The notes under the pieces: generated by a model
The model's database searches: none
What the model was told of the DNA's origin: nothing
The model's input: only the letters and a program-made list of their open reading frames with translations
Translations under genes and position numbers: made by a program
Origin: Desulfobacteraceae bacterium
Lineage (GTDB): Bacteria; Desulfobacterota; DSM-4660; Desulfatiglandales; Desulfatiglandaceae
NCBI GenBank assembly: GCA_030613055.1
Contig: JAUWMR010000049.1
Location: 1 to 33,100 of the forward strand
Direction: 5' to 3'
DNA length: 33,100 nucleotides
Part shown: in pieces, positions 1 to 33,100 of the stretch
Numbering within the stretch: position 1 is the first letter of the stretch
Layout: every line of letters starts with the position of its first letter

Positions 1-120
1 TGCAATTATCATCCCGATCATAAAATAGGAAAGCCCCATCTGCCTGAAGGCGAGAATCAAAAAATAATCGTAATATTGCTGGTTTTTCAGAAAGCCATAG
101 AGGCTGAATCTCTTTAACAT
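1..120 (-). CDS. MFS transporter, N-terminal fragment (runs off the left edge)
   Basis: Translating the minus strand from the ATG at 120 gives 40 uninterrupted codons to the window edge. The peptide begins MLKRFSLYGFLKN and runs into a hydrophobic first membrane helix (LILAF...MIGMIIA). Together with the FLKNQ...YFLILAF...GLSY pattern this resembles the start of major facilitator superfamily permeases, which export or import small solutes across the inner membrane. Only the first helix is visible, so the substrate cannot be guessed. Family assignment is by pattern memory from a short fragment and is moderate at best. Confidence 0.55.
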   Translation of the reverse strand, partial: MLKRFSLYGFLKNQQYYDYFLILAFRQMGLSYFMIGMIIA

Positions 121-222
121 TCAGGTGTCCCCTGCATGATCTTTTATTTTCTCATTAATCAGTTTTAATACCTTCGTTTGTCAGTCCTGCTTGGAGCGGG
201 ATTTAACCTAATTTGATTTTAA

Positions 223-366
223 AATATCGAATATCGAATTTCGAACCGCAGAAATTTTAATGACCTCGTAAAAAGTCAAAATCACGTCACTCCCGCGAAG
301 AGCTTGCCCCAGCGAAGGGAGGGGCGGGAGTCCATATTTGGAAGTCGCGGCTAAAGCCGCTCCTAC
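223..366. repeat. Cluster of short interspersed repeats (ATATCGAA direct repeats, half-MITE, REP-like hairpin)
   Basis: This 279-bp gap (121-399) has no gene. It holds direct repeats of the ATATCGAA type (223-245), then 261-335, which resembles the left half of the MITE at 12817-12993 (TCGTAAAAAGTC followed by GTCACTCCCGCGAAG and GGGCGGGAGT). After that comes a GTCGCGGCTAAAGCCGC hairpin at 344-360 ending GCTCCTAC, a REP form common in several proteobacteria. Only the left end of the MITE is present, so it is a decayed or partial copy. Confidence 0.55.
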
Positions 367-399
367 AGAGGAAGGTGTACTGTTACCTGTTTTTCCCTC

Positions 400-1158
400 T
401 CAGAGAAAAGTCCTTTGTATAAGTTTTAAGGCAAAGAGTAACAGGACCACTCCAAAGATCCGGCGTACAGTTCGGCCTTTTAATTTTTCCGCCATTACTC
501 TCGATCCTAACTGCCCGCCAATAAATGAAAAGACCGCTGCCGTGAGGATGAATTTCCAGTCGGTAGCGGCTAATGAAATGTGTGTAATAAAGCCGCTAAA
601 CGATGAAAATATGACAACGAAGATGGTAGTCGCAGCGGCGGTCTTGGTAGGCACCTTCAGGACATAAATCAAAAGAGGCACGATAAAAACCCCTCCGCCA
701 ATACCAAGGAGTCCGGCCATAAAACCGACAAATACCCCTATGCCTCCCCCGACAATAATCCTGCGACTAAGGCTGACTTCCTTTCCGTCTGATTCGTTCT
801 TTTTAGAAAAGAGCATGCGTATTGCCGCCACGATAATGACCATGGCCAAAATTCCCGTAAAAACTCGCAGGTTGATCCGGCCTGTGACCATAGCGCCCAA
901 TGGGGCACAAAGGGTGGAAGTAACAAGCAGGGGCAAACCGACTTTCACATCCACCATTTTTTTCCTGAAATATGTTATAGCCGCGGAAGCAGCGGCAATA
1001 CCGTTTAAGAAAAGCGATGCTGATACGGCTGTTGTCACAGGGAAGCCCAACAGGACAAAAAGCGGAGAAAATACAAGCCCTCCCCCTAACCCAATCATGG
1101 TCAGGATGAAGGAGGCCGTGAAAATAATGACTAACAGTAAAATAAGAGGCATGGACAT
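400..1158 (-). CDS. TauE/SafE-family membrane permease (sulfite/sulfoacetate exporter type)
   Basis: An integral inner-membrane protein of 252 aa, the usual length for TauE/SafE (COG0730) permeases, which export sulfite, sulfoacetate or other organosulfur anions. The family's internal duplication is visible: GLGGGLVFSP at residues 23-32 and GLLGIGGGVFIVP at 149-161, each opening one half of the roughly 8-helix fold. A better start may be the second ATG (1152), which sits 7 nt after an AGGAG; the first ATG is only 2 nt from it. It lies 30 bp behind the small hypothetical gene and padR, so it is probably the effector gene of a PadR-controlled operon. Substrate is unknown. Confidence 0.85.
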   Translation of the reverse strand: MSMPLILLLVIIFTASFILTMIGLGGGLVFSPLFVLLGFPVTTAVSASLFLNGIAAASAAITYFRKKMVDVKVGLPLLVTSTLCAPLGAMVTGRINLRVFTGILAMVIIVAAIRMLFSKKNESDGKEVSLSRRIIVGGGIGVFVGFMAGLLGIGGGVFIVPLLIYVLKVPTKTAAATTIFVVIFSSFSGFITHISLAATDWKFILTAAVFSFIGGQLGSRVMAEKLKGRTVRRIFGVVLLLFALKLIQRTFL

Positions 1159-1188
1159 TCTCCTTTCTTCAGGTCAGCAGAGGCATAT

Positions 1189-1518
1189 TTACTTATCCGG
1201 CGCCCACCACATGACAGCGGCCCTGTTTTTCTCTCTAAAAATGCCGTCTTCAGACTCTTTCAACAAATATTCACTTATCTTCTCTTTGACCGCTTCATCA
1301 ACTTCTGTGAAGCGACCGATAAAACCAGCCACATTTCTAATTTGTCCTTCCAAATCCCGCGCAAAGGTATAATCGAAATATCTGACACTTACCAGTCTTC
1401 CCCATTCGCGAAGAATTACATATGCGAAATAGTCGGCATCCGGCTCAAACTGGCCCGTGTATTTCTGATTCCATGCATCTTTCCAGTTTATGCGATGATT
1501 AAGGTCTCTTCTTTTCAT
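1189..1518 (-). CDS. Small soluble hypothetical protein in the padR-tauE operon
   Basis: A 109-aa, aromatic-rich soluble protein with no signal peptide or membrane segment. I do not recognise a family. Its start overlaps the padR stop by 20 bp, and a GGAG lies about 10 nt upstream of the ATG inside padR. It ends 30 bp before the TauE gene. This tight packing argues that it is a real, co-expressed gene between regulator and permease. The W/Y-rich segments (NWKDAWNQKY, AVMWWAP) could form a ligand-binding surface, but that is only a guess. Confidence 0.7.
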   Translation of the reverse strand: MKRRDLNHRINWKDAWNQKYTGQFEPDADYFAYVILREWGRLVSVRYFDYTFARDLEGQIRNVAGFIGRFTEVDEAVKEKISEYLLKESEDGIFREKNRAAVMWWAPDK

Positions 1519-1813
1519 TTTTTACAATCTCCTCATATAACTCTACAATCTTGGCCTTGACCTTATCGAGTTGTGCCAGGCCGGCCGGGGTAATACGGTA
1601 GTACTTACGTTGCTTATGGTTTACCGTTCTGCTCTCAAAGGTCAAAAGATTCAGTTTTACCATCTTAGCTAAGGTGGGATAAAGGGTTCCCGGACTTAGT
1701 TTATAGCCATGTCTTGCAAGTTCTTCAATCAGGCCGATGCCGTAAACCTCATCTTCTGCGGCATGGTAGAGAATGTGAAGCTTGATAAAAGCCAGGTCAA
1801 TTTCTCGGATCAT
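1499..1813 (-). CDS. PadR-family transcriptional regulator
   Basis: A 104-aa winged-helix repressor starting at the ATG at 1813 (peptide MIREIDLAFIKLHIL). The PadR signature is clear: an N-terminal helix with LHILYHAAEDEVYGIGLIEEL, the recognition segment KLSPGTLYPTLAKM, the wing KQRKYYRITPAGLAQL, and a short C-terminal dimerisation helix. This is the small subfamily-1 form. A TTG-initiated extension to 1864 is possible (GGAG 3 nt upstream) but less likely. PadR proteins usually repress their own operon and respond to phenolics or other small molecules. The downstream genes are an unknown protein and a TauE/SafE exporter, suggesting ligand-induced export. Confidence 0.85.
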   Translation of the reverse strand: MIREIDLAFIKLHILYHAAEDEVYGIGLIEELARHGYKLSPGTLYPTLAKMVKLNLLTFESRTVNHKQRKYYRITPAGLAQLDKVKAKIVELYEEIVKNEKKRP

Positions 1814-1912
1814 AGCGCTCTCGTTTATATATATTTCCAGAAAATGAATTTGGAGATTTTTCAATTACTCCAAAAACTTCTTCTTGCAGGCTATATCTTA
1901 TGTCGATATCTA

Positions 1913-1941
1913 TATATATTATCGGTATTCGATAATGTCAA
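1913..1941 (-). promoter_or_regulatory. Sigma-70-type promoter with a palindromic operator in the spacer (padR operon)
   Basis: On the minus strand TTGACA (1941-1936) is followed by a 17-bp spacer and TATATA (1918-1913), close to the sigma-70 consensus with ideal spacing. The spacer (1919-1935) is itself an inverted repeat, TTATCG-AATAC-CGATAA. A further ATATCGAC/AAGATAT-like sequence lies just downstream. PadR regulators bind AT-rich dyads, so this is a likely autoregulatory operator. Binding itself is inferred. Confidence 0.7.
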
Positions 1942-2054
1942 GCACCAACCTTGATGAAACCGTAAAAAAAATCGTGCACACAGCGCGCCTTGAATCCCTG
2001 GCTCCTGATCATCATTTTCAAGGAACCAGCCTGGCGGCTTGAAAAGTATGTTCT

Positions 2055-2060
2055 TATAAT
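2055..2060 (+). promoter_or_regulatory. Candidate -10 box for the KamA-family gene
   Basis: TATAAT is an exact -10 consensus 62 bp upstream of the proposed TTG start. No good -35 is visible at 16-18 bp. If it is functional, transcription would begin near 2067. That excludes the ATG at 2063 as the start and favours the TTG at 2117 with its AGGAG at 2106-2110. Confidence 0.35.
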
Positions 2061-2116
2061 CTATGTTTAACACCTATCCCCCACTGCCGGGGAGTGGGAA
2101 TACACAGGAGCGAGCC

Positions 2117-3184
2117 TTGACAATACAAACCTCAAATAACCGAAAACAAACTTTATGGAAGCAGATCCTTTCTCAAAGCATTACAACACCCCGGGACCTG
2201 CCTGCATGGTTTGAAATAGATGTGCCGGCGCTCAAAAAAGTAGTTGCCCGTTATCCCATGCGTATCAATCCCTACTATCTGAGCCTGATAAAACAGAAAG
2301 ATGACCCCATATACAAACAATGCGTTCCGGATATAAGGGAGATCAGTATTGAAAAGGGATATGAAGACCCCTTGAATGAAGAAGCTCTCTCACCGGTTTC
2401 AGGCCTTACCCACCGGTATCCGGACCGGGTTCTTTTTATGGTATCGGCCCGGTGCGCCGTGTATTGCAGGTTCTGCAACCGCAAAAGAAAAGTCGGGCGC
2501 GCCTCCATGGTAACAAAAAAGTCAATAAAGGAGGGTCTTTCATACATCCGGAGCAACAAAAGGATCAGGGACGTTCTCCTGTCAGGGGGAGACCCATTCC
2601 TCCTTGGCACCCGGAAACTCTATTATATCTTGAATGAATTGCGCGCAATACCGCATGTTGAGATAATACGAATCGGCACCAGGGTCCCCTGCACCCTCCC
2701 CCAGAGGGTTACAACCCCATTAGCAAAGATGCTTAAAAAATTTCATCCCCTTTATATCCATACCCATTTTAATCACCCTGATGAAATCACGCCTCAAGCC
2801 GCCCTCGCCTGCAGTCGCCTGGCAGACGCTGGAATTCCATTAGGTTGCCAGACCGTGCTACTTAATGGAGTCAATGACGATCCCCTGGTTATGAAAACCC
2901 TGATGCAAAAGCTCCTGAAGATCCGGATTCGTCCTTACTATCTCTTCCAGGCCGATCTGGCTAAGGGGACCTCACATTTCTGGACCCCGGTTAGCAAAGG
3001 CATGGAAATCATATCCAGACTACAGGGCCACACTTCGGGCCTGTGCGTGCCCCATTTTGCAATTGATCTGCCCGGGGGAGGTGGAAAAATACCAATGCTC
3101 CCTGAATTTGTAATAGACTCAAATAAAAAAAGGCTGGTAATAAGAAACTATACTGGAAGACAATACCGGTATCCACTTCATTAA
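2117..3184 (+). CDS. KamA-family radical SAM enzyme (lysine 2,3-aminomutase/EpmB-like)
   Basis: A radical SAM, PLP-dependent aminomutase, cytosolic. With numbering from the ATG at 2063, the [4Fe-4S] cluster motif C131-x3-C135-x2-C138 (CAVYCRFCNRKRK) is followed by the LSGGDP motif. The PLP-binding lysine lies in PGGGGK (K342) near the C-terminus, as in lysine 2,3-aminomutases. The open frame begins at 2063, but an AGGAG six bases before the TTG at 2117 makes that the better start (355 aa). Relatives either make beta-lysine for osmoprotection or modify EF-P. No epmA, efp or kamB neighbour is present, so the substrate is undecided. The gene is transcribed divergently from padR. Confidence 0.85.
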   Translation: MTIQTSNNRKQTLWKQILSQSITTPRDLPAWFEIDVPALKKVVARYPMRINPYYLSLIKQKDDPIYKQCVPDIREISIEKGYEDPLNEEALSPVSGLTHRYPDRVLFMVSARCAVYCRFCNRKRKVGRASMVTKKSIKEGLSYIRSNKRIRDVLLSGGDPFLLGTRKLYYILNELRAIPHVEIIRIGTRVPCTLPQRVTTPLAKMLKKFHPLYIHTHFNHPDEITPQAALACSRLADAGIPLGCQTVLLNGVNDDPLVMKTLMQKLLKIRIRPYYLFQADLAKGTSHFWTPVSKGMEIISRLQGHTSGLCVPHFAIDLPGGGGKIPMLPEFVIDSNKKRLVIRNYTGRQYRYPLH

Positions 3185-3630
3185 AGCCAATATTCCATTA
3201 TTCGTAACAGTTCAGCTCTTTGAAAAAATCGATCACGCATTGTAAGGTCCGCCTGCCGTCTATCGGGAGTCTTTGCAGCACAGCTGAAAAACAGTGAAAT
3301 TGTTGATAATGATTAACCCTACAACGTCACTTACCATTTTAGATGTCATTTCGAGGAGCGAAGCGACGAGAAATCTTAATATAAAACAAATAGTTAAAGA
3401 TTTCTCCCTTCGGTCGAAATGACAACTGTCGATATAGTGTTAATTAGCCGGTAAAAACAAGCGCTGCTCCAATCAAATACAATTTTTCCAAGTGGGATAT
3501 ATTCTGATTCCGTGAACCAATCATTTCATAGTCCAGGCATTTCATGGTACAGTCTGCATTTCCTCTAATTTCCGCCAGATCCTTTTAATACCCTATTGAC
3601 TGCTTTTCCTCCTGAAACTATATATATTTC
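3185..3630. other. Gene-free interval with one palindromic repeat
   Basis: This 446-bp space separates the KamA-family gene from the helicase gene. I see no credible ORF, tRNA or clear intrinsic terminator. It carries the inverted repeat annotated separately at 3344-3424. A GAAAAAATCGATCACG segment (about 3222-3237) recurs upstream of the PpiD-like gene near 13010. Confidence 0.6.
3344..3424. repeat. Interspersed inverted repeat (TGTCATTTCGAGG...CGAAATGACA family)
   Basis: TGTCATTTCGAGGAGCGAAG at 3344 is answered by ...CTTCGGTCGAAATGACA ending at 3424. The arms share AAGATTTCTC and CGAAATGACA in inverted orientation around an AT-rich loop. This palindromic unit is widespread in environmental bacterial genomes. 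It is non-coding and probably a MITE/REP-class element. Confidence 0.65.
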
Positions 3631-5553
3631 ATGGCAAATGACTCCCTTACCGCTCAAGATATTTTGGGGTCGGGCGGTCTTCTGGCCCGATCCCTTGAGG
3701 GCTTTGAATTCCGATCCTCCCAGATACAGATGGCCCTTCTTATCCAGAAGGCCCTTAGGCAGAAGGTTCCGGCAATCGTAGAAGCGGGCACAGGCACGGG
3801 AAAGACCTTCGGCTACCTTGTTCCCATTATTTTGAGCGGAAAAAAGGCCGTCATTTCCACGGGAACCAAGAATCTTCAGGAACAGATCTACAATAAGGAC
3901 CTGCCCCTGTTAAAGAAGTCTGCCCATCTGAATATTGATGCCATGATCATGAAGGGGAGAAGAAATTACCTGTGTCTTCACAGGTATCGCCAGCTCTTTT
4001 CCCAGGCGTCTTTTTTGAAAACAGGCATGGGTGAGATAAGACAAAGGCTGGAAAAATGGCTTAAAAGGACTGAGTTTGCCGACCGTTCGGAACTTTCCTG
4101 GTTAGCGGATGACGACGCCCTCTGGGATGCGCTTTCCTCAACATCAGACCAGTGTTTGGGCTCGGGTTGCATGTTTATTGAAGATTGCTTCTTGAACCGG
4201 CTCCGAAGCAGGGCCGCAAAAGCACAAATCATCATTGTAAATCACTACCTGTTTTTTGCAGATCTCAAAGTCAAAAAAGGCGGATTCGGAGAAATTATCC
4301 CCCGGTTTCAGGTGGCCGTGTTCGACGAGGCCCACAAAATCGAAGAGATCGCGACTGCCTATTTTGGAGAAAGCCTGAGCACCAGACAACTTGAAGAACT
4401 GGTTAATGATCTGGAAAAAGGCATTAAAGATGCCCGGGTTCCCGGTAAAGCAAAGATCAAAAAACAGCTAAATGACATAAAAGCCGCGACCCGGAGACTT
4501 ATGATGTTCTTCGACAACCAGGCTGACAAAGGAAGAATCGGGCACGAGACCCTCAGCCGCATAAGCGAAGGCCCGGCTAAGGAGATACGAAAGGGGCTGA
4601 GATACCTGAAAGAAAAGGAGGGCCTTAATGATTCGGAGAATATGGCCTTGCAAGGCCTGGCGATCAGGGCAGGTGAGTTAGAGCAATTATTGGATGAAAT
4701 TCTTATAATAAGAGGCGGTAACTGGTTGAACTGGTATGAAAGACGGAAAAGGAGCCTTACACTGCACGCATCGCCCCTGAATATATCAGAACACCTTGAT
4801 GAAGCGCTGTATCAAAAACTGCAATCAGTCATATTTACTTCTGCCACACTTTCAACAAATAAGACCTTTGACTATTTTCGCTCACGCCTGGGCCTGCCGG
4901 ATGGCACCCTTGAGGGCAACCATCCCTCCCACTTTGACTTTGAAACCCAGACCCTGTTGTACATACCGAAAGATTTGCCCGGCCCGAATTCGCCCGATTT
5001 TGCACCAATGGTTGCTAAGCGAATTGCGGATATTCTTATGCGAACGAATGGACGTGCCCTGGCCCTGTTTACCAGTTATTATAACCTGAACCTTGTTTAT
5101 CAGATCCTTGAGGGGAGGATTCCGTATACCATGTTCCGGCAGGGCGACGCGCCACGCTCGATGCTGCTTGACGAATTCAGGGACGATATCCACTCCGTTC
5201 TTTTTGCCACGGGTTCTTTCTGGCAGGGCGTAGACGTACCGGGAGAGTCATTGAGCTGCCTGATTATAGACAAACTTCCCTTTGAATCCCCCGGGGAACC
5301 GCTTGTGGCTGCCAGGATTGATGCCATACGTGATAAAGGGGGTAATCCCTTCATAGAGTACCAGGTGCCTGCGGCGATCATATCTCTAAAGCAGGGCCTG
5401 GGAAGACTGATAAGAAAAAACACCGACAGGGGCATACTGTCTGTACTGGACACAAGGATCATGACCAGCAGGTATGGCAGGGTTTTTTTAGAGAGTCTGC
5501 CTGAGATTCCCATCACACATGACCTGTCGGATATTGGTCGCTTTTTTAAATGA
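3631..5553 (+). CDS. dinG: DinG/XPD-type ATP-dependent DNA helicase with Fe-S cluster
   Basis: A 640-aa superfamily 2 helicase expected to unwind 5'-tailed or R-loop DNA. Motifs appear in order: Walker A EAGTGTGKT (51-59, K58), motif Ia STGTKNLQEQ, and four cysteines spaced as in the DinG/XPD Fe-S domain (C115, C175, C180, C186). These are followed by VNHYLFF, the DEAH box (232-235), TSATL (motif III region), GSFWQGVDVPG (motif V) and QGLGRLIRK (motif VI). Length matches the DinG-like YoaA class without an exonuclease domain. No clear Shine-Dalgarno precedes the ATG, but the frame has no better start. It stands alone, with repeats on both sides. Confidence 0.9.
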   Translation: MANDSLTAQDILGSGGLLARSLEGFEFRSSQIQMALLIQKALRQKVPAIVEAGTGTGKTFGYLVPIILSGKKAVISTGTKNLQEQIYNKDLPLLKKSAHLNIDAMIMKGRRNYLCLHRYRQLFSQASFLKTGMGEIRQRLEKWLKRTEFADRSELSWLADDDALWDALSSTSDQCLGSGCMFIEDCFLNRLRSRAAKAQIIIVNHYLFFADLKVKKGGFGEIIPRFQVAVFDEAHKIEEIATAYFGESLSTRQLEELVNDLEKGIKDARVPGKAKIKKQLNDIKAATRRLMMFFDNQADKGRIGHETLSRISEGPAKEIRKGLRYLKEKEGLNDSENMALQGLAIRAGELEQLLDEILIIRGGNWLNWYERRKRSLTLHASPLNISEHLDEALYQKLQSVIFTSATLSTNKTFDYFRSRLGLPDGTLEGNHPSHFDFETQTLLYIPKDLPGPNSPDFAPMVAKRIADILMRTNGRALALFTSYYNLNLVYQILEGRIPYTMFRQGDAPRSMLLDEFRDDIHSVLFATGSFWQGVDVPGESLSCLIIDKLPFESPGEPLVAARIDAIRDKGGNPFIEYQVPAAIISLKQGLGRLIRKNTDRGILSVLDTRIMTSRYGRVFLESLPEIPITHDLSDIGRFFK

Positions 5554-5587
5554 TGAAAGGACAACGACTGAATTTTTGACAGGACAA

Positions 5588-5771
5588 CCCCGCGTTCCGC
5601 GGGGCAGACATGGATAAACAAGATATGGGTCCTGTAAATCGGAATAACAGTCTTGTACGTCGCACCTGTCCGCCGTTCCGGGACAGACAGGCACAGGTAA
5701 GGGGATCAGCCTTTCGCCAAAAACACCGGCGGACAGGCTCCAATTTTCTGGATCAATCCGCCTGAGGCGGA
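5588..5771. repeat. Hairpin-rich repeat cluster after dinG
   Basis: The 261-bp gap between dinG and the AAA ATPase contains no gene. It has a perfect hairpin with 7-bp arms, CCCCGCG-TTC-CGCGGGG (5588-5604), a TGTCC...GGACA dyad near 5668-5686, and TCCGCC-TGA-GGCGGA at 5757-5771 followed by TAAATCTTGCCCAA. The last tract recurs as GGCGGATAAATCTGGCCCA near 11120, so it belongs to a dispersed repeat. Either hairpin could act as a bidirectional transcription stop between the convergent genes, but neither is followed directly by a T-run. Confidence 0.45.
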
Positions 5772-5814
5772 TAAATCTTGCCCAATTTTTTTGAACCTCA
5801 TTGTCAATGCCCCG

Positions 5815-7029
5815 TCACGGAAGTAATGACAGCCAGTGGTCTGCGCTGATTATCATTATTTTCAAATTACCGTTGGAAACAACCTTGCAGGTATCAGCTT
5901 TATTAACAAGCTGAACAGCCGGGATCTTGAACGTGTTTTGAAATTTTATAAGGCTCTTTGCCGCACGATCATCTGATAGTTTGGTTTCAATGAGAAGGAA
6001 TGGGTTTTGATTGTTCAAAAGGAGAAAATCGACCTCTTCCTTATCCCTGTTTCTGATATAATGCAAAGAGAAATTCCCGAGCCCAAGATCATTCCAGTTG
6101 GATACCGCCCGGAAAAGCTCGAGGGCAACCATGTTTTCAAATTTTGCTGCAGGGGAGTCAATTCCTGCATAATCAAAGAGATACAGCTTTTTCTCCTTGG
6201 TTATGGCCCTGGATATTTTCCGGCTCCATGGAGATATTCTGAAAACCATGAAAAAGTTTTCAAAGACCTCAATCCAATTCCTGACGCTGTCAAATGAAAC
6301 ATTAACATCTCTGGCAAGACTTGCCATGGATAACGGGCTTCCGATTTTGGAAGGCAACAGGGAAAAGAGTACTTCTACATCTTCAGAACTGCGAAGCGAT
6401 GCAAGATCACGGATATCCTCGCGTAAGAGCTGTTTTTTGTAGGTGTTTGACCAAATCTGGTAATAATCACCGGTCTCGTTAAGGTATGGATCCGGGAAAC
6501 CGCTGAATTTACTTAACCTGTTCCAGATCAGTTGCGTTTCATTTGGACAGGTGTGAACTTCAATGGGATTGGACAGAAATTGTTCAAGCGACAGGTTATT
6601 GCCTGCAAGCTCGGCAAGAGTAAACGGCCACAGATAAAAAATAAAATATCTTCCGGCTAATGAATCCCCTCCTTTTTGATACATATCGAGCCGACCACTG
6701 CCGGATACAACAAATTTATAATTGCCCTTATCCCGGTCGTATACGCTCTTGAGGTAATTCTTCCAATTTGAATATTTGTGCAGTTCATCAAAGATTATAA
6801 GTGGGCTGGAATTGTCTTTCCTGTAAACCTCTTCATAAAAAGACGGGTTTTCAACCAGTTTTCGCTTCTCGTCAATAATGTCCCAGTTAAAATATAGTGA
6901 ATTATTGAAGTCTTCAGCCAAAATCTGTGTAAATGTAGTTTTACCCGCCTGCCTTGGCCCGGCAATAAAAACCATCTGCCTGTATGTGGAAAGTCTTTTC
7001 CAGATGTTTTCGTATAATTTTCTTTTCAT
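5815..7029 (-). CDS. AAA ATPase with C-terminal DUF4143/PD-(D/E)XK-like domain
   Basis: A 404-aa COG1373-type ATPase. From the ATG at 7029, Walker A is GPRQAGKTT (24-32, K30) and Walker B lies in LIIFDELHKYSNW. The middle is a winged-helix region (PLSMASLARDVNVSFDSVRNWIEV, quoted here only as a landmark: start PLSMASL). The C-terminal DUF4143 part carries EEVDFLL...LLIETKLS, a PD-(D/E)XK nuclease-like pattern. The frame remains open to 7137, but that extension is only the translated palindrome, so 7029 is preferred. These ATPases are abundant in anaerobes and archaea and their role is unsettled (toxin or mobile-element-like behaviour has been suggested). No operon partner is visible. Confidence 0.85.
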   Translation of the reverse strand: MKRKLYENIWKRLSTYRQMVFIAGPRQAGKTTFTQILAEDFNNSLYFNWDIIDEKRKLVENPSFYEEVYRKDNSSPLIIFDELHKYSNWKNYLKSVYDRDKGNYKFVVSGSGRLDMYQKGGDSLAGRYFIFYLWPFTLAELAGNNLSLEQFLSNPIEVHTCPNETQLIWNRLSKFSGFPDPYLNETGDYYQIWSNTYKKQLLREDIRDLASLRSSEDVEVLFSLLPSKIGSPLSMASLARDVNVSFDSVRNWIEVFENFFMVFRISPWSRKISRAITKEKKLYLFDYAGIDSPAAKFENMVALELFRAVSNWNDLGLGNFSLHYIRNRDKEEVDFLLLNNQNPFLLIETKLSDDRAAKSLIKFQNTFKIPAVQLVNKADTCKVVSNGNLKIMIISADHWLSLLP

Positions 7030-7044
7030 GGTTGACAATATAAG

Positions 7045-7084
7045 GCCACAACCTAATATTGTCAAGACAATATTAGGTTGTGGC
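7045..7084. promoter_or_regulatory. Perfect 19-bp-arm palindrome just upstream of the AAA ATPase
   Basis: GCCACAACCTAATATTGTC (7045-7063), a 2-nt AA centre, and GACAATATTAGGTTGTGGC (7066-7084) form a perfect inverted repeat beginning 15 bp before the ATPase start codon. TTGACAATA at 7032-7040 adds another inverted copy of the TATTGTC core, and ATTGTCGA follows at 7090. It could be an operator, a transcript hairpin controlling translation, or an element recognised by the ATPase itself. Confidence 0.75.
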
Positions 7085-7263
7085 TCATTATTGTCGATAT
7101 AGCCGCCGGCAGGACCGCAAGACAACGGAACTCCCATTCAATGTTGTACCTGGAAGAAAATCAGATTCTGGCGGGGTCGAGTAGTAAGAAAGATTGGTGA
7201 AATAGTTAAGTAGTCGAGTAGTCAAATGGGGAAAAGGTATTGGACATAAAAGATAATACAAAA

Positions 7264-7557
7264 CTACTTTTTATAGGCAGAATCGTGATCAGGATGAAGG
7301 GATATGAAACGCAGATAATTGCCTTCTATGGTGAGGGTGGCCCGGAATGAGCGGGTGATTCGTATGGAATAAATGGGATTCCCCTTTCGGGTTTTCATGG
7401 TCTTAATTCGCTCCAGGTTAAGCCCGGAGGAGTGCCTTAGCTGGTCAAAATCCATCCTGGAGAGGGTCCGTAGAGTCTTGATCAGGGCATAGAGTTCATT
7501 TTTTTCTATCTTGAATAGATCTTTCTGAAAATCCGGGAAGTTCAGATCAAGTTTCAA
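7264..7557 (-). CDS. RelE/ParE-like toxin of a type II toxin-antitoxin pair
   Basis: A 97-aa basic protein if translation starts at the TTG at 7557, which overlaps the antitoxin stop by 11 bp and has GGAG 8 nt upstream. A longer reading to 7620 would lie inside the antitoxin gene. The C-terminal half has the RelE/ParE fold pattern: positively charged strand IYSIRITRSFRATLTIEG, then YLRFISLHPDHDSAYKK. Such toxins cut mRNA at the ribosome or poison gyrase; which applies here cannot be told. Translational coupling to the upstream antitoxin fits the usual antitoxin-first arrangement. Confidence 0.75.
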   Translation of the reverse strand: MKLDLNFPDFQKDLFKIEKNELYALIKTLRTLSRMDFDQLRHSSGLNLERIKTMKTRKGNPIYSIRITRSFRATLTIEGNYLRFISLHPDHDSAYKK

Positions 7558-7810
7558 TGTCCTTCTCCAAAGCCGAGATGTTTGTTTCTGAGGGCTTGTT
7601 TTTCGCTTCCCAACGGTCAAAGGCTTTCAGCCGATTTTGAAAGGCTCTATCCTTGAGGAGCTTCATTTCAAATTCACTGATAACCTCAACCGGTTTTAAG
7701 ATAACCGTGCCATCAGGGTATTCATCAACCCGGACTTTTTTACCGGCATATTGTTTGCCAATAGAAATCTGGCCTTGCTTATTAATCTGTTTAACCTGGA
7801 GAGTAGCCAT
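7547..7810 (-). CDS. AbrB/SpoVT-like antitoxin
   Basis: An 87-aa protein with an N-terminal swapped-hairpin AbrB-type region (LQVKQINKQGQISIGKQYAG, then KVRVDEYPDGTVILKPVE) and a charged helical C-terminus that would wrap the toxin. The ATG at 7810 has a strong AAGGAGG 8 nt upstream. It is the first gene of the pair and overlaps the toxin start. AbrB-type antitoxins normally bind their own promoter and repress with the toxin as co-repressor. Family assignment is by pattern. Confidence 0.75.
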   Translation of the reverse strand: MATLQVKQINKQGQISIGKQYAGKKVRVDEYPDGTVILKPVEVISEFEMKLLKDRAFQNRLKAFDRWEAKNKPSETNISALEKDIET

Positions 7811-7858
7811 AGCTTATTGCCTCCTTCTTCATAACTTGTGAGTCGTAAGTTCTCATGT

Positions 7859-7945
7859 CATGCCGGACTTAATCCGGCATCCAGTTGATGTGTCACGCGG
7901 AAAAGATAATGAATTCCCGCTTTCGCGGGAATGACGGCATAGCGT
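7859..7945. repeat. Double hairpin repeat (TGCCGGACTTAATCCGGCA / ATTCCCGC...GCGGGAAT)
   Basis: Two perfect hairpins lie close together: TGCCGGA-CTTAA-TCCGGCA (7859-7877) and ATTCCCGC-TTTC-GCGGGAAT (about 7913-7932). Both motifs are common interspersed REP-like units in deltaproteobacteria. They sit upstream of the toxin-antitoxin pair and contain no gene. Confidence 0.55.
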
Positions 7946-8048
7946 TGCCTACTATCAAATATTTCAGCAGATTAAAAGGACTCACGACTATCAAGTTTAT
8001 AATTATTTTATTAATATAATATTTTAATAAAAATGTAAAGGTCAAATT

Positions 8049-8222
8049 ATGAAAAAACCGTGGCTTGTTTTGTTCATAGCTTTTTTATCTCGGATCCCCT
8101 TTGCGGCTAAAGCCGCCGAACTCACGGGGCGCGACATTGCCCTTAGAATGGATGCTGTGGATACGAGCATGGATTCTAAGAGAACTGCTACCATGGTCAT
8201 CAACCGCAAAGAGCAGATTTGA
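8049..8222 (+). pseudogene. Truncated outer-membrane lipoprotein-sorting protein (LolA-like superfamily)
   Basis: A 57-codon frame starting MKKPWLVLFIAFLSRIPFAAKA, a plausible signal peptide, and continuing LTGRDIALRMDAVDTSMDS then RTATMVINRK before TGA. This matches my memory of the N-terminus of 'outer membrane lipoprotein-sorting protein' family members, which are normally over 200 aa. Nothing after the stop continues the fold, and the following 200 bp hold a G-rich repeat. A lysine-rich tail (frame ending KAKEKEK, stop near 8410) might be another scrap. I read it as a decayed gene. Confidence 0.5.
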
Positions 8223-8277
8223 TAAGACCTTGCTTTTTATGGGAAGGACTATAGAGAAATTCCCCTTGTGAAGGAAC

Positions 8278-8325
8278 GGTGTCTGGGTCTGGGGTCTAGG
8301 GTTTGGGGTTTGGGTCTGGGGTCGC
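8278..8325 (+). repeat. G-rich microsatellite-like repeat with G-quadruplex potential
   Basis: The tract alternates GGGTCT, GGGGTCTA, GGGTTT and GGGGTTT units, giving at least six runs of three or more G separated by 3-4 nt on the plus strand. This satisfies the usual G-quadruplex pattern. It lies between the truncated sorting gene and the histidine kinase stop. Similar GGGTTTGGGGTCTG repeats are known to me as dispersed sequences in some deltaproteobacteria. Confidence 0.6.
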
Positions 8326-8430
8326 CTATGAGAAAGTAAGTCAAGAAAAAACTCCTGAAAGACCTTCCCGGGACAAATGATGAGATAAAGGCAAAAGAAA
8401 AAGAAAAATAATTGGTACTTTCTGTTTGGG

Positions 8431-10956
8431 TTAGTAGGACCTGTCCTTTTCGTTAAACAACCGCGCCAGTAACTGGGTCATTTCCGGTATGTCTACGGGT
8501 TTGGTCAGATAGCCTGAAATTGAATCTCTGGTTTGGAAATCAATGCCATGGGGGCCCTCATCATCATAACCGGAGATCAGTATAACCCTGGCATCGGGGT
8601 ACTGCTCTAAAATCTTCTTTGTGCAGGTTATTCCATCCATTTCAGGCATATTTCTGTCCATCAAAACGGCATCAGGCTGCCATGAGCTGTATCTTTCTAT
8701 TGCTTCCTTCCCGTTATTAACGCAGACCGAACGGTACCCAATGCCTTCAAGCAGGTCTTCCATTGTCTTTAGCATCTCTTCTTCATCATCCACCACCAGG
8801 ACCTTCATCCCCTTACCCTTCACAATCTCAGACAGGTCCTCTTCGCTTACCTGTTCTCCGGTTAGGGCCAACGGGAAGATAAGCTTAAATGTTGTCCCTT
8901 TATTTAATTCTGAATAGACATGGATATAGCCTCCATGGTCTTCCACAATGCCATAACTTGTGGAGAGGCCCAGGCCTGTCCCTTTCCCAACCTCTTTGGT
9001 TGTAAAAAACGGATCAAAGCATTTCTTCACCGTCTCTTTATCCATACCAACGCCGGTATCAGACACAACAACCTCCGCTAAATCCCCTTTCTGCGTGGCT
9101 GCTATGCCAAGGACACCACCCTCAGGCATGGCATCCCGTGCATTGGTACAAATATTCATTAAGACCATACTGAGGTTCGCATCATCACCCATGACGAGAA
9201 TAGATTCGGCCAGGTCAATGCGAATATCTATCATCTTATCGAAAGATTTACTGATAAGGTCATATGTATTCTTGATCACTTCCACCAGATTCAGGACCTT
9301 GAATTCCTCTCCTGTCTGCTTCCTGGAGAACTGCACCAGTCCTTCCACCAATTTTGCACCCCTTTTTACACAACCATTAATCCTATCTGCAAATTTCTGC
9401 AACCTGTGGTCATCCCTGTATTTCATCTGGAGAACCTGGCTGTTCACCGAAACACCCATTAAGATATTCCTGAAATTATGTGCCACCCCGCTTGCAATGG
9501 TACCGATTGATTCCATCTTCTGTGCGTGCAGGAGCTGGGCCTCCAGTTTCTTTTTCTCTTCCTCCTCCATCTTCCGTTCCGATATGTCTCGAACGATGGC
9601 AAGGACCTCATCATCCCGGCTTTTTACCATTCGAGCCTCAAAATAACGCAATCCATCTCTAAAGGAAATGGGGTACTCAAAAAATTGTATTTCACCATCC
9701 TCCAGTGTCCGTTTCAAGTATTTCATATTAAGACGGGCAACTTCCGGGGGAAGGATATCATTGATATTCTTTCCTAAAATATCTTCCGGCTTCCAGTATG
9801 AACCCTTTACTATCCCTTTATATTCCAACAAAACGCCATCCTTGCTGATCTGGAATATCAGATCAGGTATGGCATCAAGAATGGCTCGACCCGTTGCATC
9901 GCTTTCCCTCAATGCCTCCTCGGCCCGCTTGCGTTTTGTGATATCGCGCAGTACAACCAGACTGCCAAGGGGATGTCCATCATCCTTTAATGGTATTATA
10001 TGAAGATCAAATATCTGCTGTAATTCCCCTTCCCCCAGTGAAATCTCACCATATTGCTCCTTCCCCTCAAGGATAAGTCTTAGCAGTTCAGGCCAGACGT
10101 ACAATACCTCTTCAATCGGTTTCCCGGATGCCACTGATGTCTTCTTTCCAATGATTCTCTGGGCGGCCATATTGAGATCTACAACCCTGTTCTGAATGTC
10201 CAGAATAAATATACTGTCATGCATACCCTTTATTACAGTATCATATGCGATAGGCACAATATCCAGAAGCCGGCCTCGAAACACCCCCCAGGTTATGGCT
10301 AAGGCTGACAGGGTAAACGCAAAAGGTGTCAGATCCAATGAAGGAAACGGGCTCTTTCCGGAAAGAAATATTACATTCCCCGCTAATGGGGCCAACGAGG
10401 CGACCAGTAATGCCCCAATCTGTCCTCTGTACAGGTGAGGTGAACGAATGAGGGCCTGTAAAAGAAAAAAGGCTCCGAGAAAAATCAACAGATAGCAGTA
10501 TGACGTATGTATCCAGAACCCAGGACCAAAGGTTCTGACCAATATGGGGAATGAACCCCTTGTGTGAAGTTCAACGTTTTTCAGGATAAGGCCGTGATAA
10601 TCATTGGTCGAGACCATAAGGAGTGTAAAAAGGGGGATTATGGAGATTAAGATTAAGAAACGATGTGTCACCCACTTTTCCCGCCCTGTGTACAGTAATA
10701 CAAAGGCGAGCCATGCCACCGGTACAGTGACGATGCTCAAGTACTGGAGTTTTGCCCAAAAGACCATGGTTGAAAGGTCAACGCTTCCCAGTTCCAGTGC
10801 ATACCCCAGTGACCATGTGGCAAGGGCAAGGCTGAGAACCGCGAATGGCTTCCAGCCCGGGGCACTCCGGTTACGCCACGCGAGAAACGTTATAACCAGG
10901 GCCAGTGCAGTCGTTATGACCAATGCGATAATATAGGGATTGTATGTCAATTGCAT
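8431..10956 (-). CDS. Hybrid sensor histidine kinase (7TM - PAS - PAS - HisKA - HATPase - REC)
   Basis: An 841-aa inner-membrane sensor. The N-terminal ~225 residues form seven hydrophobic helices (histidine-kinase 7TM type, first helix YIIALVITTALALVITFLAW). Two PAS domains follow (about 235-345 and 352-465). The H-box is GVAHNFRNIL with phospho-acceptor H493; N-box NICTNARDAM and G-boxes DTGVGM and GKGTGLGLST complete the ATPase. The C-terminal receiver has DD at its start, phospho-acceptor D767 in LMDRNMPEMDG and the conserved lysine in LTKP. No output response regulator or phosphotransfer gene is adjacent, so it is an orphan hybrid kinase. Signal unknown. Confidence 0.93.
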   Translation of the reverse strand: MQLTYNPYIIALVITTALALVITFLAWRNRSAPGWKPFAVLSLALATWSLGYALELGSVDLSTMVFWAKLQYLSIVTVPVAWLAFVLLYTGREKWVTHRFLILISIIPLFTLLMVSTNDYHGLILKNVELHTRGSFPILVRTFGPGFWIHTSYCYLLIFLGAFFLLQALIRSPHLYRGQIGALLVASLAPLAGNVIFLSGKSPFPSLDLTPFAFTLSALAITWGVFRGRLLDIVPIAYDTVIKGMHDSIFILDIQNRVVDLNMAAQRIIGKKTSVASGKPIEEVLYVWPELLRLILEGKEQYGEISLGEGELQQIFDLHIIPLKDDGHPLGSLVVLRDITKRKRAEEALRESDATGRAILDAIPDLIFQISKDGVLLEYKGIVKGSYWKPEDILGKNINDILPPEVARLNMKYLKRTLEDGEIQFFEYPISFRDGLRYFEARMVKSRDDEVLAIVRDISERKMEEEEKKKLEAQLLHAQKMESIGTIASGVAHNFRNILMGVSVNSQVLQMKYRDDHRLQKFADRINGCVKRGAKLVEGLVQFSRKQTGEEFKVLNLVEVIKNTYDLISKSFDKMIDIRIDLAESILVMGDDANLSMVLMNICTNARDAMPEGGVLGIAATQKGDLAEVVVSDTGVGMDKETVKKCFDPFFTTKEVGKGTGLGLSTSYGIVEDHGGYIHVYSELNKGTTFKLIFPLALTGEQVSEEDLSEIVKGKGMKVLVVDDEEEMLKTMEDLLEGIGYRSVCVNNGKEAIERYSSWQPDAVLMDRNMPEMDGITCTKKILEQYPDARVILISGYDDEGPHGIDFQTRDSISGYLTKPVDIPEMTQLLARLFNEKDRSY

Positions 10957-11407
10957 TATTTTCCCTTAATTGATAAGAAGTCGCTTTTTCGGGAGGGAGT
11001 ATAGAATTGAATTGAGAAGAATTCGCTTTTCTATGAGAAAATATAGGAAAAATTGGCCTTGTGTGTCAAGCCAAATTCGAACTTCCCGCCTGTCGTAGAT
11101 CCCGTCTCATAGCGGGGAGGCGGATAAATCTGGCCCAGACCGATCACCAGTTCTGTATACTCGAAAAGTCAAGTTTGGAGTAGTACATAGTCTAAACCTA
11201 AATAAGTAAACGATTCTCACCAAGGCGGGCTTTGGATGAGCCGTAAGTAAAAGGATAAATGCAATGGACATGGGAGTGAAACCCTGGTAATCCACTAAAT
11301 CAAGCGAACATAATTTGGATGCCATGGCGGAGGAGGCGGTTGGGGTCGGGAATTAATGAACAGTGAACCTGGAACCTTAAATTTTGCAGATGCAGAGGAG
11401 AAGCGGA
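10957..11407. other. Gene-free interval between the divergent kinase and Nudix genes
   Basis: No convincing gene is seen in these ~450 bp. Around 11089-11140 a hairpin-forming tract (CCGCCT...GGAGGCGG) leads into GGCGGATAAATCTGGCCCA, a copy of the tract near 5764. The minus-strand open frame at 11107-11325 lacks a Shine-Dalgarno and has no recognisable sequence. Promoters for both neighbours should lie here, but I could not identify one with confidence. Confidence 0.5.
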
Positions 11408-11956
11408 ATGCCACCCAGACCGTGGAAAGTAATTTCAAGCAGGCGCGATAAATCATATCGCGTATTCAGTCTTAGAACAGACAGGGCCATATCACCACGA
11501 ACAGGCAGGGATCATGATTTTTTCATCCTTGAGTCATCTTCATGGGTGAATGTTATCCCGATTACACCGCAAGGTGATGTGGTCCTGGTCCGGCAGTACC
11601 GTCATGGTACCAGGAATATTACCCTTGAAATCCCGGGCGGACTTGTGGAAAACCATGACACGCCCGAAATGGCAGCGGTGAGAGAGTTGCGTGAAGAAAC
11701 CGGCTACCGGGCCTCGGAAATGATATCATTAGGGAGCGTCCACCCCAATCCGGCCATACAGAACAACCTGTGTTACACCTTTCTTGCAAGAGATGTTTCC
11801 CTTGCCGGAGACCAGCATCAGGACGAAAAGGAGGACATCGAGGTCCTGCTCCGGCCTCTTAATGAAATCCCTCGACTCATACGAAACGGAGATATAACAC
11901 ATTCCCTGGTGTTGGCCGCGTTTTACAGATTTTTTATGGAATATGATGCTGATTGA
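11408..11956 (+). CDS. Nudix hydrolase, ADP-ribose pyrophosphatase type
   Basis: A 182-aa protein from the ATG at 11408, which has GAGGAG about 7 nt upstream. TTG (11384) and ATG (11390) starts would lie before that site. The Nudix box begins GGLVENHDTPEM and continues AAVRELREETGY (about 77-100). Catalytic R92-E93-x2-E96-E97 are present; the first conserved Glu of the box is Asp84 here. The upstream VLVRQYRHG segment is typical of ADP-ribose/NDP-sugar hydrolases (NudF class). It overlaps the ubiE start by 14 bp, so the two are probably translationally coupled, although their functions are not obviously linked. Confidence 0.85.
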   Translation: MPPRPWKVISSRRDKSYRVFSLRTDRAISPRTGRDHDFFILESSSWVNVIPITPQGDVVLVRQYRHGTRNITLEIPGGLVENHDTPEMAAVRELREETGYRASEMISLGSVHPNPAIQNNLCYTFLARDVSLAGDQHQDEKEDIEVLLRPLNEIPRLIRNGDITHSLVLAAFYRFFMEYDAD

Positions 11957-12650
11957 CGAACCGGAGAGAGCCCTACGTGTACGTGAGATGTTTGGACGGA
12001 TCTCAGGCCGGTACGATCTGATGAATCGGTTGATGACGTTCGGGCAGGACCGGTCCTGGCGCCGGTATGTGGTCGGAAAAGCTGCCTTGCCAAAGAGTGG
12101 GCGGCTCCTGGACGTCGGGACCGGCACAGGGGACATTGCATTAGAGGCACTGCGCCGCGACCCGGCCCTGAGTGTAACGGCTGTGGATTTCAGCCTTCGG
12201 ATGATGCATACGGGACGCAGGCGGCGTGGCGGGGAAAAAATATTGTGGTGCCACGCGGACGCATTGAAATTGCCTTTCCCGGACGCCCATTTCGATGCCG
12301 TTACCTCAGGGTATCTGGTACGGAACGTCATAGATGTGCACCGGGCCATTAAAGAACAAATGCGCGTGGTCAGGCCCGGTGGCCGGGTCGTGTGTCTCGA
12401 TACATCACCGGTCCCGCGCAATGCGCTCAGGCCCTTTGTACTTTTTCACCTGAAGGTTATGATCCCCCTTTTAGGTTACCTGCTCACCCGGAACAGGGCA
12501 GCTTACACGTATCTGCCCGATTCCACCCAGGCATTTATGACACCGGACCAACTGGCGTCAATCATGAGAGGCGCCGGCCTAAAGGATGTGTCCTGGCAGC
12601 GGTTTATGTTCGGCACCATGGCGGTGCACGTGGGTACTCGCCCGAAGTAA
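11943..12650 (+). CDS. ubiE: UbiE/MenG-type demethylmenaquinone C-methyltransferase
   Basis: A 235-aa SAM-dependent methyltransferase. The UbiE signature MFGRISGRYDLMNRLMTFGQ occurs at 16-35, SAM motif I LLDVGTGTGD at 55-64, then LPFPDAHFDAVT and the late motif LRVVRPGG-like (MRVVRPGGRVVCLD). These enzymes methylate the quinone ring in menaquinone or ubiquinone synthesis; in an anaerobe menaquinone is expected. The gene overlaps the Nudix gene. One variation is YLVRNV where the family usually has FGLRNV. No other men genes are in the window. Confidence 0.88.
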   Translation: MMLIDEPERALRVREMFGRISGRYDLMNRLMTFGQDRSWRRYVVGKAALPKSGRLLDVGTGTGDIALEALRRDPALSVTAVDFSLRMMHTGRRRRGGEKILWCHADALKLPFPDAHFDAVTSGYLVRNVIDVHRAIKEQMRVVRPGGRVVCLDTSPVPRNALRPFVLFHLKVMIPLLGYLLTRNRAAYTYLPDSTQAFMTPDQLASIMRGAGLKDVSWQRFMFGTMAVHVGTRPK

Positions 12651-13069
12651 GAGTAAAGATGACAAAGGCCCACTTCTTTTTGCCCTGACCGCGCCTGCGA
12701 TTTTATTCTTTATGATTTTTGATTGACGGATAGCCGGGGAATTACCAAATTCTCATGGACATCCGTGATGGTTCATGTTATCTGAATGGCCTTGAATTTT
12801 TAAAATGGTAATATTTGATGGTCTCGTAAAAAGTCTCAAAGGCCGTCACTCCCGCGAAGCCTGTCCCCGAGCAGGCGGGGAGCGGGAGTTCATAATTATC
12901 TGAAATCACTGGATTCCTGCTGTAGTTTATCCCGCACTTTATGCGGGGCAGGAATGACAGATAAGGGAAAAACCGACTTTTTACAGGACCATCATATTTA
13001 ACTCTTAAAAAAAATCGATCACGAATTAGAAGGGCTGACATGGCCGATGCACATAGGAGGAAACACTGA
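12651..13069. other. Gene-free interval upstream of the PpiD-like gene, containing a MITE
   Basis: This 419-bp gap holds no credible gene. The MITE at 12817-12993 takes up much of it. The remainder includes AAAAAAAATCGATCACGAATTA (near 13006), similar to a stretch at about 3222, and the AGGAGG Shine-Dalgarno of the next gene near 13056. Confidence 0.6.
12817..12993. mobile_element. Non-autonomous MITE with terminal inverted repeats and 6-bp target duplication
   Basis: Left end GATGGTCTCGTAAAAAGTC (12817-12835) is the inverse of right end GACTTTTTACAGGACCATC (12975-12993), 17 of 19 matching. ATATTT immediately precedes the left end (12811-12816) and immediately follows the right end (12994-12999), as expected of a target-site duplication. 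The ~177-bp interior has nested hairpins (CCCCGAGCAGGCGGGG, CCCGCA...TGCGGG) and no coding capacity. No matching transposase is in the window. A left-half relative lies at 261-335. Confidence 0.75.
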
Positions 13070-14965
13070 ATGTTACTGGGTATGATGAGAAAACATGCCA
13101 AGTCCTGGCTGATAAAATTCTTAATAGGCATAATTGCCGTGGTCTTTATCTTCTATTTTGGGTTTTCCTTTACTGCTGAAAAGGGTTTGAAAGTGGCCTA
13201 TGTAAATGGGGAACTGATCAGCGGCATGGAGCACGAAAAGGTCTATTATGAACTTCTTGAAAGCCTCCAAAAGAAGTACAAAGGTATGTGGAACGACAAT
13301 CTGATCAAGCTGTTCGACTTGAAAAACAGGGCTCTACAAAGCCTGATCGATCAAAAATTGATCAGCCAGGAGGCAAAAAAGTTAGGTCTGGATATCACGG
13401 AGGATGAAGTCCAGAAGGCCATTATGAATTATCCCGCCTTTCAGATAAACGGCAGGTTTGTTATGGGGCGTTATCGGTCACTCCTAAGTCAGAATCGTAT
13501 GAAGCCGGAAGACTTTGAAGCCAGCATGGGCCTGGAATTGCTACAGGGAAAGCTGAGGCAGCTTTTGCTTGTCTTTATGCAGGTAACCGACCAGGAGGTG
13601 CGGGATCACTACACATTCACCAATGAAAAGATCAAAATCAGTTTTGTGCAGTTCAAACCTGATGATTTTGAAAAATCAATCAACCTGGATCAGGCCGCCA
13701 TGGAATCTTTTTTCAAGGAGCACAAGGAAACCTATCGCGTCCCGGAGAAGGCCAGATTCGCCTATGTGGTAATGAAATCCAGGGACTTCATAGATCAGGT
13801 AAAGATAACAGATCCGGAGGTTTCCGATTATTATGAATACCATATAGATACCTTCTCGCAGCCCCATCAGGTGAAAGCCAGGCACATTCTTTTCAGGCTG
13901 AACCAAAATGCAACGGCAGCAGAGGAAGAAACAGCAAGACAAAAAGCGGAGAGTGTCCTTGGGGAAGCGAAACAGGGAAAGGATTTTGCGGCTCTTGCGA
14001 CAAAATATTCCGAAGGCCCAACAAAAGACAGAGGCGGGGACCTGGGCTATTTTTCGAAAGGACAGATGGCCAAGCCATTTGAAGATGCCGCATTCAAACT
14101 GAAACAGGGGGAAATCAGCGATCTTGTCAGGACACGTTTCGGGTATCACATTATTAAAGCCGAAGAAATCAAAAAGACGAAAACAAAAACACTGGACGAG
14201 GTCCGCGATCAGATTGTTGATACCATCGCAAAAAGCGCCGCCACTGAGCTTGCTTATGAAAAAGGCCTGTCCCTGATAGATCAAATGCCTTACGATGCAG
14301 ACCTTGCCCAGTACGCAAAACAACACGGATTTGATGTCGAACATACCGGCCTTGTTTCCCGGAGCGAGCCCATCCCGGGTTTCGGGGGGGACGAAAAACT
14401 CAAACAGTCTCTTTTTTCTCTTGAAAAAGGCCAGACAAGTGAGCTTATAGAACTAAAGGATATATTTTATATTTTCCAGGTCGTTGAAAAGAATGCATCT
14501 TACCTGCCGGAAATGCCGGATGTCGCAGTCAGGATCAAAGAAGATTTTATTTCCGACCTTGCTGCCAGAGAAGCAAAGGCTGCTGCCGAAAGTTATCTTG
14601 CGGAACTAAAAACAGGCAAGACATGGGATGAACTTGCCAGGGAAAAAAGCCTTAAGCCGGAGGAGACTGATTTTTTTTCGCGCCGTGGTCCTATACCCAC
14701 AATAGGTCATGCCCAGGATCTGTTAGAAACGGCCTTTGGACTCAATACGGGAAAGCGATACCCTGAACAAATTTCTGAAAATGACAAAGGGGCCTTCGTG
14801 ATCAGGTGGGAAGCTAAAAAAGGGATTGACGAAATAGAATTCCAAAAAGAAAAAGAGAAATACCGTTTTGCTTTGATAGAGGCAAAGCACAATATTGCTT
14901 TCAAAAACTGGCTCGAAAATCTAAGAAAGAACGCCGATATCGAGATCGTCACACCTGTAACATAA
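13070..14965 (+). CDS. PpiD/SurA-like periplasmic foldase with PpiC rotamase domain
   Basis: A 631-aa inner-membrane-anchored chaperone. A single N-terminal membrane helix (LIKFLIGIIAVVFIFYFGFSF, about residues 14-34) places the rest in the periplasm. A SurA_N/PpiD-type helical region follows (about 36-190). The parvulin rotamase domain spans about 266-362: VKARHILFRL, KDFAALATKYSEGPT, GGDLGYFSKGQM, FGYHIIKAEE. The C-terminal ~270 residues resemble the second, degenerate rotamase-like half of PpiD. AGGAGG lies well placed upstream of the ATG. Length is close to E. coli PpiD (623 aa). The role is folding of outer-membrane and exported proteins. Confidence 0.88.
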   Translation: MLLGMMRKHAKSWLIKFLIGIIAVVFIFYFGFSFTAEKGLKVAYVNGELISGMEHEKVYYELLESLQKKYKGMWNDNLIKLFDLKNRALQSLIDQKLISQEAKKLGLDITEDEVQKAIMNYPAFQINGRFVMGRYRSLLSQNRMKPEDFEASMGLELLQGKLRQLLLVFMQVTDQEVRDHYTFTNEKIKISFVQFKPDDFEKSINLDQAAMESFFKEHKETYRVPEKARFAYVVMKSRDFIDQVKITDPEVSDYYEYHIDTFSQPHQVKARHILFRLNQNATAAEEETARQKAESVLGEAKQGKDFAALATKYSEGPTKDRGGDLGYFSKGQMAKPFEDAAFKLKQGEISDLVRTRFGYHIIKAEEIKKTKTKTLDEVRDQIVDTIAKSAATELAYEKGLSLIDQMPYDADLAQYAKQHGFDVEHTGLVSRSEPIPGFGGDEKLKQSLFSLEKGQTSELIELKDIFYIFQVVEKNASYLPEMPDVAVRIKEDFISDLAAREAKAAAESYLAELKTGKTWDELAREKSLKPEETDFFSRRGPIPTIGHAQDLLETAFGLNTGKRYPEQISENDKGAFVIRWEAKKGIDEIEFQKEKEKYRFALIEAKHNIAFKNWLENLRKNADIEIVTPVT

Positions 14966-15383
14966 GCGATTCTTGCTGTAACTACACAGGTATTTATTAG
15001 ACAGGATAACAGGATTGACTTGATTTTTTTGAATTCCTGTAAATCCTTAAGATATCCTGATAGACCGCTCCTTGCTTTATGTGTAATTGCTTGAGTTAAA
15101 CCCTTCTATTATAATCTGGTTTAACCCGCTCTCCCCATTTATCGGAAGTTTTTTAAATATTCATTTCATATTTAAGAAAGGCGCAAAGAGATAATATTAA
15201 ATTCCTTATTCGGAGTTTATCTGTAAGGTATATTACCAGGATATTTTATTTGATTTACAGGATTATTACAATAAGGGTTTGTTTGTGACTTAATAAAACA
15301 GATTCCTGTTTATCCTGTTATCCTGTCTAAAAAAAGAGACGCCTGAATAATAACTTCTTGCTTTTGATTTCCGATATGTCTGT
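14966..15383. other. Gene-free interval between the convergent PpiD-like and GAPDH genes
   Basis: This 418-bp, AT-rich region has no gene. It is almost wholly enclosed by the inverted repeat annotated at 14997-15330 and contains further CCTGTAAATCC-like fragments. No clear intrinsic terminator is visible. Confidence 0.55.
14997..15330. repeat. Element bounded by 19-bp inverted repeats (TTAGACAGGATAACAGGAT)
   Basis: TTAGACAGGATAACAGGAT at 14997-15015 recurs exactly in inverse at 15312-15330. Immediately inside are related, less exact tracts (CCTGTAAATCCT and GATTCCTGTTTATCC). The interior ~300 bp is AT-rich with no ORF. It could be a MITE-like element or two convergent copies of a dispersed short repeat. 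I see no clear target duplication. Confidence 0.55.
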
Positions 15384-16664
15384 TTACATAGTCTCGGCCA
15401 CCGATACAGTGCGATCCCCGAGCATGTTCACATAGCTACCCAGCTCGTTATCATACCACCCATAAATAACCGCCTGGGTAATCGCGATTCTTATCATGTC
15501 CTGAGCGCTATTACTTGATCTACTTAATGAAGATTGCTCCCCCACCTTGCACACCTTTTTCAGATCTATGCTGACCTCAGCGGTGCGTGTGTGGGTTTCG
15601 TGTCCCTCAATAATGGCCCCGGCCCTCGGAAGCCCGATTATATCGGAAGAGACATTTTGTTCTTCCGTATAATGCAAATAACCGCGGGAATCACGGGCGG
15701 ATGCCTCCCTGTAAACGGTGTTAATCACCTCCCTCCGGATAGACTCACCGGAAGGTTCTTCCTGAAGGTTCACCACCAGAATAATCAGTGATCCTGTTGA
15801 ATTGGGTATCCTGACTGATTCAGCGATAAAACCGATCTGTTTCATCTCAGGAATCACAAGTGTAAGCGCCTTTGCGGCTCCTGTACTGGTTAATATGATG
15901 TTATTCATGATGCTTCGATTTTTTCTCAGATCGCTTGCCCCTGACTTGGGAAGTCGGTCAAGCACCTCCTGGGAGCCGGTCACGGCATGGATAGTCGCCA
16001 TTGAAGCGGTCAGGATCCTTTGTGGGCCAAAAAAATCCAGGAGCGGTTTCATCATGTGTGCCAGGCAGGTCGTTGTACACGATGCATTGGAAACAATCCT
16101 GTGCACAAGAGGATTAAAATCATTTTCATTAATGCCCATGACAGTGGTTACTGCGTCATCGGGCATGGATTTGCTTTCATCCTTTATTTTGAAAGGAGCC
16201 GAGACAATGACATTTCTTGCCCCACCCTCGAGGTGACCTCTCACTGACCCCTTTGGGTCATCAAAGGGAACTGTCGGATCGAGAAAATGCCCTGTCGTGT
16301 CCACCACCAGCCTGACATTGTGTTCCTGCCAGTCAATATCCTTTGGATCTCGGAAACGCCGTAAGACCTTGACCCTCACGCCATCGACGATCATAGTTCC
16401 CGTCGTTTCGTCAATATCCTGAATCACCTTGTGAATTTTATGGCCGTAAAGGTATGCGCCAAGGGACCCGTAAGTGGAGTCTCTTTCCAGATAGTGTCCC
16501 AGGTCCGCAAGGGACGTGCCCACATTTCGTCCCACATTGATCACAATTTCACCAAAATACTTCCTTGCAATGTGGTGCCACAATGTGAGTTTGCCTATTC
16601 TACCAAGGCCATTAATGCCCAGCCTCATGCCGTTTTTCTTTCCATTATTCGAGTTTTTTTTCAT
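15384..16664 (-). CDS. gap: Glyceraldehyde-3-phosphate dehydrogenase (enlarged type I)
   Basis: Catalyses oxidative phosphorylation of glyceraldehyde-3-phosphate. The Rossmann motif GINGLGRIGKLTLW is at 16-29. Catalytic C196 lies in SNASCTTTC, partner H226 in HAVTGSQ (usually HxYTxDQ), followed by TSTGAAKAL and the C-terminal WYDNELGSYVNM. At 426 aa it is ~90 longer than typical GapA, with extra residues spread near 60-110, 125-165 and the C-terminal third. After the second beta-strand, where NAD-specific enzymes have an Asp, it reads VINVGRNVG, which may indicate altered or NADP preference. It lies 65 bp downstream of the PPDK-like gene on the same strand, so the two are probably co-transcribed. 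Confidence 0.88.
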   Translation of the reverse strand: MKKNSNNGKKNGMRLGINGLGRIGKLTLWHHIARKYFGEIVINVGRNVGTSLADLGHYLERDSTYGSLGAYLYGHKIHKVIQDIDETTGTMIVDGVRVKVLRRFRDPKDIDWQEHNVRLVVDTTGHFLDPTVPFDDPKGSVRGHLEGGARNVIVSAPFKIKDESKSMPDDAVTTVMGINENDFNPLVHRIVSNASCTTTCLAHMMKPLLDFFGPQRILTASMATIHAVTGSQEVLDRLPKSGASDLRKNRSIMNNIILTSTGAAKALTLVIPEMKQIGFIAESVRIPNSTGSLIILVVNLQEEPSGESIRREVINTVYREASARDSRGYLHYTEEQNVSSDIIGLPRAGAIIEGHETHTRTAEVSIDLKKVCKVGEQSSLSRSSNSAQDMIRIAITQAVIYGWYDNELGSYVNMLGDRTVSVAETM

Positions 16665-16729
16665 AGTTTTCCATGCTCCAATAAACGTCTCGAAAAGAAA
16701 TTTTCCGATCAGGGCCGCAACCGATGCCT

Positions 16730-19700
16730 CTAATGATTTACAACCTCCCTAATCTTCATTTTACCCGAATAGACAGACCCCTCCAGGCCGTCAATGCTGA
16801 CCCAGTCACCTGATTTCAGGAATTCCTGGTTCAATGAGCATGCCTTTTGTCTCTCCATACAAACCAGATTTGCACATCCCACCACACAGGTCTTACCCAG
16901 CCTGTGGGCCACAATTGCGGCATGTGAAGTAGAGCCCCCCCGTGCAGTAAGAAGACCATCGGCCTCATGGATTTCCATGATATCATCCGGAACCGTGTCA
17001 CCCCTGATAATAATCAACGATGTTTCAGGCTCCGTTTTCCGCCAGCGCTGGATCTCTTCCAGACTGAATACAATTCTCCCGGTCATTGCCCCTCCGCTCA
17101 CACCTATTCCGTGTCCAAGGAACTTAACCGGCTTTTTCTGAGCCGTGTCAAAAGAGTAGACCTTTTTCCTTTCTCTCATGACCATATCTCTGGTCTGGAG
17201 ACAATAGAGGTCTTTTATGCCCGGACCTTCAAATGTAAACTCCATCTCCTGAGGGCTCCATTGTCTCTCATAAACAAGATCTTTTGCCCACTCTCTTATG
17301 GTCTGATATATTTCCGGAAACTGGGTTTCAAGGGTCGTATCATTCTCTCTGTTTTCGATATCGGCCTGCTTTACGGAAATGGGATAGGTGCTGACCAGAC
17401 CAGAGACCACGTCCTCACCCTGATTCCCGGGCGTGAAATCGCCCCATAACGTCAGCATGTCTCCGGACCACCGGGGATTATGAGTAAAAAACACACCAGC
17501 CCCTGATTCACGGGAAAAGTTCCCAAAGACCATGGCTTGAACAGTGACAGCCGTGCCCCAATCACCGGAAATACCCATGATCCTGCGGTACGTTTCCGCT
17601 TTTGTTGTATGCCAGGAATCAAAGACCTTCCGGATCGCTACGTAGAACTGATCAAAGGGGTCCGATTCGATCTCTATGCCATTTTCCTGTATCAGCGACT
17701 TGTAGGCCAGGGTAATGTCCTTCATCTGCTGGCCGGTAAAATCCTTCTTATAGGGCACACCCAAACGTTGCTTAAAATCGTCAATAATGGCATCAAAATC
17801 ATCTCTCAACAAACCAAAAGCCATACCATAAGACTGGAGAAATCGCCGGTAGGTATCCCACCCAAACCACTCATTGCCTGTCTGCGCAACCATCCCGAGG
17901 ACAATTGCTTCATTGATACCCACATCAAGGAACGTATCCATCATCCCGGGTTGAGAAATAGAGGAACCACTCCTAACCGAGAATAGTAAAGGGTTATTGG
18001 GGTCGCCAAACGTCTTCCCTGTCAATTTTTCAACAGCAGCCACCTCTAACGCTACCTGATCTTCGAAATTTTTATTTGCTGGCGGATAATTATCAACAAT
18101 ATCACGGCACCTAAAAACTTCTGTTGTGATAATGAACCCTGGCGGGACAGGCATGCCATAACGTCTTATTTTTACCAGATTGAGCCCCTTATTTCCCAGA
18201 TGGATTATATCTGAAAGGCCTTTCTTTACAGGATAAATTGGCGTCACAACCTTCTGGGGGTCATAGTTGAGCAACAGGCGCAGGTTTTCTATGGGCAATT
18301 CGTGCGATTGCTGATAAAGAGTGTTTAAAATATGGCTCAAAAAAAGATCAAGTTGCTGAAGACCTAAAGAAGAAGCGATTCTATCGCGCAAGAAGATTTC
18401 TACCACACGGTGGGCCAGTTTTTCCCGGTCACTTACATCTTCCGGCGGGAGATATTTGGCCATTAACCTTTTGGTGGGTATCTGGCGTAATACCCTTGAG
18501 AGGTTCTCCTGGTGAATGTTGTTAAAATAATCGTTCACAATGTTGCTCACGGCCTGTGAAAAACCGCGGAATATATCCAAATACTGGGTAGATGAAAACC
18601 CCCTGATCTCAAGGGACTGGGCCAGCAGATCCAGTTGACTTTCCATCTCCAGTGATGAAATGCCATCCAGCTTGAGTGCCCTATGGAACAGACGAAGGTA
18701 GTCATAGATCTGGTGAAAAGTAGCCTTTGTTATGAGACCCAGGTCAATTGTCTCAACAACATCCTCAAAAAGGACATTCACCAGGGACTCCAGTCGAAAC
18801 GCAAGGCCCAGCGCGTCAAATTTCATCTCGTGATAGCTGCCATACATTGATGGAATGTCCACGGCAAAATGCCTTTTCCTGTAGATATCCTCCCTGATTT
18901 CATAGCTCTCATGGGAAAGGATAACACCCTTCAGTTTTTCGAGGTAACTCAGCAGTTTTTTTATTTTCTGGCTGCTATCCTCCTTACCAAGGGCCTCTCT
19001 CAGCTTCCCCAGATCGGGCAACCCACTGGACTGCAACTGCCTCAGGTAGCCATCCGCTTCAGTAAATGCAAGATGGTATTTCTGATAAAGAAGCCTGTAA
19101 AAGGTGATCGCCAGTTCTACCCTTTCAATATCAAGGTCAGAGATGCCAGGAATGTCATCCAACAAGGCCTTGAGATGATTCCCGTCGACACTCAACAGGC
19201 CGGAGACCTCATTAAGTCCCTTGATATTAAAAAGATGGTTAACCACCCGGTGGACACCGTCAATATGCGGCCCTTCCGTCTCTATCTGCTGATAAATATT
19301 TGGGGGCACAAAAGACCTCAACCCTTCTTTGGTCCTGGTATTCCAGAAATTCAAAGTACCTTCCATCAACCCGATGATCTGATTGCTGCTCTCAACATGA
19401 CTCTGTTTTCTTAAAAAATGAGTGAGAGGGTCCTTGCGGAGGGTTATTTCATCGATCCTTGTGGAAATATCCCTGAGTTTCCCCTCGGCTCCGATGTCAT
19501 TGAAAAAGACAGGAAAAATACGGGTCACCTGCTTGGTTAGGTTATAAATCGGGCCAATGTCGCTGTTTAAAAATTGTGTGATATCGCGGGGAAACAGGTC
19601 GGTATCTTTAATAAAAACCCCGCTCAGTGAAAGGTGAATGATTAGGGAGGATAGTAGTTTTTTAGACCATTTAGGCTCCAGCTCAATGAGTTCGAGCCAG

Positions 19701-20914
19701 GTACGAATATTCAGGATATGTGCGGGATTCGCCTGAACTTGCCAGTCGTCCCCCACCCCCTTTATTTCCGGGGCCTGGAATCCGAGGGATATGACCGAAT
19801 CCATAAAAAAATCAACAAGATCACTCTCGTCCGTCTTATAAACCCCCCGCCCCATGTTCAGGACACAGTTAAGGGCTGTCCCCGGAAACCGTCCCGCGCT
19901 TATTTTCAGAATCGAAAAGGTTTTTTCTAAAGATTTCTGAATAACCTGCGGGTCTTCATGTTGTATGAACCTGGCAAGGGTTCGGTTAATATCCCTTAGT
20001 GTCTCTTCGTGAATGGAGGAAAGGCCGGCAAGATTCATGATATGGAGGAGAAATAATAACTTCCAGTGGTCCCCGTGCTGCCTATCTCTTCCGGCACCTA
20101 ACAGTCTTTGAGGAATCTCATTGTAAAGGCTGACAATCCGGCCATATCCGGGTAGTTCGACCAGTAGGCCTAAGATCTTTTCCGGCCTTTCATCTGATGC
20201 CTGGATAACACGCTCCAGCTCATCCCGCCAGGCCCTTAGTCCTTTATGGGACACCGGCTCAAAGACCTCCGCCAGGCCCATCTCTTTAATGGTATTGCCC
20301 GACTCTTTTTCCAGCCAGCCCCCTGGATCAACCTGTTCCAGCCAGTAATCATAGGTGTGTTGGTAGTACGCAATCAAGAGACGGTTGACAGAGCTAAAAT
20401 CGGATTCATCAGGGACCTCCTGATAATAAATTTCCCCAATTTTATTCAACTGGTAAAAGCTTTTGACAAATAAAAAAAACACCTCTTCCGGGTAACCTCG
20501 AATTTGCTCAAATCCATAGTCCAGCACACTTTTGAATCTGAGAAGCGCCCTGCCCGAATCCTTGATAATTTTTTGAATAAATAAAAGAAGATTATCTACC
20601 GCATTTAGCCTTACTGCCTCATCATCGGCAGAATCAACTGCCTGAAAAAAGATGTCCGCATAGAGTTTCGCTGCCTCCGGCCCTCTTTCGTGATTTTTGA
20701 GCACATCAAAATAATTCAGCGCATAACCTCTTGCTTCCTTAACAATAAATTCCCAGTTTTTGTAAGGATGGCAAATCTCCTCCAGGAAAATCTGGAGGCC
20801 GTGTTTAAGGCCGTAAAACTCACCCATGACCTCTTTTAAAATTTCATACCTCTGATCAACGGTCACATCAACACGGCTGCTGGTGATATTGACCTCAAGG
20901 GCCTTAGAAGGCAT
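16730..20914 (-). CDS. PPDK-like protein: large novel N-terminus + ATP-grasp + phospho-His domain, no TIM barrel
   Basis: A 1394-aa soluble protein. Residues ~897-1250 match the PPDK nucleotide-binding domain: LGNKGLNLVKIRRYGMPVPPG, FSVRSGSSISQPGMMDT, GDWGTAVTVQAMVFGN, GNQGEDVVSGL, LQTRDM. The swivelling domain follows with phospho-acceptor H1331 in ARGGSTSHAAIVAHRLGK. The protein ends about 60 residues later, so the PEP/pyruvate-binding TIM barrel of PPDK/PpsA is missing. The first ~896 residues are helical and unassigned. By analogy with rifampin phosphotransferase or glucan water dikinase, the N-terminus may supply the acceptor site; this is inference. It heads an apparent operon with gap. 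An upstream GGAG/GGGAAT supports the ATG at 20914. Confidence 0.8.
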   Translation of the reverse strand: MPSKALEVNITSSRVDVTVDQRYEILKEVMGEFYGLKHGLQIFLEEICHPYKNWEFIVKEARGYALNYFDVLKNHERGPEAAKLYADIFFQAVDSADDEAVRLNAVDNLLLFIQKIIKDSGRALLRFKSVLDYGFEQIRGYPEEVFFLFVKSFYQLNKIGEIYYQEVPDESDFSSVNRLLIAYYQHTYDYWLEQVDPGGWLEKESGNTIKEMGLAEVFEPVSHKGLRAWRDELERVIQASDERPEKILGLLVELPGYGRIVSLYNEIPQRLLGAGRDRQHGDHWKLLFLLHIMNLAGLSSIHEETLRDINRTLARFIQHEDPQVIQKSLEKTFSILKISAGRFPGTALNCVLNMGRGVYKTDESDLVDFFMDSVISLGFQAPEIKGVGDDWQVQANPAHILNIRTWLELIELEPKWSKKLLSSLIIHLSLSGVFIKDTDLFPRDITQFLNSDIGPIYNLTKQVTRIFPVFFNDIGAEGKLRDISTRIDEITLRKDPLTHFLRKQSHVESSNQIIGLMEGTLNFWNTRTKEGLRSFVPPNIYQQIETEGPHIDGVHRVVNHLFNIKGLNEVSGLLSVDGNHLKALLDDIPGISDLDIERVELAITFYRLLYQKYHLAFTEADGYLRQLQSSGLPDLGKLREALGKEDSSQKIKKLLSYLEKLKGVILSHESYEIREDIYRKRHFAVDIPSMYGSYHEMKFDALGLAFRLESLVNVLFEDVVETIDLGLITKATFHQIYDYLRLFHRALKLDGISSLEMESQLDLLAQSLEIRGFSSTQYLDIFRGFSQAVSNIVNDYFNNIHQENLSRVLRQIPTKRLMAKYLPPEDVSDREKLAHRVVEIFLRDRIASSLGLQQLDLFLSHILNTLYQQSHELPIENLRLLLNYDPQKVVTPIYPVKKGLSDIIHLGNKGLNLVKIRRYGMPVPPGFIITTEVFRCRDIVDNYPPANKNFEDQVALEVAAVEKLTGKTFGDPNNPLLFSVRSGSSISQPGMMDTFLDVGINEAIVLGMVAQTGNEWFGWDTYRRFLQSYGMAFGLLRDDFDAIIDDFKQRLGVPYKKDFTGQQMKDITLAYKSLIQENGIEIESDPFDQFYVAIRKVFDSWHTTKAETYRRIMGISGDWGTAVTVQAMVFGNFSRESGAGVFFTHNPRWSGDMLTLWGDFTPGNQGEDVVSGLVSTYPISVKQADIENRENDTTLETQFPEIYQTIREWAKDLVYERQWSPQEMEFTFEGPGIKDLYCLQTRDMVMRERKKVYSFDTAQKKPVKFLGHGIGVSGGAMTGRIVFSLEEIQRWRKTEPETSLIIIRGDTVPDDIMEIHEADGLLTARGGSTSHAAIVAHRLGKTCVVGCANLVCMERQKACSLNQEFLKSGDWVSIDGLEGSVYSGKMKIREVVNH

Positions 20915-21250
20915 ATTCCCAATTCTCCGGAGTTTTACGGTATTAAGGCAATTCGTTTCGGCGCTGTCATTTACTCACGCTGCCCAAAGGCCAAAACACA
21001 AAAAGTAATCCAATTGAAACAAACACATAACAAATTCTAACATAATATTCACCTATATATCAATAGACTTTGTTAAGATCCTAATGTTCCCCAGGGTCAT
21101 TATGAGGGTCTGGAAGGGCTATGTCAAAGTCATGTATAATCAAGTCAATAAAATTCCCCTAACTCCCCCTTTACGATAGATTCAATATCATCAGCAATAT
21201 ATTAAAAAACGATGCCTTGACAACCTGGAAACAGCTGCTATGAAGCCTAT
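20915..21250. other. Gene-free interval between the PPDK-like gene and the vapBC remnant
   Basis: 336 AT-rich bases with no credible gene. The promoter of the minus-strand PPDK-like gene should be here, but no clear -35/-10 pair stands out. A plus-strand TATAAT occurs at 21135-21140 without a matching -35. The best plus-strand promoter, at 21217-21244, is listed separately. Confidence 0.5.
21217..21244 (+). promoter_or_regulatory. Candidate promoter of the vapB remnant (leaderless start possible)
   Basis: TTGACA (21217-21222), a 16-bp spacer and TATGAA (21239-21244) lie directly before the vapB ATG at 21251. Transcription would start at about the initiation codon, and no Shine-Dalgarno is visible, so the mRNA would be leaderless or nearly so. 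Confidence 0.4.
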
Positions 21251-21402
21251 ATGAGAACAACACCCACCATAGATGACAGCCTTTTGCGTGAACTGAGAAA
21301 AAAGCCAATGATAATGGGTCACCTTTGAAAGAGATCGTGAATAAAGCCCTTATTGCAGGTATGAAGGAGATGGATAGACAAAAATCAACGATCAAAACAT
21401 AA
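21251..21402 (+). pseudogene. vapB: VapB-type antitoxin, frameshifted
   Basis: The ATG frame reads MRTTPTIDDSLLRELRKK and then leaves the family pattern, stopping at HL. Shifting one base at the A6 run in CTGAGAAAAAAGCC restores ANDNGSPLKEIVNKALIAGM to a natural stop at 21400-21402. This is the standard VapB layout: a ribbon-helix-helix DNA-binding N-terminus and 'G.sLKEiVNeALraGL'. The A6 homopolymer suggests a real frameshift, a sequencing error or slippage. Because the adjacent VapC is also damaged, I favour a dead toxin-antitoxin locus. Confidence 0.65.
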
Positions 21403-21613
21403 TAATGCCGGACCTTGCTTGAGGGCGTGGTCAATGGCGACGCGCTATGGTATGGCTCCGCAGGTATTGAGCGGTGTGGTCCGCATCACCACCCATCCGA
21501 AAGTCTTTGCGGAACCGAGCGGTCTGGATGAGGTTCTCCGGTTCTGTAACACCCTGCTTGCACAATCCCACTGCGTGGTCATTCAACCGGGCGAAAGTCA
21601 ATCGGAGACTTGA
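21403..21613 (+). pseudogene. vapC: VapC (PIN-domain toxin) remnant, truncated at both ends
   Basis: Just after vapB, frames together read L-x-EGVVNGDAxYGMAPQVL (with a frame break near 21430-21450), then SGVVRITTHPKVFAEPSGLDE and VLRFCNTLLAQSHCVVIQPG, the middle of a VapC-type PIN ribonuclease. The N-terminal part with the first catalytic Asp is missing. The C-terminal part is cut off where a REP element begins at about 21597: the last residues (QSET) and the TGA stop come from the repeat. The gene cannot encode an active PIN nuclease. Confidence 0.65.
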
Positions 21614-21648
21614 CCCCAGTTTTGTCCTTTTTCAAGGGCTGACCCCGT
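21597..21648. repeat. Compound REP element (half type A + half type B) between converging genes
   Basis: Two right halves of different palindromes stand in tandem. AATCGGAGACTTGACCCC (~21599-21616) resembles the right arm of the type A repeat at 24553-24572. TTTTGTCCTTTTTCAAGGGCTGACCCC (quoted in parts: TTTTGTCC, then CAAGGGCTGACCCC) resembles the right half of the type B repeat at 32089-32104. The element supplies the stop codon of the vapC remnant (plus) and of the CPBP protease gene (minus). Confidence 0.65.
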
Positions 21649-22510
21649 TCCCTCTACTGAGATCACGCGGCATCATCAGGCTTTCAGTTTGGGGAATGAC
21701 CTCCATCACGGCACCTTCTCTGCTGAACATAGCTTTTCGGTTGATCCAGACAACCAGAACGGCGGCAGCCGCGAACGCGAACGTGTCGTAAGGTTGTGCG
21801 TCGGGCCAGATAGGATTGTTGCACTGAAAATGGAACAATGCAGGGAGCAGGATGCTGCCGCGCGATTTGTTAAATAACGAGGTCACAATCACGCTGAGCG
21901 CAACAGAGCCAACAAAAAATGGGGTAAATGACCAGGCGCTTTGCGGCGTCCCGCTCAATAAAAACGCAGGCAGGTGCCAGAAGCCCCATATAACACCAAG
22001 AATCAGACCGGCCAAGATGGGCGCGAACCTTCGTTGTAGTAGAGGCAGAGCAAGGCCCCTCCAGCCGAATTCCTCGACCGGGCCTTTGACCATAGTCATT
22101 GCCAAGGCCAGAATAAGTGACTGAAATGAGGAAAATGGGAACGGGTCCTCGAAGAGATTCCCCTTTAGCGCAGAACCGCCGAAAAACAGCAGCGGAATGC
22201 CGACAATCAAAAAGGCATACCAAACCAGTGAGCAGCGCCAGAGCAATAATCGAGAAAGATAACGCCGCAATCCTCCCAGGCCATTGTTGTATGTGACGAC
22301 AATGAAAGCAGCAATCGCAGGTGCGTACACCGCCAAGAAAAAAAGCGGATGTTGACCAGTCAATTCGCCGAATATCTCGGTCATCTGGTTCGGGAGAAAG
22401 ATGAACAGAGCCAGGATTCCCCAAGCCAAACCGAAAGCAATAAGCATAAATGGCACTAGGGAGATGAAGGGAATCTGACGTCTGTCAGCGCCTGATGAGC
22501 CTATAATCAT
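21632..22510 (-). CDS. CPBP-family intramembrane metalloprotease (CAAX/AbiI-like)
   Basis: A 292-aa multi-pass membrane protein. The Abi/CPBP motifs are clear: EEFGWRG (glutamates coordinate the catalytic water/metal), then WGFWHLPAFLL with its His, and ALFHFQCN near the end. Relatives process prenylated proteins, provide bacteriocin self-immunity or act in abortive infection. The ATG at 22510 has a strong AAGGAGG. The last residues (RGNGVSP and stop) are encoded by a REP repeat, so the original C-terminus has been replaced, though all catalytic motifs remain. It may be the last gene of the cassette array, but no attC is evident on either side. Confidence 0.85.
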   Translation of the reverse strand: MIIGSSGADRRQIPFISLVPFMLIAFGLAWGILALFIFLPNQMTEIFGELTGQHPLFFLAVYAPAIAAFIVVTYNNGLGGLRRYLSRLLLWRCSLVWYAFLIVGIPLLFFGGSALKGNLFEDPFPFSSFQSLILALAMTMVKGPVEEFGWRGLALPLLQRRFAPILAGLILGVIWGFWHLPAFLLSGTPQSAWSFTPFFVGSVALSVIVTSLFNKSRGSILLPALFHFQCNNPIWPDAQPYDTFAFAAAAVLVVWINRKAMFSREGAVMEVIPQTESLMMPRDLSRGNGVSP

Positions 22511-22569
22511 AATAAGCCCTCCTTGATGTATGAGTTCATGGAAGGCTGATCGAAACCATGAACGGCATG

Positions 22570-22690
22570 GGTGTCAGGCCTACACATTTCACATATGTCA
22601 ACATTCATGAAAAAGTTTGGAACAAATCGACACCCGGCCTAAAATTCTGTAATGCTGTTTGTTTTTTGTCAACTGTGTAGGCCTGACACC
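22570..22690. repeat. REP-like type C element, copy 1
   Basis: A 121-bp unit with inverted ends GGTGTCAGGCCTACACA / TGTGTAGGCCTGACACC. It is nearly identical (3 mismatches counted by eye) to 28483-28603, and the similarity extends on both sides (AACGGCA before, TATGTCTTT after). It has no coding capacity. The terminal palindrome resembles units mobilised by RAYT (TnpA-REP) proteins; no such gene is in the window. Confidence 0.8.
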
Positions 22691-22705
22691 TATGTCTTTG
22701 GTTTT

Positions 22706-23041
22706 TCAAGATGCTGCTCTGTCTGCCTTTATTTGTAATCCGCAATGAAGGCACTTCTGATTCCAAGGATTCCGTAACATTTCTTTATGGCTATAGACAT
22801 TTTTGCAACGGGGACATTTTGTGTAATAACCAATTAAGCCTGAAAACATAAACACAAGCATGTATGGTATAGCAAAATAGAATGCGATGTTTTCTGAAGC
22901 TGAAACCTTTGAAATAAGAAATGATACAATTACCATATACGGCACCCACCCAAAGAATATATACCATGTAAATCTTCTTCTTTGACGGAGTTTCTTCAAA
23001 CCATCTGAATAGTCTTGATTTGGGTAGGATGTGTTTATCAT
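22706..23041 (-). CDS. Small two-TM protein with C-terminal zinc ribbon (cassette gene)
   Basis: About 111 aa. A basic N-terminus (KKLRQRRRFTW) precedes two membrane helices (YIFFGWVPYMVIVSFLI and IAFYFAIPYMLVFMFSGLIG). A CPRC...CLHC pair near the C-terminus looks like a rubredoxin-type zinc ribbon facing the cytoplasm. No family name is known to me; similar short TM/zinc-ribbon proteins are frequent in integron cassettes. The start is uncertain: the ATG at 23041, or the ATG at 23050, which lies inside the presumed attC GTTATG core. The stop is followed directly by the type C REP. Confidence 0.65.
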   Translation of the reverse strand: MINTSYPNQDYSDGLKKLRQRRRFTWYIFFGWVPYMVIVSFLISKVSASENIAFYFAIPYMLVFMFSGLIGYYTKCPRCKNVYSHKEMLRNPWNQKCLHCGLQIKADRAAS

Positions 23042-23047
23042 CTTATA

Positions 23048-23175
23048 CATAACGTTTAGGCTTACTTGACAGCAGAAGTTTCCACAAAATTTCGTAGAAA
23101 CCAAAAAAATGGATTTTTACTAATCCCCCTCATTAGTGCCAAGACTTCTGCTGTCAAGTACAGCCTATGGTTATG
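23048..23175 (-). repeat. attC-like site A (imperfect 32-bp arms)
   Basis: CATAACGTTTAGGCTTACTT and on to GCAGAAGT (23048-23079) pairs with ACTTCTGCTGTCAAGTACAG and on to GGTTATG (23144-23175). The 17-nt inner arm ACTTCTGCTGTCAAGTA is perfect, and single-base offsets then give extrahelical bases near the AAC/GTT ends. The loop is about 64 nt. This geometry suits an integron attC, though the core GTTATG deviates from GTTRRRY. Confidence 0.6.
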
Positions 23176-23177
23176 AT

Positions 23178-23840
23178 TTAATTGTTAATATTCCAAACTT
23201 TCTCTATATCCCTGACGATACTATACTTTTTTACATCCATCCGTGATTTAATTGCTGTGATTTTAGTATATCCATCCATAAGACTTAGAAACTCTTCGTC
23301 GCTCATTTGGGAATTACATCCAGTTATGACTTCTTTTAAGACTAAGTTATTATCAAATTCCTGAAAATAAAATCCACCTTCATAATCAAGAGTATTGAGT
23401 TTATATACCAATCTATATTCTTCTTCATATTTCCACGATACAAATTTGGTCTTAAATAATTTATCAAGAAAATTTTGTCTTAGTATTGGATCGCTAGGCA
23501 TTTCAGTCCATTTGAATAAGGGTCTATTCTTTGAGTATATAATTTTAGTTGCTTTATCATCTTGTATTTCGAATCCTAAAGCACACCCAGTGTGTTTTTC
23601 TGCATAATGACTCCACAACAATGGATTATGCCAGTTTTTTGAAAAACAAAGAATTCCAAACTCTTTCGAGATCTCCTCTTTCCAATCTCGGAATGTATTT
23701 CTAAGTAGACTGTTTGGTTTTGAAAAGCCAACATGTAATTCAAAAGGATCATTTAATGTATTTATATTTGATACTTTGAGTCGCTTTTTTTTTAATGCTT
23801 CTTTTGCCCATTTTTCGGCTATGAAATGGTAGGCTCTCAT
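23178..23840 (-). CDS. DUF2971-family protein (cassette gene)
   Basis: A 220-aa soluble protein with the DUF2971 signatures: YHF...A near the start, NDPFELHVGF (30-39), CFSKNWHNPLLWSHYAEKH (65-83) with GCALGFE after it, and WKYEEEYR (~136-143). The biochemical role of DUF2971 is not established to my knowledge; members are common in genomic islands and near defence genes. AAGGAAAC precedes the ATG, which lies about 20 nt after the GTTATGA end of the adjacent attC, as expected for a cassette gene. It is AT-rich compared with the 643-aa gene in the same array. Confidence 0.8.
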   Translation of the reverse strand: MRAYHFIAEKWAKEALKKKRLKVSNINTLNDPFELHVGFSKPNSLLRNTFRDWKEEISKEFGILCFSKNWHNPLLWSHYAEKHTGCALGFEIQDDKATKIIYSKNRPLFKWTEMPSDPILRQNFLDKLFKTKFVSWKYEEEYRLVYKLNTLDYEGGFYFQEFDNNLVLKEVITGCNSQMSDEEFLSLMDGYTKITAIKSRMDVKKYSIVRDIEKVWNINN

Positions 23841-23855
23841 GTTTCCTTATACAAT

Positions 23856-23988
23856 CATAACGCAGAGCTGAGGGGCTGGGCAACGATAACCGAAAAACTA
23901 TATGATAAAGGCAACAACTATCGATCAAATTCTGCCTTTCTAAAACGGCACGGCTTTGCCCTGTCCATCTCCAGCGCCTTGGTTAGCG
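23856..23988 (-). repeat. attC-like site B
   Basis: On the minus strand the site starts CGCTAACCAAGGCGCTGGAG (23988 downward) and ends CCTCAGCTCTGCGTTATGA. GCGCTGGAG...GGGC pairs imperfectly with GCCC...CCTCAGCTCTGCG. The upstream gene's TAA stop lies within CGCTAAC (23985-23983). This is close to well-known attC forms that begin YTAACAAGGCGCT. Confidence 0.7.
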
Positions 23989-24486
23989 AAAATTTGGTAT
24001 TGGAATATCCATAGTCCACATAAAAAATAGACCAAATATTCCCCCGGCAAGACATAATAGCCAAAATATTTTAATTAGATTTGGATTTATTATTTCAGTT
24101 CTTTTGGATCCAAAATACATTATTAATGCACCGGGATGTTCAGCAATAACTTCAGCCCCATTTTTTAAGAATAACCAATTAGTACCGAGTATCCAAAGAA
24201 TAATAACTGATCCAAACCATGCAAGGACATAGGGATTTCCATCTTTAGGCCTAAAATAATGCCAAACAGAAGAGACATTCCCGATAGTGCAGCCAATGCC
24301 CATGACGATCCATGGGATATTCATCCAGAATAAGTACCCGCGAAAGAGTTTTTTGTATCCTTCTGTAAGTTTTGGGTTTTGTTGAATGTGATTTTTGGAA
24401 TGATATTTATAAATCAATACATTAATGCAAGTGAAAACAATAGCTACTACCCAAAAATAATTAGATATCATTTTAAATATATTCAT
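23983..24486 (-). CDS. Four-TM membrane protein of unknown function (cassette gene)
   Basis: 167 aa with four predicted helices: VVAIVFTCINVLIY (~13-26), FWMNIPWIVMGIGCTI (~53-68), VLAWFGSVIILWILGTNWLF (~87-106) and IFWLLCLAGGIFGLFFMW (~140-157). No catalytic motif and no family I can name. It starts 15 nt after a GACGTTCC sequence that may be a relic of an attC end, and its stop lies in the core of site B, typical of cassette genes. Membrane proteins of this size are common among integron cassettes. Confidence 0.7.
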   Translation of the reverse strand: MNIFKMISNYFWVVAIVFTCINVLIYKYHSKNHIQQNPKLTEGYKKLFRGYLFWMNIPWIVMGIGCTIGNVSSVWHYFRPKDGNPYVLAWFGSVIILWILGTNWLFLKNGAEVIAEHPGALIMYFGSKRTEIINPNLIKIFWLLCLAGGIFGLFFMWTMDIPIPNFR

Positions 24487-24511
24487 TTATTAGGAACGTC
24501 ATGGGGTCATG

Positions 24512-24572
24512 GGGTCAAGTCTCCGTTTGACCCTTACCTAGAATTAATAAGAGTCAAACGGAGACTTGACCC
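24512..24572. repeat. REP-like type A palindrome inserted between cassette genes
   Basis: GGGTCAAGTCTCCGTTTGAC (24512-24531) and GTCAAACGGAGACTTGACCC (24553-24572) are exact inverse 20-bp arms around a 21-nt loop. It replaces most of what should be an attC: only CGCATAAAGCCGG on one side and GACGTTCC on the other hint at the original site. Confidence 0.8.
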
Positions 24573-24585
24573 GTTTATACCGGCT

Positions 24586-25638
24586 TTATGCGTCGGCTGA
24601 ATTAGCCTGGTTGGGCGGTTCCTTCTCATTATCGGATTCAACAGGTACATCTTGGAGGTTAATGTACCTAAAATTGTCCCCTGTCCATTCGGTAATCAAA
24701 CCAGATTGGACGGTAACTCCCTCCTGCCGAAAGGGCGATGCAAACTTAGTGATGTATTTGGTGTCAGGAGCTTTTTTCTCAACTAATTGTAGAAGTTGAC
24801 GACCAATCTCTGTAAACATTATGACTTGTATCGCCTTCTCAGGCGTTCCTTTCGGGCGATTGACCAATACACATATATTTCCACATATAAAAACCGATTG
24901 TACATTTTGGTCCACTTGTTTCAGGCTGAATCTTAAGTCGTTCTCTACAAGGACGTCTAATTCTCGGAGCATCAAGAAATCAGTGAAACTCAGACCAAAA
25001 TTCTTTTCCAGATATTTTCCCCGATCTGGATTTGGCACAAATGCCATTTTCCCACTTATAATGCTAACCTGCCCAACTCTTACAAACATTTCAGCTTCTT
25101 GATGGGTGATGTTCTTGAGCAAGTCAAGTGCTCGTAATGAGTATGAACCCGGCCGCTTCACTTCACCGGATAGAACCTTACCCCAGAGCATTTGCATTTG
25201 ATCGGATGTTATATCTTCTGATATTCGGAAAAAGCGAGTTATCCAATCACCATCAGGTTTTTCTGAGCTTACGTTCTGTTCGTGACAGAGTTCTTCTGCT
25301 GCGTATTGCGTGATCTGCTCGATGTTTGACTGTTTTTTGGCCTCTTGGAATGCCATGCGAGCTATTACCCTTTGGTCCAAGGTGGCTTCGGGAAGTGCGG
25401 GATTCTCTATATTCTCGGGAGCATCAATGATGATACTACCGTTATTATATTGTACGGGTCCAAGTAATTTCTGACTGTCCGAAATTGCCTGGGCGATTGT
25501 TCGGATTTCGTGCGCTTTTGCGTCTGCATTTTTTCGAGTGAGGAAAGATCGAGAAATCCCACCAACTCCCTCGGCTATAACTTCTATGAGCCTTTTCAAA
25601 GGCTCACTTAGCCCAGCAAGATCCTTTATTTCGAACAT
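24586..25638 (-). CDS. DUF2806-family protein (cassette gene)
   Basis: A 350-aa soluble protein from the ATG at 25638, preceded by AGGAGG; an upstream ATG at 25656 lies within the attC end and is rejected. I recognise the DUF2806 pattern: EVIAEGVGG near the start, then WGKVLSGEVKRPGSYSLRAL and DLLKNITHQEAEMF in the middle, and a C-terminal TEIGRQLLQLVE. Function is unknown to me; the family is patchy across bacteria. Its GTTGGGC attC end lies immediately upstream of the Shine-Dalgarno. Confidence 0.75.
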   Translation of the reverse strand: MFEIKDLAGLSEPLKRLIEVIAEGVGGISRSFLTRKNADAKAHEIRTIAQAISDSQKLLGPVQYNNGSIIIDAPENIENPALPEATLDQRVIARMAFQEAKKQSNIEQITQYAAEELCHEQNVSSEKPDGDWITRFFRISEDITSDQMQMLWGKVLSGEVKRPGSYSLRALDLLKNITHQEAEMFVRVGQVSIISGKMAFVPNPDRGKYLEKNFGLSFTDFLMLRELDVLVENDLRFSLKQVDQNVQSVFICGNICVLVNRPKGTPEKAIQVIMFTEIGRQLLQLVEKKAPDTKYITKFASPFRQEGVTVQSGLITEWTGDNFRYINLQDVPVESDNEKEPPNQANSADA

Positions 25639-25653
25639 TAAACTCCTCCTGCC

Positions 25654-25748
25654 CAACGGGCAGCGAGATGTTAGTATTAGGGACGTCCTTAAATTGTAAA
25701 ATAACTTTATTGCGAAGTGTAGATATTTGATTATTTAAGGACGTCCCT
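25654..25748 (-). repeat. attC remnant C/D interrupted by REP-like type D palindrome
   Basis: On the minus strand the space ends CTAACATCTCGCTGCCCGTTGGGC (shortened here: core GCTGCCCGTTGGGC near 25660-25647), a typical attC right end. Upstream of it AGGGACGTCCTTAAAT (25679-25694) and ATTTAAGGACGTCCCT (25733-25748) form exact 16-bp inverted arms of a REP-like element. The left half of the attC is missing or replaced. Confidence 0.6.
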
Positions 25749-25753
25749 CTTTA

Positions 25754-26116
25754 TTACAAATACGGTAGAAAGCTAATTGATTTTACTGTCTCAAATTCAA
25801 TACCGGGAAAACGTTTTAAAATATCACTCTCTTTTCGAATATTTTTTTCGGCGAATATTCCAAATCGCCGGTTTTTGTTTTCGATAAACTCCTCAAATCT
25901 AAGCTTTTCTGAACCCGCAAACCACATGCCAGTATTTGGAGCACTCAGAAATTGCTCTTCATCTATTCCGAATTCTTCAAGCCAGTCATTAAATAATGGT
26001 AATTTCTTTTGAAAAAATGCGAAAAGACGTGGAAGGTCATTCTCCATTCTCCATGCATTGAAGTCTTCTGGTGAAAGTGACCACAGTTTTCGTATATCTG
26101 TATTCGATTCTTTCAT
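25754..26116 (-). CDS. Small hypothetical protein (cassette gene)
   Basis: A 120-aa soluble, acidic and aromatic-rich protein beginning MKESNTDIRKLWSLSPEDFN. The ATG at 26116 has AAGAGA upstream and follows attC site E by about 25 nt; the longer frame to 26170 runs back through the attC arm and is rejected. No membrane segment or known motif. DWLEEFGIDEEQFLSAP and NRRFGIFAEK segments suggest a compact helical fold. I do not recognise the family. Its presence as a single-gene cassette is the only context. Confidence 0.65.
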   Translation of the reverse strand: MKESNTDIRKLWSLSPEDFNAWRMENDLPRLFAFFQKKLPLFNDWLEEFGIDEEQFLSAPNTGMWFAGSEKLRFEEFIENKNRRFGIFAEKNIRKESDILKRFPGIEFETVKSISFLPYL

Positions 26117-26140
26117 AGAATTGAATCTCTTGCGTTCAAA

Positions 26141-26230
26141 GTATAACGTCAGGGTTGAGGGGCGCGCCATCTAAACCAGCAGAAGAATCGACGGCGCTGC
26201 TTCGCGTCCCCCTCCACCCCTTTGTTGGGC
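26141..26230 (-). repeat. attC site E (intact, ~90 bp)
   Basis: Minus strand: GCCCAACAAAGGGGTGGAGG at the left and GCGCGCCCCTCAACCCTGAC then GTTATAC at the right. AGGGGTGGAGGGGGACGCG pairs with GCGCGCCCCTCAACCCT, leaving unpaired bases; the loop is about 35 nt. Core AAC/GTT, length and bulges fit the attC definition well. Confidence 0.8.
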
Positions 26231-26270
26231 AACGAAATGCAACTGCGTCTATACGCCTTCTCGTATGGCT

Positions 26271-28202
26271 TCATTCGGATTCAGATAATCCGCCACGTAT
26301 CATGATGACTTCTGTAGCCCCTTCCATGTGCCTAATAATGCTGTAGATGCTCTCCGCAACGAGGTTGAGAAGACGGAGATAGTCGGTACGGTGCCAGTTC
26401 TGCTTGGGGAGGCCGAGTTGCGCTGCCGCAGCTGCCGCCCGGTCCCTGTTCGGTGCGTGAGCCAGCCCGCCATAGGTTCTCAGGTCGTATAGGAAAGCCA
26501 ATGGAGCAAAATCGTCCCTTACGCTTCTGTGTGACATTCGAAGTTCCGCTTCTAGGTCGGGCTCGCCTGCATTTTTTGCTTTGCCCTCCGCCTGCCTCAC
26601 TAACATCGGAATTCCAGCGATGTCGGGCTGGAAGCTTTCGACCAACACAGCGATCAAAGTTAACCGCTGTAGAAGATTGCGTGGACCGAGTGGCCGAGGC
26701 GGGTTTTCCTCGTTCATATGGAGGTTACTTCCCACTGCGCCTAGAAGCTTTCGGAGCGACGCTGGTTCCAGCGACTCAATCACCAAGGTTGAAACGAGCG
26801 TGGCTCGCTTCAGAAATTCATCGTCATCGGCGGTAGTGAGATAGACCCACTTTAGCTGACGACCAGCTAAACTATCGAGGGAGCCACGCCACAGAGGGTT
26901 CAGATTCGGCATCCCGAACGAGACAACCATATCAGCGAAGGCAGTGTTCAGTGTATTGAGGGCCTTCACCAGGAGATTTACGGCGTCGGGGACACTCTGC
27001 TCTTGCCTAAGCGCTTTTGCGGTATCTAGGCTCGGCGGTTCCACGGCATACTGCTTCCAGTGTGACCACTCCTCGAAAGGGACACCTTCTGCAAAGTCGC
27101 CGATGGCGGTGGTGAGCAGATCGTTACCAACCCTCGTCGTACTACGAACAAGCCCCCAGTAATGCTGACAGGACACCGAGCCATTATCCTCCACGTCGAA
27201 TCCTGAAGCTCCTTCATACTTCGTCAGCACTTCTTGACGGAAGCACACACGACTCATGAAGTCGCAGCTTTCACCTTCGAACGTACGCCCCTCAGTGTGC
27301 CGGAAATGCTTCCAACGAGCGGGGGCGACTGGCCCTGCGCGTGTCGGAAGAGTGAACGTGTAGGGATCGAAGGATGGCTCGTCGGCCCATGGATCGTCGA
27401 CATCAATCTCTTGCGGTCTTATTTCAAACCAAAAGTGCAGCCTTCGCTGTAAAAATGGTGCGGCAACGGGAATGTCTTGCCGGAGCCCCCAATTCTGCAC
27501 GATCACTTTCGCGCCCTGCTGTGGAGACCCCAGCCTCACCTCTTGCTCCACGAAAGCCCCGATGGTACGGCGCGAAGGATCAAAGAGGTGCAGATGGCGA
27601 TAGTGGCCGACAAGCAATGACATTTGACGTGCCTGAAGGTATTTGCGCAGGTAATCGACTCGGATTTCAGCGACTTCTGTGTTGCCTTGGTCAATCACAC
27701 GCTGAACTAGAGCGTCGACTCCACGTCGTGGGTCCCACCAGATGCCGTTCCCAGGCGTTTTCTCCTCCAGTTCAAAGAACAGCCATAGGTCCGGATTAAT
27801 AAAAAGCTCAACGCCCGATGTGGCGGAAAAAACAAAAACCAGCGGCTCGCCGACTACCGAAGCGAATGGGAACTCGAATCGGTGAAATGGGATATACTTG
27901 TACTCCTTCTCGTCACCCCCATAGAGGACTGAACCTCCCGGCTTACCAAGACTACCAATGACGTTGCCGACAGACTCTAGTTTATCGAAGACCTCTTCGA
28001 AGTGCTCAGAGGCGAGTAATAGGCTCTGCCGCGACACCACGTCCTCGACGCCTCGCTCGTCGCGACTACATGTGATGGTCCGAGCCCCGAGCCTGAACCA
28101 TGGGCCACCCAGGCGCTCGGCAAAGAGATCCCCGGAGAAGTCCAACTCAGGGATGCCAAACAAGTGACTTGGAGCGTCATTTCTGTCGATAATAGCAGCC
28201 AC
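26271..28202 (-). CDS. Large 643-aa protein with C-terminal HEPN-like motif (cassette gene)
   Basis: Starts at GTG (28202) with AGGA about 10 nt upstream. No family is recognised for the first ~450 residues, which look like a beta-rich substrate or sensor region. The C-terminal part is helical and ends LYDLRTYGGLAHAPN, where R575-x6-H582 fits the HEPN RNase motif Rx4-6H, followed by a final helix. It resembles the general layout of ApeA-like defence proteins (long N-terminus, C-terminal HEPN), but identity is not claimed. The gene is visibly GC-richer than its AT-rich neighbours, indicating a separate origin. A well-formed attC lies just past its stop. Confidence 0.7.
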   Translation of the reverse strand: MAAIIDRNDAPSHLFGIPELDFSGDLFAERLGGPWFRLGARTITCSRDERGVEDVVSRQSLLLASEHFEEVFDKLESVGNVIGSLGKPGGSVLYGGDEKEYKYIPFHRFEFPFASVVGEPLVFVFSATSGVELFINPDLWLFFELEEKTPGNGIWWDPRRGVDALVQRVIDQGNTEVAEIRVDYLRKYLQARQMSLLVGHYRHLHLFDPSRRTIGAFVEQEVRLGSPQQGAKVIVQNWGLRQDIPVAAPFLQRRLHFWFEIRPQEIDVDDPWADEPSFDPYTFTLPTRAGPVAPARWKHFRHTEGRTFEGESCDFMSRVCFRQEVLTKYEGASGFDVEDNGSVSCQHYWGLVRSTTRVGNDLLTTAIGDFAEGVPFEEWSHWKQYAVEPPSLDTAKALRQEQSVPDAVNLLVKALNTLNTAFADMVVSFGMPNLNPLWRGSLDSLAGRQLKWVYLTTADDDEFLKRATLVSTLVIESLEPASLRKLLGAVGSNLHMNEENPPRPLGPRNLLQRLTLIAVLVESFQPDIAGIPMLVRQAEGKAKNAGEPDLEAELRMSHRSVRDDFAPLAFLYDLRTYGGLAHAPNRDRAAAAAAQLGLPKQNWHRTDYLRLLNLVAESIYSIIRHMEGATEVIMIRGGLSESE

Positions 28203-28640
28203 GCCCGACTTTTCCTACCCACTAAACTCTGAGCCTAGCATGAGTCCGTGAGTACATTCCTCCTTTTCATACTCTGCTTGTGTGTCTTACCGCTGCCCAA
28301 CAAGTTATTCTATAGTTCTGCATATCTCCACACCTAAGAGTGATATGCAGAAAAGTGATTCCAAAGTTTCTGTTCAATTCCATAACTAAATGAGGTATTT
28401 CAAGGTGGTATCTAATAATAAATTATCTTGGCTGTCCGGTCCAATATTTCCTTAACCCTCAGGAACTACTTATAAACGGCAAGGTGTCAGGCCTACACAT
28501 TTCACATATGTCAACATTCATGAAAAATATTGGAACAAATCGACACCCGGCCTAAACTTCTGTAATGCTGTTTGTTTTTTGTCAACTGTGTAGGCCTGAC
28601 ACCTATGTCTTTTTCGGCTGCAAGCGCCTGGTTAGCTGCC
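28203..28640 (-). repeat. attC space F: attC ends and hairpin around a type C REP insertion
   Basis: Gene-free, 438 bp. Minus strand: it begins CAGCTAACCAGGCGCTTGCA (28636 downward), a typical attC left end. It is then interrupted by the type C REP (28603-28483). It ends with TTCTGCATATC...GATATGCAGAA (perfect 11-bp hairpin arms around 28319-28355) and AACTTGTTGGGC (core GTTGGGC, 28301-28295). The hairpin portion is repeated at 31733-31810. This looks like either one attC split by the REP or two attC sites around an ORF-less cassette. Confidence 0.6.
28483..28603. repeat. REP-like type C element, copy 2
   Basis: The second 121-bp copy of the element at 22570-22690, in the same orientation relative to the cassette genes, with inverted ends GGTGTCAGGCCTACACA / TGTGTAGGCCTGACACC. 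It lies inside attC space F. Differences from copy 1 are two adjacent bases in the loop and one nearby. Confidence 0.8.
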
Positions 28641-29594
28641 CTACTCATTATCATATTCCCGCATGTTGCCTGCCAGGTATTCTTCTACATGATATGGTAG
28701 ATCATCTGGCTCAATAAGCCCATAATATTCACTTGGAGTAAATGTTGTTCGTCTTGTGTAATACCCCCCTAAACCACATACTTCTAACTCAGCGTATCCT
28801 TCAAGTTTGAGTTGACAGGCAGAACAAGAAAAAAAAGTCGGAGAAACAGCCTGTCTTACCACTATATCACCATCTTCATCCGAGACGACCTCTTTACCAA
28901 AGGCATTACCCTTAACGATAGCAGTTCCTTCACAAGCAGGGCACTTAACACGATGGTAGCCTTGATAGGCAAGGGTATTCGCTTCTTTTTCGGCATCAGC
29001 GTGAGCAGTTTCTTTCTCTTGCTCTGAGCTATTTTGAAAAACATTTTTATGGGATGAAACCCTTGACAATACTCGCTGTTTAGTATCATTGCGATCACCT
29101 TCAAGAACAGACCTTGCCACCTTGGCTTCATCTTCACCGAACAGGCTCTCAATGGTCTCATCAAGTGAAGCGCACAGAGACTCGCATGCGCCATAGAATC
29201 CTGCAAGCCATTGATTTGTTGGATATGCGGCAAACGCAGCTGCACCTGTATGCAGTTCTTCATTTCTGCGATTAACAAGGGCCAAACAGACGGTAAGATG
29301 GTCTTTGGTAAAAGTCTCAATCAGTTCATGGCATAAGTTCAACACACGCGCTATATCGATAGATTTGCGTGAAATACGTTCTGAACCACGACCAAGAGCA
29401 TGAAGAAGATATCTATGATCTCTATCTGGTTCAGCCAATAGCACTGGACTAATGTTTGCGATTGCAGCACGAGCTAAAGTCTCAAGCCCAAAAGAACACC
29501 AAAGACCGAAAAATGGATCATCCCTTTGAAAATCAATAGCTCGCTCAATAAATAGGCGGGCCTTAGCCCACAGTGGATCACGCTCCCAACTCAT
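28641..29594 (-). CDS. HEPN-like protein with C-terminal zinc ribbon (second gene of a two-gene cassette)
   Basis: 317 aa. The N-terminal helical part contains VNRRNEELHTG, where R110-x4-H115 matches the HEPN ribonuclease motif. A charged, coiled-coil-like linker (~185-210) leads to a zinc-ribbon-like domain with C218-x2-C221 and C257-x2-C260. HEPN proteins often cut RNA in toxin and phage-defence systems; the zinc ribbon could recognise nucleic acid. The upstream gene's TGA sits within this gene's AGGTGAGGT ribosome site, 4 nt from the ATG, so the two are translationally coupled. No exact family is known to me. Confidence 0.7.
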   Translation of the reverse strand: MSWERDPLWAKARLFIERAIDFQRDDPFFGLWCSFGLETLARAAIANISPVLLAEPDRDHRYLLHALGRGSERISRKSIDIARVLNLCHELIETFTKDHLTVCLALVNRRNEELHTGAAAFAAYPTNQWLAGFYGACESLCASLDETIESLFGEDEAKVARSVLEGDRNDTKQRVLSRVSSHKNVFQNSSEQEKETAHADAEKEANTLAYQGYHRVKCPACEGTAIVKGNAFGKEVVSDEDGDIVVRQAVSPTFFSCSACQLKLEGYAELEVCGLGGYYTRRTTFTPSEYYGLIEPDDLPYHVEEYLAGNMREYDNE

Positions 29595-29597
29595 ACC

Positions 29598-30242
29598 TCA
29601 CCTCGCATATAATCGTTCTATGACACGTTCACCCTCATCTTTTGGCTGCGTTCCTCTGCCATGTAGGGTAGTCCAATTGAGGATAACAGCAGCAGTGCTG
29701 TCATTCCAAATCAGGTTGTTTGTGTCACTTCTGTTAACCAATTCTCTCAATTTGGGTGCAATCTGTTTCGCAGAAGCATTTGCAGGATGCATCAAATCAA
29801 CATCAAGCCGCCAGCCCCTTGATTCGTCATTATTCAGTATAGGCGAGCAATAGAACTGTGATTTCCCTGTGCGCACACGCCATATAGATTTTCGAAATAG
29901 TGACATAAAATGATCATCACATTGTCGAAAGAGATTTTCAAATGTCATTACAGTTGTCGGCCTTCTAGTATCACCATAGCCTCTCAATAATACATATTTG
30001 ACTGGTGTTGCCCAAAAAACGGTGTCGTTATGTAATGGAAATCTTCCAGTGCCATAAATCGAACTTTGGCTTTCTGGTGGTGCCTGTTCTGCTGAGAAAC
30101 GACGGATTTCTTTTACATACTCACCATTGGGGGTGAGGACGGGCGTGCCGATCGCACGGCCGAGTTCTAAGAGGTCTTCCTTTGATGAAATGTCATCAAC
30201 GGTTAACCATCCTCTTTCGTGTAATTCAGACATATTTATCAT
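29598..30242 (-). CDS. Fe(II)/2-oxoglutarate (TauD/TfdA-like) oxygenase-like protein (first gene of a two-gene cassette)
   Basis: 214 aa. FPLHNDTVFW contains an HxD pair (H71, D73), and the C-terminus has NWTTLHGRGTQ with H194 followed by the basic ERVIERLYAR. This H-x-D...H...R layout is that of TauD/TfdA-type dioxygenases, including the 'LHGR' form of the distal His and the 2OG-binding Arg. The protein is ~60 residues shorter than TauD, so it is a minimal or divergent member. ATG starts at 30242 or 30233 are both possible. It sits just after attC site G and is coupled to the HEPN/zinc-ribbon gene, suggesting one functional unit. Confidence 0.7.
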   Translation of the reverse strand: MINMSELHERGWLTVDDISSKEDLLELGRAIGTPVLTPNGEYVKEIRRFSAEQAPPESQSSIYGTGRFPLHNDTVFWATPVKYVLLRGYGDTRRPTTVMTFENLFRQCDDHFMSLFRKSIWRVRTGKSQFYCSPILNNDESRGWRLDVDLMHPANASAKQIAPKLRELVNRSDTNNLIWNDSTAAVILNWTTLHGRGTQPKDEGERVIERLYAR

Positions 30243-30260
30243 AACATGTGTACTCTCTCA

Positions 30261-30387
30261 GCTAACGCTCCAAATCACTGAGTGCAAAAGGCTGCCACAA
30301 AATTATGAAAATTCCTCTACCGCGGGGGAAACCACCATAAGAAATAAAGCCACGGCCTTTTGCATCCGGTGAATTTGGTTGTTATAC
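30261..30387 (-). repeat. attC site G (intact, ~127 bp)
   Basis: Arms: GCTAACGCTCCAAATCACTG then AGTGCAAAAGGCTGC (30261-30295), and GGCCTTTTGCATCCGGTGAA then TTTGGTTGTTATAC (30354-30387). TGCAAAAGGC and CCAAAT-CAC pair with short offsets, leaving unpaired bases, with AAC/GTT cores at the ends and a ~58-nt structured loop. This is the clearest attC in the window. The PIN gene stop lies 5 bp beyond it. Confidence 0.82.
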
Positions 30388-30391
30388 GACT

Positions 30392-31501
30392 TTACTCGTC
30401 ATTTTCCGGCTGTTCTTTGTCAGGTTGCGATTCATCAGGTTCATCCTCGTCGCAACCCTCTTCTCTATCACGAATTTGGTTATACTTTTCCAACGGATCA
30501 TGTGCTAACCGGTCCAGCATCCTATCCCGCTCGCGTAACTGTTCGAAAGGATCGCGTGTCAACCGCTCCAGTATCCTATCCCGTTCGTGCAACTGTTCCA
30601 AAGGATCATGCGACAATTGCTTCAACCTTCGTTTCTCTACGGCATCCAGCTGTCTCTCCCTTGACGCACTTTCGATTTCTTCAGCCGCAGATTCAGACAA
30701 TTTCTTACCCCGATCTTTGGCGGTTTCAATAAATGCGTCAGATGAATAGATATATAAGTCGCATTGGGTTTTACTTCGAAATTCGTGGCGTAATTCGGGA
30801 CGCGGACCGATTCTCCGATCACCGGTAAACGCCCACCAATCTTCTTTCAGGTCATCTGTCACCAAAATCACCGGTCGCTTTGACGTCTTTGCATGCTCAA
30901 TCAGCTGATACCATAGCACCAAGTCCCCGTACCTGTCAGGATCCGGTTTCTTGATGTCACTGAATCCGGGCGGAATTTTCCCTGCATATCGTACCGCCCC
31001 TTTCTTATATATATGCCCAAGCACCTCCTCGGTCATTGGCAGACCAACTTTCCCATCGAATAGCTCTGTGATCTTCTCACAAATACTGTCTGTAGTGATC
31101 AAGTCGCGATGCTTGCTTTCGCCTTCTTTCAATTCCTTTTTGATCTCCGTCTCAATGCCCTCAAACCTCGTGTCCAATTCGGAAGTGATATACGGATGCT
31201 GTTTCCTAGCACGCAGTGCCACACCGACCGTCTCTATTGCTTTCGCAATATCCGAGTACCGTTTTAGCTCCTTCAATATGATGCCATAACGGTTCTTGTG
31301 ATATTCCAATGCTGCTTGATGTGGTATCCAAAGTCGCTCATCGAATTCGCCGAAAAATGCTAAAACCTCTTCAGATGTCGTCGCTGAATACGTGTAGAGA
31401 TTCAGCAATACATTTGCGTCTACGACAATGATCGCCTCATTCCAAATTGCATCAAATTCTTCATTCGTTGGCTTGTAGTAGCCGTGAAAGCTTAGCTTCA
31501 T
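30392..31501 (-). CDS. PIN-domain (PIN_8/DUF4935-like) nuclease with repeat tail (cassette gene)
   Basis: 369 aa. The PIN core is IIVVDANVLLNLY (D28), E66 in ALEY, RYGDLVLWYQLIEHA (D193) and ILVTDDLKEDWW (D216/D217), the acidic residues expected for a metal-dependent RNase. This matches the 'PIN-like domain' family PF18476, found in defence contexts. The C-terminus carries three 18-residue repeats of the form DP(L/F)E-QL-x-ERDR (DP at 299, 317 and 335), followed by a very acidic tail (EDEPDESQPDKEQPENDE). GGAG lies 5 nt before the ATG. It is flanked by attC-like sites on both sides. Confidence 0.8.
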   Translation of the reverse strand: MKLSFHGYYKPTNEEFDAIWNEAIIVVDANVLLNLYTYSATTSEEVLAFFGEFDERLWIPHQAALEYHKNRYGIILKELKRYSDIAKAIETVGVALRARKQHPYITSELDTRFEGIETEIKKELKEGESKHRDLITTDSICEKITELFDGKVGLPMTEEVLGHIYKKGAVRYAGKIPPGFSDIKKPDPDRYGDLVLWYQLIEHAKTSKRPVILVTDDLKEDWWAFTGDRRIGPRPELRHEFRSKTQCDLYIYSSDAFIETAKDRGKKLSESAAEEIESASRERQLDAVEKRRLKQLSHDPLEQLHERDRILERLTRDPFEQLRERDRMLDRLAHDPLEKYNQIRDREEGCDEDEPDESQPDKEQPENDE

Positions 31502-31576
31502 TCTTTCTCCAAATCCGCCAAATTATACAGCGCTGGATACTTGTCCTTTTAATAACTCCTGCCTTGTCTAAAAGTC

Positions 31577-31728
31577 GTATAATGCGCTGCGGATCAGGAG
31601 CAAGATCGGCGGCAAGCTTGCTTGCCGACGGGATTGGCTGCTGCATTCGCTTGTTGTGAGGCGCGGAGCGCCGAACAGCAAGCGGATGGCAATCCGCAGC
31701 GCATTGTCGAGGGCGCTGAGCGTCCTCG
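31577..31728 (-). repeat. attC-like repeat H, copy 1 of the GCGCTGCGGAT family
   Basis: GCGCTGCGGATCAGGAGCAA (31584 on) to GGATGGCAATCCGCAGCGC (ending ~31713): outer arms GCGCTGCGGAT/ATCCGCAGCGC enclose further hairpins (GGCAAGCTTGCTTGCC, GGCGCGGAGCGCC). It is nearly identical to 32959-33100 over ~142 bp (4 differences counted). The right core on the minus strand is ATTATAC rather than GTTATAC, so this copy may be impaired. A TCGAGG...CCTCGA palindrome follows. Confidence 0.6.
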
Positions 31729-31732
31729 ACAA

Positions 31733-31810
31733 CAAGTTATTCTATAGTTCTGCATATCTCCACATCTAAGAGTGATATACAGAAAAGTGATTCCATAGTT
31801 TCTGTTTAAC
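31733..31810 (-). repeat. attC-like repeat, second copy of the TTCTGCATATC hairpin family
   Basis: AAGTTATTCTATAGTTCTGC and onward repeats 28303-28378 nearly exactly: TTCTGCATATC...GATATACAGAA (one mismatch in the arm), then AAGTGATTCCATAGTTTCTG. On the minus strand it runs into AACTTGTTG, but the sequence after the G differs from the other copy (TTGTCG instead of TTGGGC), exactly where integron recombination would exchange partners. Confidence 0.6.
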
Positions 31811-32245
31811 GCCTATAAATTAAAAAAGTTACGATTAAAGAGGCCAAAAGCCTGGTCGATTTCTGAGTTTATTGAATCTCATTCCCTGCGGAAACTCCCA
31901 ACAGAAAAGCTTCTTCTGTCAGGAGGGGGATAGGCACAATTTGAGGTGGTGGCATGTCATGGTTGGCCTTTTTTATAGAAACGTTAAATGTAATACCACA
32001 ATATGTTGCTGCATTATAAAAGGCTTACGCCTAAATTCCAAAGTAAGGGATGCGGGGTCAGCCCTTGAATTAGGACAATTTTGTCTTTTTCAAGGGCTGA
32101 CCCCGGCCCACACTGAAAGCTGTGACATATAGCAGATATCTGTAACGCCAGGCATCACTTGGACTAAAAGGCGCCAGTCTTTTGGGATCAGAGTGAATGC
32201 CTTTGTTCGATGCTCTTCTTGTTGCCTATGCCTAAACCTCTATGA
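31811..32245. other. Gene-free space, possibly an ORF-less cassette, with a REP
   Basis: 435 bp with no convincing gene. It contains the type B REP at 32054-32104 and, on the minus strand just past the stop of the 224-aa gene, TAGGCATAGGCAACAAGAAG, which may be the left end of a degenerate attC. The plus-strand open frame at 31872-32132 runs into the REP and has no ribosome site. ORF-less cassettes are known in large arrays. Confidence 0.45.
32054..32104. repeat. REP-like type B palindrome
   Basis: GGGGTCAGCCCTTGAA (32054-32069) and TTCAAGGGCTGACCCC (32089-32104) are exact inverse 16-bp arms with a 19-nt loop. A half copy of the same family forms part of the compound element at 21597-21648. 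Confidence 0.8.
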
Positions 32246-32920
32246 TTATGGAGCGCCTGGGTCTTCTAAAGCAGACTCAGGAGGATTTAAAAAATCCTTA
32301 AAAGCACTCTGTACAGGTGCTAAATTTTCTCGTCTTATATAGTTGATTAACTCGTTATAGACCTCTTCAACAAGTTTTTTGAAATCAGGCATTAATGCTT
32401 TGTAATCTTCCCAGTAAAAACCAGCACCTTTTAATGTGATACCTAATAGACCAACTTTGGGATCACGAGGTCCAATGTCGCAATGTGCAATGATTGTGTC
32501 TCTATGTTCACAGATTTTTTGATGTATCGGTTTCAATGACTCTGAGATTGCTTCTTCTATCTCTTTCAGACTCCACTTTTTAAAAATCCGACCCTCACTT
32601 TTTCTAAAAGGAGCTGCGTAGGCAACAATAGTATCGCGCATCAGTGGCATACGTAGATTTGGATCCTCATCCATATATTTTTCAAGTAGTTCTAATGATC
32701 TCTTGGAGCGTTCTAAATATTCAGTTGAGAAAGACAGGAAAAACGTATATTCGTCTTCCTTTTTGATGAGTTCCAACCAAAATTTAAACGCCTGTACGTC
32801 CAAATGCTCTTTTTTACAGTACTTTTCAGGACTACAACCATCGCCCCCTTTTTTAAGCACCTTTTGTAAATTTACATATTTCGCTATATGTGCTCGCCAA
32901 TTCTTTTTATACGGTTCCAT
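32246..32920 (-). CDS. AbiU2-like HEPN candidate protein (cassette gene)
   Basis: 224 aa from the ATG at 32920; a TTG two codons upstream is possible. Mostly helical and soluble, with KICEHRDTIIAHCDIG in the second half, where R140-x5-H146 fits the HEPN Rx4-6H motif and the 'HRDxxxAHxD' form seen in AbiU2-type HEPN proteins. Relatives act in abortive infection or as toxins. It follows the attC with core GTTAGAT (32958-32952) by ~30 nt and so is the first complete cassette gene in the window. Cysteines C31 and C37 near the N-terminus have no partners. Assignment is by motif only. Confidence 0.65.
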   Translation of the reverse strand: MEPYKKNWRAHIAKYVNLQKVLKKGGDGCSPEKYCKKEHLDVQAFKFWLELIKKEDEYTFFLSFSTEYLERSKRSLELLEKYMDEDPNLRMPLMRDTIVAYAAPFRKSEGRIFKKWSLKEIEEAISESLKPIHQKICEHRDTIIAHCDIGPRDPKVGLLGITLKGAGFYWEDYKALMPDFKKLVEEVYNELINYIRRENLAPVQSAFKDFLNPPESALEDPGAP

Positions 32921-32951
32921 AGCCAAAAAACTTCTGAATTGATTTGCTTAC

Positions 32952-33100
32952 ATCTAACGCGCTGCGGATCAGGAGCAAGACCGGAGGCAAGCTTGCTTGC
33001 CGACGGGATTGGCTGCTGCATTCGCTTGTTGTGAGGCGCGGAGCGCCGAACAGCAAGCGGATGGCAATCCGCAGCGCATTGTCTAGGGCGCGGAGCGTCC
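32952..33100 (-). repeat. attC site I, copy 2 of the GCGCTGCGGAT family (continues past the right edge)
   Basis: On the minus strand it ends ATCCGCAGCGC then GTTAGAT (32958-32952), a canonical attC right core (GTTRRRY). The opposite arm GCGCTGCGGAT is at about 33077-33087. Internal hairpins match copy 1 at 31584. The left end lies beyond the window, showing that the array continues. Confidence 0.7.

Follow-up and report, generated by a model that had tools for sequence, protein, structure and literature searches.

The question raised by this locus is what is encoded by a 643-codon open reading frame that stands apart from its neighbors in base composition and ends in RTYGGLAH, a stretch resembling the motif of HEPN RNases. 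The window, by which we mean the whole 33,100-nt stretch of Desulfobacteraceae DNA that was analysed (contig JAUWMR010000049.1), contains the features listed in Table 1. An earlier note on this DNA had described the gene as GTG-initiated and GC-rich, and it is both: its GC content is 0.55 (0.52–0.55 across its 1-kb windows) versus 0.34–0.45 on one flank (22.5–26.5 kb) and 0.40–0.47 on the other (28 kb to the right end; both in 1-kb windows), or about 10 points higher than that of its neighbors. The C-terminal motif is also present as had been read, in the form R575-TYGGLA-H582 (R codon, 26478–26480; H codon, 26457–26459), and the C-terminus of the protein is LYDLRTYGGLAHAPN.

Table 1. Coordinates of the 643-codon gene, the regions of its product, and the repeats around it in the window.
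Feature	Position	Strand	Basis
643-aa ORF, member of an unnamed HEPN-like family	26271..28202	minus	open over 643 codons, GTG start
N-terminal domain, residues 16-265	27408..28157	minus	predicted fold shared with the Avs3 C-terminal domain (8dgc_A 1858-2076)
Middle region, residues about 300-405	26988..27305	minus	W382 and P389 invariant in 31/31 sequences
Helical C-terminal domain, HEPN-like, residues 406-636	26295..26987	minus	predicted helices, pLDDT mostly 70-90
R575-X6-H582, predicted RNase active-site motif	26457..26480	minus	R and H kept in 34/34 translated members
Candidate attC site after the 643-aa gene (GCCCAAC ... GTTATAC), weak	26141..26230	minus	read by eye
146-nt attC-like repeat, copy 1	31580..31725	minus	ends read as attC-like
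146-nt attC-like repeat, copy 2, at contig end	32955..33100	minus	ends read as attC-like

Taken alone, the motif was rejected as evidence for a HEPN domain, its count being at chance level: RX6H occurs once in the protein versus a mean of 1.23 expected from 2000 shuffles of it, and RX4-6H occurs three times versus 3.56 expected. Searches of Pfam, PADLOC, NCBIfam, and PDB sequences with the protein gave no match at E 10 or below, and PHROGs gave none at E 1. What raises the motif above chance is the conservation of both R and H in every one of the 34 translated members, the window protein included, of a family that emerged from searches for relatives.

As sole query, the window protein recovered no relative from 98 other genomes drawn from the family, order, or phylum of its host, nor did a related-locus search with it, and phage records held no match to it or to L029, a relative encoded on a viral contig. 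Among plasmids, tblastn with the window protein gave weak but significant matches in Novosphingobium (E 4e-9) and Rhizobium (E 2e-4) and four further matches below significance, three of which align over their full length and retain R575 and H582; the Nostoc and P. syringae members were later confirmed by searches with other members (E 2e-14 and 2e-81, respectively). A Halobaculum protein (tblastn E 5, tree support 0.37) was assigned by alignment and motif only, and we count it tentatively as an archaeal member. A six-member profile matched 9 of 247 genomes of the window's phylum, its own genome among them; a three-sequence alignment reached a copy in a Chloroflexota MAG with 66% identity over residues 1–636; and viral contigs yielded 11 members and 1 member to subfamily alignments and no relatives to scans with four other family alignments (A3, A5, A6, and A8). 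With L029 and another member, L019, as tblastn queries, 14 and 12 plasmid records were matched. The plasmid records opened were five of the six matched by the window protein, seven of the 14 matched by L029 in addition to that of Nostoc opened earlier, and one of the 12 matched by L019 in addition to that of P. syringae.

The organisms of the members opened belong to the Chloroflexota, Pseudomonadota, Fusobacteriota, Actinomycetota, and Cyanobacteriota; the family is thus present in at least five named bacterial phyla, on viral contigs, on plasmids, and in the probable integron array of the window. Its members are about 525–645 aa long and gave no convincing family match (six scanned in Pfam and PADLOC, six in PHROGs, and ten in NCBIfam). 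The weak library matches (Hera_DD, HTH_23, and BcsR in one member each, E 0.035–0.14; PHROGs of unknown function, one or two per member, in four members, E 0.085–0.37; acyl carrier, mycoplasma, and NikR models, E 0.022–0.82) were all below threshold and were rejected as family names. A keyword search of the literature, which could easily miss an unnamed family, found no printed description of it.

The spacing between R and H varies among the 34 members (RX4H in 26, RX5H in six, and RX6H in two, the window protein and its Chloroflexota relative), and no column other than these two is invariant when 25 C-terminal domains are aligned. The 34 include L021, which is 439 aa and short at a contig start; it and the near-duplicates L030 and L038 stand outside the 31-sequence tree, and a copy split over reading frames near a contig end (L022, genome G201) and a fragment with stop codons (genome G160) had been dropped before the counts. 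Across 31 full-length sequences, six residues are invariant (L185, L196, W382, P389, R575, and H582); the W382..P389 pair lies in the middle region, outside both predicted domains. About 400 residues preceding the helical domain are conserved across phyla. Comparison of the window gene with the 66%-identical Chloroflexota copy gives dN 0.24 and dS 2.2, the latter near saturation, for a dN/dS of about 0.11, and as judged from these sequences the gene is under purifying selection. A putative HEPN-type C-terminus is well supported by the conservation of R and H.

AlphaFold2 models, based on one alignment of 14 sequences, place this motif in a structural context. The model of the window protein has a mean pLDDT of 56, with values under 50 over residues 265–403 and higher values in the helical C-terminal domain (Table 1); for L029 the mean is 70.5, and most of the helical C-terminal domain reaches about 90. 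R575 is placed close to the end of helix 548–577 and H582 in the loop before helix 586–595, a loop with pLDDT under 50, and in L029 the corresponding R532 and H537 lie around the end of helix 515–535, matching the placement in the window protein. This is the arrangement described for HEPN RNases, in which R is near a helix end and H in the following loop (PMC3710099). The same survey gives N, D, or H as the typical, not defining, residue after R; N or H follows R in six of the 34 members, and the window protein has T, which is polar.

Fold searches with both full models gave no HEPN structure among the matches listed, and a BFVD structure search gave nothing at E 0.001. The C-terminal matches of the window model (rhodopsins, receptors, coronavirus spikes, and designed bundles; Z 6.0 or less) and of the L029 model (vinculin tail; Z 3.4) were taken as generic helix bundles and rejected as identities. 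By hhalign, the C-terminal profile scored 12.7 against ApeA-HEPN (E 0.017, probability 1.3%), above 30 of 30 column shuffles (best shuffle, 8.4); this was the best of seven profile comparisons, and its alignment was in register. The scores against AbiU2-like (5.5) and DUF4145 (1.0) profiles were not above the best shuffle, and because these families are HEPN-type by Pfam name or according to PMC3710099, they are misses rather than controls; together with the integrase, late-activator, S_4TM, and own N-terminal profiles, they scored 5.6 or less. The HEPN fold is therefore not proven, the ApeA-HEPN match being weak and the AbiU2-like and DUF4145 matches not exceeding shuffles. The earlier proposal of a C-terminal HEPN-like domain is thus partly supported, by the invariance of R and H and by their predicted helix-end and loop positions, but it drew little or no profile similarity; the fold prediction that had been suggested as its check puts R575 and H582 in a helical C-terminal domain but brought up no solved HEPN structure among the matches listed. 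We file the family provisionally under HEPN, by its motif and the predicted position of that motif.

The same results bear on whether the protein cuts RNA at all. One could envision a structural role for the R/H pair, or a role in RNA binding with no cleavage, in a protein that blocks or binds a phage component with no RNase activity; HEPN domains thought to be non-catalytic do exist (PMC3710099), and the lack of confirmation of the HEPN fold by structure search would fit such a role. However, R and H are invariant in all 34 members despite a spacing that varies from 4 to 6, as expected of an active site, and the non-catalytic HEPN domains are, according to the survey, those without the motif. 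We regard a non-catalytic pair as very unlikely, and an RNase activity and a role in defense as likely for the family.

The N-terminal part offers a clue to what such an RNase might respond to. The earlier note had found nothing familiar in the first ~450 residues, and indeed they match no named sequence family, but by predicted structure the first ~265 match the C-terminal domain of Avs3. The only strong N-terminal fold match of both models was to residues 1858–2076 of 8dgc chain A, which is Avs3 bound to the terminase of phage PhiV-1 (VIA-align Z 9.3, 165 residues, 3.7 Å for the window protein; Z 10.1, 155 residues, 3.5 Å for L029), and the next-best match had Z 2.9 or less in either model. 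Foldseek gave this chain a probability of 0.98 (E 0.03) with the window model and of 1.00 (E 0.004) with L029; by E-value it ranked first for L029 and second for the window model, for which an unrelated chain with probability 0.15 came first, and no match reached E 0.001 with either model. Because both models share one alignment, the match is one result seen twice. The matched region is the last ~220 residues of the Avs3 chain, and in STAND proteins of this kind the C-terminus carries the sensor and the N-terminus the effector, Avs1–Avs4 recognizing the large terminase, the portal, or another phage protein (PMC12931631).

We found no corresponding link at the level of sequence. The N-terminal profile (A12) matched no PDB sequence, and its matches among 247 genomes were confined to six of them and were all to members of the same family or to fragments of these. 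A search for Avs3-like proteins with Cap4_nuclease (PF14130) matched 6 of 297 genomes with no frame over 1373 codons, and the N-terminal profile did not match the two long Cap4_nuclease proteins (1332 and 1369 aa) to any meaningful degree (best, −2 bits). The connection to Avs3 is accordingly one of predicted structure. From this predicted fold we infer that the N-terminal domain may be a sensor of an invader molecule; that it would sense terminase is speculative.

Many of the members have defense genes or genes of mobile elements as neighbors. L019 adjoins hsdS (Pfam Methylase_S), with a gene read as hsdR past one short ORF and one read as hsdM beyond, and the copy on a Fusobacteria plasmid is flanked by annotated hsdR, from which one short ORF separates it, and by hsdM-hsdS. 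Both members are in type I restriction operons, and they belong to distant branches of the tree. A restriction endonuclease gene also lies a few kilobases from a further plasmid copy. Such positions could be explained if the protein were a guard of restriction or of other defenses, that is, a HEPN-type RNase silenced by its partners and freed when a phage inhibits them, with an N-terminal domain that binds the partner rather than the phage. PrrC, which is silenced by its type I restriction system (PMC3710099), is a precedent. However, the annotation around six other plasmid copies shows no restriction gene, a Pfam scan of ten window neighbors found none, and the N-terminal fold match is to a phage sensor. 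A guard therefore seems unlikely to us.

Other members are found in other defense or phage-like contexts. L024 is beside a CBASS-like locus, its neighbors being S_4TM, SMODS, and ThiF genes together with a TIR-like gene that scores under the curated cut-off; L003 is near a TIR-domain gene; and a DUF4145 gene follows L026 and an AbiU2-like gene, just below cut-off, follows L023. On viral contigs, the gene lies between late activator and endolysin genes (L029), has terminase and portal genes nearby (L028), or has adjacent integrases (L032, L033, and L034); among ten flanking proteins scanned, which cover part of the neighbors on such contigs, one (L035) gave no match. An Agrobacterium copy is beside an ABC transporter. 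The Chloroflexota copy follows a gene read as trpB, with no other defense gene noticed there, and this suggests that one gene of the family can travel alone. The same Chloroflexota stretch has an extra ORF between genes read as trpG and trpD (L027, 2195–2980).

These neighborhoods also bear on the possibility that the protein is the toxin of a toxin-antitoxin or dormancy module, a stress-induced RNase whose N-terminal part is its own regulator. PMC3710099 proposes the same for HEPN proteins of integrons and mentions other toxin RNases in cassettes. Against this, inspection by eye of the neighborhoods read showed no recurring small partner gene beside the family, and the ~400 residues ahead of the helical domain are kept across phyla, so that we see only a slim chance of such a module.

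The explanation we favor, with slightly better than even confidence, is a mobile, single-gene abortive-infection protein with an Avs3-like sensor and a HEPN-type RNase. Under such circumstances, the N-terminal domain would bind a phage component, and the signal would be relayed through the middle region, with its invariant W..P, to the C-terminal domain, which would cut RNA with R575 and H582 in a metal-independent manner, probably as a dimer, halting translation before the phage can spread. The gene itself may have been spread by phage-like elements, by plasmids and, in the window genome, probably by an integron. Abortive infection is suggested by the R/H invariance, the motif placement, the Avs3-like fold, the mobile and defense settings, and the dN/dS of about 0.11. 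Counted against it are the absence of HEPN structures from the matches listed, the weak HEPN profiles, the N or H after R in just six members, the low pLDDT of the H582 loop, the dependence between the models, the lack of an Avs3 sequence link, and surroundings such as the ABC transporter and trp genes, which are not defense-like. A bolder version, which is possible but which we hold to be doubtful, is that an Avs-type phage-recognition domain exists outside the STAND ATPases, is fused to a HEPN-type RNase with no ATPase switch of the Avs kind, directly recognizes the large terminase or a similar conserved phage packaging protein, and has been carried by phage-like DNA, plasmids, and an integron into at least five bacterial phyla.

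We do not file the protein as an Avs, ApeA, or PrrC protein. Avs3 (AVAST type 3, STAND; 8dgc) shares with it the predicted fold of its last ~220 residues, which resembles the N-terminal ~250 here, and members of the 643-aa family also occur in defense settings; in contrast, Avs3 has about 2000 residues rather than 643, Pfam gave no STAND NTPase match for the window protein, and the Avs3-type domain is at the opposite end. The effectors of Avs1–Avs4 are, according to PMC12931631, nucleases that cut phage and host genomes, whereas here the effector is HEPN-like. PrrC has a C-terminal HEPN RNase and could by analogy be the nearest model for the restriction-linked members, but it carries an ABC ATPase (PMC3710099), for which the Pfam scan of the window protein gave no counterpart at E 10 or below. 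ApeA (HEPN_Apea, PF18739) is of roughly similar length (449–512 codons in complete-looking frames) and has a C-terminal motif; however, PF18739 was matched neither by the window protein (E 10) nor by the six members scanned (E 1). An integron-cassette HEPN protein (PDB 3jrt), described in PMC3710099, shares the integron setting, but no PDB sequence was matched at E 10 or below. The nearest working model, by analogy, may be Tha of a Staphylococcus prophage, a phage-borne single protein with a C-terminal HEPN R-X4-H motif and an N-terminal part to which PMC11087260 assigns no known domain and only a low-confidence prediction; Tha is triggered by a phage tail protein, according to the same paper. 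Compared by description only, Tha differs in its length (301 aa versus about 525–645) and in the Avs3-like N-terminal fold predicted here.

A family that goes unnamed in Pfam, NCBIfam, PADLOC, and PHROGs and that spans many phyla and many mobile elements would represent a new type of single-gene phage defense, and would assign a function to plasmid "hypothetical proteins" of about 525–645 residues. If the N-terminal domain does sense what Avs3 senses, pattern recognition would be separable from the STAND machine, and a small protein would be available for studying how phage proteins are sensed.

The gene had also been described as an integron cassette, and this is likely though not proven. One integron integrase of the same genome exceeds the curated cut-off (TIGR02249, 362 bits versus 265; contig C86), weaker matches being found in 14 of 14 control genomes and none of them above cut-off, and the 146-nt attC-like repeat has two copies in the window and is present on two further contigs, on one of them as a partial copy. 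However, the candidate attC site that follows the gene has a fold only weakly better than those of its shuffled versions (z −1.38), and the array is unlinked to the integrase because the window contig ends at a 146-nt repeat and the integrase is on another contig. Same-strand neighbors in the window encode PIN_8, AbiU2-like (below the curated cut-off), DUF2806, DUF2971, and TauD-like proteins. A 226-aa protein between the 146-nt repeats (32246–32926, minus strand) matches HEPN_AbiU2 weakly (E 6e-4, short of the curated cut-off) and is possibly a second HEPN cassette. The PIN_8 protein (30392–31501, minus strand; E 2e-63) holds a 54-nt tandem repeat in its C-terminal part (30484–30591, 78% alike).

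Several other repeats were observed in the window. A 130-nt element with inverted ends is present at 22570–22699 and 28483–28612, the latter about 280 bases upstream of the 643-aa gene; the two copies are 98% identical, and the genome holds five copies at least 126 nt long of this MITE-like element. An 80-nt repeat (28298–28377 and 31730–31809, 95% identical) adjoins likely cassette borders, and a 244-nt version of its second copy is on contig C76. Elsewhere in the same genome, contig C60 has a 449-codon frame with a HEPN_Apea match below cut-off (L072; E 7e-4). The locus of the integron integrase (L051, 2666–4168 and 368–1060) includes opposite-strand genes beside it, and one of these genes ends in an LRGEIAHRG stretch and, from this reading, may encode another HEPN protein.
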